Below, piece by piece: positions 1 through 64,000 of a DNA stretch of 64,000 bases. Every line of letters begins with the position of its first letter. Within the stretch, counting starts at the first letter, position 1. The notes beneath the pieces were generated by a model that made no database searches, was not told the DNA's origin, and saw nothing but the letters and a program-made list of their open reading frames with translations. Source of the DNA: Bacillota bacterium (GTDB lineage: Bacteria > Bacillota > Sulfobacillia > JAJZYS01 > JAJYTV01); NCBI GenBank assembly GCA_021793645.1, contig JAJYSJ010000003.1, forward strand, positions 170,993 through 234,992, written 5' to 3'. The translations under genes were made by a program, and so were the position numbers.

Positions 1-189
1 GGATACGCTCTTCACGGACTCTACGACGCCGAACGCCTCGCCCTTCTTGAGTTCACGGCCGACCTCCGGGAGTTCAACGAAGACGACGTCGCCGAGCTGG
101 TCCTGCGCGAACGCGGTAATGCCGATCTGCCCATCCGCACGCAGCCACTCGTGGTCCTCTGTGTAGCGCAGATCTTCCGGTGCGGTCAC
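1..189 (-). CDS. gcvH: Glycine cleavage system H protein, partial (3' end beyond window)
   Basis: This is the N-terminal 63 codons of the lipoyl carrier protein of the glycine cleavage complex, which shuttles the aminomethyl group between the P, T and L proteins. The reverse strand gives a GTG start at 189 followed by a TEDHEWLR stretch, and near the edge ESVKSVS, the lipoyl-lysine motif of GcvH. The GTG overlaps the gcvT stop by 4 nt, and an AGGAGGAG ribosome-binding site lies inside the gcvT end, so the two are translationally coupled. The gene runs off the left edge. Confidence 0.95.
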
Positions 190-1295
190 TTGCCACTCCT
201 CCTGTAGAACGGGATCTTGACGACTTCCGCGGGCACCGCGCGCCCGCGCACTTCCACGGCAATCGACGTCCCGGGCTGCGCCAATGCAGCCGGCACATAG
301 CCGAGGCCGATCGATCCGCCGAGTGTGAGGCTCGGCATGCCGCTCGTGGTGATGCCTACCGTTCGTCCGGCTGCGTCGAGCAGCGGGTAGCCCTGCCGCG
401 CGATGCCTCGATCCAGCACGCGGTAGCCGATCAGGCGCCGGGCAGGTCCGCCGTCCTCCTGCACCTTGGCCAGTGCGGCATGGCCGATGAAGTCCGGCTT
501 CTGCAGCTTGACGAAGAACTTGAGGCCGGCCTCCAGAGGGTTGTGCTCACGGTCGAGCTCGTGCCCGTAGAGTGGCAGGCATGCCTCGAAGCGCAGCGAG
601 TCGCGTGCCCCAAGTCCACACGGCAGCGTCTCCTCCGGCGCGCCGGTTCGCAGGATCTCACGCCAGACGTGCACGGCGTCCTCGGACCGGAGGTAGATCT
701 CGAAGCCGTCCTCGCCTGTGTAGCCCGTGCGCGAGACGAGCGCGGTGCGCCCCGCCACCTCGACATTCTCCGCTGCATAGAAGAACGCGATCTCGTCTAG
801 GTTCTTCTCCGTCAGGCGCTGCAGGATCTCCTGCGCCTTCGGACCCTGCAGGGCTATCTGGGCCGTTTCGGCAGAGACATCGCGCACCTGCACGCCGTCC
901 CCGAACGTTTCCTTTTGCTCCGTCACCCACGCGACGTCCTTCTCCGTGTTCGACGCGTTGACGACCAGCAGTACGCGGTCCTGCAGTCGATAGACGAGAA
1001 GGTCGTCTACCACGCCTCCGTCCGGGTAGCACATTGCCGTATACAGCACCTGGTCCATATTAAGGCGCTGGCAGTTGTTCGTGACCAGGTAGTCGGCGAA
1101 TGCGAGCGCACGATCCCCCGTGCACTCGATCTCGCCCATGTGCGATACATCAAAGAGCCCAGCCCGCTTGCGTACCGCCTCGTGCTCGGCAAGGATGCCT
1201 GCAGTATACTGCACAGGCATATCCCAGCCGCCGAAATCCACCATCCGTCCGCCCAGGGCTAGATGTTCCTCATAGAGCGGTGTCTTCTTGCCCAT
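186..1295 (-). CDS. gcvT: Glycine cleavage system T protein (aminomethyltransferase)
   Basis: This 369-residue protein matches the usual GcvT length. It transfers the methylene carbon from the H-protein-bound aminomethyl group to tetrahydrofolate, releasing ammonia. The N-terminus has the family pattern [18 protein letters not shown], followed by FDVSHMGEI and [14 protein letters not shown], both typical of the folate-binding domain. The ATG at 1295 has a GGAGGT ribosome-binding site 5 nt upstream. The gene lies 15 nt after the MFS gene stop and overlaps gcvH by 4 nt, so it is probably in one transcript with both. No glycine riboswitch was seen upstream. Confidence 0.97.
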
Positions 1296-1310
1296 CTCAA
1301 ACCTCCTGCC

Positions 1311-2675
1311 TCAGACCATGTTGGGTCGAGGCTGGCTTCCCCACAGGAGCAGCGCCGCCAGCAGACCCGCCACGCCGACACCCGCGGCAGCCAAAAAGAG
1401 CTGCGCGAACACCGGCAGGAAACTTGCGTAGAGCACGGGACCAGCCGCCGTGCCAAGTGCCCGGAAAGTTCCGAGCATGGCAACGGCTGCGCTGCTCTGG
1501 CCCTTCGGCGCAAGCCCCAAAACAAGATACTGCAACGGAGCGCCCATGGTAAGGCCCACTCCGCCCCCAACCAGCACGAGTCCCAGGCCAAGGCCGACCA
1601 TGCCGCCCAAGGCAGGCACGGCATAGGCTCCGCCAGCTAGCAGCAGAAAGCCTGCCGCTAGCACCGGCATTGGACCGACGCGATCGGTAAGCCGCCCACC
1701 CCACCATGAGGTAACGGCAGCCGCCAGGGCCATCGGCAGGAGCGCGACACCCGACTGCACCTCCGTGAGGTGCAGTTCCCTCAGGCCGTAGAGCGGTACG
1801 AAGAGCGCGACGACCATGCCGGCTGCGCTGAGGATCCCGAGCGCGTAGGCGAGGCCCATACCGCCGCGCAAGTCGATCCTGCCGAAGATGGAACCGCTCG
1901 CACTGCGCTCCCAGAAACCGAGGTTCGGCAGCAGCAGCGCGCCGAAGATGATGCTGGCAACGCCGAAGGGAAGGTCGCCCCGGTGAATGAATTCAAAGCC
2001 GAGCAAGAGCGCACCCACCGCCGCCGCAGTGAGCAGTGCGCCCAGGATGTCCAGCGGGATCGCGCGGCGCTCTACAGCCTCCGGGAAGGACAGCGCAGCG
2101 AGCAGAGCGACAGCTGCCGCGATCGGTACGGTCGCGAAAAACAGCCAGCGCCAGCCGACGTAGGCCACCAGAACTGCGCCGATCGGCGGCCCCACCACTG
2201 CCGCCAGGCCGTAGACGGCGCCAACTGCGCCGAGCAGTGCACCGCGCCTCGCTGGTGAGAACGCTGTTCCGATCTCGGCGGTCGCGAGCGGGATCAGCGC
2301 GGATGCGCCGAGCGCCTGCACGCCGCGGGCGATCAGCAGCATCGTCAGGGTGTGGCTCAACCCCGCAAGGAGCGAACCCACTGCGAAGACGATCGCCCCT
2401 GCGAAGAACACGCCCCTTCGCCCGTAGCGGTCCCCCAGCGCCCCGGCGATCGGCAGGCCGACTGCGTAGATGATCGCATAGATGGTGACGAGCCACGCGC
2501 CGACGCCGGACGTCACGCGCACCGCATGGGAGATGGCAGTCAAGCCGGGCGCAATGAGGTTCAAGTCGGCTGCACCCAGGAAAACCCCGAGCATCAGCGT
2601 CCACAGGAGTGCCGAGTGCTCCCTTTGCAAGCCGTCGCCTCCCCGTGCCCTCGCGCCGAACGCGCGGGCCTCCAT
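1311..2675 (-). CDS. MFS transporter (drug/solute exporter type)
   Basis: This is a major facilitator superfamily permease of about 454 residues and roughly 12 hydrophobic segments. The loop between helices 2 and 3 has GDRYGRRGVF, the MFS signature, and later helices are rich in Gly and Ala. The ATG at 2675 (MEARAFG) starts just before the first helix. An open frame continues 92 codons upstream, but that stretch is unlike a transporter N-terminus. The ribosome-binding site at 2675 is weak, so the start is provisional. The substrate cannot be read. The gene ends 15 nt before gcvT, and a link to glycine or serine metabolism is only a positional inference. Confidence 0.85.
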   Translation of the reverse strand: MEARAFGARARGGDGLQREHSALLWTLMLGVFLGAADLNLIAPGLTAISHAVRVTSGVGAWLVTIYAIIYAVGLPIAGALGDRYGRRGVFFAGAIVFAVGSLLAGLSHTLTMLLIARGVQALGASALIPLATAEIGTAFSPARRGALLGAVGAVYGLAAVVGPPIGAVLVAYVGWRWLFFATVPIAAAVALLAALSFPEAVERRAIPLDILGALLTAAAVGALLLGFEFIHRGDLPFGVASIIFGALLLPNLGFWERSASGSIFGRIDLRGGMGLAYALGILSAAGMVVALFVPLYGLRELHLTEVQSGVALLPMALAAAVTSWWGGRLTDRVGPMPVLAAGFLLLAGGAYAVPALGGMVGLGLGLVLVGGGVGLTMGAPLQYLVLGLAPKGQSSAAVAMLGTFRALGTAAGPVLYASFLPVFAQLFLAAAGVGVAGLLAALLLWGSQPRPNMV

Positions 2676-2933
2676 GTCCAAATGGATATTCTTCGCATCC
2701 TTACCCAAGATTCCTCTCCATGTGCCACACTCCACGAGATCGCAATCGTCGCACGCTGCAGGCGCCTGGATCTGGGTAGGGCTGAACGGCTGCATCCTGC
2801 AGTGAAAGAGCGGCAACTTGCCTACACTTGGCCAGACCGGGAGAAGGCGACGATGCACCGGAGGATTTCGAGCTTCTGCACCAGTTAAAAGCCGACCTGA
2901 CGAGGCGCCGCGGCGTAATCGCTCTGACCTGGC

Positions 2934-3026
2934 GATCGGGAACCTGAGCACAATCGCGATCTCGCACGCGCCATCATCGCCACCGGCCTCGGCGACATCC
3001 GCCGGCAGGTTGAATACAAGGCCTCG
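2934..3026 (+). pseudogene. TnpB (IS200/IS605 OrfB) fragment
   Basis: A short reading shows the pattern NRDLARAI, then GLGDIRRQVEYKA, which matches the TnpB region just before its zinc ribbon (families read N-R-x-L-A-R-A-I ... R-R-Q-L-E-Y-K-A). A GNL triplet just before is one frame off, indicating a frameshift. No zinc-ribbon cysteines follow and no complete transposase is present. This is a degenerate relic. A second TnpB relic lies at about 9.1-9.4 kb. Confidence 0.6.
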
Positions 3027-3338
3027 ATGCGTGGTGGCCGGGGGAGCCTCGGTATAGCAACGGTTGGAACGGTTTTCGAAGCGGTCTACGGACGCGATTT
3101 CGCCGGGGTGACGAGCTTGCGAGAGTTCGCGCCCTCCACCTTGCCGCAGAACAGGCCCTTAATGGTCCTGGTATGGCTGAAGCTCAGGAAGGCAGGCGCA
3201 AACCTCCATGCTGCCCTTTCCGGTCAGCGCGTCCTGTCGGAGAAGCAGGCAGAGGCGTTGTCTCGGATGCTCACGCTTGGATGCAATCACCAGGTTAAAC
3301 GCAACCCGGCACCACAAGACGACGGGATGGAGGTTTGA
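3027..3338 (+). CDS. Hypothetical ORF following the TnpB relic
   Basis: This is an open frame of 103 codons in frame with the TnpB relic, which continues into unrelated sequence (a basic middle segment around KLRKAGANL and an acidic end). I do not recognise it. Its stop lies 3 nt before the ATG of the broken gene at 3342, so the two may have been one transcript. The start is arbitrary because the frame is open upstream. It may not be a functional gene. Confidence 0.25.
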   Translation: MRGGRGSLGIATVGTVFEAVYGRDFAGVTSLREFAPSTLPQNRPLMVLVWLKLRKAGANLHAALSGQRVLSEKQAEALSRMLTLGCNHQVKRNPAPQDDGMEV

Positions 3339-3341
3339 GTC

Positions 3342-3626
3342 ATGGCGAGGTGGCTGGGCGACATCGAGGTGCTAATCGAAGCCAGGGACCGCGACGCGGC
3401 GGAATAGGTCCTGGAAGAGCTTGCAAGGCAGCTTGACGACATAGCGGCAATAGAGGCGGGCATCGGGTGGGTTGGGGTCGTCTCGGCTAGGGTGATGCCG
3501 GTGCAGGATATGGAGCCACGCGCACCGTCGCTCTGGCCGCGAAAGCGCGGGCGGTCAAAGCGGCTCGGACCGCCGAAGACTCGGGTTCGGGGGCGGAGGG
3601 CAAACAGGTGGCATGCGCGGACTTGA
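3342..3626 (+). pseudogene. Unknown gene interrupted by an in-frame TAG
   Basis: An ATG at 3342 opens MARWLGDIEVLIEARDRD and meets TAG at 3405-3407. The same frame then continues as acidic and alanine-rich sequence (VLEELARQLDDIAAIEAG) and later becomes very basic, up to a TGA at 3624-3626. The continuity of composition across the stop suggests a once longer protein. A GGATGGAGG ribosome-binding site precedes the start. The product is unknown. Confidence 0.35.
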
Positions 3627-3773
3627 TGCGCACGGCGTGAGGCGATCATCTCGCGTGCAAGGTGCTGGGCCGCTGCCATCTTTGTGCGGGCGCTGCGATG
3701 AGCATAGTGCGATGGCAAGAAGCAGAATCCCACCAGGGTATACCTTCGAGTGACTAGCAGGTATGCTCCCAAA

Positions 3774-5618
3774 TCACCATCGCACCGATAGGCGGGACGC
3801 CTGCACTGCGCTGGCGTCGATCACTCCTCCTGTACCCGCGAACTGCCCAACCGAAAGCACAATCCGCTGCCGTTGGTTTACGAACAACTGTAGCGGCACA
3901 TCCACCTTGCCGCTCACCGGCACCTGCCACGAGCACGCGATTTGTGACCCCGCTGTGGCGCAAGCGACGACAACGCCACTACCTCGTACAGCCACCTGCA
4001 CGTCCCACCAGCCGGGTTGTAGTGTTTCGTCGGTGCTGACAGCCGCAGATGCGATCCCCGTACCAAGCAGGTGAGACATGTTTGCCTGTCTCCAATGCGG
4101 ATGGAGCGTGATCACATGCAACTTGATGATCTTTGGCCTGTGAACGTTGCCGTGCTGTTCCAGAAGCACGATGCCAGCACTATTGGACACGACTTTATAT
4201 CCTCCACGCTCTGCAATCGGCACGAGGTCGAGGTAGTCGTGCATCGGCAGCGAGAGCGTCTCTTTGGCAATTGCGATATAGCGAGTCCCCATCTCGCCAA
4301 CAAATGCCTTCAAGAAGTCGGTGGGCGGCATGATGGCCACCAGCCTTGTTCTTCCCGTTTGGTCTAAGTAGGGGAGAAGGTTGCTCGTCGTCAGCAGGGT
4401 ATGACCACCAATGATGCGCCGATCTGTTGAGAGCGTCCGCATCTCAGGCGTACCAAAGAGGGATGTTGGGAAAAGTGCGGCAATGGAAGCAGGTGGCCAT
4501 CCGTACATCGTTTGTCCTGCAAGCCAGGCTGTCATGCCTGCGACAACAGCAAGTCTTGTTGTGAGTGGCCGCAGGGTGGTCGAAAGCGCGCGGAAGGCCA
4601 CAAGCCCTTCCGCTGTCGCCACAAATAGGGCCGGTAGTGCGAAGGATGTGTACTGGAAGTAACCCGAGTAGAATGTCGGGTTGAGCACCGCAAGGTTGAT
4701 GGCCAGAGCCACCACAACCGCAGGCAGAAGTCGCGGTCGCAAGAGCGGCAGGAAGAGTAGCGGACCAAATATGCGCACGAAATACTCCCATTTGGCAGGC
4801 CAGAGCAAGGCACTCTGGATAGCGGTCACTTCGCCACCGATGCTGGTTGCGGCCGGGCCAAAGAGAGTGCTTCGCATAAAGGCCGCATGATGAGGCGACA
4901 GCTCCGGCATCACGGCCGTGGCCACAAGGACTGCAGCGACGCCTGTGGCCGCCATAATCCACGCCGCACGCATGCTGCGCCGGGTGCCGCCTCCGAGCCC
5001 CACATGAAGAAGAGCGACGGACGCCAACGCCAGTCCCGCGTCCTCCTTCACCAGCAGGGTGCAGGCTGCGAGCAGCCATGCCCAACCGAGTCGGTCATCT
5101 CGCAGCGTGAGAAACAGTGCCATTGCGAAAGCTGCTGCCAGTGGGTCGAAATGGAACTCCTGCACCGCAACCGCTGCCCCGGGCGGGTATAGAACCATGA
5201 GCACCGCAAGCATGATGAGAAGCCAGCCACGAAGCCCAATTGTCTGCGCATAGCGCACGACCATTGCGACGATCACACCAAACCATGCAGCCTGCAGGGC
5301 GATGAGCAGCCACGGAGAGGACCAGAACCTGAACAGGAAAGCTACCGGGTAGCTGAACAAGGCAATGTTGTCCGCTAGATATGTGTGGCCCGGCAATGCC
5401 GCAAGGGTTGGGTTGAGCACCCCCTGTGCGATTCTTCGCATTGCCTCCATGTAGTACCCAAAGTCGTAAGCCCTCGCATGACCCGTGAGGTAGGCTACTC
5501 CTCCAACAGCCAGCCACCAAAGCGCACCGAGAATGCCAATGAGAAGTGGACCAGCCCATGTTCGCCGGTCGGCACGGACCCGTTCGATGGTCCTTTGGAC
5601 AGAACGCATCCTGATCAC
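3774..5618 (-). CDS. DUF2079-type multi-pass membrane protein
   Basis: This 614-residue integral membrane protein has about ten hydrophobic segments in its first 400 residues. The early YDFGYYMEAM and YLADNIALFSYP segments, followed by LLIALQAAWFG, fit the DUF2079 pattern (YDxG..., then H/N-x-P..., then LLxxQ). The last third (about residues 420-614) is soluble and partly beta-like. Distant resemblance to lipid-linked glycosyltransferases is known for such families, but the function here is not established. The GTG at 5618 has a GAGGTG site upstream; an ATG lies three codons in. A truncated paralogue with the same N-terminus lies at 7055-7483. Confidence 0.75.
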   Translation of the reverse strand: MIRMRSVQRTIERVRADRRTWAGPLLIGILGALWWLAVGGVAYLTGHARAYDFGYYMEAMRRIAQGVLNPTLAALPGHTYLADNIALFSYPVAFLFRFWSSPWLLIALQAAWFGVIVAMVVRYAQTIGLRGWLLIMLAVLMVLYPPGAAVAVQEFHFDPLAAAFAMALFLTLRDDRLGWAWLLAACTLLVKEDAGLALASVALLHVGLGGGTRRSMRAAWIMAATGVAAVLVATAVMPELSPHHAAFMRSTLFGPAATSIGGEVTAIQSALLWPAKWEYFVRIFGPLLFLPLLRPRLLPAVVVALAINLAVLNPTFYSGYFQYTSFALPALFVATAEGLVAFRALSTTLRPLTTRLAVVAGMTAWLAGQTMYGWPPASIAALFPTSLFGTPEMRTLSTDRRIIGGHTLLTTSNLLPYLDQTGRTRLVAIMPPTDFLKAFVGEMGTRYIAIAKETLSLPMHDYLDLVPIAERGGYKVVSNSAGIVLLEQHGNVHRPKIIKLHVITLHPHWRQANMSHLLGTGIASAAVSTDETLQPGWWDVQVAVRGSGVVVACATAGSQIACSWQVPVSGKVDVPLQLFVNQRQRIVLSVGQFAGTGGVIDASAVQASRLSVRW

Positions 5619-5672
5619 GAATACACCTCATGTCGCACGTCATCGCAGCTCTCTGTGTGTGCCTTCGGTCGG

Positions 5673-7060
5673 ATGGTCTCTGCGCACTCCTGGCACACGC
5701 TCTTCTCCTCGAACTTCGTCAACCCCTTGTGCTCCCGGCCCTGAGTCCATTCCGTTTCTCCGCCGCACCACTGCGCGAGATCGGCGCCGACCGCTGACCT
5801 CTGGTACCGCGTCGCCGCCGCCGCCCTGACGGGCCATCCGGAGCAAGTGGACCTCGACTTGCCGGGCTTTGACAAGCCGGCCGTGAGCCGCTACGCGGCC
5901 ACGGCGCCCGCTCTCCTCGTATGGTTCGACGCCTACAACACGGGAAGCCGTACCGGGCGACTGTCCGCCCTTTCGGCTTCCTGCTCGCCTTTCACGCATC
6001 ACACCCACCCACCGAGTCGTGGGAGGACCACCAGGACCGCTCCAAACGCCACCGCATGCGCTTGGAAGCGTGGCAGGACCTGCGCCAGCGCATCATGGCC
6101 GAGGGCGGCATCCGGCCGAACTCCGACTACCCGGCCCGCGACATTCCACGCAGCGTGCGGCGCCTGCGCGGCCTCCCGCCCGACGAGATAGCCAGCACTC
6201 TGGGCTACCCAGGCGACCGCGAGTTCATGGACGCGCTGTGGCACACTTACCGAGCAGCTCAAGAGGCCAGCAGGTCGTCTCGAACGGGCCCCTTCGACCT
6301 TCCGCGTCCCGTCGCTCCCTACGACAAGGACCCTGGCAGCGGTGTTACCCGCTGCTTCGACCGCGTGACGGGCCAGCCGGTTCCCCCTGACCGGCTGAAG
6401 TCCTACCGCGATGCCCTGGCTCAGTACCACTTGCACCCCGAGGACAAGTTCCTCGGCGGCGACTTCACGGATGGTGGCGCGACGAAGCGACGGCATGTCT
6501 ATGTCGCGTCGGTCGAATACATCGGCAAGGAGGCCAATCGCTGGGAGGAGCAGTTCTACCTCGGCGCTACGCCGCAGGCCCAAGTCGAGTACGGGCCTCC
6601 CCTAAGGACCTGGAGCGACTGCAGGGGGACGGTGCTGAGAGCCTGCCAGCCGTTCGGGCCGCGAGCGCTGGCGAGGCTATCGGGACTGTCGGTGGGTAAA
6701 GTGTCCGCCGTGCTGCTTGGACGGGGTGCCTCGCGTCGCGATACCCTGACGGCATTGCTACAGGCTACATCTACACGCAGGGCCGAAGCCGAGGAAGCGG
6801 ACAAGGCCATTGGCCAGATCATCGAAGCCGCCCGCGACCCCATAGAGGCCATCGGCCTGCGCAGGTTCGCTGAGGCTACAGGCGTGGACCCGTCGAACCT
6901 AGCCAAGGTTCTCGCCAGGCGAAAGAAGGCGAGCGGTGCCATGCTCGGTAGTTGCAAGCTGCCCTTGACGGCTTACAACCGTACCCTTGGAGCACCGCTC
7001 AGGTTGAGCAGCGGGACTGCGGACGATGGAAGCATGTGGTGTGGTCGAAAACGTTCATTT
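5673..7060 (+). pseudogene. Unknown helix-turn-helix-tailed gene with a stop and frameshifts
   Basis: A continuous protein can be traced through several frames. ATG 5673 opens MVSAHSWHTLFSSNFV, an in-frame TGA lies at 5742-5744, and the frame continues with DLWYRVAAAAL and PALLVWFDAYN. A shift near 5940 leads to GKPYRATVRPFGFLLAF and a 300-residue basic region. Near residues 225-330 it has helix-turn-helix-like pieces (ALARLSGLSVGKVSAVLLG, then RRFAEATGVDPSNLAKVLA). Another shift near 6945 leads to LQAALDGLQPYP. Third-position GC is high throughout, which supports this strand. The family is not recognised. It lies between the intact DUF2079 gene and its truncated copy. Confidence 0.55.
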
Positions 7061-7483
7061 GTGTGCTTGTGCTAACACGGTCAGGGTCCAGCCGCGAAGT
7101 CCGATTATCTGTGCATAGCGTACGACCATTGCAACGACTGCGCCGAACCAAGTGGCTTGCATGGCGATCAGAAGCCATGACGACGGCCAGATCCGGAATA
7201 GGAGGGCTACCGGATAGCTGTACAGCGCAATGTTGTCCGCTAGATACGTATGGCCAGGTAGCGCTGCCGGAGTTGGGTTCAACGCCCCTCCGGCGATCGT
7301 CCGCATCGCTTCCATGTAATACCCAAAGTCGTAGGCTCCGGCATGTCCTGTGAGGTAGGCCACCCCTCCGATCGCCAACCACCACAGCCCGCCGAGAACA
7401 CCAATGGCGAGTGGACCAGCCCATGCCCGCCGGCCGCTGAGAACTTGTTGCACAATCGCCCGAACTGGACGTACCCTGATCAC
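7055..7483 (-). pseudogene. Truncated DUF2079 membrane protein paralogue
   Basis: The first ~138 residues are about three-quarters identical by eye to the intact gene at 3774-5618 (shared TGHA, YDFGYYMEAM and LPGHTYLADNIAL). Homology stops after GLRGW near 7073 and the frame ends a few codons later. The upstream DNA also resembles that of the intact copy (GTG-ATC-AGG start context and a CATG...ATCGCAG stretch). This suggests a tandem duplication whose downstream copy stayed intact and whose upstream copy lost its 3' three-quarters. Confidence 0.75.
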
Positions 7484-7840
7484 AGGTGCGCCTCGTTTCG
7501 AATACGCCTACTGCGGAACACTACGACATCCCACATGTTATCGCAGTCCGTTCCGTGCAGCGAAACCTCTCTCAGCGCCGCCGACATGCCCATCGTGTCA
7601 AGCACCTCGATATAGCAGGCGGCTCATTGCAACCTGCTTGGAGTTCGCTTGTTGTCTTCGACCACGGCAACGCGGTAAAAGGTCCGCAACCACTTTTTGA
7701 AAGGTCACGGGCGTTGTTTACCGTCTCTGCCTCTTTCGGTTCCGACGGGCCAGGTTCGCCGGTGATGGGCCGAGATCCTGTCGCCAGCACCGTGTTACCC
7801 CTCATTCGTGCGCTTGTCGCTGTACCCCGAAAAGGAGCGA
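7484..7840 (+). other. Intergenic region upstream of the radical SAM gene
   Basis: This stretch of about 357 nt separates the start of the truncated DUF2079 copy from the radical SAM gene. Its first ~60 nt resembles the upstream DNA of the intact DUF2079 gene. I see no convincing coding frame, riboswitch or terminator. The only clear signal is the AAAGGAG ribosome-binding site at 7831-7837. Confidence 0.5.
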
Positions 7841-8956
7841 ATGGCCATGCCGACATCTGCAGAGGGGCATATCTCACCCTTCGGCCGGCGTCCGATGCTT
7901 GTCTTCTGGGAGACAACAAAAGCCTGCCTGCTTGCCTGTCGGCACTGCCGTGCCACAGCGCAACGCGAACCCTTGCCGGGAGAACTCGATACCGCGGAAG
8001 GAGAAGCGCTGCTGCGCGAGATTCGCGCATTCGATGCCCCTCCGCCAGTCGTGATCTTCACGGGCGGGGACCTGCTGATGCGCCCCGACATTGATCACCT
8101 GCTGCGCTACGCAAGGGACCTCGGTCTGCACACGGCGGCCGCCCCTGCTGCGACGCCGCTCCTTACCAGAGAGGCGCTCAAGCGGCTCGCGGATGCGGGT
8201 GTCCACTCCATCTCGCTCAGCCTCGACGCTCCGGACGAGACCCACGATGCGATCCGCGGCGTGTCGGGGACCTTCCAGCGCACGTTGGAAGCGGCGCGCG
8301 AGGCCCTCTCGGTGGGTTTGCAAGTTCAGGTGAACACGGTGGTGATGCGCAGTACCCTGGAGACTCTGCCTGACATCGCCGCCCTGATGCTGCGCGAAGG
8401 CATCCCGGTGTGGGAAGTCTTCTACCTCATCGTGACCGGCCGAGCGCTATTGGATGACGCACTCTCGCCGAAAGAGCAGTACGGCGTAGCGCAGTTCCTG
8501 CTGCAGGCATCGCGCTACGACCTCCTCGTCCGCACGGTGGAGGCGCCCTTCTTGCGGCGCGCGCTCTTAGAAGAGGAGCGCGGCGAGGAGGCCACGCCGC
8601 TTGCGCAGCGCCTCACCGATCGGCTTGGGCAGCTCGCTGGAGATCCGCCCCACGGAGTGCGCATCGGCCGGCGCGGCACGCTGGACGGCGACGGGATCAT
8701 CTTCGTCGGCTACGACGGCACCGTCTTCCCGGGCGGCTTCCTGCCGGTTGCGCTCGGCAACGTCCGCACGGACAGCCTCTCCTCTGTCTACCGTGAGCAT
8801 TCGCTGCTGCAGGCCATCCGAGCACGGGCATTGGGCGGCGCCTGCGGGACGTGTGAATACCGGGCAGTCTGCGGCGGTTCGCGAGCCCGCGCTTACGCGG
8901 CCACCGGAGATGCGCTTGCCTCCGATCCGGCCTGTCCCTACGCCGCCGCCGATTGA
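7841..8956 (+). CDS. Radical SAM/SPASM protein (NirJ/AhbC-D-like, paralogue 1)
   Basis: This enzyme of about 371 residues has a radical SAM cluster motif C-x3-C-x2-C (KACLLACRHC) near residue 28, a GGD motif (FTGGDLLMRP) after it, and a C-terminal SPASM-type cysteine set (CGTCEYRAVCGG ... ACPY). It resembles the NirJ/AhbC/AhbD group acting on haem-related or peptide substrates, but the substrate is not established. ATG 7841 and ATG 7847 are both possible; AAAGGAG spacing favours the second. The paralogue at 35710-36825 has the same calculated length. It stands alone, with TnpB relics behind it. Confidence 0.85.
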   Translation: MAMPTSAEGHISPFGRRPMLVFWETTKACLLACRHCRATAQREPLPGELDTAEGEALLREIRAFDAPPPVVIFTGGDLLMRPDIDHLLRYARDLGLHTAAAPAATPLLTREALKRLADAGVHSISLSLDAPDETHDAIRGVSGTFQRTLEAAREALSVGLQVQVNTVVMRSTLETLPDIAALMLREGIPVWEVFYLIVTGRALLDDALSPKEQYGVAQFLLQASRYDLLVRTVEAPFLRRALLEEERGEEATPLAQRLTDRLGQLAGDPPHGVRIGRRGTLDGDGIIFVGYDGTVFPGGFLPVALGNVRTDSLSSVYREHSLLQAIRARALGGACGTCEYRAVCGGSRARAYAATGDALASDPACPYAAAD

Positions 8957-9143
8957 TCGCTTCATGCGCACCCCATGGCCGGGAAGGTTGACCGTTTCCG
9001 CCGCGACTGCGACCGCGTTCTAAGCAGTCGCATCGTGGATTCTACGTAACCCGGCACGGTGATCGTTGTGGAGACCTGACGCACATTCGGGCGCGAGTGA
9101 GGCGATGCGGCAAGAAGGCCCGTCGCCCTTTGCATTCCTGGCC

Positions 9144-9435
9144 GCTTGCCCGGTTGCGGACTTTCCTGACCTACAAAGAGGAGGCAGGCTGCATCGTCGT
9201 AGGTGTCGATCCCCGGCACAACAGGCAGTGCTCCCGCTGCAGTTACACGGCCAGGTATAGCCGGCTCTCGCAGTCGGACTTCACCTGCCGCTCGTGCGGA
9301 TTCGTCTTCACGCGGAACTTAGCGGCTCTCGGAACATCGCCTGGATGTAGCTTGCCGCCTAGCTACAAGCAGTCCCGGTTGGCCGCCGTCAACCGGCCTG
9401 ATGCCTACTGCTCCCGGTCGGCAGCCGCCGGCTGA
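9144..9435 (+). pseudogene. TnpB (IS605 OrfB) C-terminal relic
   Basis: The frame reads LRTFLTYKEEAGCIVVGVDP, then the zinc ribbon CSRCSYTARYSRLSQSDFTC-RSC. This is the hallmark TnpB segment between RuvC II and RuvC III. The final N-A-D-x-N-A-A-R-N-I motif is replaced by degraded sequence (RNLAALGTSPG), so the RuvC III aspartate is lost. No upstream RuvC I/II region is present. It is followed directly by a right-end hairpin of the IS200/IS605 type, so this is the 3' remnant of an element. Confidence 0.8.
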
Positions 9436-9453
9436 AGCCGACGGTAGTTAACC
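9425..9453 (+). repeat. IS200/IS605-type right-end hairpin
   Basis: An imperfect hairpin lies at 9425-9444: an 8-nt arm, a TGAA loop, and a complementary arm with one C/A mismatch. It is followed by GGTAGTTAAC. This is the usual layout of the right end of IS200/IS605 elements (subterminal hairpin, then the TAGTTAAC-like end), which in TnpB systems also supplies the omega RNA scaffold. The end lies 3 nt from the tadC stop codon. Confidence 0.65.
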
Positions 9454-9455
9454 TG

Positions 9456-10343
9456 CTAGTGCCCGAAGGTCTTCGCGAAGGAGAGCACGGCGGGACCCAG
9501 CAGCACCACGAAAATTGCCGGGAAGATGAAGAACACGAGCGGAAAGAGCATCTTGATCGGCGTCTTGAGTGCCTTCTCCTGTGCCTTTTGCCGCCGCAGC
9601 GTACGCATCTGGTCGCTCTGTACGCGCAGCACGTTCGCGATCCCGATGCCAAGCTCATCGGCCTGCACGATCGAAGAGACAAAGCTGTCCAGTTCAGGCA
9701 ACCCGATGCGGGCGGAGAAGGAACGCAGCGCCTCCGAACGCGGACGGCCGAGCTGGATCTCGCGCAGAGTCCGTCCAAACTCCGTTGAGATCGGTGCTGG
9801 AAAGCGCTCGGAAACGCGAGACAGCGCTGCATCGAAGCCGAGTCCCGCCTCGACCGACACCGACAGCAGGTCCATCACGTCCGGCAACGCACGTCCGAAT
9901 GTCCGCTGCCTCGCAGCGATGCGCTGCGCCAGCCAGAAGTCTGGCAGGCGCCATCCCAGCACGCCGAGCGCCAATGCGAATAGGACGGCACGGCCACCCA
10001 GCGCGAGGAACGAGGCGCCGATCACCGCAAGGATGATCCGGCTTCCGAAGATCGTGCCAGGGTTGGTTGGATTGCCCGCGCGTTCGATCCGCGCGCGCAG
10101 CACGTCTACTTGGCCCTCAGGGAGGAAGCGCGCGAATTGTGTGGACAGTGAGTTGAGAAACGGCTGCAAAACGCGGTTCCGGAAGCCCTCCCCCGTGCGC
10201 TCCTCCTGGAGCGGCTGCACAGGGTGCCGCGCGATCTCCTGCAGCTGCAGCTGCAGCCGCTCCTGGTGTGCACTCGGCGCGATAGCGTAGAGTCCGATCA
10301 CGAGCCCGACGGCTGCGGCTTCGAGCAGCAGCAAGACTTCCAT
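9456..10343 (-). CDS. tadC: Tad pilus inner-membrane platform protein TadC
   Basis: This 295-residue protein has a hydrophobic N-terminus, a pair of central helices and a C-terminal hydrophobic hairpin (MLFPLVFFIFPAIFVVLLGP), typical of TadC in the type II secretion F superfamily. The cytoplasmic domain contains DLLSVSVEAGLGFDAAL and QADELGIGIANVLR, both family signatures. With TadB it forms the membrane platform on which TadA acts to assemble Flp pilin. It starts with ATG 3 nt after the tadB stop and is the last gene of the operon. Confidence 0.93.
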   Translation of the reverse strand: MEVLLLLEAAAVGLVIGLYAIAPSAHQERLQLQLQEIARHPVQPLQEERTGEGFRNRVLQPFLNSLSTQFARFLPEGQVDVLRARIERAGNPTNPGTIFGSRIILAVIGASFLALGGRAVLFALALGVLGWRLPDFWLAQRIAARQRTFGRALPDVMDLLSVSVEAGLGFDAALSRVSERFPAPISTEFGRTLREIQLGRPRSEALRSFSARIGLPELDSFVSSIVQADELGIGIANVLRVQSDQMRTLRRQKAQEKALKTPIKMLFPLVFFIFPAIFVVLLGPAVLSFAKTFGH

Positions 10344-10346
10344 CGC

Positions 10347-11303
10347 CTACACCTCGATCCTTACAATGCGGCGCAGTGCGAGGAATCCGATGACCTGCAA
10401 GAAGACGGCGAAGATCAGCAGGGCGCGCCCAGGGCCTGGCTGCCACATCGGGTCGAGGAATGTTGGCGACATCACCGACATCACCGCGACGAGGGCGAGC
10501 GGCATCGCGCCCACAACCATCGCAGATATCCTGCCCTGCGCCGAGAGCGCACGTACCTCTCCTTGCAGACGAACCCGTTCGCGGATCGTCTGTTGGATGC
10601 GATCCAGGATCTCTGCAAGGTTTCCGCCGACCTGCCTTTGAATGCCGACGACGGTTACCATCAGTTCGAGATCGGCCGAACGCGCGCGGCGGGCGAGGTT
10701 CTCGAGCGCCTCGTCGATCGGCACGCCGACACGTGTCTCCGCCAGCATGCGTTCGAACTCTTGACCCAGCGCCCCGTGCGTCTGCCGCGCGCAGGCATCG
10801 AGTGCCTGCATCAGCGAGAAGCCTGCGCGAAGAGCGTTGGAAATTGTGCCAAGAGTGTCCGGAAGTGCTGCGGCGATCTGCTTTTGGCGTTCCTGTGAGC
10901 GCGTCACCAGGACGATTGAGGGTGCGAGCAGGCCGCCGAGCCCGAGCATCAGGGCAGCGAGCGCACTGAAGATCACTCCGAGCAGCGTGCCGAGCACGCC
11001 GATGCCCAGAGAAATGAGCAGGAACTCACCAGGGCGGAGGTTGAGGTCTGCGGCGCGCAGGCGGATCGAGAGCCCGGCAGACAGGGAGCGCCGTGCGAGC
11101 ATCCGCTCGATCGCGGCCACCAGACGGGTGCGCAGAGAAGAGCGTTCCCTCCCTGCCGCGTCTTCCTCCGCTGGCTGGGGAGCGCCACCCCTCCGCACCG
11201 ACGCACGCAGGTGGCGCAATACCTCCGGGTCGGCTGCAAAGAAGGCAGCGACAGCCCAGGACAGCGCGCCGAACAGGGCGATCAGCAGCAGGTCTCGCGC
11301 CAT
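10347..11303 (-). CDS. tadB: Tad pilus inner-membrane platform protein TadB
   Basis: This is a type II secretion F domain protein of 318 residues. It has an N-terminal membrane segment (LLLIALFGALSWAVAAFF), two central helices around LGVLGTLLGVIFSALAAL, a cytoplasmic domain with ALRAGFSLMQALDA and ERVRLQGEVRALSAQGR, and a C-terminal hydrophobic pair. The ATG at 11303 lies 1 nt after the tadA stop; the open frame extends upstream in frame but overlaps tadA. It pairs with TadC in the pilus assembly platform. Confidence 0.92.
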   Translation of the reverse strand: MARDLLLIALFGALSWAVAAFFAADPEVLRHLRASVRRGGAPQPAEEDAAGRERSSLRTRLVAAIERMLARRSLSAGLSIRLRAADLNLRPGEFLLISLGIGVLGTLLGVIFSALAALMLGLGGLLAPSIVLVTRSQERQKQIAAALPDTLGTISNALRAGFSLMQALDACARQTHGALGQEFERMLAETRVGVPIDEALENLARRARSADLELMVTVVGIQRQVGGNLAEILDRIQQTIRERVRLQGEVRALSAQGRISAMVVGAMPLALVAVMSVMSPTFLDPMWQPGPGRALLIFAVFLQVIGFLALRRIVRIEV

Positions 11304-11304
11304 C

Positions 11305-12609
11305 TCAGATTCCCCCGCCGGAGAAAATCTTTGAGTCCAGCGTTTGCCCATACATGGCAAGTCGGTCGAGGAAGCGCGGACGCAGTCCGGTCGGGCGGAA
11401 CCCCTCGTCCGGCCGGTAGAGAAAGATGTCCTGCAGCAGAATGACATCTCCCTCCATGCCCTGCACCTCGGTGATGTGCGTGATACGGCGCGAACCATCG
11501 CGCATGCGCTGCTGATGCACCACAAGGTCGAGGGCGGAGGCCACCTGTTCGCGGATCGCCCGCACGGGAAGCTCGAATCCCGCCATCAGCACCATCGTCT
11601 CGATGCGGGAGAGCACGTCGCGCGGTGTGTTGGCGTGAACGGTGGTGAGCGAGCCGTCGTGTCCGGTATTCATCGCCTGCAACATGTCGAGTGCCTCTCC
11701 GGCACGGACCTCTCCCACGACGATGCGGTCTGGCCGCATGCGCAGCGCATTGCGCACCAGCTGTCGGATGGTCACCTCGCCGCGTCCTTCGAGGTTCGGT
11801 GGGCGCGTCTCCAAGGAAACCACATGGTCCTGCTGCAGGCGCAGTTCCGCTGCGTCCTCGATCGTGACGATGCGCTCATCGGTCGGGATGAACGCCGATA
11901 GACAGTTGAGCAACGTCGTCTTGCCGGATGCAGTGCCTCCGGACACCACGATGTTCAGTCGGCCGCGAACGGCTGCCTGCAACAGCTCCGCCATCTGCGG
12001 CGTCAAGGAGCCGTTGCGCTCCAGGTCATCGATCGTCAGCGGACGCTCTGGAAAGCGCCGGATGGTTAAGGTGGGGCCGCGCAGGGCCAGGGGCGGGATG
12101 ATCGCGTTGACACGCGATCCATCCTTCAGACGCGCGTCCACCATCGGGCTCGCCTCGTCGATGCGCCTGCCCAAGGGCGCGACGATGCGCTCGATCAGTT
12201 CAAGAATTTCGCGGTCGTCGCGGAAGCGCGTCTGTGTGCGCAGCAGCTTGCCGCGTCGCTCCACGTAGACTTGGTTTGCCCCATTGACCATGATCTCGCT
12301 TACGGTCGGGTCTTCGAGCAGCGGCTGCAGGGGGCCAAGCCCGACGATCTGCGCGTAGAGCTCCTCGGTGAGCGTCTCGCGCTCCAGGGGACCGAGCCCC
12401 TCCTCCTCGCGCAGGATCTCCGAGATCCTGGCGCGGACCTCCTGGTACCACACGGCGTCTTGGCTCTGCTCGCGGCCCTCGAGGTCGGCCGCCAGGCGCG
12501 ATTGGACGATCTGGCGCAGCCGCTCGCCGCGGCTGAGTTCCGCGGAGCGCTCGACCGGAGTCGAGTCCCCAGATTCTGTGCCAGTCCTTAGACGCTTGTA
12601 GAGAGACAT
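11305..12609 (-). CDS. tadA: Tad pilus assembly/secretion ATPase TadA (CpaF)
   Basis: This 434-residue secretion ATPase of the VirB11/CpaF group powers Flp pilus assembly. The Walker A motif is GGTASGKTT (about residues 224-232), the Walker B-like segment RPDRIVVGEVR is at about 292-302, and the His box HDGSLTTVHANTP follows. The N-terminal domain carries the typical LGPLQPLLEDPTVSEIMVNG. The ATG at 12609 lies 3 nt after the tadZ stop. No key residue is missing. Confidence 0.96.
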   Translation of the reverse strand: MSLYKRLRTGTESGDSTPVERSAELSRGERLRQIVQSRLAADLEGREQSQDAVWYQEVRARISEILREEEGLGPLERETLTEELYAQIVGLGPLQPLLEDPTVSEIMVNGANQVYVERRGKLLRTQTRFRDDREILELIERIVAPLGRRIDEASPMVDARLKDGSRVNAIIPPLALRGPTLTIRRFPERPLTIDDLERNGSLTPQMAELLQAAVRGRLNIVVSGGTASGKTTLLNCLSAFIPTDERIVTIEDAAELRLQQDHVVSLETRPPNLEGRGEVTIRQLVRNALRMRPDRIVVGEVRAGEALDMLQAMNTGHDGSLTTVHANTPRDVLSRIETMVLMAGFELPVRAIREQVASALDLVVHQQRMRDGSRRITHITEVQGMEGDVILLQDIFLYRPDEGFRPTGLRPRFLDRLAMYGQTLDSKIFSGGGI

Positions 12610-12612
12610 GGC

Positions 12613-13785
12613 CTACTTCCCCTCCGCGATGGCCGAGACCCTGCCGCGGTCGCGCGCTTCCACGAGGCTCGCGCCGAGTCGCGCGATTCCCCGCGCGAGC
12701 GCAGAACGTCCACGCAGCCGTACGAGCGGTATGCCAAGGTTCGCTGCGCGGACCGCGACGTCGCCGTCCGATGGCAGGGAGTACAGGATCGGGTGGTCGA
12801 GGACCTGAGCGATTTCGTCACCGGAGAGGCCGATCCCCGCGTTGCCCCGGTTGAGCACAACCTGCAGCTTGTCGGCGGGATAGCCGAGCCGTTCGAGCAG
12901 GATGTCGAGCCCCTTCGCGGAGTTCTGCAGCGCGGGCACGTCAGGCGTGGTGACGAAGAGGATGCGTTCCGCCTCGTCCAGCGCCGTGATGACCGCCTCA
13001 CCAAAGTCCACCGCCGTGTCTACGATCACCCAGTCGTAGCTCGCCCGCAGCACGCGCAGGATCTCCTGCACGTAGTTGCGGTCCGGCTCCCGCTTCCCCT
13101 CGCCGTCAACGAAAGCCGCGAGATCGGGGGTCGGCGGAGAGGCTAGGATCTCGACGGAGCTATGCGCCGAGCGGGTCAGTGCCTCCTCGATCGCCGCGAG
13201 GTTGAGTGCACCCGAGCGGCGGCAGATGTCGACGATGGTCATGCCGGGATGGGCTCCGAAGAGCGTCGCTGCGCAGCCGAACTCGAGATCGAGGTCCACG
13301 ATTGCGACGCGCTGCCGGTGACGATCCGCCAGTACGACGGCAAGGTTGGCCGCAACCGTGGACTTCCCGACTCCCCCCTTGGTTCCAAAGACCGTCACGA
13401 CCTTGCCTCGACGCGTCCTGCGCTCCCCCTGCACCAGGCGGGCGAGTGTCGCCTGCAGTTCCTCCGGCGTGATCGGCTCTCCGAGGTAGTCTCGGGCCCC
13501 CGCCTGCATCGCGGCCCGAATCGACGCGATGTCGGAATCCGGGCCAATCACGACGACGCGCGTCGCGAGAGCCTGATCCAGTTCCGTACAAAGGGACAGG
13601 ATGTCGTCGCCGCCACCGAGGTGCAGCATCACAAGCTCGGGATGCTCTTGGCGCACGATGTGGCGCACGCGATCCGGAGTGTCCGCCTCCAGCACGCGCC
13701 CGAAGGGCCGCAGCGCGTCCCGCAGTTCGGCACGGCGCAGGGTTGGGGCGAGGAGTACGACGACGGGCTGACGTTCCTCGCTCAT
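12613..13785 (-). CDS. tadZ: Tad pilus localisation ATPase TadZ/CpaE (MinD-like)
   Basis: This 390-residue protein has an N-terminal receiver-like domain (about residues 1-125) without a clear phosphorylation set, then a ParA/MinD-type ATPase with the deviant Walker A FGTKGGVGKSTVAANLA (about 134-150) and the Walker A' segment VAIVDLDLEFGC. Such TadZ/CpaE proteins place the pilus machine at the pole. The ATG at 13785 shares its A with the cpaB TGA stop; a TTG one codon upstream is an alternative. Confidence 0.92.
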   Translation of the reverse strand: MSEERQPVVVLLAPTLRRAELRDALRPFGRVLEADTPDRVRHIVRQEHPELVMLHLGGGDDILSLCTELDQALATRVVVIGPDSDIASIRAAMQAGARDYLGEPITPEELQATLARLVQGERRTRRGKVVTVFGTKGGVGKSTVAANLAVVLADRHRQRVAIVDLDLEFGCAATLFGAHPGMTIVDICRRSGALNLAAIEEALTRSAHSSVEILASPPTPDLAAFVDGEGKREPDRNYVQEILRVLRASYDWVIVDTAVDFGEAVITALDEAERILFVTTPDVPALQNSAKGLDILLERLGYPADKLQVVLNRGNAGIGLSGDEIAQVLDHPILYSLPSDGDVAVRAANLGIPLVRLRGRSALARGIARLGASLVEARDRGRVSAIAEGK

Positions 13786-14486
13786 CAAGGCAACCCCCCA
13801 GCGCTGATGTTTGCCGCACCGCTACCGGCGTTCGCATGCGGCCGAAGCAGGAACGTCACGCTGCCAAGCTCTTCCGAGAGGGAGATCATAGCCGCTTCCT
13901 GCGGTGTTACCGCAAGCGTGACAAGGGTGTATGGAGATCCGTTCCCGGCAGCCGTCGGGTTGATGGTGCCCGTCCCCGTGCCAAGCTCGAGGACGGCAAC
14001 ATCCTGCACGACAACGCTTGCATGCGCTGGAGTGGAGGCGCCTGACGTGTTCGTCTGGGCCGGGAAGGTCGCCAATACATCGACCTGGTCGCCCACGATC
14101 AGGCTGCCGCCGACTCCGGTCACACCGTTGACTGGAACGGTGAAGGCACGCTCCCCGGCGGGAATCTGGTAGTTGAGACCCGCCATCTGGCTGGTCTGCA
14201 GCTCATCCGAGAGTACGGGATCCCCTGCAGTCAGTCCGACGCGCGCTACCTCACCCGTCGCGGCGCCGACCGACTGAAGGCTGCCCTGGAGCGCATGGCT
14301 TGCAGGCACACTGTGCACCTGAAGGTCGTGGGACGTCAGCACCGTACCCGGAGCTATGTCCTGGGCCGCAACCACAATAGCGACTGTGGGAGCCTGCGGC
14401 CGGGCCGTAAGCTTTGCGACGGCCACGGTCGCAATGAGTGCGACGACCAGAGGAATCAGGATGCGGATCAATTTGCGTCTGGTCAT
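13785..14486 (-). CDS. cpaB: Flp pilus assembly protein CpaB/RcpC (SAF domain)
   Basis: This 233-residue protein has one N-terminal membrane anchor (IRILIPLVVALIATVAVA), then an SAF domain (VVAAQDIAPGTVLTSHDLQ). After that comes the RcpC region with PAGERAFTVPVNGVTGVGG and GDQVDVLATF. In Tad systems this periplasmic or extracytoplasmic protein helps pilus assembly. Its ATG overlaps the tadG-like stop by 4 nt and its stop overlaps tadZ by 1 nt. Confidence 0.9.
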   Translation of the reverse strand: MTRRKLIRILIPLVVALIATVAVAKLTARPQAPTVAIVVAAQDIAPGTVLTSHDLQVHSVPASHALQGSLQSVGAATGEVARVGLTAGDPVLSDELQTSQMAGLNYQIPAGERAFTVPVNGVTGVGGSLIVGDQVDVLATFPAQTNTSGASTPAHASVVVQDVAVLELGTGTGTINPTAAGNGSPYTLVTLAVTPQEAAMISLSEELGSVTFLLRPHANAGSGAANISAGGLP

Positions 14487-15394
14487 TGAATTAAACGCTC
14501 CGCTTCGAGTCCGTAGTCGCCGGCGCTGCTGCCAAACTGGCCATCGACGACGAGGTGCATGAACTGCCCCGTGACGTCGCCGCCATTCACCGACTGGAGG
14601 TAGAACGCGGCGAAGCCGAGGATTGTCACACTGCTTTTGCCGCAGTCCGACGGGCTGATGATCGGCAGGTACAAAACCCGCGGCGACGTCGGCAAGACGG
14701 TCTGGTAGTTGCTGTTCGGATCGGAAGACTGGCGGGTCTTCAGCCCCGTATCGGTCGGGCCGACCATGTCCCCCGTCTCCGTCGGTACCCCATCGCCGAT
14801 TGTCATGGTCTGTGGGTAGCCGTCTTCAAGGTTGGTCTCGTACTGCGAGGCGCCGTTGTCGCCGTTCCCATCACTCGAACCGTTCAGGTCGAGGGCCATG
14901 TAGTTGCCGCAGCCTCCGCCGCCGGCCCCAGCCTTCAAGGTATAGGTCTGCCCGTAGACGAAGGGCTGTTCAAAGACGCCGAGCGGTACGGCTCCCTGCA
15001 GTTGGCTCTGCGGCCCGACCTCCACCACCGAGGTCTGCGAGAAGGTGCCGGAGTCGACCCCGAAGAGCGGTGCGAAGTAGTAGGGCACTGTGCCGGTCGT
15101 CGTCACCGTAATCGTCTGATTGGACTGTCCTACGCTGACAGTGACGTCTGCGCTCTGCACACCGTTCGCTGCTGCCGTAGCCTGCGCATCGACCGATGCC
15201 TGCACCGGATTGCTGGGAAGGTCCTGGCCGCCCGCGAGCGCTGCCGCGTCGGCAGCGGTCTTCAACTGCTGCACCAGGACGTAGGCCCGCCCCGCGTCCA
15301 GCGAGAGCGCGCCCATCGACAGCAGGGCGACGGCGGAGATTGCGAAGAGCACCGTCGCCTGCCCATGCTCACTGCGCATCTGTCGCATCGCCAT
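14483..15394 (-). CDS. TadG-like pilus-associated protein
   Basis: This 303-residue protein begins with a pseudopilin-like N-terminal helix (EHGQATVLFAISAVALLSMG), then LDAGRAYVLVQQLKTAADAAALAGG, the signature of the Flp/TadG N-terminal region. The rest is an extracellular, Gly/Ser/Thr-rich domain with little lysine and two cysteine-containing segments (GGGGCGNYMALDLNG and PSDCGKSS). It lacks an obvious von Willebrand factor A domain seen in longer TadG proteins. ATG 15394 shares a base with the tadE stop; a GTG one codon upstream is possible. Confidence 0.8.
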   Translation of the reverse strand: MAMRQMRSEHGQATVLFAISAVALLSMGALSLDAGRAYVLVQQLKTAADAAALAGGQDLPSNPVQASVDAQATAAANGVQSADVTVSVGQSNQTITVTTTGTVPYYFAPLFGVDSGTFSQTSVVEVGPQSQLQGAVPLGVFEQPFVYGQTYTLKAGAGGGGCGNYMALDLNGSSDGNGDNGASQYETNLEDGYPQTMTIGDGVPTETGDMVGPTDTGLKTRQSSDPNSNYQTVLPTSPRVLYLPIISPSDCGKSSVTILGFAAFYLQSVNGGDVTGQFMHLVVDGQFGSSAGDYGLEAERLIQ

Positions 15395-15834
15395 CACTCC
15401 ATGCGCATCACGGAAGTACTGGAGAGTTGCACAGACGATCCGATGATCGGCTGGAGCAGCGGCACCACTACCGTGACGGCGTATGATCCCTGGACAGTTA
15501 GTTCGGTACCCTGGGCACGCTCAGACTCCGGAGGAGTGATCGTCACTTGCAGCGCGCTCACTTGCAGGCTCGGGGCCGACTGGTCCACGACCTGAACGAT
15601 CTGGCTGTCGGACATGCCGAGCATGCCGGCCCTCGCTCCCTCTTCGACGGCCTGCTGGAGCTGCAGGTAATCCTCGATCACGATGCCTACCTGCAGCAGG
15701 CCGAGGATCACAAGTACGAGAACCGGAAGGATCAAGGCGAGCTCGATGGCCGCCTGACCCTTCCGGCTTGCGAAGCCCGAGCGCCGGAGCGCCTTGCGGT
15801 TCTTAAAGGCTGTGCGTGATCTGGTTGAGAACAT
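15394..15834 (-). CDS. tadE: TadE-type minor pseudopilin
   Basis: This 146-residue TadE-like protein has a basic leader and the sequence GQAAIELALILPVLVLVILG, which is the TadE cleavage and membrane helix region with the E at +5. It is followed by an exported domain. It is a presumed prepilin peptidase substrate that helps pilus assembly. The ATG at 15834 overlaps the end of flp by 32 nt and lacks a strong ribosome-binding site, suggesting coupling to flp. Confidence 0.88.
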   Translation of the reverse strand: MFSTRSRTAFKNRKALRRSGFASRKGQAAIELALILPVLVLVILGLLQVGIVIEDYLQLQQAVEEGARAGMLGMSDSQIVQVVDQSAPSLQVSALQVTITPPESERAQGTELTVQGSYAVTVVVPLLQPIIGSSVQLSSTSVMRME

Positions 15835-15976
15835 TGGAGACGCCGCCGCCCAGAGCAGTCAGCACTCCGATCACGGCTACAGCTACGAGGAAGATAATAA
15901 GGGCGTACTCCACCATGCCCTGGCCCTCGGACGCGCGCAGGCGGCGCAGCAAGTTCAAAACCATGAGTCCAGCCAT
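15803..15976 (-). CDS. flp: Flp family major pilin
   Basis: This 57-residue Flp-type pilin has a positively charged leader (LNLLRRLRASEGQG), then the processing site G/MVEYALIIFLVAVAVIGVL with the Glu-Tyr pair at +3 and +4, as in Flp pilins. It is the main fibre subunit; no prepilin peptidase gene is seen in this window. ATG 15976 has a strong GGGAGGGG ribosome-binding site, and an open frame upstream is ignored. It is the first gene after the c-di-GMP riboswitch and terminator. Confidence 0.94.
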   Translation of the reverse strand: MAGLMVLNLLRRLRASEGQGMVEYALIIFLVAVAVIGVLTALGGGVSNVLNQITHSL

Positions 15977-16010
15977 CTTGGCCCCTCCCTTTCCCCCGCC
16001 CCGAAGATAC

Positions 16011-16039
16011 AAAAATCCTCCCAAGGTTGCCTTGGGAGG
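16011..16039 (-). terminator. Intrinsic terminator between riboswitch and flp
   Basis: On the minus strand a perfect 10-bp stem (CCTCCCAAGG / CCTTGGGAGG) with a 3-nt loop at 16017-16039 is followed by ATTTTTG. It lies about 20 nt after the c-di-GMP aptamer and 35 nt before the flp start. It is therefore placed to act as the expression platform of the riboswitch, although it could also end aroK-aroB transcripts. Confidence 0.9.
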
Positions 16040-16055
16040 TTAGTACTTCTTAGCC

Positions 16056-16152
16056 TTCCCTTCGGCGGCTCGGCGATCATAGCCTCTTCGGCCGTAGACC
16101 CGTAGCTTTGCGTCCGACCCTTTCGGTGTCGTTTGCCTTTATCGCGGGGTGT
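16056..16152 (-). ncRNA. Cyclic di-GMP-I (GEMM) riboswitch controlling the tad operon
   Basis: On the minus strand the leader carries the conserved GEMM-I core: GGCAAAC, a stem closed by a GAAA tetraloop (CCGAAAGG), GGACGCAAAGC, then CTACGGGTCT and a second stem whose loop region has GGCTATGATCGCC before a closing GCC. Order and spacing match the Vc2-type aptamer. It sits between a consensus promoter and a strong intrinsic terminator, directly upstream of flp. The inferred role is transcriptional control of Tad pili by c-di-GMP. The sign (ON or OFF) cannot be settled by eye. Confidence 0.92.
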
Positions 16153-16166
16153 TCTATTGTGTCGCC

Positions 16167-16195
16167 AGCATACAGGCTCGTCCTATACCTGTCAA
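16167..16195 (-). promoter_or_regulatory. Sigma-A-type promoter of the riboswitch-tad transcript
   Basis: On the minus strand a perfect -35 TTGACA (16190-16195) is separated by 17 nt from -10 TATGCT (16167-16172). Transcription would start near 16160, just ahead of the c-di-GMP aptamer. The promoter lies between the aroK-aroB stop (16222) and the aptamer. Confidence 0.85.
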
Positions 16196-16221
16196 TAGGA
16201 AACCCAAATTCCTCTTCGGGC

Positions 16222-17745
16222 TTAATTTTCCCTGACCATCTGGGCCAAAAGCAGGGCATCTTCGCTGCCTACTTCCACCAGTTCGCAACTGCCAATGCGC
16301 GTCGGCACCACTAGGCGCAGTCGGCCCGCTTGCCGCTTTTTGTCGCGTCCAATAAACGGCAGCAGGCTCTGGGGATCTCCGGACCACGATGTTGGAAGCC
16401 CGAGGCGACGCAGCGTCGCGATGACGCGCGCCGCGTCCCGAAAGCCGTGGCGCGCGGCCGCGTACCGCGCGACCGCCGAAAGCCCGATGGCGACGGCGCG
16501 ACCGTGTGTGACGGTAAAGCCGCTTTGCGCCTCCACCGCATGTGCGATCGTGTGCCCGAGGTTCAGTTTCGCGCGCTCCCCGCTCTTCTCGAACGGGTCA
16601 CTTGCAACGATGCGTAGCTTCGTGCCGGCAGCGCGACTGATGGCGAAGTCGAGGTGCGGCCCCGCGGGCAGGCGCGGCCATCGCTCCGCTGCCGCAAAGA
16701 GTTCTGCATCGAGCCCTACGCCGCACTTGACGACCTCGGAGAGCCCATCGCGGAACGCCGCATGCGGCAAGGTACGCAGTGTTTCGGGATCAATCAGGGT
16801 CGCGCGCGCAGGATAGAACGCCCCCACGAGGTTTTTGCCCTCAGCCAGGTTGAGGCCGGTCTTGCCGCCGAGCGCCGCATCGGCCTGGGCCAGGACGGTC
16901 GTCGGCACGAGCACGAGCGGCACGCCCCGCAGGTAGGTGGCCGCAACGTAGCCGGCGAGGTCACAGACGGCGCCGCCGCCCAGCGCGAGCACCGGTTCAT
17001 CCCTTCCCATGCCGAACTGGGCGGCGCGCGACAGAAGGTTTTCGTAGATTGGAAGCTCCTTGGCTGCGTCTCCGTCCGGCACGACGACATCGGCCGTCTG
17101 CCGCCCACCGTAGTGCAGCTGTGCAAGCAAGGACTCCCCCCATGCTTCCCGCACCGTGGGCTGCATCAGGAGCATCGACTTGCCGAAACCGCTGAAGGCG
17201 CCGGCATGGCGGCGTGCGCCGCGCCCGAAGTAGACCCCGGGCCCCAGCCGGTCCAGCTGCAGGAAGGAGTAGATCCGGTCAACGGCACGGCTTGGCGCCG
17301 ACTCTGTCCAGAACCAGGCCTCGGCGACCTCCTCGTAGAGGGGTCCACGCTCCCATCTCAGCGCCCGCAGACGTTCCGCGGGATCCGGCTCCAGCACGGG
17401 CCGCCCCTTGCCGCCGCGCAGGCGACCGAGCAGCTGCCCGTCGCGCGCCGTCAGCCCGATCACCCGCACCTCGCGCAGGCGGTCGCGGTTCTCTTGGCGG
17501 AGGATGGTCCCCCCACCGGTCGAGACGATGCGGCGGTCGCCCGAAAGGGCCTCCGCGAGGACGCGGGATTCCTCGTCGCGGAACCGGCTTGTCCCCATGC
17601 TGATGAGGAGTTCACCGACGGGCTTGCCGTAGCGCGACTGCAGAAGATGGTCGGTGTCGAGGAACTCGAACTGCAGTCGCTCCGCCAATTCCCTGCCGAT
17701 TCGTGTCTTGCCCGCCCCGGGCAGCCCTACCAGCGCGACGATCAC
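16222..17745 (-). CDS. aroKB: Bifunctional shikimate kinase / 3-dehydroquinate synthase
   Basis: This 507-residue fusion covers two shikimate pathway steps. Residues 1-165 are shikimate kinase: P-loop [14 protein letters not shown], and STGGGTILR. Residues 175-507 are dehydroquinate synthase: [48 protein letters not shown] and the metal-ligand region [12 protein letters not shown] and HGRAVAIG. The linker is short. It starts with GTG, overlapping the aroC stop by 4 nt, so aroE-aroC-aroKB form an operon. Both active sites look complete. Confidence 0.95.
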
Positions 17746-18878
17746 GGCTGTAGCCGCTCCGTGTACTGGCGCAGCGCGAATGCGACATCAGCCATCGTGT
17801 CGCCGCCGAATTTTTCGAGGAAGAGGTCGGCGAGCACCAGCGCCATCACTGCTTCGAGGACGACGCCGGCCGCCGGTACCGCAGTAATGTCCGAGCGTTC
17901 GACCTGCGCCAAAAACGGCTCCTTCGTCACGAGATCCACTGACCGAAGGGGGCGCCGCAGCGAACTCAGAGGCTTCATCGCGGCGCGTACGACGAGGGGT
18001 TCCCCGTTGGAAATGCCGCCTTCGCTGCCGCCGGCGTGGTTCGACGGTCGCACGTAGCGCCCGCCTTCCCAGAGGATCTCGTCGTGCACGGCAGACCCAC
18101 GCTGGCCGGCAGACCAAAAGCCATCCCCCACCTCAACGCCCTTGATCGCTGGAATTGCCATCAGTGCCTGAGCCAATCGGCCGTCGATCTTTCGGTCCCA
18201 CTGCACATGAGAACCCAGGCCGACCGGCAGCCCAGTCGCGACCACCTCAACGACACCGCCGAGCGTGTCTCCATTCAGCTGTGCCTGATCGATCGCGCGC
18301 ATCATCCGTTCGGCCGCATTAGGGTCTTGGCAGCGCACGGGCGACGCTTCGATCGCCGCAGGGTCCAGCCGCGTTGGGGATTCCGCCTCCTCACCCCCGA
18401 GCGCCACCACGTGGGACAGGATGTCGACGCCAAATCCGCGCAGAAACTCGCGCGCCACGGCGCCCAAGGCGACCCGCATCGCTGTCTCGCGCGCGGAAGC
18501 GCGCTCAAGGATGTCACGCGCGTCAGCACGGTCGTACTTCTGCGCACCGGCGAGATCCGCGTGGCCAGGACGCGGACGGGTGAACTGCTTCCCAGCCGGC
18601 TCCCCCTCCGGCGCCATGCGATCCAACCAGTTCTCGTGGTCCTTGTTGCGAATCATCAAAGCGATCGGTGAACCGATGGTTTCTCCGAAGCGCAGGCCCG
18701 ACAACCACTCGATCTCGTCCCGTTCGATCTTCATCCGCATGCCACGCCCGTATCCACCCTGGCGGCGCGCGAGTTCCCCATCGATCATCGCCTTGGAAAG
18801 CCGCAGCCCTGCGGGCATCCCCTCGATAATTCCAACGAGTGCCGGGCCGTGCGATTCCCCCGCCGTCAGGTAACGCAA
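17742..18878 (-). CDS. aroC: Chorismate synthase
   Basis: This 378-residue enzyme makes chorismate from EPSP using reduced FMN. It has the signatures [20 protein letters not shown] (with TTG start), RRQGGYGRG, and later [19 protein letters not shown] and [21 protein letters not shown]. The length is normal. The TTG at 18878 lies 3 nt after the aroE stop and follows a GGGGGAG ribosome-binding site. Its end overlaps aroKB by 4 nt. Confidence 0.96.
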
Positions 18879-18881
18879 ATC

Positions 18882-19703
18882 CTACTCCCCCTTGTCCCGA
18901 GCCGCATCGGCCTGCATCGCAGCATCGAGTGCCGCTGCCATCGCGCGATGGGGCGGCTGTTCTCCGTACCAGAGCCGCCACGCGAGCAGGGCCTGCGCGA
19001 GGAGCATGCCATTGCCGCCGAGCACGCGGCAGCCGCGCCGAAGCGCGCGCTGCTGCAGTTCGGTCGGTGCCGGACGGTACAGGAGATCGTACAGAATGAT
19101 GCCCTCTGGGATGTCATGCTCTGCGAGCGGCGACTCGCCAGGGCGCCCTCCGAGCGTCGTGGCGTTGACAATCAGATCCAGACCGTGCAGGCCTGTCCAA
19201 CCTTGCCAGTCGAGTGTCTGCGCACGGAACTCGATTGCGAAGCGTCCCAGCTTCTCGCGGTTGCGTCCTGCGACGTGCAGGCGTACGCCCTCTCGCTCAA
19301 GTGCGGCGCAGACCGCCAGGGCAGCGCCGCCGGTGCCCAGCACGAGTGCTTCGCGCACCGGCCTTCCCACGGCGGCGATCGGCTGCCAGAAGCCGTCTGC
19401 GTCAGTGTTGTGACCAATCCAGCCGCCCTCACCGCGGACCAGCACGTTGACGGCGCCGATCCGCCTCGCCCAGGGGTCGAGCCGCGTGCACAGCAGTGCG
19501 GCAGCCTCCTTGTGCGGCGTCGTCACGTTCGCGCCGCGTGCGCCAAGCAGATAGGCTCCACGCATAGCACCATGCAGATCAGCCTCTTCAACGGGCCAAA
19601 GCATGTACTGTCCCTTGCGGCCGCTCTCGCGCAGTGCAGCACTATGGATTGCTGGAGAGTACGACTTGTCGATGCCCTGGCCGAATAGGCCAAGCAGTTC
19701 CAT
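18882..19703 (-). CDS. aroE: Shikimate dehydrogenase
   Basis: This 273-residue NADPH-dependent enzyme reduces 3-dehydroshikimate. The N-terminal substrate site is visible as GIDKSYSPAIHSAAL and GANVTTPHKEAA with the catalytic lysine, followed by GAVNVLVR and NTDADGFW. The Rossmann segment is VLGTGGAALAVCAAL, with N and R following in AGRNREK. ATG 19703 has GAGGTG upstream; the open frame reaches 8 codons further. It is the first gene of the aroE-aroC-aroKB operon. Confidence 0.94.
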   Translation of the reverse strand: MELLGLFGQGIDKSYSPAIHSAALRESGRKGQYMLWPVEEADLHGAMRGAYLLGARGANVTTPHKEAAALLCTRLDPWARRIGAVNVLVRGEGGWIGHNTDADGFWQPIAAVGRPVREALVLGTGGAALAVCAALEREGVRLHVAGRNREKLGRFAIEFRAQTLDWQGWTGLHGLDLIVNATTLGGRPGESPLAEHDIPEGIILYDLLYRPAPTELQQRALRRGCRVLGGNGMLLAQALLAWRLWYGEQPPHRAMAAALDAAMQADAARDKGE

Positions 19704-19805
19704 GCCACACCTCGTCCTGCCTAGCATTGTCTCTCAGACCGCCTCAAGCGGCGGGTAGCGAAATCGCCAAGGCGCGCAACGCCTTGGCGAACAGCGTAGG
19801 CTTGG

Positions 19806-20327
19806 TCAGCCCGCGTGCGTGGGAAGGTGTAGTCCTTGCCGCTCGAAGTGGCGCAGTACGACATCCTCGACTCTGCGCACCGCCCTGGTGCCGATGAACT
19901 CCTCGCGGGTCAACGGCGAGACGAGGATCGTGAAGAACCCCGCCCGGTTCCCTCCAAGGATGTCAGTGAACACCTGGTCACCGATCACGGCGGTCGTCTG
20001 CGGTGTCGTCCCGAGCAGTTCCATCGCCTTGAGGAATCCCCGCGTCCGAGGTTTGCGGGCGTTGGGGATGCAAGGTACGCCGATAGAACGTGCGAAGTCC
20101 CCGACCCGACCCTTGCCGTTGTTGCTGAGGATCACAGCCTCGATCTGGTGGCCGCGCAGTCCCTTCAGCCAAGTCGCGACCTCCTGCGTTGGGCTCAGTG
20201 CACGCCACCCGGCAAGGGTGTTGTCGAGATCAAGGACGACGCCACGAATGCCCCTGCGGCGGAGGAGCCTCAGGTCGACAGCTTGCACGGAGTCCAGGTA
20301 CAGGTTCGGGCGCAGCTTCGACAGCAA
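19806..20327 (-). CDS. yqeG: YqeG-family HAD phosphatase
   Basis: This small HAD superfamily protein of 173 residues has the nucleophile motif VVLDLDNTLAGW, followed by AVILSNNGKGR (motif II) and KPRTRGFLKAM with the K of motif III and GDQVFTDILGGNRAG (motif IV). YqeG is a class IIIA HAD phosphatase common in Bacillota; some homologues act on phosphatidylglycerophosphate. I chose TTG 20327, with GGAAGGGG before it, because YqeG proteins start LLSKLRPNLY. The longer open frame upstream overlaps promoter sequence. Confidence 0.85.
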   Translation of the reverse strand: MLSKLRPNLYLDSVQAVDLRLLRRRGIRGVVLDLDNTLAGWRALSPTQEVATWLKGLRGHQIEAVILSNNGKGRVGDFARSIGVPCIPNARKPRTRGFLKAMELLGTTPQTTAVIGDQVFTDILGGNRAGFFTILVSPLTREEFIGTRAVRRVEDVVLRHFERQGLHLPTHAG

Positions 20328-20354
20328 GCGAGATCCCCTTCCGAAGTTGCAAGC

Positions 20355-20383
20355 ATTATAGCACACCGCCATTGTGCACCACG
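20355..20383 (-). promoter_or_regulatory. Putative yqeG promoter
   Basis: On the minus strand a perfect -10 TATAAT lies at 20355-20360, about 28 nt before the yqeG TTG. The -35 region 17 nt upstream (20378-20383, CGTGGT) is weak. The promoter is divergent from the ferredoxin promoter. Confidence 0.5.
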
Positions 20384-20387
20384 CCTG

Positions 20388-20416
20388 TTGTCTCCTGCCC
20401 CAAGCGGGTATATATT
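20388..20416 (+). promoter_or_regulatory. Ferredoxin promoter
   Basis: A -35 TTGTCT (20388-20393) and a -10 TATATT (20411-20416) are spaced by 17 nt, upstream of the ferredoxin gene at 20481. It is close to the sigma-A consensus. Confidence 0.65.
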
Positions 20417-20480
20417 GAAGTCCTCGGAACAACGACCCGGCGCTCGCTCCAAGCGCAGCCCGGAGTGAGGAGGCCGCTTC

Positions 20481-20723
20481 GTGGCGTACGTGATTGCTGA
20501 ACCGTGCATCGGTACGAAAGACAAGTCGTGCGTCGACGTCTGCCCGGTCGACTGTATCCACGGCGGATCGGATGACCAGCAGCTGTACATCAACCCGGAT
20601 GACTGCATCAACTGCGGTGCTTGTGAAGCGGTTTGCCCGGTGAACGCAATCTTCGAGGAGTCGATGCTTCCCACTGAGTGGGAAGGGTACCTCGCCAAGA
20701 ACCGCGAGTACTTCGAGAAGTAG
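20481..20723 (+). CDS. 7Fe/8Fe bacterial-type ferredoxin
   Basis: This 80-residue ferredoxin has CVDVCPVDCIH and then the complete CINCGACEAVCPVNAIF cluster. The first motif (CIGTKDKSCVDVCPVDC) has the wider spacing seen in ferredoxins that carry a 3Fe-4S plus a 4Fe-4S centre. The C-terminus (FEESMLPTEWEGYLAKNREYFEK) is typical of Bacillota and actinobacterial FdxA-type proteins. The GTG start at 20481 has AGGAGG at 20468-20473. It has its own promoter and terminator. Confidence 0.92.
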   Translation: MAYVIAEPCIGTKDKSCVDVCPVDCIHGGSDDQQLYINPDDCINCGACEAVCPVNAIFEESMLPTEWEGYLAKNREYFEK

Positions 20724-20724
20724 T

Positions 20725-20766
20725 AAGGAAGGGGGGGAGGGGCCGCTTGCCCCTCCCCCCTTCCTT
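20725..20766. terminator. Bidirectional terminator between ferredoxin and rhomboid genes
   Basis: A very long stem (AAGGAAGGGGGGGAGGGG pairing with CCCCTCCCCCCTTCCTT) with a CCGCTTG loop fills the space between two convergent genes. The AAGG/CCTT base can serve as a short T-rich tail in both directions. Confidence 0.85.
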
Positions 20767-21426
20767 CTAGCCTACAAGTCGTTGTGCGTACGTGATCAGA
20801 AAGGCCGCGAGGACGACATAGGCGGCGCCGGCTGCGTAGGTGATGGTCGTCCGCCCGCGTGCGGCGCCGTAGACGACGTAGGCCGCGAGGAAGCCGCCAA
20901 CAAGCCCTCCGACATGGTCCCACACACCGATCCCCGGCTGCAAGAAATCGAAGCCAAGGTTCAGCACGAGGATCGAGACCAGCCACCGCATCAGGTAGCT
21001 GCGCGTCTGTCCACCGCTATGCAGTGCGATCACTGCCGTTGCGCCGAGCAAACCGAAGATGGCGCCGGACGCACCGACCATGACGACGTTGAGCGGGTAA
21101 AGGGCCAAGGACAGGAGTCCACCCAAGATGCCTGCAAGCACATAGACGAACAGGTAGTTGCGGGTGCCCAGAGCCGGCTCCACGAGCTGCCCCATCACAT
21201 ACAGACTCCAGCCATTGAGTAGAATGTGAATCCAGCCAAAATGCAGAAACATGGCGGTGAAGATCCGCCACCATTGGCCATCCAGAAGGACGTACCCGTT
21301 GACCTGCGCACCGAGCTGCACGAGGCGGGTCAGCGAGGGTTGCCCCGCAAGCCCCCCCTCATAAAGGAAGATCAGGGCGAGCAGCACCAGCAGGCCGTAT
21401 GTCGCTGGCATGTTACGATCGCGCAT
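20767..21426 (-). CDS. Rhomboid family intramembrane serine protease
   Basis: This 219-residue protein has about six transmembrane helices. The catalytic Ser motif GASGAIFGLLG is near residue 126, and the catalytic His is in the later helix VWDHVGGLVGGFLAAY. The L1-loop WR (QWWRIFTAMFLHFGWIHILLNG) is also present. It cleaves membrane proteins within the bilayer; the substrate is unknown. ATG 21426 follows GGGGAGG; an ATG four codons upstream lies before the ribosome-binding site. Confidence 0.9.
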   Translation of the reverse strand: MRDRNMPATYGLLVLLALIFLYEGGLAGQPSLTRLVQLGAQVNGYVLLDGQWWRIFTAMFLHFGWIHILLNGWSLYVMGQLVEPALGTRNYLFVYVLAGILGGLLSLALYPLNVVMVGASGAIFGLLGATAVIALHSGGQTRSYLMRWLVSILVLNLGFDFLQPGIGVWDHVGGLVGGFLAAYVVYGAARGRTTITYAAGAAYVVLAAFLITYAQRLVG

Positions 21427-21514
21427 GGACCTCCCCAATTGACCGCCCCCCGGATCATTCTATCGCAGACGTGCAACTCGGTCGCACATCCCACGAGAAA
21501 GCGAGAGAACCCCA

Positions 21515-22000
21515 TTGCGTCTTCCCCGACTGGCGAAACCCGTTTGGCGCGCTGCATTGCCGATGGGCGCATTGTCCGCTGCCCTCGTCTGGCTCGTCTT
21601 CCTGGCGCACGGAGGTGTCCGCGGCACCGCCGATGAGGGCACTGTGCTGCCGCTTGCGCTGTTCTTTCTGGAAGCGCTGGCGTACGGGTATGCAGGATTC
21701 CGGGTGCGGCGCCAGGGCCTGAGCCCCAAAGACAGCGCACTGGCCGGCGCACTGGCCGGCCTTCTTACGGAACTGCTTGCAGGATTCTGGCGCACCTCTC
21801 TGCTCCTCTTCAGCCGGAGCTACATGGCGTGGATCCAGCACGCCAAGCATCCGAACCTAGCGCTCAACCAGATTCCCTGGCCACCATTCACTGTACTGGC
21901 TGCGCTGATTGGCGTCGTCCTGGCAGGGATTGCAATCGGAGCGGCCGCGGGTGCGATCGGCGGCTCTTTTGCGGAGCAGCCGCACAGCGCCCGTCCCTAG
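21515..22000 (+). CDS. Small hydrophobic membrane protein, unknown
   Basis: This 161-residue protein has about four hydrophobic segments (ALPMGALSAALVWLVFLAHG, LPLALFFLEALAYGYAGF, ALAGALAGLLTELLAGF and VLAALIGVVLAGIAIGAAAG). I do not recognise the family. TTG 21515 with a weak GAGAGAA upstream is a possible start; the ATG at 21563 is an alternative. It lies divergent to the rhomboid gene and its 3' end overlaps the asnB 3' end by 4 nt. Confidence 0.65.
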   Translation: MRLPRLAKPVWRAALPMGALSAALVWLVFLAHGGVRGTADEGTVLPLALFFLEALAYGYAGFRVRRQGLSPKDSALAGALAGLLTELLAGFWRTSLLLFSRSYMAWIQHAKHPNLALNQIPWPPFTVLAALIGVVLAGIAIGAAAGAIGGSFAEQPHSARP

Positions 22001-23904
22001 GCACCGAATTCCCGTTTCGGCTGCTGCTCGCTTGCCACGCCAGGAGCCATGTCGTACACCTGCCGCAGCCATAGTTCCAGGGCGAGCAGGACATAGATGA
22101 GGCGTCCACTCCCATTGGGACGCGCCCGGAGCCCATTCAGCACCTGGGCGACAGTCTGCGTCTCGAACAGGCCACGCGCTTGTGCCGTATCGTCGGTTAG
22201 GAAGTCAAAGGCAAGATCTCGCAAGGGCCCCGCCAGTAGGCGGGAGATCGGCGAAGGAAAACCGCGCTTGCGGCGGCTGGCCACTTCCGCCGGAAGATGC
22301 CTGTGCGCCACCTGTCGTAGGACCCATTTGCCCTGTCCGCCCTCCAGCTTGCGCTGCCAGGGCAGCCGGTCGGCCAGGTCGATGACGCCCGCATCAAGGT
22401 ACGGGACGCGCGCCTCCAGGCCAAACGTCATCGTCAGGCGGTCGAGTTTCAGCAGTGCTTCATCGGCAAGCCAGACAGTGCGATCTACGTGGAGCATGGC
22501 GCCAAGCCAATCAGCTCCGCCTCGTTCGGCTTCCTCGAACGCTTCTCGAGCGAGGCTGTCGGGGCTGGCGTCGATCAGTTCCTCGCGCACCTCGGGGGCA
22601 TATAGCCTCAGCCGGTTTTCCCCCGTCCAGCTCATGCCGATACCGAGGTACCGCTTACCGAGCGGCGTCAGGCTGCGCTGCGCGAAGCCACGTCCCGGCA
22701 CCGCAAGCGGCAGGTGCGCCAGTGCGCGCCGCAGGCCCTGCGGCACGCTGCGCTGGAAGCGCTCGACAACGAGCGGCTCGTAGTAGCCTGGGTAGCCGGC
22801 GAATAGTTCGTCAGCACCCTCCCCGCTCAGCACCACCGGCACGTCCTGTGCAGCGCGCTCTGCAACTGCCCTTAGCGGCAGTGCGGTCGGGTCGCCGTTC
22901 GGTTCGTCCACTTCGTGCGTCAATGCGAGAAGGTGGCGCTCCGCCTCCTCTGGCGTAATCTCCAGCCGGTGCAGCGGCACACCGTAGGCAGCAGCGGTCG
23001 CCGACGTCACGTCGAATTCCTGCCCTTCGTCGCCAAAGCCGACGAACCCAGCGGTGTACGCGTGCAGGCCCTGCATCTCCTGTGCTGCATAGTGCAGGAC
23101 GAGACCGGAATCGATACCGCCCGACAGCAGCACACCGATCGGCTGGTCGCCTTGCAAATGGGTGCGGACAGACTCGGCCATGCGTCGATCGAGTTCGCTG
23201 ACGGGATCGATGATCTCTTGCGGCGCGTTGGCGGAGGTCGCAACCGCGAACACGGCTCTGCGCATCGTCCCTGCCGCATCGATCTCGATCGTATGTCCAG
23301 GCAGGACGCGGTGGATGCCCTCGACTACCGTCTCCTCACCTACCGCCGTGCGGTAGAGAAGGTAGCGGTCGATCGCGGCAAGGTTCAGCGCAGGCGCACT
23401 GTCGACATGCAGCAGAGACCGCAGTTCCGAAGCAAAGGCGAAGCCGTGTCGCGTGCGACGCCACAGAAGCGGCTTGATACCCACGGGGTCCCGGGCCAGC
23501 AGCAGCCGATGCGTGCCGCAGTCCCAAAGCGCGACCGCAAACATGCCCCGCAGTTCAGCGGGGAACTTCGCACCGTGTTCCTCGTAGAGGTGGACGACAA
23601 CTTCTGCGTCGGATCCGCCGCGAAAGGCATGACCCTTTGCCTCGAGGCGCCGCCGCAATTCGACGTGGTTGTAGATCTCGCCGTTTACGACCGCCACAAT
23701 GCGCCTGTTTTCGCTATAGAAGGGCTGGATTCCGCCGGCGGGATCGACGATCGCCAGCCTGCGCATGCCCAGCGCGATCCCTTGGCCTGAGTAGGTGCCG
23801 AGGTCATCCGGTCCGCGGTGCCTCAACGACTCGAGCATTTGCTCGAGCGCCTGCACCGGCTCGGCTCGTCCGTCCAAGTCGACCATCCCCGCAATGCCGC
23901 ACAC
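21997..23904 (-). CDS. asnB: Asparagine synthase (glutamine-hydrolysing)
   Basis: This 635-residue enzyme makes asparagine from aspartate, glutamine and ATP. I chose the GTG at 23904 because the next codon is Cys, which gives the essential N-terminal nucleophile CGIAGMVDLDG after removal of Met. A longer frame would bury it. A GGGGGAGG ribosome-binding site is 10 nt upstream. The glutaminase motifs RHRGPDD and NGEIYNH are present, then the synthetase PP-loop VLLSGGIDSGLV (near residue 260) and VVLSGEGADELFAGYPGYY. The length is typical for this AsnB class. Confidence 0.95.
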   Translation of the reverse strand: MCGIAGMVDLDGRAEPVQALEQMLESLRHRGPDDLGTYSGQGIALGMRRLAIVDPAGGIQPFYSENRRIVAVVNGEIYNHVELRRRLEAKGHAFRGGSDAEVVVHLYEEHGAKFPAELRGMFAVALWDCGTHRLLLARDPVGIKPLLWRRTRHGFAFASELRSLLHVDSAPALNLAAIDRYLLYRTAVGEETVVEGIHRVLPGHTIEIDAAGTMRRAVFAVATSANAPQEIIDPVSELDRRMAESVRTHLQGDQPIGVLLSGGIDSGLVLHYAAQEMQGLHAYTAGFVGFGDEGQEFDVTSATAAAYGVPLHRLEITPEEAERHLLALTHEVDEPNGDPTALPLRAVAERAAQDVPVVLSGEGADELFAGYPGYYEPLVVERFQRSVPQGLRRALAHLPLAVPGRGFAQRSLTPLGKRYLGIGMSWTGENRLRLYAPEVREELIDASPDSLAREAFEEAERGGADWLGAMLHVDRTVWLADEALLKLDRLTMTFGLEARVPYLDAGVIDLADRLPWQRKLEGGQGKWVLRQVAHRHLPAEVASRRKRGFPSPISRLLAGPLRDLAFDFLTDDTAQARGLFETQTVAQVLNGLRARPNGSGRLIYVLLALELWLRQVYDMAPGVASEQQPKREFGA

Positions 23905-23981
23905 GCGTGTGGTTGCCTCCCCCTCAGTCCCCTGGTGCAGTGTAGCCCAGAATGGATGAAAACCATCTGAATCAGCGGACT

Positions 23982-23997
23982 CTTTCATGAATGAAAG
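23982..23997. promoter_or_regulatory. Palindrome upstream of asnB (possible operator)
   Basis: CTTTCAT-GA-ATGAAAG is a perfect 7-bp inverted repeat with a 2-nt spacer, about 80 nt upstream of the asnB start. A further CTTTCAT copy lies at 24047-24053. The binding factor is unknown. Confidence 0.4.
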
Positions 23998-24015
23998 CTG
24001 CTGCTGCACAGCGTA

Positions 24016-24042
24016 GGCCGCCCCCTACAACAGGGGGCGGCC
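24016..24042. terminator. GC-rich hairpin, terminator-like
   Basis: A perfect 11-bp stem (GGCCGCCCCCT / AGGGGGCGGCC) with a 5-nt loop lies 15 nt after the stop of the minus-strand acetyltransferase remnant and upstream of asnB. There is no clear T-run on the minus strand. It may still stop transcription. Confidence 0.5.
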
Positions 24043-24056
24043 CCCTCTTTCATATA

Positions 24057-24422
24057 TCAGTGCATGTGAGATCGTACCACAATCGTGTCAAAACTGGGCG
24101 CACCCTGCGGCTGTTCGCTACCACCTGCCGCCCACTCGTGCCGGAGCAGCAAGGAGAAGACCTGGTCGCAAGACACCCATCCAGGTGGCAGCTCATGCAG
24201 GCGTCCGACATGTCGAAAACCCGCCATCGCCAGGATCTCCTGCGACGCCAGATTGTCGCTTGATGTCGTTGCATACGCTCTAGCGAACAGGATCAGTGCC
24301 CGCTGCCGATGCCCATCTCCGCTAAGAGGCCGCGGGTGGTAGCAGTTGTGATCGCGTAGGCTGCTGATCGCACACACCCAGCCGATCCGCAATCGCGAGC
24401 CTCCGCTGAGGATCAGCTGGCA
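24057..24422 (-). pseudogene. GNAT-type acetyltransferase C-terminal fragment
   Basis: The frame is open from 24422 to 24057. Its middle contains SDNLASQEILAMAGFRHVG followed by RLHELP, which matches the end of GNAT acetyltransferase domains (N-x-x-S-x-x-x-x-x-x-x-G-F). The acetyl-CoA-binding loop (R/Q-x-x-G-x-G/A) is not clear; SSLRDHNCYHPRPLSGDGHRQRA-type sequence stands in its place. The N-terminal half is absent or in other frames, so this is probably a decayed gene. Confidence 0.45.
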
Positions 24423-24676
24423 TCAAGATCGCGTTATTAAGAGGCAGCGCCACTTGCAAGTATGTTCGCTTGCTTCTACTGCACCGGCAACGTGATGGTG
24501 TCAATGCCTTTTCATCCAATGCGGCAGGGCCCACCCCACCCTAGTCGAATGCAATTCGAACATGGCCGAAGCCATTCCTCAAGACTTTTTCATGCGCAAG
24601 AACGGGTGTGCGCCTCGATTAAGTGCTATCTTGAGTGCACCAGTATGGAATGCGAAGCTTCTAGGGAGATGGTGCC

Positions 24677-25324
24677 ATGCCCAGAACCGAACACGCGGGT
24701 CGCCGCCCTCTCGGACGAACTGGCGGTGCATTCTTGCCGACAAAGCACGGAGAGTTTACCGCTTACGCCTATCCCAACCCCGCAGGCGGCGAGGCCCACC
24801 TTGCGCTCGTGCACGGCGACCTCAATACGGACAAACCCGTGCTGGTGCGCATGCACTCCGAATGCCTCACTGGCGATACGCTCGGATCCCTGCGCTGCGA
24901 CTGCGGCCCGCAATTGGAGCGCGCGCTGCAAGAAATCGGCGAGGCTCCTGCCGGCGTACTGCTGTACCTCCGTCAGGAGGGGCGCGGAATCGGCCTCGCG
25001 GCGAAGATCGAAGCCTACATGCTTCAAGAGACCGGTGCGGATACGTATGACGCGAACATCCTGCTTGGGTACCCCCCGGACGGCCGGGACTACGGGCAGG
25101 CGGCCGACATCCTGCGCGACCTCGGGGTGAGGAATGTCGCACTTTTGACGAACAACCCGACCAAGTCCGCTGCTCTGCGCGCTGAAGGCATCAATGTCAT
25201 GGAGGAGCGTTCGCTCGAGATCACTCCGGGACGGCATAACTTGCGCTACCTCACGGTGAAACGGCAGCGCTTCGGCCATCGTCTGCAGTTGCCTGGGGAT
25301 GCGGCGGCTGCCGGGGCACAGTAG
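24677..25324 (+). CDS. ribA: GTP cyclohydrolase II
   Basis: This 215-residue enzyme catalyses the first step of riboflavin synthesis from GTP. The zinc site HSECLTGDTLGSLRCDCG contains the three cysteines, followed by the catalytic LRQEGRGIGLAAKI and DTYDANILLGYPPDGRDYG. The end includes LLTNNPTKSAAL. The ATG at 24677 has GGGAGATG upstream. It is not fused to DHBP synthase (RibB), so that step must be elsewhere. It is followed after 4 nt by the Rieske-like gene. Confidence 0.95.
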   Translation: MPRTEHAGRRPLGRTGGAFLPTKHGEFTAYAYPNPAGGEAHLALVHGDLNTDKPVLVRMHSECLTGDTLGSLRCDCGPQLERALQEIGEAPAGVLLYLRQEGRGIGLAAKIEAYMLQETGADTYDANILLGYPPDGRDYGQAADILRDLGVRNVALLTNNPTKSAALRAEGINVMEERSLEITPGRHNLRYLTVKRQRFGHRLQLPGDAAAAGAQ

Positions 25325-25328
25325 GCGC

Positions 25329-25646
25329 ATGGAAGGATACGTCGATGCGCTAGCGCTTGATGCACTGCCGCAGGGTTCCCTGCGCAGCGTCCATGTTGGA
25401 AAGGATCGCGTACTGATCGCAAACGACGGTGGTCAAATCCGTGCCATCGGGGCGATCTGGACCCATGAGCACGAGGATCTTGCCGAGGTTGAGATCGAGG
25501 ATAGCTGCGTTGTCTGCCCAAGGCACTCCGCCAGCTTCAACCTTGAAACAGGCGCAGTGGTCGTGGATCTTGCAGCACAGCCGGACCCCGTATCCGACGT
25601 GGGCTTAGAGAGCGGCAAGATTCTGACCGGCCGCAAGAAGGACTAG
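25329..25646 (+). CDS. Rieske-type ferredoxin-like protein with the first Cys ligand replaced
   Basis: This 105-residue protein has the fold pattern of small Rieske ferredoxins: a first metal loop with IGAIWTHEHEDLAE and a second CVVCPRHSASFNLETG. In normal proteins the first motif is C-T-H; here the codon is TGG, giving Trp-Thr-His. Both His and the second Cys pair are present. It lies between ribA and a BphA4-like reductase, whose ATG directly follows its TAG. As read, a normal 2Fe-2S cluster could not be held. Confidence 0.75.
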   Translation: MEGYVDALALDALPQGSLRSVHVGKDRVLIANDGGQIRAIGAIWTHEHEDLAEVEIEDSCVVCPRHSASFNLETGAVVVDLAAQPDPVSDVGLESGKILTGRKKD

Positions 25647-26843
25647 ATGCGCAGCGTCGTGATCGTCGGCGCCTCAGTCGCCGGAGTCCACGCAGCGAAG
25701 GCGCTCAGATCTGGTGGCTACGATGGGGACCTGCATCTCGTCTCGAAAGAGTCTGATCTCCCGTACGACCGGCCACCGCTCTCGAAGGGCTTCCTGCTGG
25801 GGACTGTACATGCGGAGGAGATCGCACTCGCGCCTCCCTCGTACTACGAGGAGGCGCGCATCACGCTGCGCCTAGGCGTGCGCGCCGTCGCGATCAGTCC
25901 GCAGCGCGTCGATCTCTCGGACGGGACGCACCTTGCGTTCGACCGGCTGCTCCTCGCGACGGGGTCGCGCCTGCACCGTCTCAAGGTACCCGGCGACGAC
26001 CTTGACGGCGTCCTTTACCTGCGTACGCTGGCGGATGCCCGCGTACTGCGCGCCCGCCTGCTTGCGGCGCAGCATGTCGCCGTGGTCGGCGGCGGCTTTA
26101 TCGGACTTGAGGTGGCGGCTGCAGCGCGGCAGCTGGGTAAGGAAACGGTCGTCCTCGAGGCGCTTAACGCCCCGCTGGCCCGTCTCCTCGGCGAGGAAAC
26201 CGCACAGGCCCTTTGCTCGCTGCACCGGGAGAACGGCGTATCCATCGTTACACGGGCAGAGGTCATGGCCTTCACGGGTGATGGCGGCGTTCGTGCGGTC
26301 GTACTGCGCGACGGTCGCAGCTTCCCCTGCGACCTTGCAGTGGTCGGAGTTGGCGTGACACCGAACGATGACCTCCTCGGGGCACGAGGTCAGGGTATTC
26401 CGGTCGGCGAGCACCTCCAAAGCGCCATGGACGGAGTGTTTGCGGCGGGCGACGTTGCGCGCTTCCCATACCGAGGGCGGGAAGTCCGCATCGAGCACTG
26501 GGACAATGCCCAGGCAATGGGAGAGCATGCTGCGCGCGCAATGCTGGGCCATGCGGCGCCCTTCGCCGCCTCACCCTTCTTCTGGAGCGACCAGTACGAT
26601 ACTACGTTCCAGTACTTCGGCCACGTCGATGAGCACGATGCCGTCGTTCTGCGCGGAGACCCCGCTTCGCGCAGCTTCATCGCCTTCTACCTGCGGGGCG
26701 GCGCAGTCTCAGCCGCCTTCACCGCAGGCCGTCCGCGCGACGCCCTGCCCCTGCGCCGCCTCGTTGAGCAGCAGGCACAGATCGATCCAGAAGTGCTGCG
26801 CAGCGAAGACGCCAGCCTGAAGCGCCTCTCGCGAAGGGAGTAG
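25647..26843 (+). CDS. FAD-dependent ferredoxin reductase (BphA4/putidaredoxin reductase-like)
   Basis: This 398-residue reductase has an N-terminal FAD site VVIVGASVAGVHAAKALR and the DRPPLSKGFL motif typical of the BphA4 group. A second nucleotide site VAVVGGGFIGLEVAAAARQLG binds NAD(P)H, and the ATG-type motif LAVVGVGVTPN is followed by GVFAAGDVARFPY. It would reduce a ferredoxin partner, presumably the adjacent Rieske-like protein. The start codon abuts the previous stop. Confidence 0.92.
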   Translation: MRSVVIVGASVAGVHAAKALRSGGYDGDLHLVSKESDLPYDRPPLSKGFLLGTVHAEEIALAPPSYYEEARITLRLGVRAVAISPQRVDLSDGTHLAFDRLLLATGSRLHRLKVPGDDLDGVLYLRTLADARVLRARLLAAQHVAVVGGGFIGLEVAAAARQLGKETVVLEALNAPLARLLGEETAQALCSLHRENGVSIVTRAEVMAFTGDGGVRAVVLRDGRSFPCDLAVVGVGVTPNDDLLGARGQGIPVGEHLQSAMDGVFAAGDVARFPYRGREVRIEHWDNAQAMGEHAARAMLGHAAPFAASPFFWSDQYDTTFQYFGHVDEHDAVVLRGDPASRSFIAFYLRGGAVSAAFTAGRPRDALPLRRLVEQQAQIDPEVLRSEDASLKRLSRRE

Positions 26844-26927
26844 CCTGCGACACCTTCCAAAGAAGGCCAACCTTCCAAGGACGCACCGGCCTGCACCTCG
26901 CTGCGCGGGCTGCGCACGCTTAAGTCC

Positions 26928-27950
26928 TCAAGGGCCGATCAATAGCACCAGCCCAGCGCTGACCGCGAGCGTTGCAAACAGGTACACTGCACCCAACAGC
27001 ACGTTGCGTGCGTGCCCCGCTGAAAGCTCCCTGCGCAGCGCCAGCCCGACGCCAGCGAAGGCAAGGGCGAATGCCACTTGGCTCGCCTGCGCCGCGAAAC
27101 GGATCAACTGTGGGTCAAGAAGGTCCATCAGCCGGAGTCCTGCGAGCAGGAAGTAGCCTGCGATGAACGGCGGGAAGTCCGCGATGAGAGCGCGCAACGC
27201 ATTCTGCCCGGCCCGCTTGCCGGAAAGGGCGACAACGAAGCCGAGAAGGGCATTGCGTGTGAGTTTGAACATGCTCGCCATCTGAAGTCCGATCGGCCCG
27301 AAGGCGCCTCCAGACGCGATCGCCTCTGCGGTGTTGTCGACCCCAAGGCCGCAGATCGCGCCCGCGATGTAGGGAGCAGGATGAACGTGCAAGGCGACCA
27401 CCGGTGCCGCAAAGACAGCAAGCGTTCCGACAGCCAGCACCGCGTTCGCCGCGGCAGCGGTCTCGGCGTCGCTGGCCCCCAGGCGGTCCTTCGCTACAAG
27501 GATGGCGCTGACTCCACACACGGAATTGCCGATGCCGAGCAGTCGTGCGGTATTGGCTGGAAGGAAGCGTCGCAGAACGAATCGGGCTCCCAGAAACGCA
27601 AGCGCGATTTTGAGGCCCACCAGCACGAGTCCGCGCCAGCCCATGGCGCCAATCGCTCCGGCATCCACCCCGGCGCCGAGCAGTACGGCGCCGAGGCGAA
27701 GCCAGATGCCGTAGGTCTGCTCGCCGCCGCGGCGCAGGTGGCGGGTGCCCGGCAAACTCGCTGCGCCGACCCCGAACAAGATGGCAGGCACGGCGACCGA
27801 CATGCTGGCAAGCAACGTCTCATGCAGCCAAACGGCGAGCGCAGCCATCATGGCGATGGCGAACATGCCAGGGACGTAGCCCAGCCCACGCTGGAAGAGG
27901 GACGTCTGGAGCACCTCGGCCTCGGCCGGGTCTTCCTGGGGGCTCGCCAA
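26928..27950 (-). CDS. YeiH-family putative sulfate exporter
   Basis: This 340-residue membrane protein of the UPF0324/YeiH group has about ten hydrophobic segments. Family motifs include RLGAVLLGAGVDAGAIGAMG, GIGNSVCGVSAILV and DNTAEAIASGGAFG. Homologues are annotated as sulfate exporters, but transport has not been shown for this one. TTG 27950 with AGGAGG 9 nt upstream is the start. It lies behind the ABC-2 exporter genes with a 117-nt gap. Confidence 0.88.
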   Translation of the reverse strand: MASPQEDPAEAEVLQTSLFQRGLGYVPGMFAIAMMAALAVWLHETLLASMSVAVPAILFGVGAASLPGTRHLRRGGEQTYGIWLRLGAVLLGAGVDAGAIGAMGWRGLVLVGLKIALAFLGARFVLRRFLPANTARLLGIGNSVCGVSAILVAKDRLGASDAETAAAANAVLAVGTLAVFAAPVVALHVHPAPYIAGAICGLGVDNTAEAIASGGAFGPIGLQMASMFKLTRNALLGFVVALSGKRAGQNALRALIADFPPFIAGYFLLAGLRLMDLLDPQLIRFAAQASQVAFALAFAGVGLALRRELSAGHARNVLLGAVYLFATLAVSAGLVLLIGP

Positions 27951-28067
27951 GGCACCGCCCTCCTGTTCGTGACTCCCACGCAGGATAGGCGGCGTTCCCG
28001 CCGGATGTGACGGAATGTGCGCAAGGAGGCCCAGGGCAAGTAGCCTGGACCTCTAGACAGGACTCTT

Positions 28068-29138
28068 CTATTCCCAGCGCCAAGTGCGCGCGGAGATGGT
28101 CGCGAGAACGACGAACCAGATAAGAAGCGCCAGCATATCTCCCCCGACCTGCGCGGACCAGGGTGCGTACTGCCCGGACATCATGCCGCGAATCCCGTCC
28201 ACCAGGTAGGTGAGAGGCAGATACTGCACGATCGTACGCAGGAAGTGCGGCAAGGTGGTGACCGGGAAGAAGACTCCGCTCAGGAACATCATCGGGAAGC
28301 TGATCACGTTGATGATCGGGAGCGTGGCCTCCTCCGTGCGGGAGACGCCCGCGATCACGAAGCCGAGGCTGAGGAATGCCGCCATCCCGATCACGACGAC
28401 AAGCAGCAATGGGATGACCGGCAGCGAGACGTTCGCGTGCAAGAAGACCATCGCAATCGCCACGATCACTGCGGAGGTCAGCAGTCCGAAGACCAGTTGG
28501 TAGAGCACCACTCCTCCAAGGAACTGCAGCGGCCGCAGTGGCGTAGCGAGGAAGCGCCGCAGGACGCCCTTCTCCTTCCAGCGCGTCAGGCTGCCCGCCA
28601 CGCCGAAGAGGCTGTTCTGCATCGCCATCAACGCGAGAATACCTGGCAGGAGGAAGTCGAGGAAGGTTGAGCTGCGGGATCCGGAAGCGGCCTTTGCCTG
28701 GACGACCAGCGCGGCCGGACGGCCAGTGAAGGCAAGGTTGATCTGCGCAGCAGCGGTCTCGACGGCGGAGACAGTCTGCTGGGCCGTCTGTACGTTCGAA
28801 CTGTTGTAAATCAATTCCGCCTTCCAAGGAGGCGTCGCTGCGTTGGTCGGCAACACCAGCACACCGTCCGCCTGCCCGATCTTGACGAGGTGGATGGCTG
28901 CACTCTTTCCCTTCGTCTGGACATGGAAATAGGGGATCTTCTCGAAGGCTTGCACGACCTTCCGCTCCGCTTGGGACCCGCCGCCTGCGACTAAAAGGTG
29001 CATCTTGAAGTTCGAGTTGCCCAAAAAACCGAATACGACCATCAGCAGAACCGGGAAGAAGAACGTCCAGAACAGGGCCTGCCGGTTGCGCATCAGCGTG
29101 CGCAAGAGCGCCCCTGTGACCTTGAAGAGCTGCTTCAT
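28068..29138 (-). CDS. ABC-2 type transporter permease
   Basis: This 356-residue permease has an N-terminal membrane helix (ALFWTFFFPVLLMVVFGFLG), a long extracytoplasmic domain (about residues 45-170), and five to six C-terminal helices. These include the region FPMMFLSGVFFPVTTLPHFL and YLPLTYLVDGIRGMM, typical of ABC-2 exporters. The ATG shares one base with the stop of the ATPase gene (TGATG), so the two are coupled. The cargo is unknown; such exporters often carry drugs or lipids. Confidence 0.9.
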   Translation of the reverse strand: MKQLFKVTGALLRTLMRNRQALFWTFFFPVLLMVVFGFLGNSNFKMHLLVAGGGSQAERKVVQAFEKIPYFHVQTKGKSAAIHLVKIGQADGVLVLPTNAATPPWKAELIYNSSNVQTAQQTVSAVETAAAQINLAFTGRPAALVVQAKAASGSRSSTFLDFLLPGILALMAMQNSLFGVAGSLTRWKEKGVLRRFLATPLRPLQFLGGVVLYQLVFGLLTSAVIVAIAMVFLHANVSLPVIPLLLVVVIGMAAFLSLGFVIAGVSRTEEATLPIINVISFPMMFLSGVFFPVTTLPHFLRTIVQYLPLTYLVDGIRGMMSGQYAPWSAQVGGDMLALLIWFVVLATISARTWRWE

Positions 29139-30076
29139 CAGTCGCGTAAGCTCCTTCCCGTAAGGTGGAGGAACACGTCCTCCAGCGTCGCGCTGCGCGT
29201 GCGCAGTCCGGTGAGCGGCACGTCATGCTCCCGCGCCCACATGACGAGGCCAGCAAGCGTTTCGTCAAGGCGTTCCGTCATCAGCGCCGTCGCAAGCGCG
29301 TCGCGCTGGACGCGCTGCAGTGATGGCAATTGCAGATCATCCGCAATGGGCACTGAAGGATCCAGTTCGATCATCGCACCAGGCCTGTGGCGCTGTATGA
29401 GTTCCTGCGGCGACCCCTCGTCGAGGATGTGCCCGTGGTCCATTACGGCGAGGCGGTCACAGAGCGCCTCTGCCTCATCCATATAATGGGTCGTCAGGAC
29501 GACCGTTCGCCCTTCCCCACGCAATTGCCGAACCGAGTCCCAGACGTTGCGCCGTGCCTGTGGATCCAGCCCCGCCGTCGGTTCGTCGAGGAACACAACC
29601 TCCGGGTCGTTCACCAACGCCACAGCCACGGCAAGTCGCTGGCGCTGACCGCCCGAGAGGTTCTGGACGTACGCCGAGCGCTTCTCCTGCAGTCCAAAGC
29701 GATCAATCAACTGATCGCGCGGTAGGGTACGGGCGTAGAAGCTCGCGAACAAATCAATCGTCTCATCGACCCGCAGTAGCTCGAAGAAGGCCGACGTCTG
29801 GAGCTGCACTCCAAAGCGTTCGCGCGCGACCTTCTGGTGGTGCAGAAGATCCCACTCTCCGTAGCGGATCTGGCCCGCGTCCGGCTTGCGCAGCCCCTCG
29901 ATCATCTCGAGTGTCGTCGTCTTGCCGGCGCCGTTCGGGCCGAGCAGTCCGAAGATTCCACCCGGGTCGATCGTCAAGTCAATGCCGTCCACGGCCTGCA
30001 CCTGACCGTAGCGTTTGCGCACCCCCATGATTCGCAGGACCTCGCTGTGCGGCAGTGTGATCCCCCCAGCCCACAT
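29138..30076 (-). CDS. ABC-2 type transporter ATPase
   Basis: This 312-residue ATPase has Walker A LLGPNGAGKTTT, the signature NLSGGQRQRLAVA, Walker B EVVFLDEPTAGLDP and the switch H in VVLTTHYMDEAEALCDRLAV. The C-terminal extension is typical of DrrA/CcmA-type exporters. It drives the permease encoded directly downstream. The ATG at 30076 has no clear ribosome-binding site; ATG at codon 17, preceded by GAGG, is a good alternative. Confidence 0.92.
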   Translation of the reverse strand: MWAGGITLPHSEVLRIMGVRKRYGQVQAVDGIDLTIDPGGIFGLLGPNGAGKTTTLEMIEGLRKPDAGQIRYGEWDLLHHQKVARERFGVQLQTSAFFELLRVDETIDLFASFYARTLPRDQLIDRFGLQEKRSAYVQNLSGGQRQRLAVAVALVNDPEVVFLDEPTAGLDPQARRNVWDSVRQLRGEGRTVVLTTHYMDEAEALCDRLAVMDHGHILDEGSPQELIQRHRPGAMIELDPSVPIADDLQLPSLQRVQRDALATALMTERLDETLAGLVMWAREHDVPLTGLRTRSATLEDVFLHLTGRSLRD

Positions 30077-30136
30077 TTGCTGTCAACTGTACCCAGCCTG
30101 CCACATGGGTTGCCAAAACGCCAGTGACGCAAGTTG

Positions 30137-30170
30137 GACTAGACGCATGACAAATGTCAGGCGTCTAGTC
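30137..30170. repeat. Long inverted repeat at the end of the phzF relic
   Basis: The arms GACTAGACGC and GCGTCTAGTC enclose a second inner repeat TGACA-AA-TGTCA, forming one 15-bp hairpin with a single A/G mismatch. It overlaps the stop of the phzF relic and lies 60 nt upstream of the ABC ATPase. There is no T-run. It may be an old terminator or an insertion end. Confidence 0.5.
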
Positions 30171-30619
30171 GGGCAGGCGGATGTTCCCCTCGATCACCGT
30201 GACGACCTCGCCCCCGACCCGTACCGCAGATCCACCGCTGCAGGCCGAGGAGATCAACAACCTTTGCCGGGTCTCCAGTAAACGGCCGAAACTCCGGCTT
30301 CCCCTGCTGTATCCAGGACATGCCGTCGAGGCTGCTCTCCATCTGCAGCAGGCCGATATTCGTCTCCACGCAAAGGACCCGAGATCCTGCCCTTCTCCCG
30401 AAGCGAGCGTCGCAATCGTTGCGTGCCCGCAAAGGTCCATCTCCACCGCGGGCGTGAAGTAGCGCAAGCGCAAGTCGCCACGTGACGAAGACAGTACGAA
30501 CGCTGTCTCAGAACAGTTCATTTCACGGGCCACCCGCCCTGGTGACGACGCCGGCAGGATTCCCCTCCAGCGGCGTTCTTGTAAACGCGTCGACCTGCTT
30601 CACCGCAACCGTCCTCTTA
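30165..30619 (-). pseudogene. PhzF-family isomerase relic
   Basis: Pieces of a PhzF-type protein can be followed in several frames. The first is VAVKQVDAFTRTPLEGNPAG, then (after a deletion and a TGA) AREMNCSETAFVLSS, FTPAVEMDLCGHATIAT, then in another frame MSWIQQGKPEFRPFTGDP, and the end VGGEVVTVIEGNIRLPD. About 450 nt remain of a usual ~900 nt gene. The order is correct, but the N-terminal loop and much of the second half are missing. It is non-functional. Confidence 0.8.
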
Positions 30620-30631
30620 TTCGCTCCCCCC

Positions 30632-31042
30632 TCAGACACCAAGACTGGACCGTCGATTTGCGGAACTCTTCAACCAGAAGCGCAGACCTCTGCCTGCGTA
30701 CGGTTCGTCCGCATAGCGCGGCAGGACATGCAGATGTGCATGTGCGATGGTCTGATTCGAAACTAGCCCGACATTCCAACCAAGCGTGTACCCGGCCGGG
30801 TGGAAGCGTTCGTCAATGTAGGCTTTCGCCTGCTGCAAAAGCAATTGGGTGTCCAGCCACTCCTCCGAGGTCAAGGCAAACGCGTTCTCCCTGTGCGCTC
30901 TGGGGACGATCACGCCGCTTCCCACCAGCACGTCCTGTTCGCGATCGTGCTGCAGAAAGCGGCAGGCTTGGGTTTCGAACACCACGTGCTGGTCAGGATC
31001 GCGCTCAGGATGACAGAACGGGCAATCTGCCGATGGCTGCAC
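30632..31042 (-). CDS. HIT family protein
   Basis: This 136-residue histidine-triad nucleotide hydrolase or transferase carries HAHLHVLPR near residue 104, the H-x-H-x-H core, and an N-terminal zinc-like CPFCHPERD. Such proteins bind and hydrolyse nucleotide phosphoramidates or dinucleotides. GTG 31042 has TGAGGAG 8 nt upstream; a GTG three codons earlier overlaps this site. It lies divergent to the FemAB-like gene. Confidence 0.88.
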   Translation of the reverse strand: MQPSADCPFCHPERDPDQHVVFETQACRFLQHDREQDVLVGSGVIVPRAHRENAFALTSEEWLDTQLLLQQAKAYIDERFHPAGYTLGWNVGLVSNQTIAHAHLHVLPRYADEPYAGRGLRFWLKSSANRRSSLGV

Positions 31043-31302
31043 TGCGTACACTCCTCACGTGACCACTTTGCGCGCACGGGATGAACTACTCCCTCTCTAC
31101 GTCCTGTGCCTTCTGCGTTCCTCGTCCTGCCTTCCGAATTCGAGCGATCCGGGCTTTTTCATTGCATCGCCGCGCGACCACCAGGAGATGGTACGGTGTG
31201 GGTTGGGTCCATGCCGTTTTCCCCAGAAAAGCGCTAAGGGCGCCTTTGCGCACCTGCTGCATTCTTGGAGGTGTCCCGCCACGTGGTCTTGGGGGGCTTT
31301 AT

Positions 31303-32313
31303 TTGACCTTCACACACGTCGCCAACGAAGAAACCTGGAACGCGCTCGTCCAGCGACTGCCGGGGCACGGTATTTATCAGTCCTGGAGCTGGGGTGAACT
31401 GCGCACTGGAGCGCGGACAATCGTGCGTAGGTATGCGCTACTGCAAAACGGCGAGCCACGCGCCGCCGCCGCGGTTGAACTGCGGCGCCTCCTGCGGGCG
31501 CCGTGGCGCATCGCATATGCTCCCCGTGGCCCGCTCTGGCTTGGAGAAGACAACCTGCAGGAGTTCATGGCAAGGTTGTCCCAAAATCTTATGCGCAGCG
31601 GCGTTCTGCACCTCAAGGTGAACCCGACCGGATCACTCGGAGCGGACAAGGTTCTAAGAGAGATGGGATTCGTACGCGTGCGCCGCCCGGAACTCACATT
31701 TGGCGGGGTCCTCCCCGAATTGACCGCACGCCTGCCCCTCGGCGGGACGGCCGAGGTGGTGCGCTCCAACATGGAGCCCGAAGCCCGGCGCCGGGTACGC
31801 CAAGCGGAGCGCCGCGGCATCTCGATTACGCTCGAAACCACCGCCGATGCGCTGCAGGCGTTCTACCCAAGGCTTGCTCAGAGCGCAGCGAGGCAAAAGT
31901 TCTGGCTGCCTCAGGAAGATGCGTTGCATGCAATGGTCGAGGCTTGGCTGCGAAATGGCGAAGGGGTCGTGCTGCTGGCGATGCATGCGGGGGAATGCAT
32001 CGGCGGCGCGCTCTGCACCTTTTTCGGCGAAGAGGCTATGGGGCACTTTCTCGCCGATGACCCTGAGAAGCGCCATCTGTCCGCCGTCTACGCCCTCTAT
32101 GATGCAGGCATGGTCGAAGCTATTCGCAAGGGATGCAGGTTCTTCGATCTCGGGGGAATTCGCAATGCCCAGGACGACGGCCTCTTCCGTTTCAAGCGCC
32201 AGTTCGGCGCGGCACGCCAGGCACACCTCGGCGAATGGAACCTCCCTTTGCGCCCCTTATGGTACGGCGCCTTGTCCGTTCTCTCCCACGGGGATCTCAA
32301 GCGTCGCATCTGA
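31303..32313 (+). CDS. FemAB-like aminoacyl/peptidyl transferase (GNAT fold)
   Basis: This 336-residue protein resembles the FemABX family, which adds amino acids from tRNA to cell-wall peptides. It begins with IYQSWSWGELR, the usual Q-S-x-x-W motif, then RGPLW and a second half with FYPRLAQSAARQKFW, GGALCTFFGEEAMGHFLA and the typical end FDLGGIRNAQDDGLFRFKRQFGA. TTG 31303 with GGGGGG 6 nt upstream is the likely start; the open frame to 31081 lacks homology. It is monocistronic, followed by a hairpin. Confidence 0.85.
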   Translation: MTFTHVANEETWNALVQRLPGHGIYQSWSWGELRTGARTIVRRYALLQNGEPRAAAAVELRRLLRAPWRIAYAPRGPLWLGEDNLQEFMARLSQNLMRSGVLHLKVNPTGSLGADKVLREMGFVRVRRPELTFGGVLPELTARLPLGGTAEVVRSNMEPEARRRVRQAERRGISITLETTADALQAFYPRLAQSAARQKFWLPQEDALHAMVEAWLRNGEGVVLLAMHAGECIGGALCTFFGEEAMGHFLADDPEKRHLSAVYALYDAGMVEAIRKGCRFFDLGGIRNAQDDGLFRFKRQFGAARQAHLGEWNLPLRPLWYGALSVLSHGDLKRRI

Positions 32314-32342
32314 GCCGCGACGTCACACCTCGTCGACGCAAG

Positions 32343-32374
32343 GCGCCCCATCCCTCGCCAGAAGGATGGGGCGT
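32343..32374. terminator. Bidirectional hairpin between femAB-like and SLH genes
   Basis: An 11-bp stem (GCGCCCCATCC / GGATGGGGCGT, one G-U pair) with a 10-nt loop separates two convergent genes. It is followed by only one or two T residues on each side, so its termination strength is uncertain. Confidence 0.65.
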
Positions 32375-32387
32375 CTCGGTCAGAGGC

Positions 32388-33335
32388 CTACTGCGTGCTT
32401 TGTTGGCTGCTCAAAGCGAGTGCCTCGAGTGTCGCCACTCGTGCAAGCAGGGCCGCCATCTGCGCGCGCGTGAGGGTTTGGTCCGCAAGTACTTGACCAT
32501 CGCTGCCCTCGACGAGCCCAAGCTCGACGGCGAGTGCGATCGCACCCCTGGCCCAAGTTGGCACCGGACCAGAAAGCGGGATCGATGCCGTGCTGTCGCT
32601 TTGCGCGGCCTGGTTTAGCCCGAGGGAGTTGATCAGCAGCGCGACGGCCTGAGCGCGTGTCAGTGGCATATTCGGGGTGGAGAGGCCGCTGATGCCATGC
32701 AAAACGCCTTGGCTCAGTGCCGCCCGAATGGCCTGGAGTGCGAACGCAGGCGCCTTCGCAAGGAATTGGGCGTTCGCAGGGGGCTGTTGGCTTGTCTGAG
32801 CGGCAGCTTGCCAGTTCTGCATCCTGGCAAGCATCGTCAGGAGTTCGGCCCCTGTCACGTCCGCGTTCGGTGAGAATGTGGTCTTGGTCGTGCCTCGGAC
32901 AACGCCCGCATTGCTAAGCGCATCCACGTACGGAACGGCCCAGCTGGCGCCGCCCATATCCTTAAACGACGGGGAGATGGTCTGCCCGCCATTCGTAGCA
33001 CCATACACCGACTGGTACACTGCTTCCGCCACGGCAATCCCCTTGGCATTCGGCTTGAAGGTTGCAATCACGAGATGGACTGCATTCGCAAGCGCTGTGC
33101 CCCGCTGCCCAGAACTGAGCGCAGTGTAGACAGCCTCCTCAACCGATTGGCCGAAGGCGCTGCCACTTCCGGACTGGGTGCCCGTCAGCCCTAGGCCGTG
33201 TCCCTTGGCCTGGCTGCCATGCGACGCCGAGGCGCGAGCCCCCGACGTTCCCTGCCCAGCGGCCAACGCGACCCCGCCGAAGGCAGGCAAGATGAGGCTC
33301 AAACACAAACTGAGCGGAAGTATCCACTTTCGCAC
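32388..33335 (-). CDS. SLH-domain exported protein
   Basis: This 315-residue secreted protein has a signal peptide (VRKWILPLSLCLSLILPAF, then VALAAG). Three C-terminal segments carry the SLH pattern: FKDMGGASWAVPYVDALSNAG with FSPNADVTGAELLTML, AFALQAIRAALSQGVLHG with PLTRAQAVALL, and PTWARGAIALAVELGLVEG with LTRAQMAALLAR. SLH domains bind pyruvylated cell-wall polymers. The GTG at 33335 follows AAGGAAGG. An upstream TTG at 33359 is less likely. Confidence 0.88.
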   Translation of the reverse strand: MRKWILPLSLCLSLILPAFGGVALAAGQGTSGARASASHGSQAKGHGLGLTGTQSGSGSAFGQSVEEAVYTALSSGQRGTALANAVHLVIATFKPNAKGIAVAEAVYQSVYGATNGGQTISPSFKDMGGASWAVPYVDALSNAGVVRGTTKTTFSPNADVTGAELLTMLARMQNWQAAAQTSQQPPANAQFLAKAPAFALQAIRAALSQGVLHGISGLSTPNMPLTRAQAVALLINSLGLNQAAQSDSTASIPLSGPVPTWARGAIALAVELGLVEGSDGQVLADQTLTRAQMAALLARVATLEALALSSQQSTQ

Positions 33336-33870
33336 CGCGCACCTTCCTTCCCATCGCAATATTTGCGTCTCCTCAGGCTGGACACCCTTGTCCGATTGGC
33401 AGCGCCAACGAACATCCCGACGTCCACACTGACTGGGCCGATAGTGCAGTCCAGCCGGGAATGTGCCGGAGGCACTGAATCACAGGGGGAGCCTCCAGGT
33501 GATGGAACTACTTAGTTCTACGTGTACATGTTCTCGTTTCTGACGCAGTTCGTCATGAGTCGACCCAAATCGCGCTGATTCAGACTGTCTTCCTCTGCTG
33601 GAAGCCGGTCCTTCTCAGGAGCCCCGACGGTTGTCGTAGATCCTCAGTGGATTGCCCAACGAGTCAGCGAACCTTGGCCCTCATGAATCGCACGTGGCGT
33701 CGACCGCGTCCACATCAGCCGACGCCGTCATCAAGATGTGGCATGTCCAAGAGTTCCTAGCCATTCCATGTACGGTTTTGGCAACCCCGTGTCCGGTGAC
33801 GCGTGACTATCCTTGGTGCCTCGCGTTCCACTATTTTCACAGAGCAACCTTTCGCGAGGAGGCCTGATCG
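33336..33870. other. Intergenic region between SLH and hemQ genes
   Basis: These 535 nt have no convincing gene. Two inverted repeats are visible on the plus strand: GGAGGC...GCCTCC around 33467-33496, and GAACT-ACTT-AGTTC around 33505-33519. They do not match a riboswitch class I know. The hemQ ribosome-binding site GAGGAGG lies just before 33871. Confidence 0.45.
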
Positions 33871-34539
33871 ATGTCCACGTGTTACAGTGGCCATTTGGCG
33901 CTCAAGTTGACTGCACGATGGCCATCCCTCGACGAGAACGCCAAGGTGCTGGCGCGCGCCGAGGTGGTCGATCTGTTCGCCGCGAACGCAGACCGCGTGA
34001 CGCTGCGTGGGGCATACGTCACACAAGGATTTCAGGGCCACACGGACCTGCTCTTGTGGATGCACGGTGAGCGCTTTGAGGACATCCAGGATGTGCAACT
34101 GGCACTGCGCCGCACCACGTTCGGCCAAGCGGTGGACATGCCACAGGCCTTTGCTGGCTACTGGAAACCGTTCGAGTTCTCAGAGCACCCACCGGCCTTT
34201 ATGGAAGGCGTCCCGCCGAAGACCTACCTCTGCTTTTACCCGTTCATCCGCACGCCGGAGTACTACCTTCTAGCGCCGGAAGAGCGTCGGGCGATCATCG
34301 AGGAGCATGGGGAGATCGGCCATGAGTTCGTACCCGCGATTCTCACGAATGGTGTGTACGCTTTTGGCCTTGGCGACTTCGAGTGGCTGCTTTCGTTCGA
34401 GACGGATGACTTGGCTGTGTTAGTCACCGCTGTGCGCGCGCTGCGCGGCAGTAGCGCAAGGCTCTACACGAAATACGAGTGGCCCTTTATCGTTGGCCGA
34501 CGCTATGAGCTTCAAGATGCCTTGTCGGTGTACGGCTAG
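33871..34539 (+). CDS. hemQ: HemQ-like coproheme decarboxylase (chlorite dismutase family)
   Basis: This 222-residue protein of the Cld/HemQ family converts coproheme to protohaem with peroxide in the Gram-positive haem pathway. The tyrosine region TYLCFYPFIRTPEYY is present, followed by the proximal histidine in IIEEHGEIGHEF and the acidic GDFEWLLSFETDDL. The C-terminal LRGSSARLYTKYEWPFIVGRRY matches the actinobacterial-type HemQ end. The ATG has a GAGGAGG site. It is not next to other hem genes in this window. Confidence 0.88.
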   Translation: MSTCYSGHLALKLTARWPSLDENAKVLARAEVVDLFAANADRVTLRGAYVTQGFQGHTDLLLWMHGERFEDIQDVQLALRRTTFGQAVDMPQAFAGYWKPFEFSEHPPAFMEGVPPKTYLCFYPFIRTPEYYLLAPEERRAIIEEHGEIGHEFVPAILTNGVYAFGLGDFEWLLSFETDDLAVLVTAVRALRGSSARLYTKYEWPFIVGRRYELQDALSVYG

Positions 34540-34584
34540 CGATCGGTTTGACGTCAACCGCTTCGATCTAAGAGGACTCATATG

Positions 34585-34631
34585 ATAACCAGGCCGGCCA
34601 TGGTTCGAAGACCACGAGCCGGCTTGGTTAT
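34585..34631. terminator. Hairpin after hemQ
   Basis: ATAACCAGGCCGG (34585-34597) pairs with CCGGCTTGGTTAT (34619-34631) with one G-U pair, and an inner TGGT/ACCA stem closes the loop. It lies 45 nt after the hemQ stop and is followed by AAGGCTTTC. It may terminate hemQ. Confidence 0.55.
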
Positions 34632-34738
34632 AAGGCTTTCGGGGGCCACTGCATCGAGAAAAACGAAGAAGCGGCAAGTATGCGGAGGTACTACCCCCAG
34701 ACCGCCTGGTTGAACGGCTGACTGCCACTGGGTCGTCC

Positions 34739-34957
34739 TCAGTTATGGTCCGTGTCTCCCACATGACGCGGACATGTATGCAGGCCAAAGATCGCGTAGA
34801 TACCGCAGCGGCCGATCGCCCCTGTGATGAGCAGCACCACCGCCACGACCCACAGCACCACGGAGAGGACACCGCTCGTTCCGTGAGCGAAATATCCGAG
34901 TGCAATGGCGAGGATGATGCGGATAACCCTGTCCACCGTTCCAACGTTGACTGGCAC
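34739..34957 (-). CDS. DUF2892-type small membrane protein
   Basis: This 72-residue protein has the DUF2892/YgaP-tail pattern NVGTVDRVIRIILAIALGYF, then a second hydrophobic segment ending in LLITGAIGRCGIYAIFGLHTC. Two membrane helices are followed by two conserved cysteines. It is often found next to rhodanese-like or redox genes. GTG 34957 follows a GGAGGTGG ribosome-binding site. Confidence 0.85.
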   Translation of the reverse strand: MPVNVGTVDRVIRIILAIALGYFAHGTSGVLSVVLWVVAVVLLITGAIGRCGIYAIFGLHTCPRHVGDTDHN

Positions 34958-35187
34958 AAATCCACCTCCCATTCGGGTCCAACCCATTGTCGCGCCGCAA
35001 GGGACCACAATCTGTACGGTTTCGCACTTGACCCTCACCCCATGGTCAAGGCCTCATCCAACTGCACGTCGCAGAGATGCTCCCCGCGGATTCTGTCGTT
35101 TTACGGCGAGGCGCTCACTGGGCAGGCTATGCAGCGGATTGCAGTTAGTTCCCTAGTGGGCGGTGTATGGACCAAAGATGCCTCTGA

Positions 35188-35700
35188 TCAGACAAGGGCC
35201 TGTGCCAATCGGTCCCGATGCACGCGCATTCCCTGACCCCGGCCGTACTGTACAGCTCCACGGCGCCGTAGGTCGGAAAGCATAGCACTCACCTGTTCTC
35301 GGGTCGTCGAGATGCGGCCAGCGATCTCCGTATGGGTGACTGGTTCCAAAAGCCTCGAGAAACCCTGCTCGTCCTGCGTGCCGTGTGCCGCTCTCAGGAG
35401 ATATCCGACCAGTCGGGATCGTCCCCCCTCGAGCGCCATTTCCGCGAGGCGCTCTTCTGCGTCGGCCAGACGGTGGCTGAACATCTCCAACAGTTCCAGC
35501 GCAGCCCTCTCGCCCGACGTCACAAAGCGCACGAGATCCTCTGGGCCGATCCATGATCTCCGAGTCCTCGAGAGCTACCGCCTGCTCTTGGCGAGCGCGA
35601 ATTTCACAAAAACACACCTCGCCGAACGCCTCGCCCTCTGCGTACTGCCCCAGTACGTATTCGCGCACGGCCGAACACAAAGTACCACGCGACGAGCGGT
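35188..35700 (-). pseudogene. Crp/FNR family regulator, frameshifted and N-truncated
   Basis: The C-terminal frame (35188-35532) has a full helix-turn-helix (THTEIAGRISTTREQVSAML) after a long dimerisation helix (ALELLEMFSHRLADAEERLAE). The next upstream segment REYVLGQYAEGEAFGEVCFC is in another frame, joined at about 35555-35560 where IGPEDLVRFVTS would continue. The first third of the cNMP-like domain overlaps the end of the radical SAM gene and seems missing. It lies next to an FNR-like operator at 36905-36918. Confidence 0.75.
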
Positions 35701-35709
35701 CCCTTGTGC

Positions 35710-36825
35710 TCAGCCGACGCGTACTTGTGCGCGAGCATTCTCGCGGGTGATCCGACGGCCTTCCGCTGGGTTTGGCATATACGGGCAGTATGGATCACTC
35801 TCGAGATAGTCTCCGGTGATGGCGTAGGCACGGGAACGCGAACCGCCGCAAATGTCGCGAAACTCGCAATAGCGGCACTTGCCGCGCAAGTTCGATCGGT
35901 CGCGTAGGAGGAGGAGTTCCGGCGCGGTACGGTAGATTTCGCTAAGAGGCTTCTCCCTGACGTTCCCTACGACGACAGGTAAAAAGCCGCTCGGGTAAAC
36001 CTCACCTTTATGACTGACGAAGACGAAGCCGTCACCGTCTGTGACCGGGCGTGGCGCCCGTCCGACGACATCGTGCGACGCCACCCCCCCTTCGAACGCT
36101 CCCTCACCCCGTAGCTGCCGGCGTACGCGATGCCACTGCGGTGCCTCGGTCGTCTTCACGTCACAGCGGCTGTCGCGCGCGAAGCTGTCCAGCCAGTGGA
36201 GTACCTCTTCGGTCTCGAGGGCATCCAGTGCGTCCGCCGCCTTGCCGCGCCCGACCGGTACCAGGAAAAAGACACTCCAGAGGACTGCACCCAGATGTTC
36301 GACGAGTGCGCCGATCTCGGCGAGAGATGTTTGGTTGTAGCGAGACACAGTCGTGTTGATTTGCAGTGGGAGGCCAAAGGATCTAAGGTCCTCGATCGCC
36401 CGCATGGTGATGGCGAACGAACCTTCCTGACCGCGAAAGTCGTCGTGGGCCTGGGCGGTGGCCCCGTCGATCGAGAAAGCCCAGCGCGAGAGTCCCGCTT
36501 CTGCACAGGCCTGGATCGCGTCCCGTGTGACGAGCGGCGTGGCCGACGGTGTGATCGAAATGCGCACTTGCCGCTCCTTCGCTGCATAGCGGATGATCTC
36601 CACGAGATCCGGCCGCTTCATCGGGTCTCCACCGGTCAAGACGAAGTTCGGCTGCGGGCGCATCTCTGCGATGTCATCGATGAGCCGGAATGCTTCGCTC
36701 GTCGTCAACTCGTCGGGATTGCGCATCTTGATCGCCGCAGCGCGGCAGTGTTTGCACGCGAGATCACATGCACGCGTCGTCTCCCAGATGACGATGAACG
36801 GGGTAGTGTCGTACTGCGAACCCAT
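35710..36825 (-). CDS. Radical SAM/SPASM protein (NirJ/AhbC-D-like, paralogue 2)
   Basis: This 371-residue paralogue of the gene at 7841 has the radical SAM motif TRACDLACKHC, then FVLTGGDPMKRP and a SPASM set CRYCEFRDICGGSRSR with ...SDPYCPY. The group includes haem d1 and alternative-haem enzymes, but the substrate is not certain here. The ATG at 36825 follows GGGAGGCGGAAG; the open frame extends 34 codons upstream. An FNR-like palindrome lies upstream. HemQ is 1.2 kb away. Confidence 0.85.
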   Translation of the reverse strand: MGSQYDTTPFIVIWETTRACDLACKHCRAAAIKMRNPDELTTSEAFRLIDDIAEMRPQPNFVLTGGDPMKRPDLVEIIRYAAKERQVRISITPSATPLVTRDAIQACAEAGLSRWAFSIDGATAQAHDDFRGQEGSFAITMRAIEDLRSFGLPLQINTTVSRYNQTSLAEIGALVEHLGAVLWSVFFLVPVGRGKAADALDALETEEVLHWLDSFARDSRCDVKTTEAPQWHRVRRQLRGEGAFEGGVASHDVVGRAPRPVTDGDGFVFVSHKGEVYPSGFLPVVVGNVREKPLSEIYRTAPELLLLRDRSNLRGKCRYCEFRDICGGSRSRAYAITGDYLESDPYCPYMPNPAEGRRITRENARAQVRVG

Positions 36826-36876
36826 GATCTTCCGCCTCCCAGCAGCCGCCCGTGCTTGGGGCGGCCCTCTTTCGGC

Positions 36877-36918
36877 ATTCTGCGCGCCTGCGCCAGCACG
36901 AAAGGTGATCCACATCAC
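36877..36918 (-). promoter_or_regulatory. FNR/Crp-like site with -10 element before the radical SAM gene
   Basis: On the minus strand GTGAT-GTGG-ATCAC (36905-36918) matches the FNR consensus TTGAT-N4-ATCAA except for the first and last bases. A -10-like CAGAAT lies at 36877-36882. A start near 36869 would put the palindrome centre at about -42, the class II activator position. Confidence 0.6.
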
Positions 36919-37160
36919 GCGGCTCACCCAGACGGGAGGGGATCAGCTGGTCAGTGTCCATCGTGACGGAGTCGCCTCGGTCAGGTTGCACGAGGTTTGC
37001 TTGCAGAGGCCCGTTCTCAGAATCGCTGGGAAGGCGATCCGGACGGCCTTACGAAAGGTCTCGCGTTGCAGATGGGAAGCCATAACCGTATCGAGAAAGG
37101 ACGTTTCGCGCTGACTCACGTCATTGATCAAGCTGTCCCAGATTTTGCGGCTCGTACAAT

Positions 37161-37727
37161 TCAGGAGTTCACGCTGCCGCTGTGGCTGATGGGCTCGTCA
37201 GCGCCACCCACAGCCCAGCGCGCCAAAACGTATAGAAGATCGGAAACGCGGTTGAGATATTGGAGCACCTGCGGCCCGCTGACTTGTCCAGCCTGCTGGC
37301 AGATAACGAGTCTGCGTTCTGCGCGACGCACGATGGTTCGTCCCATTTCGAGGGCCGCAGAGGCGAGGTTGGCACCTGGCACCACGAACACCGGTTGCAA
37401 CGGGTGTTCGGCGACCCGCGCGTCGATGATCGCCTCGATCCTGCTGACCATGCTGCTTGTTACGGTGGAGATACCGGGAACTAAGTGGTCGCGTGCGTGG
37501 GGGTTAGCCGCCAGATCGGCAGCAGCCACGAACAGCCCCCGCTGCACTTCCAGGATGATGACGCTCAATGCAGGATCGGTACTGCTGGCTCTGGCGAGGC
37601 CAAGTGCCGCAACGGCTTCGTCCAACGTGCCCAGCGCGTCGATCAGTGGATCGCCCTTGGAAACCCGACCACCGAAGAGTAGTCCTGTACTACCATCGTC
37701 ACCAAGCTTCGTGTAAATGTCGCTCAT
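37161..37727 (-). CDS. pduO: Cob(I)alamin adenosyltransferase (PduO type)
   Basis: This 188-residue enzyme forms adenosylcobalamin from cob(I)alamin and ATP. The ATP-binding N-terminus is YTKLGDDGSTGLLFGGRVSK, with DALGTLDEAVAALGLARA after it, and the C-terminal FVVPGANLASAALEMGRTIVRRAERRL includes the conserved R-x4-RRAER. ATG 37727 has AGGAG 8 nt upstream, which overlaps the stop of the reductase gene; a GTG three codons earlier is possible. It is coupled to the reductase. Confidence 0.9.
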   Translation of the reverse strand: MSDIYTKLGDDGSTGLLFGGRVSKGDPLIDALGTLDEAVAALGLARASSTDPALSVIILEVQRGLFVAAADLAANPHARDHLVPGISTVTSSMVSRIEAIIDARVAEHPLQPVFVVPGANLASAALEMGRTIVRRAERRLVICQQAGQVSGPQVLQYLNRVSDLLYVLARWAVGGADEPISHSGSVNS

Positions 37728-37739
37728 CGTCAGCACTCC

Positions 37740-38501
37740 TCACACAGGTGAATGTTCTGGCGGTCGTCCCAACCAGGGCTGGGGCTCGACGAAGAACGGT
37801 TCGGTATGTACCTTCGTCGCCTTTGCACCAAGCGTTCGCACCGCCTCGGCGCAAGCGGTGACGAAACCGGGAGCGCCTGAGACGAATATCTCGTGATCAT
37901 CAAGCTGGCTGAATAGGTCTGGTAGCAGGGTGGGGACCCGACCGTGCAATGGCGCGGCGGTATCGCGGGTGAGGGTGAGTAGATAGCGGAACCCCGCGTA
38001 GGCTCCCGACCATCGCTCGAACCAGTCGCGGCTGATCACGTCAGCCGCGGTTCGAGCGGAGACAAAAAGCGTCACCGAACGTCCGGGCTGGGCACTTAGG
38101 GCAGCCTCCGCAAGGGCACGCGCCGGCGCCAGTCCCGAACCACCGGCGAGCAAGAGCAGCGGGGTTGGCGCCGCTGGGTCGATGAGGAACGTCCCATAAG
38201 GCCCGGAAAGTGCGACGTCCTCGCCGGGCTGCAGCCGGTCGTGGACCCAGCCGCTAGTTGCGCCGTTAGGCACCCTTGTCACGAGCATGCTGACCAGTCC
38301 ATCAGACCGGGGTGTGTTTGCGATAGAGTATGAGCGCTGAGGCATTGCGTGACTGGCATCGCAGAGCAGTGCGTACTGCCCCGCCTGATAGCTCATCGAT
38401 TCAGTGCAAGGGTACAGTCGCAACTCGGCGACGACGGGCGTTACCAATTGCTTCGACAGCACCTGGTAGCGCAAGTCTTCCCATGGTCCAGCTCCAATCA
38501 C
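37740..38501 (-). CDS. Flavin/NAD(P)H reductase (FNR-fold), no ferredoxin domain
   Basis: This 253-residue oxidoreductase has a FAD domain with QRSYSIANTPRSDG (R-x-Y-S) and an NAD domain with LLLLAGGSGLAPARALAEAAL and the C-terminal FVSGAPGFVTACAEAVR. There is no iron-sulfur domain. GTG 38501 follows GGAGGG. It precedes pduO directly, so a role in reducing cobalamin for adenosylation is plausible but inferred. Confidence 0.85.
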   Translation of the reverse strand: MIGAGPWEDLRYQVLSKQLVTPVVAELRLYPCTESMSYQAGQYALLCDASHAMPQRSYSIANTPRSDGLVSMLVTRVPNGATSGWVHDRLQPGEDVALSGPYGTFLIDPAAPTPLLLLAGGSGLAPARALAEAALSAQPGRSVTLFVSARTAADVISRDWFERWSGAYAGFRYLLTLTRDTAAPLHGRVPTLLPDLFSQLDDHEIFVSGAPGFVTACAEAVRTLGAKATKVHTEPFFVEPQPWLGRPPEHSPV

Positions 38502-38721
38502 TGCGATTCCCTCCGATATCCAACCGTGAACAGTCGTCGCGGGCCGACGTGCCTGACTTGAGATCCATCAACCCTTGTATTAAGCGTAGCCATTCGTGGA
38601 CGGTTAAGTGGTTCATCTGCCACCAACGGCACGCATCTCTTAGGTCTAGTAGAGCATCGCGTGCGCGAAACTGAGCAGCAATGTCACAACGTCAATTCCG
38701 CCAACATAGAGACCTCCTCAC

Positions 38722-39603
38722 TCAGTTCCAGGGTATGAGCGTCCAGTCGTCAGGGTCGCCGGGCGCGCGCGGTGGGCGTACCGCTCGCAGCGGCAGCGCT
38801 CGCGCGCGGCCGAAGTCCTCCCACTCTGCGGGCGTCCTCTGCCGCAAAATCTGCTGCAGCGCCTGCCAGACCGAGTTCGTCTCGGCCACGGGACTGTGCG
38901 CTTCGTCGATCCACTCCATATGCCCGAACGCCTCGCAGGTGCGGGCCCATAGGTGCGGCTCGACGGCGGCGAGCGCGACGCGGCCGCCACGCGCCGGGTA
39001 GACGGCGTAGCACACGCGCGTGCCGTCAAGCCCCGCCACGGGCGGATAGGCGAAGACGCGCGGTGCGCGCTCGAGTTCCACATCGAAGACTCCGCCGCCT
39101 CGAAGCAGACCGCGCTGAGCAGCGATGACAGCCCACAGGGCGCCGGCGCTGTCCGCCAGTTGCACCCCTGGCCACGCGCGGTCGAACCGGTCCAAAAGGC
39201 CGGCCGCGGCGAGATAGGTGAGGTCGTGACCGGGTACCTGCCGGAAGTCGTCCGCAGCGTGCCCGGCGATCCGCACGTAGCTGAGCCCGGGGTTGGCGTC
39301 TAGCAGCACCTCGGGACCGACGCCCAGCCGCTCCATGACGCCGGGCCGGTTCGAGTCGAGCAGGACGCTCGCCTGCCCGACCAAATCCAGCAGCCGGTGC
39401 CGGCCCTCCTGCGTCTTGAGATCGACCGTCTCCTCGGACTTCCCTGAGTTTAACCACGCGAAAGTGGCAGGCGAGTGGCCTGCGAGCAGGTCCCCGCCGG
39501 GTGGCACCACGCGGTGCACCCTGTACCCGAGGTCGCGCAGGATGCGCCCCGCGAGGGGGCCTGGAAGGAGCCGCGTCAGGTCGAGCACCAACGGAGGCTG
39601 CAA
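38722..39603 (-). CDS. Class III CoA-transferase (CaiB/BaiF family)
   Basis: This 293-residue protein begins LVLDLTRLLPGPLAGRILRDLG, the family start, and carries GKSEETVDLKTQEGR, a Gly-rich segment ending in QLADSAGALWAVIAAQRG with the aspartate of the family active site. It is shorter than many members (about 360-400), so the C-terminal part is minimal. The TTG at 39603 starts just after the SDR stop. The locus suggests transfer of CoA to an acid in a degradation pathway. Confidence 0.83.
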   Translation of the reverse strand: MQPPLVLDLTRLLPGPLAGRILRDLGYRVHRVVPPGGDLLAGHSPATFAWLNSGKSEETVDLKTQEGRHRLLDLVGQASVLLDSNRPGVMERLGVGPEVLLDANPGLSYVRIAGHAADDFRQVPGHDLTYLAAAGLLDRFDRAWPGVQLADSAGALWAVIAAQRGLLRGGGVFDVELERAPRVFAYPPVAGLDGTRVCYAVYPARGGRVALAAVEPHLWARTCEAFGHMEWIDEAHSPVAETNSVWQALQQILRQRTPAEWEDFGRARALPLRAVRPPRAPGDPDDWTLIPWN

Positions 39604-39605
39604 GT

Positions 39606-40370
39606 CTAGTGCGCTCCCATGCGCAGTGCGCCGTCGAGCCGTAGCGTCGTGCCGTTCAGCATGGGGTTGCGGACGATCTGCAGGACGAGTTCGGCATACT
39701 CCTCGGGCCGGCCCAGGCGACGGGGGAACGGCACCTGCTCGCCCAGCGACCGGCGCGCCTCGCTCGGTAGACCGGCCAGCATTGGCGTATCGAAAATACC
39801 GGGGGCGATGGAGACGACCCGGATCCCAAACTGTGCGAACTCCCTCGCGAGCGGCAGCGTCATCGAGACGATGCCGCCCTTCGACGCACTGTAGGCCGCC
39901 TGGCCGACCTGCCCCTCGAAGGCCGCCACGGACGCGGTGGTTACGACGACGCCGCGCTCCCCGTCCGGGCCCGGATCCTGTCGGCGCATCGCGTCGGCCG
40001 CGAGGCGAATAGCGTTGTAGGTGCCGATCAGGTTCACGTTGACGGCCCGCGCGAAGTCCGCAAGGGGATGGGGGCCCTCGCGCCCGAGCACCTTCTGGGC
40101 GACGCCGATGCCGGCGCAGTTCACTAGCAGGCCGAGCGGTCCGAACGTCGCGGCCGCGGCGAGCGCCGCGCGTACAGACTCCTCGTCGGTCACGTCGGTG
40201 TTCGTGTAGAGGGCCCTAGGGCTTAACACATCGCAGAGCGCACGACCGCCGTCCTCGTTCAGGTCCGCGACCACCACCCGCGCGCCCGACGCGTGCAGAC
40301 GTCTAACGGTCGCCTCTCCGAGCCCGGAGGCCCCGCCCGTGACGATGGCAACCAGTCCCTCGAGTCTCAT
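39606..40370 (-). CDS. SDR oxidoreductase, 3-hydroxyacyl-CoA dehydrogenase-like
   Basis: This 254-residue short-chain dehydrogenase has the NAD motif [22 protein letters not shown], a serine before [20 protein letters not shown] (Y-x3-K) and [17 protein letters not shown]. It resembles the HSD10-type 3-hydroxyacyl-CoA dehydrogenases. It lies between the CoA-transferase and thiolase genes, so it likely carries out the dehydrogenation step of beta-oxidation. Confidence 0.87.
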
Positions 40371-40389
40371 AAGAGGTCCCTCCTTGCGT

Positions 40390-41561
40390 TCATGTTCCGT
40401 CGACCACCGTGGCCGTTGCCATCCCGTGACCGATGCACATCACCTGCAGACCGAACTGCGCGTCCTGTCGCTCGAGCTCGCCCACGAGCTTCGCCAGTAG
40501 CACCGCACCCGTGGCGCCGAGGGGATGGCCATGGGCGATCGCGCCCCCGTTCGGGTTGACCCTCTCGAACAGGGATGCACTGCCGGCAGGGATCAGCTCC
40601 TTACGCCAGGCGAGGACGACACTGGCGAACGCCTCGTTGATCTCCACCACGTCGATGTCCGCAAACGACAGGCCGGCCCGCGCAAGCGCCCTTTGCGTCG
40701 CGGGGATGACGCCGAGCAGTTGGAGCGTCGGATCGTCGCCTACCACGACGCGCGCTCGGAAGCGGGCGCGCGGACGAAACCCATCCGCCTGCGCGATCTC
40801 GCGATCGGCGACCAGCACGGCGGCGGCGCCGTCGGAGATCTGGCTCGAGTTTCCCGCGGTCACGACCCCCTGCGCGCGGAATACGGTACGCAACGCGGCC
40901 ATCGCCTCTGGGCTCGTGTCCGGTCGCACACCCTCGTCGTGCGCAAGCAGGAACGGGTGACCTTCCGGATCCGCCCCCTGCACTGGGGCCAGTTGGCCGA
41001 GGAAGCGCCCCTCCTGGTAGGCTGCGGTAGCGCGGCGGTGGCTCTCACGGCTGAAGTCGTCGAGGGTGCGGCGATCGAGGCCGTACTGCAGCGCGATCCT
41101 CTCCGCCGACTCGCCCTGGTGGATGAGCTCGTACTTGGACAGGAGATCCGGGTCAAGGCGTTCGAACCCGCCGCCGAGGTCGCTGAACATCGGCACGCGG
41201 GTCATCGACTCGACGCCGCCCGCGACGACGTACTGCGCATCCCCCGCCGCCACGGCTTGCGCGGCGAAGTGCACCGCCTGCTGGGAGGAGCCGCACATGC
41301 GGCTCAGGGTCGTTGCGGGGACGGTCATCGGCAGGTCGGAGAGGAGAACGCCGAGCCGCCCGATGTTCGCCCCCTGCTCTCCCGCCTGCGTCACGCAGCC
41401 CGTGATGACGTCGTCCACACGCGACGGTTCCAGGCCTGTGCGTTCGATCAGCGCGTTCAGCACGTGCGCGTAGAGGCGTGTCGGTCGTACGTCGCGCAGG
41501 GCTCCCCCCCGCCGTCCGATCGGCGTACGCACCGCGTCGAGGATCACCGGCTCTCCCATGC

Positions 41562-41565
<4 letters not shown>
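40390..41565 (-). CDS. Acetyl-CoA acyltransferase (thiolase)
   Basis: This 391-residue thiolase has the acylated cysteine at about residue 91 (LSRMCGSSQQAVHFAAQA), the motif DVVEINEAFASVV, the His of GGAIAHGHPLGATGAVL and a C-terminal CIGHGMATATVV where most thiolases have CxGGGxG. The start at ATG 41565 overlaps the acyl-CoA dehydrogenase stop by 4 nt. It would cleave 3-ketoacyl-CoA to acetyl- or propionyl-CoA plus a shorter acyl-CoA. Confidence 0.93.
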
Positions 41566-42679
<1,114 letters not shown>

Positions 42680-42695
<16 letters not shown>

Positions 42696-43312
42696 GTCCT
42701 TCCCTCCAATGCGAAGCGCAGGAACCTGTCGGCTAGATCCGAGGGCTCAATCTCGCCGCTGGCACGGAACCATTCGCTGCTCCAGTTGAGCGCACCGAGC
42801 AGGTAGCGCCGGAAGAGACGCGTGTCAGGAGGGCACAGGCCCTCCTTTGCCGCCGCATCCAGCACCACCTGCCACCGCTCCTCGTAGGCGTCCCGCAAGG
42901 CGACCAGCCTCTGGTGCTGTTCTTGCGGCAGGCGCCGCCATTCGTAAAGCATGACCTGCAACGCTTCGTGGTCCGGGCCGAGCAGCGTCTGGATGTGCGC
43001 GCGGAAGAGACCCCGCAGCCGCTCCTGCGTGCTTCCCGCCGCAGCGAGGGCGCGGTCCGCCGCCTCCGTCGCCAGCAAGACGCCTTCGCGCATCACCGCC
43101 TCCAGCACGTCGTCCTTATTCTTGAAATGATAGAAGAGGTTGCCCGATTGCATGCCCACTTCTGCGGCGAGCGCCCGCACGGTAGTCCGGTTGTACCCCA
43201 GGCGGCAGAACAGGCGCGCAGCCGCCAAGATGATACGCCGCCGCTGTTCGCGGGCCTCCCCGAGGCTTGCGCTGGCTGCCGCCGCAGACCCTGTCTCCTT
43301 GGAGGATTCCAA
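42680..43312 (-). CDS. TetR-family regulator
   Basis: This 210-residue regulator has an N-terminal helix-turn-helix LFCRLGYNRTTVRALAAEVGMQSGNLFYHFKNKDDVLEAV, read here in pieces. Its C-terminal domain (LFRRYLLGALNWSSEWFRASG) resembles TetR_C domains of fatty-acid or cholesterol degradation regulators. TTG 43312, after GGGAG, is the likely start. It is divergent from the acyl-CoA ligase, and a palindrome lies between them. Confidence 0.88.
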
Positions 43313-43328
43313 AATACCATATCTCCCT

Positions 43329-43364
43329 ATAGTATTGATTGATCGCTTGATCAAATCATAGTAT
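43329..43364. promoter_or_regulatory. Divergent promoter with TetR operator candidate
   Basis: The palindrome TTGATC-GCTT-GATCAA occupies 43339-43354. On the plus strand TTGATT (43335-43340) and TAGTAT (43359-43364) form a -35/-10 pair with an 18-nt spacer. On the minus strand TACTAT (43329-43334) can be the -10 for tetR. The direct repeat AATACTAT flanks the palindrome. Repression of both transcripts by the TetR protein is inferred. Confidence 0.65.
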
Positions 43365-43418
43365 TTGAGCAGATGGGAACGCAAGGGCGCAAACGGATGC
43401 AAGGAGGTTAGAATCGGC

Positions 43419-45032
43419 ATGCAAGGCACGATGATGCACTTCCCCCTGACACTGACAGGAATCCTAGAGCGGGCAGGCCGGCTGTTCGGTGGCGTGGAGG
43501 TGGTGTCTCGACTTCCCGACATGAGCCTCCACCGCTATACGTACAGGGACTTCCACCGCCGCGCGCGGGCCCTCGCGGATGCCCTCCAGGCCGCAGGACT
43601 GCGCCGAGGCGACCGCGTCGCCACCTTGATGTGGAACCACTATGCCCATCTCGAAGCGTACTTCGGTGTGCCCGCGGCCGGCTGCGTCGTGCACACGTTG
43701 AACCTGCGCCTCGAGCCCGCCGACATCGCCTACATCGTCAACCACGCGGAGGATCGCTTCCTGATCGTCGACGACGTCCTGCTGCCTCTCTACGAGAAGT
43801 TCAAGGACAAGGTCCACCTACAGCGCGTGATCGTGGTGCCGTTATCCAAAGGACCCGTGCCGGTCGGCCTGACCGACTATGAAGAGTTCCTGAAGTCCGC
43901 GACGGGAGAATTCGCGTATCCGGAGCTCGACGAGAACGAAGCAGCGGGGATGTGCTATACGTCCGGAACCACCGGCAAGCCCAAGGGTGTCGTCTACTCG
44001 CACCGGTCCCTCGTACTGCACTCGCTGACGGAGGGCATGGTCGACAGCCTCGCGCTGGGACACCAGGACACCGTACTGCCGGTGGTGCCCATGTTCCACG
44101 CGAACGCCTGGGGACTGCCGTTCACCTCGACCATGGTCGGGGCCAAGCAGGTCTTCCCTGGACCACACCTCGCACCAGAGGCCCTGCTTGACCTGTACGA
44201 ACGCGAGCAGGTGACGGTCAGCGCAGGCGTTCCGACGATCTGGTTTGGCGTCCTGCAGGCACTGCAGCAGCAGCCGGAGCGTTGGCACCTCGTGCCCGGA
44301 CTCCGAATGGCTGTCGGTGGTGCCGCAGCACCGGAGGCAATGATCCGCGGGTTCGACCGGTTGGGGATACGGGTGATCCACGCCTGGGGAATGACCGAGA
44401 CCACGCCGCTCGGCACGGTGAGCTACGTGAAGCGGGACCTGCGGGACGTGCCGGAAGACAAGAGTTATGGCCTGCGCGCCATGCAGGGGATCCCCGTTCC
44501 CTATGTCGAGGTGCGCAGCGTGCAGGGGGACGCGGAGGTCCCGTGGGACGGCCGGAGCATGGGAGAACTGCAGGTGCGCGGTCCGTGGGTCGCGGCCAGC
44601 TACTACCGACTGCCGGATGCGAGCGACCAGTTCACGAGCGACGGGTGGTTCCGCACGGGAGACGTGGCCACCATCACGCCCGAGGGCTACGTGAAGATCA
44701 CGGACCGCATCAAGGACCTGATCAAGTCCGGTGGCGAGTGGATCAGCTCCCAGGACATGGAGAACGCCTTGATGGGACATCCTGCGGTGGCCGAAGCGGC
44801 GGTCATCGGGCTGCCGCATCCGAAGTGGCAGGAGAGACCTCTCGCTGCGGTCGTGCTCAAGCGCGACGCGCAGTGCTCCGTGGAAGAGCTTCGCGGGTAT
44901 CTTGCACAGCGCTTCGCCAGGTGGTGGGTGCCGGACGCCTTCGTGTTCCTCGACGAGATCCCGCGCACGTCGGCCGGGAAATTTCTCAAATCCAGCCTGC
45001 GCACGCGCTTCAAGGACTGGACTTGGGAATAG
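43419..45032 (+). CDS. Acyl-CoA ligase (AMP-binding), 1
   Basis: This 537-residue enzyme activates carboxylic acids with ATP and CoA. The P-loop CYTSGTTGKPKGVVYSHRS is present, followed by AWGMTETTPLG and GWFRTGDVATITPEGYVKITDR, then KSGGEWISSQDMENAL and the catalytic lysine near the end (PRTSAGKFLKSSLR). ATG 43419 has AAGGAGG 11 nt upstream; the later ATG at 43431 is less likely. It is transcribed from the divergent TetR-linked promoter. Confidence 0.93.
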   Translation: MQGTMMHFPLTLTGILERAGRLFGGVEVVSRLPDMSLHRYTYRDFHRRARALADALQAAGLRRGDRVATLMWNHYAHLEAYFGVPAAGCVVHTLNLRLEPADIAYIVNHAEDRFLIVDDVLLPLYEKFKDKVHLQRVIVVPLSKGPVPVGLTDYEEFLKSATGEFAYPELDENEAAGMCYTSGTTGKPKGVVYSHRSLVLHSLTEGMVDSLALGHQDTVLPVVPMFHANAWGLPFTSTMVGAKQVFPGPHLAPEALLDLYEREQVTVSAGVPTIWFGVLQALQQQPERWHLVPGLRMAVGGAAAPEAMIRGFDRLGIRVIHAWGMTETTPLGTVSYVKRDLRDVPEDKSYGLRAMQGIPVPYVEVRSVQGDAEVPWDGRSMGELQVRGPWVAASYYRLPDASDQFTSDGWFRTGDVATITPEGYVKITDRIKDLIKSGGEWISSQDMENALMGHPAVAEAAVIGLPHPKWQERPLAAVVLKRDAQCSVEELRGYLAQRFARWWVPDAFVFLDEIPRTSAGKFLKSSLRTRFKDWTWE

Positions 45033-45181
45033 TCTGTCGGGCGCACAGGCGCGGAGAGCGCGCACGGACGGACGACCGTCCTACGCAGCACCCGACCTCG
45101 GTGCACCTCAGACAGCGCCCTCTCGCAAGGGCGCCCGTTCCACCGATCAAAGCCAGAGCAAGTGCAGGGGAGGGATGGTGC

Positions 45182-46696
45182 ATGCCGACCATCGGACAGA
45201 TCCTGGAGCGCAACGCGCATCGCGCACCTCAGCGTGAAGCGCTCGTGTATGCGGAGCGGCGCTACTCGTACGCGGCCGTCGACGCCGCGGTGAACCGTGC
45301 CAGCCGAGCTCTCGCCCAGTCCGGCGTCGCGCGCGGAGATCGCGTCGCACTGATGAGTCCCAACAGCGACAGCTTCATCATCGCCTACTACGCCGTGCTC
45401 AAGCTCGGTGCGATCGTCGTGCCGATCAACGTACGGCTCGCGGTACCTGAGTTGGAGTTCCAACTGGCGGACAGCGGGGCCCGCCTGATCCTCTACGACC
45501 CGGAGTTAGCCCCTGTTGCACTCGGCGCGATGGCCTTGATTGGGATCCCCGGGCTCAGCCTCACGCCCCACCCCGACGCGGAGGATCTCGAAACCGCAGC
45601 GCAGCGGCAGAGTAGCGAACCGCTCCAGGTGCCGGTCGAAGAGGGGGACGACGCGCAGATCCTCTACACCTCAGGCACTACCGGTCGCCCCAAAGGAGTG
45701 CTCCTCGACCATCACCGCGTTATTTGGACAGCCGTCAACATCGTCGTCGGTACGGGTCTGCGTGAGGGGGACCGCCTCCTGCACGTCGCGCCTCTGTACC
45801 ACTCGGCAGAGCTCGACCTCTTCCTGATGGGCGGCACCTATCTGGCCGCCACCCACGTCGTTCTGCGGGAGTTCGACCCGTCGGCCGTGGTCTCCGCCCT
45901 CGCGGCGGAGCGGATCACCGCCTTCTTCGGCGTCCCGACGATGTACCAGTTCATGCTGCGCGACCCACGTCTGCAGCAGATGGACCTCTCCGACTGGCGC
46001 GTGGGCATGTTCGGAGCCGCACCGATGCCGCCATCCGTGGTTGCGGATCTGGCACGGGCGTTGCCGCATTTGGTGCTCTACAACCTGGCCGGGCTGACCG
46101 AGATGGGCCCGGGCGGTGTCTTCCTGGGCGGAGAGGAGCTGCGAAGCCACCCGGCCGCAGCGGGCCGCTCCATCCTCAACACCGAGGCCCGGGTGGTCGA
46201 CCTCGACTTTCGCGACGTGACAGTCGGCGAGGTGGGAGAGCTCGTACTGAGGGGCGAGACGCTGATGAAAGGGTACTGGCACAATCCAAAGGCCACCGCC
46301 GAGACCATACGGGACGGCTGGCTGCTCACCGGGGACATGGCCACCGTCGACGAGGACGGCCGGATCTCTCTCGTCGACCGCAAGAAGGACATGATCATCA
46401 CGGGCGGAATGAACGTCTACTCCGTGGAGGTGGAGAACGCTGTCGTCACGCACCCCGCGGTGGCAGACTGTGCAGTGATCGGGGTGCCGCACGCGGAGTA
46501 CGGGGAGACGGTGACGGCGATCGTCAGCCTCCGTCCCGGAGCCGGCCTAACGCTCACGCAGCTGCGCGAGCACTGCCGTACGCTCATCGCGGACTACAAG
46601 ATCCCGAGGCGGCTGGAGGTCGCCTCGATTCCGCGCAACGCCTCCGGTAAGATTCTGAAGTATCAGCTGCGGCGGACGTACGGCAGCGCAAGGTGA
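45182..46696 (+). CDS. Acyl-CoA ligase (AMP-binding), 2
   Basis: This 504-residue ligase shares the motif set of the previous gene: ILYTSGTTGRPKGVLLDHH, YNLAGLTEMGPGG, GWLLTGDMATVDEDGRISLVDRKKDMIITGGMNVYS (read in pieces) and RNASGKILKYQLR. It is a separate gene, starting at ATG 45182 after GGGGAGGG and about 150 nt behind ligase 1. An open frame that runs through ligase 1 into it is an artefact. Substrate preference cannot be read. Confidence 0.93.
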   Translation: MPTIGQILERNAHRAPQREALVYAERRYSYAAVDAAVNRASRALAQSGVARGDRVALMSPNSDSFIIAYYAVLKLGAIVVPINVRLAVPELEFQLADSGARLILYDPELAPVALGAMALIGIPGLSLTPHPDAEDLETAAQRQSSEPLQVPVEEGDDAQILYTSGTTGRPKGVLLDHHRVIWTAVNIVVGTGLREGDRLLHVAPLYHSAELDLFLMGGTYLAATHVVLREFDPSAVVSALAAERITAFFGVPTMYQFMLRDPRLQQMDLSDWRVGMFGAAPMPPSVVADLARALPHLVLYNLAGLTEMGPGGVFLGGEELRSHPAAAGRSILNTEARVVDLDFRDVTVGEVGELVLRGETLMKGYWHNPKATAETIRDGWLLTGDMATVDEDGRISLVDRKKDMIITGGMNVYSVEVENAVVTHPAVADCAVIGVPHAEYGETVTAIVSLRPGAGLTLTQLREHCRTLIADYKIPRRLEVASIPRNASGKILKYQLRRTYGSAR

Positions 46697-47046
46697 TACC
46701 CGCATCCTTGTAGCGCGGCAGCCACCTGGCGCCACGTACAAGGGCATGATCCGCCGACCCCTATCGCATCAGGGCGCACATTATGCCGACGGCGTGGCCG
46801 TCTTGTTCGGCATCACCCACTACAGCCTAGTGAGCCATTTGTTCGCTTCTACCCAGGACAGACCGCCACCAGTAGAAAGGTGCGAGCCTGGGAGGCCGGT
46901 ACACCGAAGAGGCGCTCCTACCCTACACGGTTTCTGCCAATCCAGCCGTTGTGGATCACGCCAAGCAAATACGGAGCCGACCCCCCATCAGGAGATCGGC
47001 TCCGCAGCAAGCACCCGCCTCCAGCCGAATGGGCGCGAGAGGGTGT
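46697..47046. other. Intergenic region with one hairpin
   Basis: I see no convincing gene in these 350 nt. CGGAGCCGA (46972-46980) pairs with TCGGCTCCG (46996-47004) around a 15-nt loop, without a T-run. It could terminate the ligase transcript or the small minus-strand gene. Confidence 0.5.
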
Positions 47047-47292
47047 TTACGGATTACCCTGTGGGTTGCCGCAAAGGTTCGAGTTGTTGTACCCAGTCAA
47101 ATAGCCGCTGGCGCCTCCCGCCATGTTGTAGTCCCGCCCTAGAGCACCGAAGGCGCCTGCCCCGGCGCATCTCGTGTTGCTAAGCGCAACCCCAGTACCG
47201 GGCGTGCCGTAGCCATCCGCAGCGAACACAGCCGGGGCGCTGGCTGCGAGGAACATAGCCGTCGCAGCTGCAATTAGTAGTGCCTTCTTCAT
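47047..47292 (-). CDS. Small secreted protein, unknown
   Basis: This 81-residue protein has a clean signal peptide (MKKALLIAAATAMFLAASAP, then AVFAADG). The mature part of about 55 residues is Gly- and Asn-rich with two cysteines (TRCAGAG and NLCGNPQ). ATG 47292 follows GGGGTG. I do not recognise the family. Confidence 0.7.
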   Translation of the reverse strand: MKKALLIAAATAMFLAASAPAVFAADGYGTPGTGVALSNTRCAGAGAFGALGRDYNMAGGASGYLTGYNNSNLCGNPQGNP

Positions 47293-47542
47293 CGTGTCAC
47301 CCCTTTCCCAACCTCGTTGAAGCCGAACCGTTGCACCTACCTCCTCCGACACCCTCCTCCCAGTTTCCAACCTATGGGTGGCTCTTGCTGTCGCTGTTCG
47401 GTGTGCAGTTCCCGACTCCTTCCTTTGACTTAACCTCTATTTACAAGGTTTGTTGGAAAGGTGGAACGAGAAGCGGAACTCCTAGGACTCGAACAGTTTC
47501 GCTTCTCGTTCATTGGTTGAGCTAGCGACTGTGGCAAAACAC

Positions 47543-48106
47543 CTATTGCAACACCTGTAACGTAGATTGGGCATTCGGGCGAGTGCACCCTGGAACATAC
47601 GTGCGTCCGTGCAAACTGTTGAACGCGCCCGTAAGCATGCCCTTGTTGTAAGGGAACGCAATGCGGAATGAAACCTTACCAGGCTTCGCATTGCACCAAT
47701 TTCCCCAGTTCACTGATAGACGGGCTTCACTTGCGCCACGGGGTTTGAGCCAAAGAGCCGTGAAAGGAAGAGTGGTGGGCTGCGAGACTATCGTTGTACT
47801 TATTATCGAGCCGTTGCTTCCAACAAGCCGCACAGCATCTTGCATGGCATTCGGCAAACCTTCAAGCGCACATTCCGAACCGCTCTTGTTGGTGATGATT
47901 ATATCCACATTTACAAACTTGCCGTTGGCGCGGGGCACGCCATAGGCGCTCAGCTGAGAGGCGTCACATCGCGGTCCAAAGCGGAGCGTAGCAGTAGCGC
48001 TCGGCTTTTTGAGATGGATTACTGTGACTTGGTTCTGCGTCTGTTGTCCGCACCCGGAAATCAAAACAGCAACACTTATCGCAAGAATGGCAATTGAACG
48101 GTTCAT
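47543..48106 (-). CDS. Lipoprotein with DUF4232-like domain
   Basis: This 187-residue lipoprotein starts MNRSIAILAISVAVLISGCG with the lipobox ISGC. The body has two disulfide-like cysteines around GPRCDASQLSAYG and SGSECALEGLP, the pattern of DUF4232-type extracellular domains. ATG 48106 has AGGAGG 7 nt upstream. Its base composition is less GC-rich than its neighbours, which may hint at transfer. It is followed by an IS1595-type element. Confidence 0.75.
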   Translation of the reverse strand: MNRSIAILAISVAVLISGCGQQTQNQVTVIHLKKPSATATLRFGPRCDASQLSAYGVPRANGKFVNVDIIITNKSGSECALEGLPNAMQDAVRLVGSNGSIISTTIVSQPTTLPFTALWLKPRGASEARLSVNWGNWCNAKPGKVSFRIAFPYNKGMLTGAFNSLHGRTYVPGCTRPNAQSTLQVLQ

Positions 48107-48138
48107 TTCTGTTCCTCCTATTTCCAGCATACTCCATT

Positions 48139-49227
48139 TCATACCGAACTCAAGGGGAAAGTAGTCTTTTCGTTGTGGTGAACACCATGGGCGTGTGACT
48201 GTGATGCAGTAGACGATTGGCGACCACGTTGCGGGGAAAGTTATTCGTGGAATCTATACGCTGGAACCAGACAAGGTAGTTCGGCAGGTACTTGGTGCTC
48301 ACACCGTTGAAGGGGCGAATCCAGCGCTTCAAGCGGCTGTGGTAGCTGTTGACGTTGCCGAGGTGGTAGATGCCCCGCTTCTTCACGCCCCGTCTAGCGT
48401 TCAGGGCTTCGAGCGGGATCTTCTTGTCGTTGGCGTACGTGCGATACGCACTTGCGGCGTCAGTGCAGAGTACGCAGTCGTGCAGCACTCCGTCCAGGGC
48501 AGTCCCTATCTGCTCTGCCGTTACGCGCCCGCGACCGACCACCTCCGAAACCGTAGATGTCTGCCTGTCGCGCGCGACGAGCACACAGACTTGATGGTGG
48601 CTGATGCCGCGCAGTGGTGCCTTGTCGCCAGAGTACCTGGCAGGTCGAGTGAGGTGGCGGGACCCCTTCTGCGACTCCAGGAAGAAGGTCTCATCCGCTT
48701 CCACAATGCCTGTCAAGGTCGACTTCGGCAGATTCCGCAGTGCGGTCAGGATCTTGTGCCGCCAGTAGAAGGCGGTCGGCACACTGATGCCAACGTCCTG
48801 AGCGGACTGGCGTATCGTCATTCCCTGGCTCATGCACTTCGCGTACTTGAGCCACCTGTCTATGCCGTAGTGGGTGCCTGCGAGCGGCGAGGCGGTCGCA
48901 TCGTTGAAGGTCTTCCCACAGTCAACGCAACGGTAGCGCCACCGGTCCTTGTACTTGCCGTGACGATGGATGTGAGTCCTCTGGCAGTGAGGGCAACTGA
49001 AGCCGTTGGCGAACCGCTTCTCCCTGAAGTCAACGACCACCTGAGGGCTGAGTCTGGGCTGGAGAAGCCTCTCTAGGCGACGGTACAGGAACTCTTGGTC
49101 GAGCGGCGGGAGCTGGCTGATGACTTGCGCGATCTGTTGTACCGCAGGAACTGCCACGTGGTTCCACCTCAGGGATCAGTATACCCACCCCCTCGGATTC
49201 CCACACACTCTTTGAACTGAGGTTTGA
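48139..49227 (-). mobile_element. IS1595-type insertion sequence
   Basis: The element is about 1.09 kb around one transposase gene. A weak terminal inverted similarity is visible: left TCATACC...ACTCAAGGGG and right (reverse complement) TCAAACC...GTTCAAAGAG, about 13 of 20 positions. The transposase stop lies inside the left end, as is common for insertion sequences. The exact ends and target duplication are not certain. Confidence 0.5.
48150..49157 (-). CDS. IS1595-family transposase
   Basis: This 335-residue transposase has an N-terminal zinc ribbon FSCPHCQRTHIHRHGK ... YRCVDCGKTF, a helix-turn-helix around GMTIRQSAQDVGISVPTAF, and the DDE core: GIVEADETFFLESQKGSR, VLCTDAASAYRTYA and NSYHSRLKRWIRPFNGVSTK. 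The frame is intact, so the element may be active. It lies 43 nt upstream (in genome order) of the lipoprotein gene start. Confidence 0.92.
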   Translation of the reverse strand: MAVPAVQQIAQVISQLPPLDQEFLYRRLERLLQPRLSPQVVVDFREKRFANGFSCPHCQRTHIHRHGKYKDRWRYRCVDCGKTFNDATASPLAGTHYGIDRWLKYAKCMSQGMTIRQSAQDVGISVPTAFYWRHKILTALRNLPKSTLTGIVEADETFFLESQKGSRHLTRPARYSGDKAPLRGISHHQVCVLVARDRQTSTVSEVVGRGRVTAEQIGTALDGVLHDCVLCTDAASAYRTYANDKKIPLEALNARRGVKKRGIYHLGNVNSYHSRLKRWIRPFNGVSTKYLPNYLVWFQRIDSTNNFPRNVVANRLLHHSHTPMVFTTTKRLLSP

Positions 49228-49231
49228 CTTA

Positions 49232-49552
49232 TCATGCCCCCGATAGATGCGCCTGTCGGGCAGTGTGCTTTGACGCTTCTGAATCTCGCCGATCCCACAC
49301 CAGCCTCCCGAAGATCCGTTCCTGCTCGCTCGGCGCCAGCATGCGCAGGACGTCGAGGATGGTGACCGTTGGACCGGTGCGCACTCTCTCGGTACGGCGC
49401 AACCATAGAGATCTCAGCCTCGGCGAAGCGGGCGCCACAAAGCTGGACCTGCCGGCATGGACAACAGCCTGAGGTGCTGTTGGTGCCGAAGACGCGCCGC
49501 CCTCATAGCGCCACCAGAAGGCCGCCACGGCGTGCTCCAGACAGTCTGCCAT
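49232..49552 (-). CDS. Hypothetical ORF, doubtful
   Basis: This open frame of 106 codons includes TVTILDVLRMLAPSEQERIF, which looks like a real helix, but the rest is basic and low-complexity. No ribosome-binding site stands out. It fills the gap between the IS element and the MFS relic. I give it low weight. Confidence 0.25.
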   Translation of the reverse strand: MADCLEHAVAAFWWRYEGGASSAPTAPQAVVHAGRSSFVAPASPRLRSLWLRRTERVRTGPTVTILDVLRMLAPSEQERIFGRLVWDRRDSEASKHTARQAHLSGA

Positions 49553-49578
49553 TTCGTGCCGATGCCGTCTGATATCCT

Positions 49579-50340
49579 CTAGGACAAATAACCATCGGGG
49601 GCCTCGACCAGATGCACTTCATCCAGGCGCCGCACCGTTCGCGAGAGGGCTGTGATGCCCGTCAGTAGGGCGATGGCACTACCGCCTATCCACAACCCTA
49701 CCCGGACGCCAAATGCTGTCCCGAGCCATCCTGCCGCCACGTAACCGATCGGATTGGCCACCCGGGCGAACGTACTCATCGTACTCAAGACCCGTCCCCG
49801 GAACTCATCCGGCACCATCCGTTGCCACAGAGATGATGTCACCACCTCAGAGGCAGCGAACGTGAGACCTAATACAGCATAGGCAGCGGCGAGCCATGCA
49901 CCGTCCCGAGAGAAGCCCATCCCTACGATGGTCAAGCCGAATATGGCCATGGGACCAAGAACCCATGCTAGACGATGGTGACCTTGGTGATCGACGCGCA
50001 TGCCCAGCCCGCGAGTGCCCCCAGGCCGAACGCGGTCGACAAGGCTCCAAAGGCCCATGCAGGCAAGTGGAGGACAAGGCGGGCGAGCACCGGTACCAGA
50101 GCCTCTACGTCATTGAGGGCGTTGGTCGCCGCGAAGAAGAGGATGTGTAGAACATTCCGGGACGGGCCTTCAAGAATCGCCATCCTGCCCAGAACTCACC
50201 CTGCCCGGATGATCTGACGCGCGGTAATCGGGGACGCTCGGGGCGACGCGTCAACAAGACGTCCACCAGGGCAATCAGGCTGCCAATTACGCTTATTCTC
50301 TGCGCCCACGCGACCAGCGACTCGACGCCGCCCTTCTCGT
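49579..50340 (-). pseudogene. MFS transporter relic with frameshifts
   Basis: Pieces in three frames join into the C-terminal half of an MFS protein: RFLKARPGMF, then ATNALNDVEALVPVLAR and AFGALSTAFGLGALAGWA, then GPMAIFGLTIVGMGF and MVPDEFRGRVLSTMSTFARV. Two frameshifts (near 50150 and 49990) and the missing N-terminal half show that it is not functional. Confidence 0.75.
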
Positions 50341-50395
50341 TTTTTTCGGAGGCCGGGTTCGCGAACTCTGGAGTTCCCACATGGCCTTGCGTTGC

Positions 50396-51844
50396 TCACT
50401 GATGATTGCGCCCCGAGCCGCCACCTGCCTTGGGCGACCATGCCCCAGGGATCGAGACGAAGACCTGGTTGGGCTGCGCTGGATGCTGCGTCGTCTGTTG
50501 CCGGGTCCAGGGGATGACGGAGGGGCCTCGCGCTCCGAACCCGCAGAAGACGAGGTACTGCGCGTCGGGAACCACGTAGTCCTGCGGGAGCGACGCGGGC
50601 CACGCGCCCGGGTCGAACACCGCTGCATGGAGATCGCGCAGAGGGCGCGGGCCGGCGGCCTGCTGCGCCGCACCGTATGCCGCCTCCAGCCGCGAGAGGT
50701 GGCGGTCCTTGTCCCAGGCATCCACTGCGAAGGCGGCTGCGCGCTCCCCGATCTGGGCGCGCAGACGGCTGTCCGCAAAGAGCAGGCCGACCTGCGCCGC
50801 GAGATCCTTGCTGTCTCCCGGCCGGGCGAGCAGACCCGTCGCGCCGTGCTCGATCATCTCGGGGATGCCGCCTGCACGCGATGCGACGATGGGCTTGCCG
50901 GCCACCTGCGCTTCGATCACCGCGTAGGGAAGCGAGTCTTCGATAGAGGGCAGGACGATCGCATCCGCGCGCCGCATCAGCTGAGGCACGTCGTCGCGGC
51001 TACCGAGGAGGCTGACGGACGCAGCGATGCCGAGGCGCTGCGCCTGCTCCTCCAGCTTCGCTGCAGGTCCCGGCCCCGCGATCCAGAGGTGCACCTTGCG
51101 GCCCGCCGCCTGCAGAAGGGCCACGGCCTCGAGGAGGTAGCGGTGGCCTTTTACGGGATCGAGCCGTGCGGGGCAGAGCAGCAGGGGAAGCCCCTCCGGG
51201 GCGTCCGGAAGGTCCGCAGCCTGGCGCGCCTGCCGGAGGAACTTCTCGCGGTCGATCCCGTAGTAGAGCACCTCCATCGACCGCTCCTTCGCGCCGGTGA
51301 GGAACGCCATCCGGCCCGCCGCCCAGCGCGACGGCACGAGGACCCTGTGCGCGGCCGCGATCCCGGCGCGCTCCTCCGCCGTGATGTACCGGTAGGCCTG
51401 CGAAGCGGTGGACAGGAGCCCCCACGCCGCGAGGTCCGCGGCCATCGAACCGTGCAGCGTCGCGACGAGCCCGACGCCGGTCGGCAGCACGCGCGCGATG
51501 GCCCGCGCGGCGACGGAGTCCTGGGTGTGGATCACATCGTAGTCGGCGATGCCGAGGTGCCGTGCGGCGATCTCGAATCCGTACCTGCGCAGCGCATGCT
51601 GGCGGATCCACGGATCGCACGCCGGCAGGTGATCCTCGACGTAGTGCCGCGACCAGTGGTCATCCGTGATCCGCCCGTCGCTACGCAGCCAGTGCCAGTC
51701 GGTCGGGTCGGACTCCATGTACCCCCGGTGCAGGACGTCGACCGCATGGCCCCGGCGCTCGAGCTCAGCGCGCAGGAACTCTACGTACGTGTTGATGCCG
51801 CCGACGTGCGGCAGACCGAAGTAGGTGGCCAGCAGGATCTTCAT
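50396..51844 (-). CDS. Glycosyltransferase family 4
   Basis: This 482-residue GT4 (GT-B fold) has an N-terminal domain starting MKILLATYFGLPHVGGINTY and a C-terminal domain with LCPARLDPVKGHRYLLEAVALL and VLPSIEDSLPYAVIEAQVAGKP, the E-x7-E-type donor site. The last ~80 residues are proline-rich and may be disordered. The ATG shares one base with the epimerase stop. The locus suggests cell-surface polysaccharide synthesis. Confidence 0.9.
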   Translation of the reverse strand: MKILLATYFGLPHVGGINTYVEFLRAELERRGHAVDVLHRGYMESDPTDWHWLRSDGRITDDHWSRHYVEDHLPACDPWIRQHALRRYGFEIAARHLGIADYDVIHTQDSVAARAIARVLPTGVGLVATLHGSMAADLAAWGLLSTASQAYRYITAEERAGIAAAHRVLVPSRWAAGRMAFLTGAKERSMEVLYYGIDREKFLRQARQAADLPDAPEGLPLLLCPARLDPVKGHRYLLEAVALLQAAGRKVHLWIAGPGPAAKLEEQAQRLGIAASVSLLGSRDDVPQLMRRADAIVLPSIEDSLPYAVIEAQVAGKPIVASRAGGIPEMIEHGATGLLARPGDSKDLAAQVGLLFADSRLRAQIGERAAAFAVDAWDKDRHLSRLEAAYGAAQQAAGPRPLRDLHAAVFDPGAWPASLPQDYVVPDAQYLVFCGFGARGPSVIPWTRQQTTQHPAQPNQVFVSIPGAWSPKAGGGSGRNHQ

Positions 51845-52794
51845 CACGCCTCCTCCTCGGCTGCGCCCAGCGACGCGGCGACTGCGAGGATCGTCTCGTC
51901 CAGGGTGATGCGGGGTTCGTAGCCGAGCGAGCGCACCTTGTCGATGCGCGGGACGCGCCGCGGCGTCTCCTCGAACCGCGCGCCGAAGGCCTGATCGTAC
52001 GGCACCAGCTGGATGGTGGAGCGGGAGGCCGTGAGGGCAATGATCCGGCGGGCGAGATCCGCGATGCGCACCTCCTCGACCCCGCCGACGTTGTAGACGT
52101 CTCCCCATCTGCCCCACTCCCACACGAGCAGCATGCCGGCGACGGCGTCGCGCACGTCGACGAAGGTCCTCGTCTGCTCGCCGTCGCCGTAGACGAGCAG
52201 CGGCTGCCCCGCGAGCGCCCGCGCGACGAGGCGTGGGACCACCATGCCGTACCGGCCGCTCTGCCCGGGGCCGATCGCGTTGAACAGCCGGACGATCTTG
52301 ACCCGCGTGCCGCGCTCCGCGTGCGCCGCCCGCGCGAAGAGCTCCTCGGCCAGCTTCGCGTAGGAGTAGGTCCAGCTCGCGACGTGGGTGTTGCCGAGCT
52401 GCACGTCGTCTTCCTCCTGCACGGGAACGCGCAGGGTCTTCCCGTAGATGGCCGACGAGGAGCAGAGAAGGAGCGGTGTGCCCTCCCCCTCGATCGCCTC
52501 GAGGATCCGCAGAGTGCCCACGATGTTCGTGGTGAGGCTGTCCCACTGCCGCGCCATGGCGTGGGGCACCCCCACGACGGCGGCGAGGTGAAAAACGGCG
52601 TCCTGCCCCTGCAGCGCCTGCCGCACAATGCTGGAATCCCGCACGTCGCCCTCAATCAACCTTGCGCCGGACGGCAACTCCCGGCGGCCGGTGCTGAAGT
52701 CGTCCAGCACCGAAACGAAGTGTCCCATCGCCTGCAGTCGAACCACCAGATGCGAGCCGACGAATCCAGCCCCCCCCGTGACGAGGACGCGCAT
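51844..52794 (-). CDS. NAD-dependent sugar epimerase/dehydratase
   Basis: This 316-residue extended SDR has the Rossmann start VLVTGGAGFVGSHLVVRLQ, FHLAAVVGVPHAM, a serine triplet (CSSSAIYG) and the catalytic SYAKLAEE (Y-x3-K). It resembles UDP-glucose or UDP-GlcNAc 4-epimerases, though the substrate is not fixed by motifs. The ATG follows GGAGTGG. It is coupled to the GT4 gene. Confidence 0.9.
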   Translation of the reverse strand: MRVLVTGGAGFVGSHLVVRLQAMGHFVSVLDDFSTGRRELPSGARLIEGDVRDSSIVRQALQGQDAVFHLAAVVGVPHAMARQWDSLTTNIVGTLRILEAIEGEGTPLLLCSSSAIYGKTLRVPVQEEDDVQLGNTHVASWTYSYAKLAEELFARAAHAERGTRVKIVRLFNAIGPGQSGRYGMVVPRLVARALAGQPLLVYGDGEQTRTFVDVRDAVAGMLLVWEWGRWGDVYNVGGVEEVRIADLARRIIALTASRSTIQLVPYDQAFGARFEETPRRVPRIDKVRSLGYEPRITLDETILAVAASLGAAEEEA

Positions 52795-52889
52795 AAGACC
52801 ACTCCCACTCCATTCCTACGCGTGAGCGCCCCCCAGTGACATAAGAGGGAAACGCGGCATACCCCAGCCGTAGAGGAGTTGGGGATGCA

Positions 52890-54218
52890 ATGCTCGGATC
52901 GCCGGAGGATCCGCTACGCTTCGGGCTACCCGGAATGCGGGTTGCGGTCGTCGGGGTAGGGTACGTCGGGCTCCCGCTCGCGCTCGCGCTGGCGGGCGCG
53001 GGGTTCTCGGTGGTCGGTTACGATTCGAGCACGCGGCGCATCGAAGCGCTGCACGAGGGCGAGCCGGGTGTCGAAACCGCGACGGCAGAGGAACTCCTTG
53101 CGGCGCTGCAATCCGGGCGCTTCGCGCCGACGGCGGATCCCTCCTCGCTCTCGAAGAGCGAGGCCATCGTGATCGCGGTGCCAACGCCCGCATCCCCGGA
53201 CGGCACCCCCGACACCGCTGCGGTGGAGGCCGCTGCAGCGCTCGTCGCCCGCCACGCCGCCCCAGGTACCTTGGTGGTGCTCGAGAGCACCAGCTACCCC
53301 GGCACAACGCGAAACCTCGTCCTGCCCCCGCTAGAGCGGGCACTGGGCGCGCCTGGGACCGACTTCTACCTTGCAAGCGTCCCCGAGCGGATCGACCCCG
53401 GGAACCGTTCGCACCGTCTCGGGAATACGCCGCGCCTGATCGGCGGGGTTACGCCGCGCTGCGGCGATGCGGCCTACGCGCTCTACGCGCGCATCGTGCC
53501 CGGCTGCCAGGTGCTTTCCTCGCCGGAGGCGGCGGAGATGGCAAAGCTCCTTGAGAACGCCTTCCGCAACGTCAACATCGCGCTCGTGTCGGAGGCACAG
53601 ATGGTCTGCGAGCGCATCGGCCTCGACGTCTACGAGGTGATCCGGGCCGCAGGCAGCAAGCCGTTCGGCTACCTTCCGTTCTACCCGGGGGCGGGGATCG
53701 GCGGGGAGTGCATCCCCGTCGACCCCCTCTACCTCCGCTGGTTCGCGCAGCGGATCGGCGCGCCGATGGGCCTCCTCGAGAGGGCGATCGCGACGAACGA
53801 GGCGATGCCCATCCATGCCGCGGAGCGGATCGGTGCGGCGCTCGCGTCGGCCGGCAGAGGCATGGAGGGAGCGCAGGTACTCCTGTGCGGGGTCTCCTAC
53901 AAGCCGGACATACGCGACACGCGCAACGCGCCGGCGCTCCGGGTTATGGAGGAACTGCGGCGCCGCGGCGCTCAGGTCCACTACCACGACCCGCTCGTGC
54001 CCGCGCTGCAGATCGACGGCGCAGAACTGCGGTCGGTGGCGCTCACGGAGGAGACGGTGCGCAGCATGTCCGCGACCGTCGTCCTGACCCGGCATTCCTC
54101 GCTCGACTACGGCTGGATCCGCCGGATCTCTCGCATCTACCTAGACCTCGCGGCGCACGCACACCTGCCGGAGGCCCACGGAGCCGTGCCCTCCGGACGG
54201 CAGGCGGGCGGAGTATAG
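52890..54218 (+). CDS. Nucleotide-sugar 6-dehydrogenase (UDP-GlcNAc dehydrogenase-like)
   Basis: This 442-residue enzyme has the NAD site VAVVGVGYVGLPLALALA, the lysine region EMAKLLENAFRNVNIAL and the catalytic Cys in GAGIGGECIPVDPLYL, typical of WbpA-type UDP-N-acetylglucosamine dehydrogenases. The C-terminal domain carries GVSYKPDIRDTRNAPAL. The ATG at 52890 has GAGGAG about 11 nt upstream; ATG at codon 16 is an alternative. It runs into the GT2 gene in the same direction. Confidence 0.92.
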   Translation: MLGSPEDPLRFGLPGMRVAVVGVGYVGLPLALALAGAGFSVVGYDSSTRRIEALHEGEPGVETATAEELLAALQSGRFAPTADPSSLSKSEAIVIAVPTPASPDGTPDTAAVEAAAALVARHAAPGTLVVLESTSYPGTTRNLVLPPLERALGAPGTDFYLASVPERIDPGNRSHRLGNTPRLIGGVTPRCGDAAYALYARIVPGCQVLSSPEAAEMAKLLENAFRNVNIALVSEAQMVCERIGLDVYEVIRAAGSKPFGYLPFYPGAGIGGECIPVDPLYLRWFAQRIGAPMGLLERAIATNEAMPIHAAERIGAALASAGRGMEGAQVLLCGVSYKPDIRDTRNAPALRVMEELRRRGAQVHYHDPLVPALQIDGAELRSVALTEETVRSMSATVVLTRHSSLDYGWIRRISRIYLDLAAHAHLPEAHGAVPSGRQAGGV

Positions 54219-54240
54219 GACACCGGACGGGAGGTGCACC

Positions 54241-54939
54241 GTGGAGTCGCCAAGCGAACAAAGCTCGCCAGCATCGCTCGTCGGGGTGGTCATCCCCTGC
54301 TACAACTACGGTTCGTTCCTCGAGGAGGCCGTCCGCAGCGTCGAGGATCAGACGATCGGCAGGGTCGCGATCGTGGTCGTGGACGACGGCTCGGACGACG
54401 CAGAGAGCCTGCGGGTGCTCGCAGGGCTGCGCGGCGCAGCGCAGATCCTGCGGCAGGCCAACCGAGGGCCGTCCGCGGCGCGTAACGCGGGGATCCGCGC
54501 CCTCGCGACGCGGTACGCGTGCTGCCTTGACGCGGACGACGCGCTCGAGCCGACCTACCTCGAGAAGGCCGTCTCGATCCTGGAGGCGCAGGGCGTCGAC
54601 CTCGCTTACTCCTGGGTGCAGGCCTTCGGCGACGCGCATTGGGTCTTCCGCACGGAGCCGCTCGACCTCGGGACGATGCTCTCCCGCAACCAGGTCTCCG
54701 GCCATGCGGTATTCCGCCGCGCCGCCTGGGCAAAAGCGGGAGGCTACGACGAGGCCCTCCTGCAGGGGCACGAGGACTGGGAGCTTTGGACCCACCTCGC
54801 GGCGCTGGGCTGCCGTGGCGTCCCGATTCCCGAACCCCTGTTGCGCTACCGCCGCCACGGCCGCACCCGCGTCTTCGAAAACCTCGCGCACGAGGAGGAG
54901 TTCCTGGCGCTGCTGCGCGCCCGCTACGGAGGCCGGTAA
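54241..54939 (+). CDS. Glycosyltransferase family 2
   Basis: This 232-residue GT2 has the GT-A start VVIPCYNYGSFLEEAVRSV, IVVVDDGSDDAES with the nucleotide-binding aspartates, NRGPSAARNAGI and the DXD-like CLDADDALEP, then GHEDWELWTHLA containing the catalytic ED. GTG 54241 follows GGGAGG. No membrane helices are seen. It follows the dehydrogenase by 22 nt. Confidence 0.9.
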   Translation: MESPSEQSSPASLVGVVIPCYNYGSFLEEAVRSVEDQTIGRVAIVVVDDGSDDAESLRVLAGLRGAAQILRQANRGPSAARNAGIRALATRYACCLDADDALEPTYLEKAVSILEAQGVDLAYSWVQAFGDAHWVFRTEPLDLGTMLSRNQVSGHAVFRRAAWAKAGGYDEALLQGHEDWELWTHLAALGCRGVPIPEPLLRYRRHGRTRVFENLAHEEEFLALLRARYGGR

Positions 54940-55196
54940 CGGCGGGGGCGGCGCGCCCACTGGCACGCCCGGTGTCGAGGCATGGCATCGCCTTCTTAAA
55001 CTGTTGCTCCCATGTTGATCGGGGTTCTGGTCGCCTAGTGGGAGGATGAAGGTCTCGTAGTACCCGCAGATTCTTTGCGGCGAGATGTCGTTGCGCTAGC
55101 GTCTCCGATTGGGTCCACCTAGAGATCCGCGTCCATCGCAGTGCAGCGGCGCATGAGGAGGCCGACGCACCGGTAATGCGGCGGCCTTCTCCGGTA

Positions 55197-55588
55197 ATCC
55201 CTAGGTCCTCCCTTGCGAGCTTCGTCACCGCCCGCTTCTCGATCCGGGAGACGTAGCTCCGGGAGATCCCGAGCATCCGCGCGATCTCCCGCTGGGTCTT
55301 TCGCGGCGCGTGCCGGAGACCGAAGCGCAGTTCCAGCACCTTGCGCTCCTTGGGCGCGAGGATCCGAATCTCCTTGTGCAGGAGCTCCACCTCTTCCCGG
55401 GCCACGACCTGGTCGGGGATGACGTTCGGCTCGCTCCCCAGCACATCGACCAGCATAATCTCGTTGCCTTCGCGGTCGTAGCCGATGGGGTCGTAGATCG
55501 ACACCTCGCTGCGGCGGCGCTTGGTGACTCGCAGGTGCATGAGGATTTCGTTTTCGATCCCAATAGTGGTGCGTAAGATTTTCCCAGG
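55197..55588 (-). pseudogene. SigK C-terminal half, copy A (stop lost)
   Basis: This copy encodes IENEILMHLRVTKRR, YDPIGYDREGNEIMLVDVL, LAPKERKVLELRFGLRHAP and RKTQREIARMLGISRSYVSR, the regions 3-4 of sigma-K (SpoIIIC half). It differs from copy B at only about four or five positions in about 310 nt. Its stop codon is lost (GAC CTA GGG ATT), so the frame runs on antisense into the GT2 gene. Upstream of IENEIL the frame is PGKILRTTIG rather than sigma-K sequence, and a similar arm precedes copy B. Confidence 0.85.
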
Positions 55589-55598
55589 CGACGAGGAG

Positions 55599-55962
55599 CT
55601 AAGGGCCCTCCTCTGGCTCACCCGCTCGGCCAAGCAAGACCTGTAGCTGCTTGCGTAGTGTGGGTACGTCTTCGGTGGCGATCGTCCAAACGAGATCGAG
55701 GCGAACGCTGGCGTATCCATGGATGAGGACGTTGCGAAGATCCTTGATAAGGCGCCACGGGATGTCCGGAGCCAAGGCACGGTAGTCTGCGCTCACCTTA
55801 GTCCCGGCTTCCCCGATGATTTCGAGTTGCCGAATTACCGCATCCTGTGTCCGCTCGTCGCGTTCCGAACGCCTGCCAGTCTAGATCCCGTATGTACCGT
55901 TCTACCTTAGCGCAGGCGTCGCGCATGTCGCTCACGTATACTTCGTCAGTGTGCTGTGACAT
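55599..55962 (-). pseudogene. hepT: HepT-like HEPN toxin, one frameshift
   Basis: The start MSQHTDEVYVSDMRDACAK is followed near 55870 by a +1 shift to ERDERTQDAVIRQLEIIGEA, then IPWRLIKDLRNVLIHGY, which carries the HEPN RNase motif R-N-x-L-x-H-x-Y. The joined protein has a normal HepT length. The mntA gene lies just upstream and overlaps by 17 nt. As read, the toxin is broken while its antitoxin remains. The frameshift could be an indel error. Confidence 0.8.
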
Positions 55963-56260
55963 ATACTGTTCTCTTCGCATGAAGCACTTTGCTGGCAATT
56001 AGAGGGTGGAGCGTGCTCTGTTCGATTAGGTCTACCTGCCGATGGAAGACCTCATCCTCCAGGTCCTGCTTGACACGGATGAAGTCAAAAAGGCTTCTCA
56101 CAGGGGTGTCCGGTTCGAACTCTACGAGAACATCGACGTCGCTAGTCGGGGTGAAGTCATCGCGTAGGACCGAGCCGAACACGGCCAACTCCCTCACCTT
56201 GTACCGTCGGCATACGTCAGCTAGCCTGCTCTCATTCACGGCCAGCTGGAGTCCTTCCAC
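55946..56260 (-). CDS. mntA: MntA-type nucleotidyltransferase antitoxin
   Basis: This 104-residue minimal nucleotidyltransferase has the motif FGSVLRDDFTPTSDVDVLVEF (G-S-x10-D-x-D), typical of MNT antitoxins, which AMPylate HepT. The rest includes RVKQDLEDEVFHRQVDLIEQ. GTG 56260 follows GAGG. Together with the HEPN gene it forms the known MNT-HEPN toxin-antitoxin arrangement. Confidence 0.88.
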   Translation of the reverse strand: MEGLQLAVNESRLADVCRRYKVRELAVFGSVLRDDFTPTSDVDVLVEFEPDTPVRSLFDFIRVKQDLEDEVFHRQVDLIEQSTLHPLIASKVLHAKRTVYVTAH

Positions 56261-56539
56261 CGTGACCTCACTTCCTTCCCGGGAAGTATAGCACGGCCAG
56301 TCCTGACCGGAAGTTGTTGGATGTCTGCCCCCCCCCCGAGAAGGAGCCAACCTGTGCCTTTCTACTAGGGCATGACTCGCGCTACCTATGCATGTTTCGT
56401 AAAACGCTTTTGCCAACTTCAAGAGGTCGCCCCATTCCAAAAGTTGACCTCTTGTTCCGGCAGCATGGTTTAGGCGGTAAAGTCGCTTAGCGCCCTGGCA
56501 AGCATTACGGGAAACTCCGGCGGAAAGTCATGTGCTCGA

Positions 56540-57445
56540 CTAGCGCTCACCCATGACGCCATTCAAACCCTCGACGAGGATATCCACAATCCGACGCGCG
56601 TAGACCCCGTCCGGGTCGAGGTCTGGATCAAAGATGGTGACATCCGCGCCCACCGCACCGGGGGCAAGCGCCGCCAGGAGGTGCGTAACCTGATCGGCGT
56701 CCAGACCACCCGGGTCGGCGCTGTCCACCGCCGGCATGATATTGGGGTCAAGAATGTCCACGTCCAGATGAAGCCAATAGCCGGCGAGATGTGAGTTGTC
56801 GAGTTCGGCGCGTATGGCTTCCGCCACCGCCAGAGCTTCACCGTCAACGATCGCGGAAGCCGGAATCGCCTTCGCGAGCAAACCGCGTACCTCTGCCAAA
56901 TGTTCGTCCTCATTGCGGCAACCGACGTGGATCGTGTCGGCGGGTTGAAAGTACGGTCCGAGACCGTCGATGTCGGCGATCACGGGCCAGTGCAATCCCG
57001 TCACCGCAGCGAGATCTTCCCCAGCCAGACTGGCGCACATCGCCGAATTGCCCGGATGACGGAAGTCGGTGTGACCGTCCATGTGCACCAACCCGTGGCG
57101 AGCGACCCGGCGAAGTGCAAGCCCCGCCCCGACCAGGAGGCTACAGTCCCCTCCGATGATCAGAGGGAAGTGTCCGGAAACCCGAAGCTCCTCGATACGG
57201 GCGGCCAGCCGTCTGGTGTGCTCGATGATCGCTCCCAAATTGCGCAGCGTACCAGGAGTGGCATCGTCGACGTATCGTCCCGGCAGCACTGCCCCAGCAT
57301 CGATGGCACCCAATTCCCCGAGGCGACGGAACAGACCCGCTTCGCGCAGTGCCTCGGGTGCCTTCGCACACCCTGGAATGCTCGTCGGCTGGGGAGGGCG
57401 CAGGCCCAAATTGGTGGGTGCGGAAACCAACGCAATCCTCTTCAA
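56540..57445 (-). CDS. Arginase/agmatinase-family hydrolase
   Basis: This 301-residue ureohydrolase has the metal motifs LIIGGDCSLLVG, VHMDGHTDF and LHLDVDILDPNIMPAVDS. The first motif has Cys where classic arginases have His (GGDHS), a variation I recall from some family members. TTG 57445 with GGAGG 9 nt upstream is the start. It directly abuts an SDR remnant. The substrate (guanidino compound) is unknown. Confidence 0.85.
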   Translation of the reverse strand: MKRIALVSAPTNLGLRPPQPTSIPGCAKAPEALREAGLFRRLGELGAIDAGAVLPGRYVDDATPGTLRNLGAIIEHTRRLAARIEELRVSGHFPLIIGGDCSLLVGAGLALRRVARHGLVHMDGHTDFRHPGNSAMCASLAGEDLAAVTGLHWPVIADIDGLGPYFQPADTIHVGCRNEDEHLAEVRGLLAKAIPASAIVDGEALAVAEAIRAELDNSHLAGYWLHLDVDILDPNIMPAVDSADPGGLDADQVTHLLAALAPGAVGADVTIFDPDLDPDGVYARRIVDILVEGLNGVMGER

Positions 57446-57475
57446 CCTGTCCGACCTCCAGATGTGCTCCCGCGG

Positions 57476-57600
57476 GTCCGCCAGCCAAGTGAACGGACAT
57501 CACGCGCCGCCATCGGTCATCCGGCAGCATCTCAACGGGGCCACATTCCACAACAGCTACGTTGTTGACGAGCACATCCCAATAACCTTTGCGTTCCATA
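57476..57600 (-). pseudogene. SDR dehydrogenase fragment
   Basis: The reverse strand reads DVLVNNVAVVECGPVEMLPD and then RWRRVMSVHLAG, the central NAG-type segment of a short-chain dehydrogenase (usual NNAG...). No Rossmann start or catalytic Y-x3-K is nearby. It is a fragment upstream of the arginase-family gene. Confidence 0.65.
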
Positions 57601-57837
57601 GACGCCTCGAACCGCCCCCAGATAGGGCAGTGGCGCCCAAACCCAAATTGCACCGTCAGGCTTCTCCCCGGAACGGTCGTCCTCCTTCTGTGTTCTTCCA
57701 TGTCGCCCGATCAGGCACTTCGGCAGAAGTGGAATTACGCGACCTAGCCGCGCCCCACCATGGCACGTGAAAAAAGTGTAGGAGAGTGCAGAGGAAGCAG
57801 CCAAATAGGAAAGGGGAGCACAGGAGAAAGCCGCCGC

Positions 57838-57861
57838 ACCCCGTGATGCGACGGCCACGGG
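57838..57861 (-). terminator. Hairpin after SigK copy B
   Basis: CCCCGTG pairs with CACGGGG around a 10-nt loop, 8 nt after the TAG of copy B on the minus strand. The T-rich tail is poor (TGCGGCGGCTTTCTCC). Similar but degraded sequence follows copy A. Confidence 0.55.
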
Positions 57862-57868
57862 GCAACCC

Positions 57869-58213
57869 CTACCGCAGATCCTCCCTGGCGAGTTTGGTCA
57901 CCGCCCGCTTCTCGATCCGGGAGACGTAGCTCCGGGAGATCCCGAGCATCCGCGCGATCTCCCGCTGGGTCTTTCGCGGCGCGTGCTGGAGACCGAAGCG
58001 CAGTTCCAGCACCTTGCGCTCCTTGGGCGCGAGGATCCGAAGCTCCTTGTGCAGGAGCTCCACCTCTTCCCGGGCCACGACCTGGTCGGGGATGACGTTC
58101 GGCTCGCTCCCCAGCACATCGATCAGCATAATCTCGTTGCCTTCACGGTCGTAGCCGATGGGGTCGTAGATCGACACCTCGCTGCGGCGGCGCTTGGTGA
58201 CTCGCAGGTGCAT
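57869..58213 (-). CDS. SigK C-terminal half, copy B (SpoIIIC-like)
   Basis: This copy encodes 114 residues from MHLRVTKRRRSEVSIYDPIG to KLAREDLR, with a proper TAG stop and a hairpin behind it. It carries region 4.2 helix-turn-helix ISRSYVSRIEKRA. It is like SpoIIIC of split-sigK bacteria: IENEIL precedes MHLR, but further upstream the frame leaves sigma-K and contains a TGA. The N-terminal half is not in this window. It would need DNA rearrangement to give full sigma-K, which acts late in the mother cell. Confidence 0.85.
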   Translation of the reverse strand: MHLRVTKRRRSEVSIYDPIGYDREGNEIMLIDVLGSEPNVIPDQVVAREEVELLHKELRILAPKERKVLELRFGLQHAPRKTQREIARMLGISRSYVSRIEKRAVTKLAREDLR

Positions 58214-58269
58214 GAGGATTTCGTTTTCAATGACTACAGGGGTGCGTCAAATTCTCCCAGGAACACGGC

Positions 58270-59679
58270 TCACGGGTTGTGCGGGTGTCCTGTGCTACGC
58301 AAGAGCCAAAGGGTCAACTCGTGTGGCCCCTGAACCTTCAAGATCGCCGCCTTCCCGCTCGGGGACCAGCGCGACCAGATGACGGCGACACCCGTGGGCA
58401 TTCCCTTGAGAGCTGTGAATCTCCCGTCTGCGTTGCGGCCAACTACTCCGCCGCGAACGACCAGGGTCGTCGTCGAAGAGAGCGGGAGGACGGTATCCCC
58501 CGCTGCGTCGGGCCATACCGTGATCGTCCGTCCTTGGACGTCTACGATCCGGTCACTGCCCTGCCCCTCCGGATCCGGGGTGCTGATCCAGAGTCCGTCT
58601 GACTTCGGCAGCCACGCGAAACCATTCCCGTAGGGCGCCTGACCTACCAGCCGCCCGCCCACCGTGAAAATGAAGGTTGGAGCGGTGCTGGCGACACCTA
58701 AATCCATCGGCTGGATGGCCACATAGCGGTCGTCGGGTGAAAAGGCGACCCCCTGGATGACGAGTCCGGCCTTTACCTGAGGCTCCGTCAGCGGCAGGTG
58801 GAGTACCGCGAGGCGTCTCGGACCAAGTCGTCCGCCAAGGTACCAGATGGAGATCGCAGAGTCCGCGTTCGCAGGCTGGAGTTCTGACACGTGTGCGGGC
58901 GAATCTGTCCAGGGCTCGCGGGGTCGCAGCATGACCGCCCCATACCGGCGGTCGGGCGAGAGATACATCTCCCCGCCGTGGAGGGCGAAACGCTCCCTGT
59001 TCTGCTGCGTGAGAGACAGGGAGCCGCGGGCATAGCCGCCTGTCTCGATTGCAGGAAGCCCTCCCGGGAGTGAAATCCACCCTTGCCAGAGATCTCGGGC
59101 AGCACGCCAGACGATCGGCTTCCCAACCACACCGGACGGCTCGATGGGATACAGCACATCGCGACCGGTGCGCCACGATGACCCAATTAAATAGTTGTCT
59201 GTGAGTCCAACGACCCGCATGCCTGCCCCGAGCCGCACCGTACGCAGCAGAAGTGGTCGCACCGACCCGATCTCCGCCGTACCCGCCGTCTCACTCAGTG
59301 ATAGGGCGACCCAGTTCCCGTTTGGTGACCAATAGGCGACATCTCCGGGGACCGGGGGAGGAGAATCCATACAGATGGTAACGGCGCCTTTGAAGGGTGG
59401 CATCTTTGCCGAGGCGATCTGCACCAGCGAGAGGGCGGAATTTTTAAAATTGAAATCGAGCGCCTGAAGAGTGCGCCTTGGGGCGTGGATGGGCAGCGGC
59501 ACGGTGGCCGTCCCGCCACAGATGGCTTTGGATGCCTGGGTCCCAGCTCCATGCGCCTCTATCGATGCGCAGCCCGCCGATAGAAGGGCCGCGCAAGATA
59601 TGAGGACCGCGAGGAGCTGCAGAACGCGCCTTCCTATCCCACCAGCGCAAACTCCGTTGCGAAGCCAACCGCTCGGCAC
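58270..59679 (-). CDS. Lipoprotein, probable beta-propeller
   Basis: This 469-residue exported protein has a lipobox (LISCAALLSAGCAS) after a basic start. Repeated segments such as VAYWSPNGNWVALSLS, GVAFSPDDRYVAIQP and FAWLPKSDGLWISTP, each with W-S-P-[DN]-G-type turns, suggest WD40/TolB-like blades. GTG 59679 follows GGGAG. It lies inside the sigK mosaic between copies B and C and may be cargo. The function is unknown. Confidence 0.75.
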   Translation of the reverse strand: MPSGWLRNGVCAGGIGRRVLQLLAVLISCAALLSAGCASIEAHGAGTQASKAICGGTATVPLPIHAPRRTLQALDFNFKNSALSLVQIASAKMPPFKGAVTICMDSPPPVPGDVAYWSPNGNWVALSLSETAGTAEIGSVRPLLLRTVRLGAGMRVVGLTDNYLIGSSWRTGRDVLYPIEPSGVVGKPIVWRAARDLWQGWISLPGGLPAIETGGYARGSLSLTQQNRERFALHGGEMYLSPDRRYGAVMLRPREPWTDSPAHVSELQPANADSAISIWYLGGRLGPRRLAVLHLPLTEPQVKAGLVIQGVAFSPDDRYVAIQPMDLGVASTAPTFIFTVGGRLVGQAPYGNGFAWLPKSDGLWISTPDPEGQGSDRIVDVQGRTITVWPDAAGDTVLPLSSTTTLVVRGGVVGRNADGRFTALKGMPTGVAVIWSRWSPSGKAAILKVQGPHELTLWLLRSTGHPHNP

Positions 59680-59821
59680 GTTACGACTCCCTTCACCGGA
59701 ATCAACGATGAAGACGGCGTACGTAGCATTAACCCGCTGCCGGGTGGATCTGTGACGTACCTGAGCAAACAGTTACTTCGAACCCCTAACTCGCGTGAAG
59801 GCGCCGTGCCGGCGGCCAACT

Positions 59822-59928
59822 TACCTTGCGCTCCTTGGGCGCGAGGATGCGAAGCTCCTTGTGCAGGAGCTCGACCTCCTCCCTGGCCACCACCTGGTCC
59901 GGGATGACGTTCGGCTCGTGACGAACTC
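59822..59928 (-). pseudogene. SigK internal fragment, copy C
   Basis: About 100 nt encode EPNVIPDQVVAREEVELLHK and then ELRILAPKERKV, the middle of the sigK C-terminal half. It differs from copy B at roughly eight positions, more than copies A and B differ from each other. It is joined directly to the serine recombinase relic at CGAGCCGAACG, with no coding continuity. Confidence 0.75.
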
Positions 59929-60236
59929 AAGCCGCACGTTCGCCTTCTCGATCTCTTCCGTGACGAGAGGCTGGTGCGAGAGGTTGCGGGCGAAGCGATC
60001 CGGGTCGTAGATAACGACCAGGGCGACCTCTTCCCGCTTGACCGCTGCCCTTAGAGACCGTTCAGATCGGGCCTGTCCAGGATGGATGCGGACACACCCT
60101 CGTCGGAGAACTCTACAATTTCATCTGCGCCCATCTTGAGGGCCCGTTCACGACACTCCTTGCGTTGAGCGGCGATGCTGTATCCATGTTGCGCCTGGTC
60201 ATCACTGGAGACGCGAAGATAGATCGCCGCCTCCAC
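59929..60236 (-). pseudogene. Serine recombinase N-terminal relic (SpoIVCA-like)
   Basis: GTG 60236 (AGGAGG 9 nt upstream) opens AAIYLRVSSDDQAQHGYSIA with the catalytic serine in R-V-S, then SDEGVSASILDRPDLNGL. After a frameshift at 60051 it continues AAVKREEVALVVIYDPDRFA and ends at LEFVT where copy C begins. This is the resolvase domain of a large serine recombinase, the type that excises sigK intervening elements. The long C-terminal DNA-binding part is missing. Confidence 0.85.
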
Positions 60237-60399
60237 CAGACGATCCCTCCTCTCGCTCCATGAAACCGGATGCGCCTTGCTTGCGGACCCAATCTGCGAT
60301 GATCGCGAGGGCCCGCCGCTGTGCCTGATCGGCTTGGGACGGCGTGCCGTCAGGAACGACCAGGACGCGCCACTGCGTCGGACGAGTTCGTGACGACAC
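60202..60399 (-). CDS. Small protein upstream of the recombinase
   Basis: This 65-residue protein reads RVLVVPDGTPSQADQAQRRA and LAIIADWVRKQG. GTG 60399 has AGGAGG 5 nt upstream. It overlaps the recombinase start by 35 nt, so the two may be coupled. The family is not recognised; similar small genes accompany phage recombinases. Confidence 0.55.
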   Translation of the reverse strand: MSSRTRPTQWRVLVVPDGTPSQADQAQRRALAIIADWVRKQGASGFMEREEGSSGGGGDLSSRLQ

Positions 60400-60505
60400 G
60401 CTATCCTCCTCTTCGAGAGGCTACGCGGCACCGGGCTTGGACACGGCCTGTCCGCTCCTCTGGATATTGATGGCGCCGTCCTCTTCCGCGTTGTACCTGC
60501 CGCGT

Positions 60506-61000
60506 TTAGCCGACGTGCCGCTCGACCGCCCGCGCAGCTTTCAAGTGATTGCACGTCCTCGTTGCCCCGAAGGTGAACGCAGGACAGGAGCAGACACCGA
60601 GGCGGGTCCAAACTTGGTAGTCCTTGCTCTCGTGCGCGATGTAGTGGCCCGGCTCGATCATCTCGATCCCCGCCGCAGCGAACTCTGGCGGCGGCGGCAG
60701 CACCGATTCCGCAAGGGCGACCGCCTCGGCGTCCTCGGCCTGCTGAATCAACGCCTTGCCAGATCGCAGAGGCATTTCGGGCCAGATCGCGACCTGCGGT
60801 GCGCTCGCCCGGTGGGCAAGGCCCACGCGAAGGAGAGCGGACACCCCTCGGTCGACGGCCTGCCGAAGCGTCACGTCCCCGACCCGCTCGGCCGAGCGCC
60901 AAACGAGAACCCCAGAAGGAGTGCGTAGCCAGCCGCCAAAAGCAGCGGAGCCGCCGCGGGCGTGTGCCGCGAGGGCTCCGGTCCAAGTGTGGCTTCGCAT
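60506..61000 (-). CDS. SWIM zinc-finger domain protein
   Basis: This 164-residue protein has a C-terminal SWIM motif CSCPAFTFGATRTCNHL (C-x-C-x10-C-x-H) preceded by YQVWTRLG. The N-terminal part (FGGWLRTPSGVLVWRSAERV) is not recognised. ATG 61000 is the start with a GAGG-like site. SWIM genes are common in phage-like elements. It is in the same direction as the recombinase. Confidence 0.65.
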   Translation of the reverse strand: MRSHTWTGALAAHARGGSAAFGGWLRTPSGVLVWRSAERVGDVTLRQAVDRGVSALLRVGLAHRASAPQVAIWPEMPLRSGKALIQQAEDAEAVALAESVLPPPPEFAAAGIEMIEPGHYIAHESKDYQVWTRLGVCSCPAFTFGATRTCNHLKAARAVERHVG

Positions 61001-61214
61001 TCGAGTTCCGCCTCACCCCTTGCATCACGTGTCTTCTGGGTTAATGCCGCCCAGTTCTTCGACTGTAGGCTAGTCGCCGCGATCCACGCTGCATATTCGC
61101 AAGTGTGGGGTGGTTTCAATTTTCCCGACAGAACTGAGAACCTTGCCCGAAGGCGGCTATTCACAGAGAAGCATGCCACCCGGTCTGTCAACCTACATTA
61201 CTTGTAGAGGTCCA

Positions 61215-61808
61215 CTAATCATCCAATCCCTTTCCGGCGAGAATTTGCTTCACACACTTCTCAACCCTTGACTCCCGAGTTTTGGATTGTTTGGGTTCAG
61301 AAAAATAGTGAATGTATGCTCTTTGCCGCCCCGGCGTCAATGCTTCAAAAGCACTTTTCAAGTCAGGCATTTCACCGAATTTATTTTGAAATTCTTCGGG
61401 AATTGCGAAGTCTGTAGTGTTCTTAAAATTCACCTTCAAGCCGGCCTTTTCTACCTCAACGGCCTCATAGATATATGCTTTCAAGACGGTTTCCATTTCA
61501 ATTATCTCCTGAACATTGGTGAACCGAATCTGGCGCGCCGCCTGTACGTTCTCCGTTTGTTGGATGAGAATCCCATAGGCATCCTGTAACAAGGCACCTT
61601 TGTGAAATAAAAGCGCGCAGTATTCTTTAAATCCATGTATTAAGACTATGTTTCTGCTCTCAAACGTGTAGCAAGGGTGCATCCACTTGAATTCTTCAGT
61701 CAACTCACAGTCAAGAACATTCTTCCTCAACTGCTCATATTCCGCCCTCCACCTTTTAGCCTTACTTATGAATTCATCGACCTTAGGATTCATTTTGCTG
61801 TTCATCAT
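61215..61808 (-). CDS. YdeI/OmdA-type protein (DUF1801-like), AT-rich
   Basis: This 197-residue protein matches the YdeI family: EEFKWMHPCYTFESRNIVLI, FKEYCALLFHKGALL and the end AFEALTPGRQRAYIHYFSEPKQSKTRESRVEKC, read in parts. Its DNA is clearly AT-rich compared with its neighbours. ATG 61808 (after GGGAG) is preferred to the TTG before it. It was probably acquired from a low-GC Bacillota. Confidence 0.85.
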   Translation of the reverse strand: MMNSKMNPKVDEFISKAKRWRAEYEQLRKNVLDCELTEEFKWMHPCYTFESRNIVLIHGFKEYCALLFHKGALLQDAYGILIQQTENVQAARQIRFTNVQEIIEMETVLKAYIYEAVEVEKAGLKVNFKNTTDFAIPEEFQNKFGEMPDLKSAFEALTPGRQRAYIHYFSEPKQSKTRESRVEKCVKQILAGKGLDD

Positions 61809-62132
61809 CAAGGAACACTCCCTTCATCTTTTCGAGCATCTAACAAGAACCGAAATTTCTACTTGTTTTTGGTACGCCGTTTCTTCGGTCCATTAGTTCC
61901 GGTAACTGAGTCTTGAGGTGGGCCCGCATCGTATCATAGGTAATCTCGCTGCAGGCGTAGCAGAAGAGCTTCTACAACTTTACGTTGCTGACGATCTCTC
62001 CCTCCGCGGGGTCGCATTCAGTAACAGGTAGCGTGCCGCGTCGAGGGCACGGTACGGCGCCGTCATGGATTAACCTCGCGATGACAGTATGGATGTTTCC
62101 GTCCGTAGCGTGTAAAGCCCCGCTTGCAAGTC

Positions 62133-62264
62133 TTAGCTTGCGTCGAAGGTCGCCGAGGTCGTCTGCAGCACCATGCGGGCCAGGGGAATCCCGTCCCTCG
62201 TGTCGCCCAGGAAGAGGAGGAGAGCCTGGGCGACACGAGGCGCGGGGGTAGGCGAGCCTCCCAT
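62133..62264 (-). CDS. Small ORF of 43 codons
   Basis: An ATG at 62264 after GGAGCGG opens MGGSPTPAPRVAQALLLFLG and ends near ATFDAS at a TAA. Third-position GC is high in its second half. In another frame the same DNA continues as DDLGDLRRKLRLASGALH and THIARLIHDGA-like sequence toward 61976, so this may be one broken phage gene. The product is unknown. Confidence 0.3.
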   Translation of the reverse strand: MGGSPTPAPRVAQALLLFLGDTRDGIPLARMVLQTTSATFDAS

Positions 62265-62288
62265 CCGCTCCGTTGGTCAGCTCGCCGC

Positions 62289-63295
62289 CTACTGTTGCAC
62301 GTCGCTCTGCCGGCGCTCAAGTTCGAGGATTACCCGGTTGGCCTCGTCGGTCGTCATTTCCGCCGGTGAGCTGTACGACGCCCCCAGGATCGTGTTGGCC
62401 TCCTTGGTGAGAGCGTTCACGTCGAGCCCCAGAGCCTGCGCGTGGTCCCACATGACGCGGCGCTGCTCGTTCGTGATCTTGCCGTTCGGCGTGGTCTGCG
62501 CCGCCGATGGAAGCTGGAGCAATCGGCTTGGGTGCTGAGGCCGACGGTGCGGCCTGAGCCGGGGAGCTCGAACGCGGTGCAGGCGTCGCCGCAGCGGCAG
62601 CCGGCTTCCCGTCCGCGAGCCAGTCGGCGACCTGCTGGAACCATGCGGCGTCGGGCTTGCGCACCACCGCGTCGGCGATGATGTTGATGCGGGACTTGCT
62701 CACGACCAGGACGTGCTCGGTGTTCATGTCGCCCACGACGTCGAACTCGTATTCGATCTGGTCGCGCTGCACCGGCTGGAGGCCAACCTTGCGCGGCACC
62801 TTCTTGCCCGCTCGTCTTCCTCCACAACCCATTCGGTCTTGACCCGCATGGTGGCGATGATGTGCGCGGTGCTCTTCAGCATGGCGTCGACGAGGGCGTT
62901 TTGTTCCGGCGTGGCCTCACGCCACGAGGAGAACCCGTTCTTCGACTGGGAGCGTGCCTTGATGTTGTCGACCATCTCCAGCACGCCGTCTTTGCCGGCC
63001 CAGGCGTGCGAGAGCGGGTCGATCACGATGACGTCGTAGCCGAGCTTCTCGAGTTCCTTGATCGCCTCGATGTAGGTATTCGGTGCGAATGTGGTGAGAT
63101 CCACGATGTCGAACTCGGGGAACATGTCGGCGTAGAGCTCCGGGCCGCCGCGCTCGGTGTTGATCACGGCAACCCGCTTGCCGAGCGCGAACCCGGCCGT
63201 CAGCGCAGTGTACGTCTTGCCGGAACCAGGCGGCCGACGAGGGCGATGCGAGCCTTGACGCGGGACTTGGTGGCTTTGCGAACCTGAATCGGCAT
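62289..63295 (-). pseudogene. Phage RecA-like ATPase (Sak4-type), frameshifted
   Basis: ATG 63295 opens MPIQVRKATKSRVKARIALV. A one-base loss near 63228 breaks the P-loop, which in the other frame reads PGSGKTYTALTAGFALGKR. VAVINTERGGPELYADMF and VIVIDPLSHAWAGK (Walker B) follow, then a second shift at about 62818 before VPRKVGLQPVQRDQIEYEFD, and a third near 62530 before TPNGKITNEQRRVMWDHAQ. The joined protein has Sak4-like order. The first two shifts are at CC/GGG runs, so sequencing errors are possible. Confidence 0.75.
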
Positions 63296-63317
63296 GGGCT
63301 TACCCCTCTCTTGTGGA

Positions 63318-63720
63318 TTAACGGAGGCGAGCGTGTTCCTTCATGTGCTGGGATCGGTTCATTACCACAAGGTTCTCAGGGCGGTTGTCGCTCTTGTCGC
63401 CGTTAAGGTGGTGGACGACCTCATCTGGCCGAAGAGGTCGTCCGATCATTCGCTCTGCGACGAGGCGGTGCTCCGCGTAGTACCGCGATGTTGGGTGGCG
63501 TCGCATTCTACGATACTTGTAGCCACGACTGTCGACGCGCCCACCCTTCCAGTGGGGGTTGGTAGCGCCCTGCAACCTCTCTCGCACCGCGGCCTTGGCG
63601 CACTCAGGCGAGTAGTAGGCTGTGTGTTGCCGGCCTCTAGCCAGAGCTCGCGCCGTAGGCGGTTGGTCAGAAACTCCTGACCGCAGACAGGACAACGCAG
63701 GGTCCTGATCGGATGCTTGC
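63318..63720 (-). pseudogene. HNH endonuclease, frameshifted
   Basis: The C-terminal frame has the HNH core [34 protein letters not shown] and HMKEH. In front of it is [11 protein letters not shown]. The matching zinc cysteines CPVCGQEF lie about 63695 in another frame, so a frameshift near 63655 separates the two halves of a zinc ribbon. This family is typical of phages. The start is not determined. Confidence 0.7.
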
Positions 63721-64000
63721 GCGTAGCTTCATGGGCACACCTGGATGCCCGCGCGCGTGGCACGTCAGCAGGCGTTGCTTCGATCGTCTTGAGGCGTCCA
63801 CGCCGGCCATCAGCCGGTTCATGCTCTCCGGGCCGCTTGTTGTCTTTATCTGCCCGGTTTGCCACGACCCGACCGCGACTTCGTTTCGTACCTAGGCACG
63901 AAGAAACGGAGGCGTGCGACGTACTCCCTCCGTTGCCGTGCAAGGCGTTCGCCAGCGATTTCCGACCCCTGTGCACGAACCGCCGTCAGTTTGTGTGCCT
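63721..64000. other. Right edge, no assignable gene
   Basis: Several short frames overlap here, but none has a recognised motif or a good start site. The sequence probably belongs to the same phage-like element and continues beyond the window. Confidence 0.4.

Follow-up and report, generated by a model that had tools for sequence, protein, structure and literature searches.

A class I c-di-GMP riboswitch, probably an OFF switch acting by transcription attenuation, predicted upstream of a Tad pilus operon in a Bacillota bacterium

Tad pili, which serve in attachment and surface sensing, are widespread. The GEMM-I class of aptamers, attenuation as a mechanism, and the control of motility and adhesion genes by such RNAs are already known, and RNA-level control of pili by c-di-GMP was found described for the type IV pili of Clostridioides difficile, which the signal upregulates. 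The locus analyzed here, contained in a 64-kb window (the whole stretch of DNA that was examined), raises the question of whether a Tad operon may be controlled in a similar way and in which direction c-di-GMP would act. A sequence-only reading had proposed that the operon is switched by c-di-GMP at transcription elongation, leaving the sign open. This proposal, a prediction from sequence, is supported by the analysis: the GEMM-I aptamer scores far above threshold, the gene order agrees with the proposal, and the leader has alternative pairings of the kind expected of transcriptional control. To it we add a probable OFF sign, a putative antiterminator and the finding that the arrangement recurs. 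We consider it likely that a class I c-di-GMP riboswitch in the leader places the flp-tad operon under transcription attenuation, most probably as an OFF switch.

The following genes were identified downstream of the leader:

15803–15976, minus strand: flp, Flp/Fap pilin of 57 aa (Pfam PF04964, 34.6 bits, cut-off 32.2)
15394–15834, minus strand: tadE (PF07811)
14483–15397, minus strand: tadG-like gene (PF13400, Tad/TadG-like)
13785–14486, minus strand: cpaB/rcpC (PF16976 and PF08666)
12613–13788, minus strand: cpaE/tadZ-like ATPase gene (PF13614 and a weak response-regulator match)
11305–12609, minus strand: cpaF/tadA ATPase gene (PF00437, T2SSE, 223 bits)
10347–11303, minus strand: tadB (PF00482, T2SSF; start at MARDLLL)
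9456–10343, minus strand: tadC (PF00482, T2SSF)

These eight genes, all on the minus strand, overlap or are separated by gaps of a few bases, and each has a Pfam match, as expected of a Tad (type IVc) pilus operon; the start codon of flp is located at 15976. The “full Tad operon” of the earlier reading is borne out for the eight genes and their order but not in its completeness, as no prepilin peptidase is encoded within the operon, and the only Peptidase_A24 found in the genome is located on another contig (C74). The assembly (3.40 Mb) contains seven GEMM-I aptamers. Synthesis and breakdown of c-di-GMP are to be expected, because the genome encodes nine GGDEF domains, at least six of them with an intact GGDEF-type motif, and five EAL domains.

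The gene directly upstream of the leader (16222–17745, minus strand) encodes a shikimate kinase fused to a 3-dehydroquinate synthase (Pfam SKI and DHQ_synthase) and ends 27 nt before the promoter, on the same strand. Beyond this fusion gene lie putative aroC (17742–18878) and aroE (18882–19727) genes, assigned from their ORFs alone. On the other side of the operon, the window contains a gene for a 614-aa membrane protein (3774–5618, minus strand), whose first ~140 residues recur in a truncated second copy (7055–7483, minus strand); a 384-aa ORF (5921–7075) lies between the two on the opposite strand.

The leader itself contains the following elements:

16167–16195, minus strand: sigma-70-type promoter, TTGACA-17-TATGCT, matching 10 of 12 consensus bases
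16061–16147, minus strand: c-di-GMP-I (GEMM-I) aptamer (Rfam RF01051, 72.2 bits)
16146–16149, minus strand: 5′ strand of helix P1, CCCC, which can pair with GGG 16060–16058
16040–16066, minus strand: putative 5′ strand of the antiterminator (GCC, GAA, GGGAAGG and the rest of the linker), from duplex energy and folds
16029–16039, minus strand: shared strand CCUCCC-AA-GGC, putative 3′ strand of the antiterminator as well as 5′ arm and first loop base of the terminator
16007–16039, minus strand: predicted intrinsic terminator, 10-bp stem 16039–16017, loop CAA, tail AUUUUUGUAU, from sequence and energy
15996–16006, minus strand: CUUCGGGGCGG, a possible second P1-competing element in the read-through RNA
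15982–15991, minus strand: ribosome-binding site of flp, AAGGGAGGGG, from sequence

On the minus strand the order is therefore that of the coordinates read downwards: promoter, aptamer, hairpin with U tract, and flp. The TTGACA-N17-TATGCT promoter had been noticed previously; it is present at 16195–16167, on the minus strand, which had not been specified. Promoter sites of such quality are expected 0.3 times per 2 kb, and a TTGACA is likewise found upstream of the aptamer, at a similar place, in leaders of the same family. Transcription would start near 16160. The leader segment folds better than 193 of 200 shuffled sequences (z −2.2), and the ribosome-binding region of flp forms a computed duplex of −12.0 kcal/mol with an anti-SD sequence.

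The identification of the aptamer as GEMM-I, also made by the earlier reading, was confirmed by a covariance-model search: RF01051 matches over its full length (model positions 1–87 of 87) with 72.2 bits, far above the gathering threshold of 35, and an E value of 3.3e-12 calculated over 64 kb and 4227 Rfam families. It is the only Rfam match within the window and cannot reasonably be a chance match. The P2 GAAA tetraloop is present (CCGAAAGG), and helices P2 and P3 are paired, with two non-standard pairs. G at 16137 and C at 16065, which we take to be the equivalents of G20 and C92 in the numbering of the Vc2 structure, are both intact, and both columns are conserved in the aptamer alignment. 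The element is predicted to bind c-di-GMP as a class I riboswitch.

GEMM-I members selective for cyclic AMP-GMP mostly carry A at position 20. The G20 equivalent is G in all the aligned members, which argues against a GEMM-Ib aptamer sensing cyclic AMP-GMP, or both dinucleotides, at this locus. Ligand specificity is not readable with certainty from sequence, and the GEMM-Ib riboswitches of Geobacter, which belong to the same aptamer family, do bind cyclic AMP-GMP (PMC8835794); unlike these, the window has G at the position mapped to G20, and we regard such a ligand as very improbable.

Analysis of 61 sampled genomes of the class revealed GEMM-I aptamers in 58 and Flp in 57. A comparison of the placement of 150 GEMM-I aptamers (among the matches listed) and 83 Flp places showed that, among the matches listed, GEMM-I lies upstream of flp on the same strand in at least 21 of the 61 genomes (about a third; 22 cases), and in no case downstream of flp on the same strand. 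The distance from aptamer to flp is 94–164 nt in 20 of these 22 cases and 311 and 469 nt in the others. With approximately seven aptamers in 3.4 Mb, a GEMM-I would fall by chance within any one 500-nt stretch of a particular strand in fewer than 0.1% of genomes. Divergent or closely spaced aptamers were also observed: at G031:C70:17266–17601 (L023, L039) two GEMM-I aptamers diverge from each other at a distance of 160 nt, one of them directed towards flp, and neighbouring aptamers on the same strand, within ~300 nt, are present at G023:C16, G015:C56 and G030:C69.

Outside the class, a search of 79 named CpaF loci with a model built from the class aptamers detected four GEMM-I. The aptamer, confirmed with Rfam, directly precedes flp in Neobacillus muris (L085) and Fredinandcohnia onubensis (L078), so that the arrangement also occurs in Bacillaceae; the other two aptamers, in Firmicutes MAGs (L080, L075), lie before a prepilin peptidase-like gene heading the tad operon. 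Within a 15-genome sample of the family of N. muris, Flp was detected in five genomes, four of which carry a GEMM-I 88–484 nt upstream.

This recurrence at flp across many families bears on whether the aptamer might be a non-functional relic, with the operon expressed constitutively or transcribed from the upstream aro genes. Such decay has a precedent in C. difficile, where 11 of 16 c-di-GMP riboswitches are functional and five are not (PMC6366702), and 27 nt separate the promoter from the end of the co-oriented upstream gene. However, the aptamer is full-length, scores 72 bits, retains its conserved residues and has its own promoter, which, together with the recurrence, makes a relic extremely improbable.

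The hairpin downstream of the aptamer, described earlier as a perfect 10-bp terminator with a T tract followed by flp, was found at 16039–16017 with flp downstream of it. It comprises 10 perfect pairs and a 3-nt loop (stem −17.4 kcal/mol), with AUUUUU directly 3′ of it, and is predicted to act as a terminator. Terminator-like sites are not rare by themselves (1.1 expected per 2 kb); the one in the window leader scores better than 200 dinucleotide shuffles (p 0.005). As a set, the homologous leaders are enriched in such sites: hairpins with a T tract exceed shuffled sequences (p < 0.04) in 16 of 22 homologous leaders. The same scan revealed no clear terminator in G012, G013, G024, G030, G031 and G032, i.e. 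about a quarter of the leaders, and in the sister-genus leader the hairpin is present with a weak and displaced U tract.

Helix P1, which c-di-GMP would be expected to stabilise, lies outside the Rfam model. P1 in the window consists of 3 bp (CCC within 16149–16146 with GGG 16060–16058). Across the leaders P1 can be formed from different complementary flanks: CCC/GGG is found in the family of the window, AUGUCC/GGGCGU in another family, ACUGCCC/GGGCAGU in G027 and UUUCUCUUC/GAAGGGAAG in G039. The GGG at 16060–16058 is common to P1 and to the putative antiterminator, whose GCC (16066–16064) ends with the equivalents of C92 and C93. By sequence and energy, the leader can thus fold into either an intrinsic terminator or an antiterminator, the latter drawing on the 3′ strand of P1. 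The predicted duplex between the antiterminator strand and the 5′ arm of the terminator has an energy of −13.6 kcal/mol (z −3.8, p 0.002 against shuffles). In folds of transcripts ending before the 3′ arm of the terminator, the mean fraction of the 5′ arm paired upstream fell from 0.78 without constraint to 0.14 with P1 enforced, a loss of the antiterminator that enforcing P1 brings about partly by construction. The unconstrained minimum-energy folds of longer transcripts show the aptamer increasingly displaced by long-range pairs; full-length folds were therefore left out of the assessment of the sign.

The antiterminator pairing exceeds shuffled sequences (p < 0.05) in 13 of the 18 leaders with a recognisable terminator, eight of the 18 being from the window's own family and hence not independent; in this test it was not significantly better than shuffles in G028, G048, G047, G013 and G014. 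C92-C93 are included in the pairing in 14 of 18 leaders. Across eight lineages, matched strands pair more strongly than permuted ones (p 0.02), a modest effect obtained with terminator arms picked by eye. A covariation count within the family of the window found the core pairs of the antiterminator invariant, and hence no covariation, in a poor MAFFT alignment with a broken linker and an offset structure. The same topology, built from different sequences (e.g. GCCGAAGG/CCUUCGGC in G027), appears to be present in most leaders with a clear terminator, short of a formal proof by covariation.

The cost of enforcing P1 in the window leader, in nearest-neighbour energies that leave out the tertiary contacts of the aptamer, is 0.7–1.7 kcal/mol before CCUCCC has been made, 3.9–6.4 kcal/mol afterwards and 1.3–1.9 kcal/mol once the terminator is complete. 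Since the cost is low before CCUCCC and high after it, ligand bound early could pay for P1. This calculated profile fits a ligand decision taken during transcription, as expected of such a switch.

These elements suggest the following course of events. RNA polymerase would start near 16160 and synthesize the aptamer. With c-di-GMP bound, P1 would close (CCC in 16149–16146 with GGG 16060–16058) and C92-C93 would be held by the ligand site; the 5′ arm of the terminator would then have no upstream partner, the 10-bp terminator would form and transcription would stop before flp. In the ligand-free RNA, P1 would stay open and GCC-GAA-GGGAAGG would pair with CCUCCC-AA-GGC as the latter emerges; with this antiterminator in place the terminator could not start and the pilus genes would be transcribed. 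Tad pili would accordingly belong to the low-c-di-GMP stage.

Closure of P1 takes a strand from the antiterminator and not from the terminator, and an OFF switch is therefore the simplest reading. The same riboswitch might nevertheless act with the opposite sign, c-di-GMP favouring read-through and Tad pili being made at high c-di-GMP. Adhesive structures are commonly raised by c-di-GMP, which counts in favour of this alternative. In addition, leaders of the sister genus (G009) and of G025 keep the arm paired upstream when P1 is enforced, arm pairing not being lowered in either. ON precedents are the class II riboswitch of the C. difficile type IV pili and the class I riboswitch Bc2 of Bacillus thuringiensis cap, which acts by read-through (PMC6366702). 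A precedent for OFF is found in C. difficile, where each of the seven class I c-di-GMP riboswitches that are functional switches its target off by termination (PMC6366702); the sign cannot be derived from the aptamer class, because Bc2 is ON. In an ON design, however, one would expect the terminator to contain the 3′ strand of P1 itself; here it begins 21 nt downstream of the aptamer, and P1 takes away a strand of the competing hairpin. We therefore favour the OFF switch and consider the opposite sign unlikely.

A further alternative is that control is mainly translational, or that the hairpin is merely mRNA structure, with c-di-GMP acting on access to the ribosome-binding site. The sequence CCUCCC complements the ribosome-binding site of flp, the second element (16006–15996) can pair with the 3′ strand of the aptamer, and the sister-genus hairpins lack a good U tract. 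Moreover, the stretch between aptamer and flp in Neobacillus muris (L085:2056–2122) is able to base-pair with the ribosome-binding site and has no clear terminator, which suggests that this leader may be a translational version. Against translational control in the window stand the AUUUUU directly after the hairpin and the enrichment of terminator-like sites across the leaders, and we judge it distinctly improbable as the main mode.

The second element, CUUCGGGGCGG, lies between the terminator and the ribosome-binding site and is complementary to the 3′ end of the aptamer (duplex −16.5 kcal/mol); GGGGCGGGG is invariant in eight same-family leaders. It may hold the read-through RNA in the ligand-free form or may be merely a G-rich ribosome-binding region. 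A tentative extension of the attenuation model, which we regard as possible though doubtful, is that Tad pilus operons in several Bacillota lineages are under the constant OFF control of class I c-di-GMP riboswitches and that, in the family of the window, CUUCGGGGCGG captures the 3′ strand of the aptamer in the read-through RNA and so locks the switch ON. If true, a standing OFF control across lineages would group Tad pili with the motile, low-c-di-GMP stage.

Among known systems, the riboswitch Cd1 (Cdi-1-3) of the C. difficile flgB operon is similar in that a class I aptamer leads a long surface-organelle operon; it raises transcription termination in response to c-di-GMP (PMC6366702). In contrast to the window, it controls flagella instead of a Tad pilus, and its sign has been proven by experiment, whereas that of the window is predicted. 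Cdi-2-4, upstream of C. difficile pilA1, likewise combines a c-di-GMP riboswitch and a terminator before a pilin gene and pilus operon, but its aptamer is of the unrelated class II, its type IV pili are non-Tad and it is an ON switch (PMC6366702). Bc2 shares with the window a class I aptamer, transcription read-through (predicted in the latter) and a surface adhesin as target; it differs in being an ON switch of a single adhesin gene (PMC6366702).

None of the open-access papers searched describes a Tad operon controlled by a riboswitch, in agreement with the earlier reading, which was not aware of wide description of the arrangement. Within that literature, the riboswitch class and the attenuation mechanism are known and the predicted Tad target appears to be new. 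The predicted direct RNA-level link to Tad operons recurs in the class and in Bacillaceae, with N. muris and F. onubensis as testable organisms. The OFF sign, if true, would place Tad pili before the commitment to the sessile state.

Further GEMM-I aptamers of the window's genome precede other genes. One (L164:3173–3260) lies before motA, followed by fliG, and has a U-rich stretch directly after it; the aptamer at L162:4312–4399 (minus strand) is followed by a U tract of similar kind. Two others have strong terminator-like hairpins: the aptamer at L160:3058–3144 precedes a gene encoding a secreted protein of 894 aa that contains FIMAH and Ig-like domains, and that at L161:3121–3208 precedes a decayed relative with a FIMAH domain.
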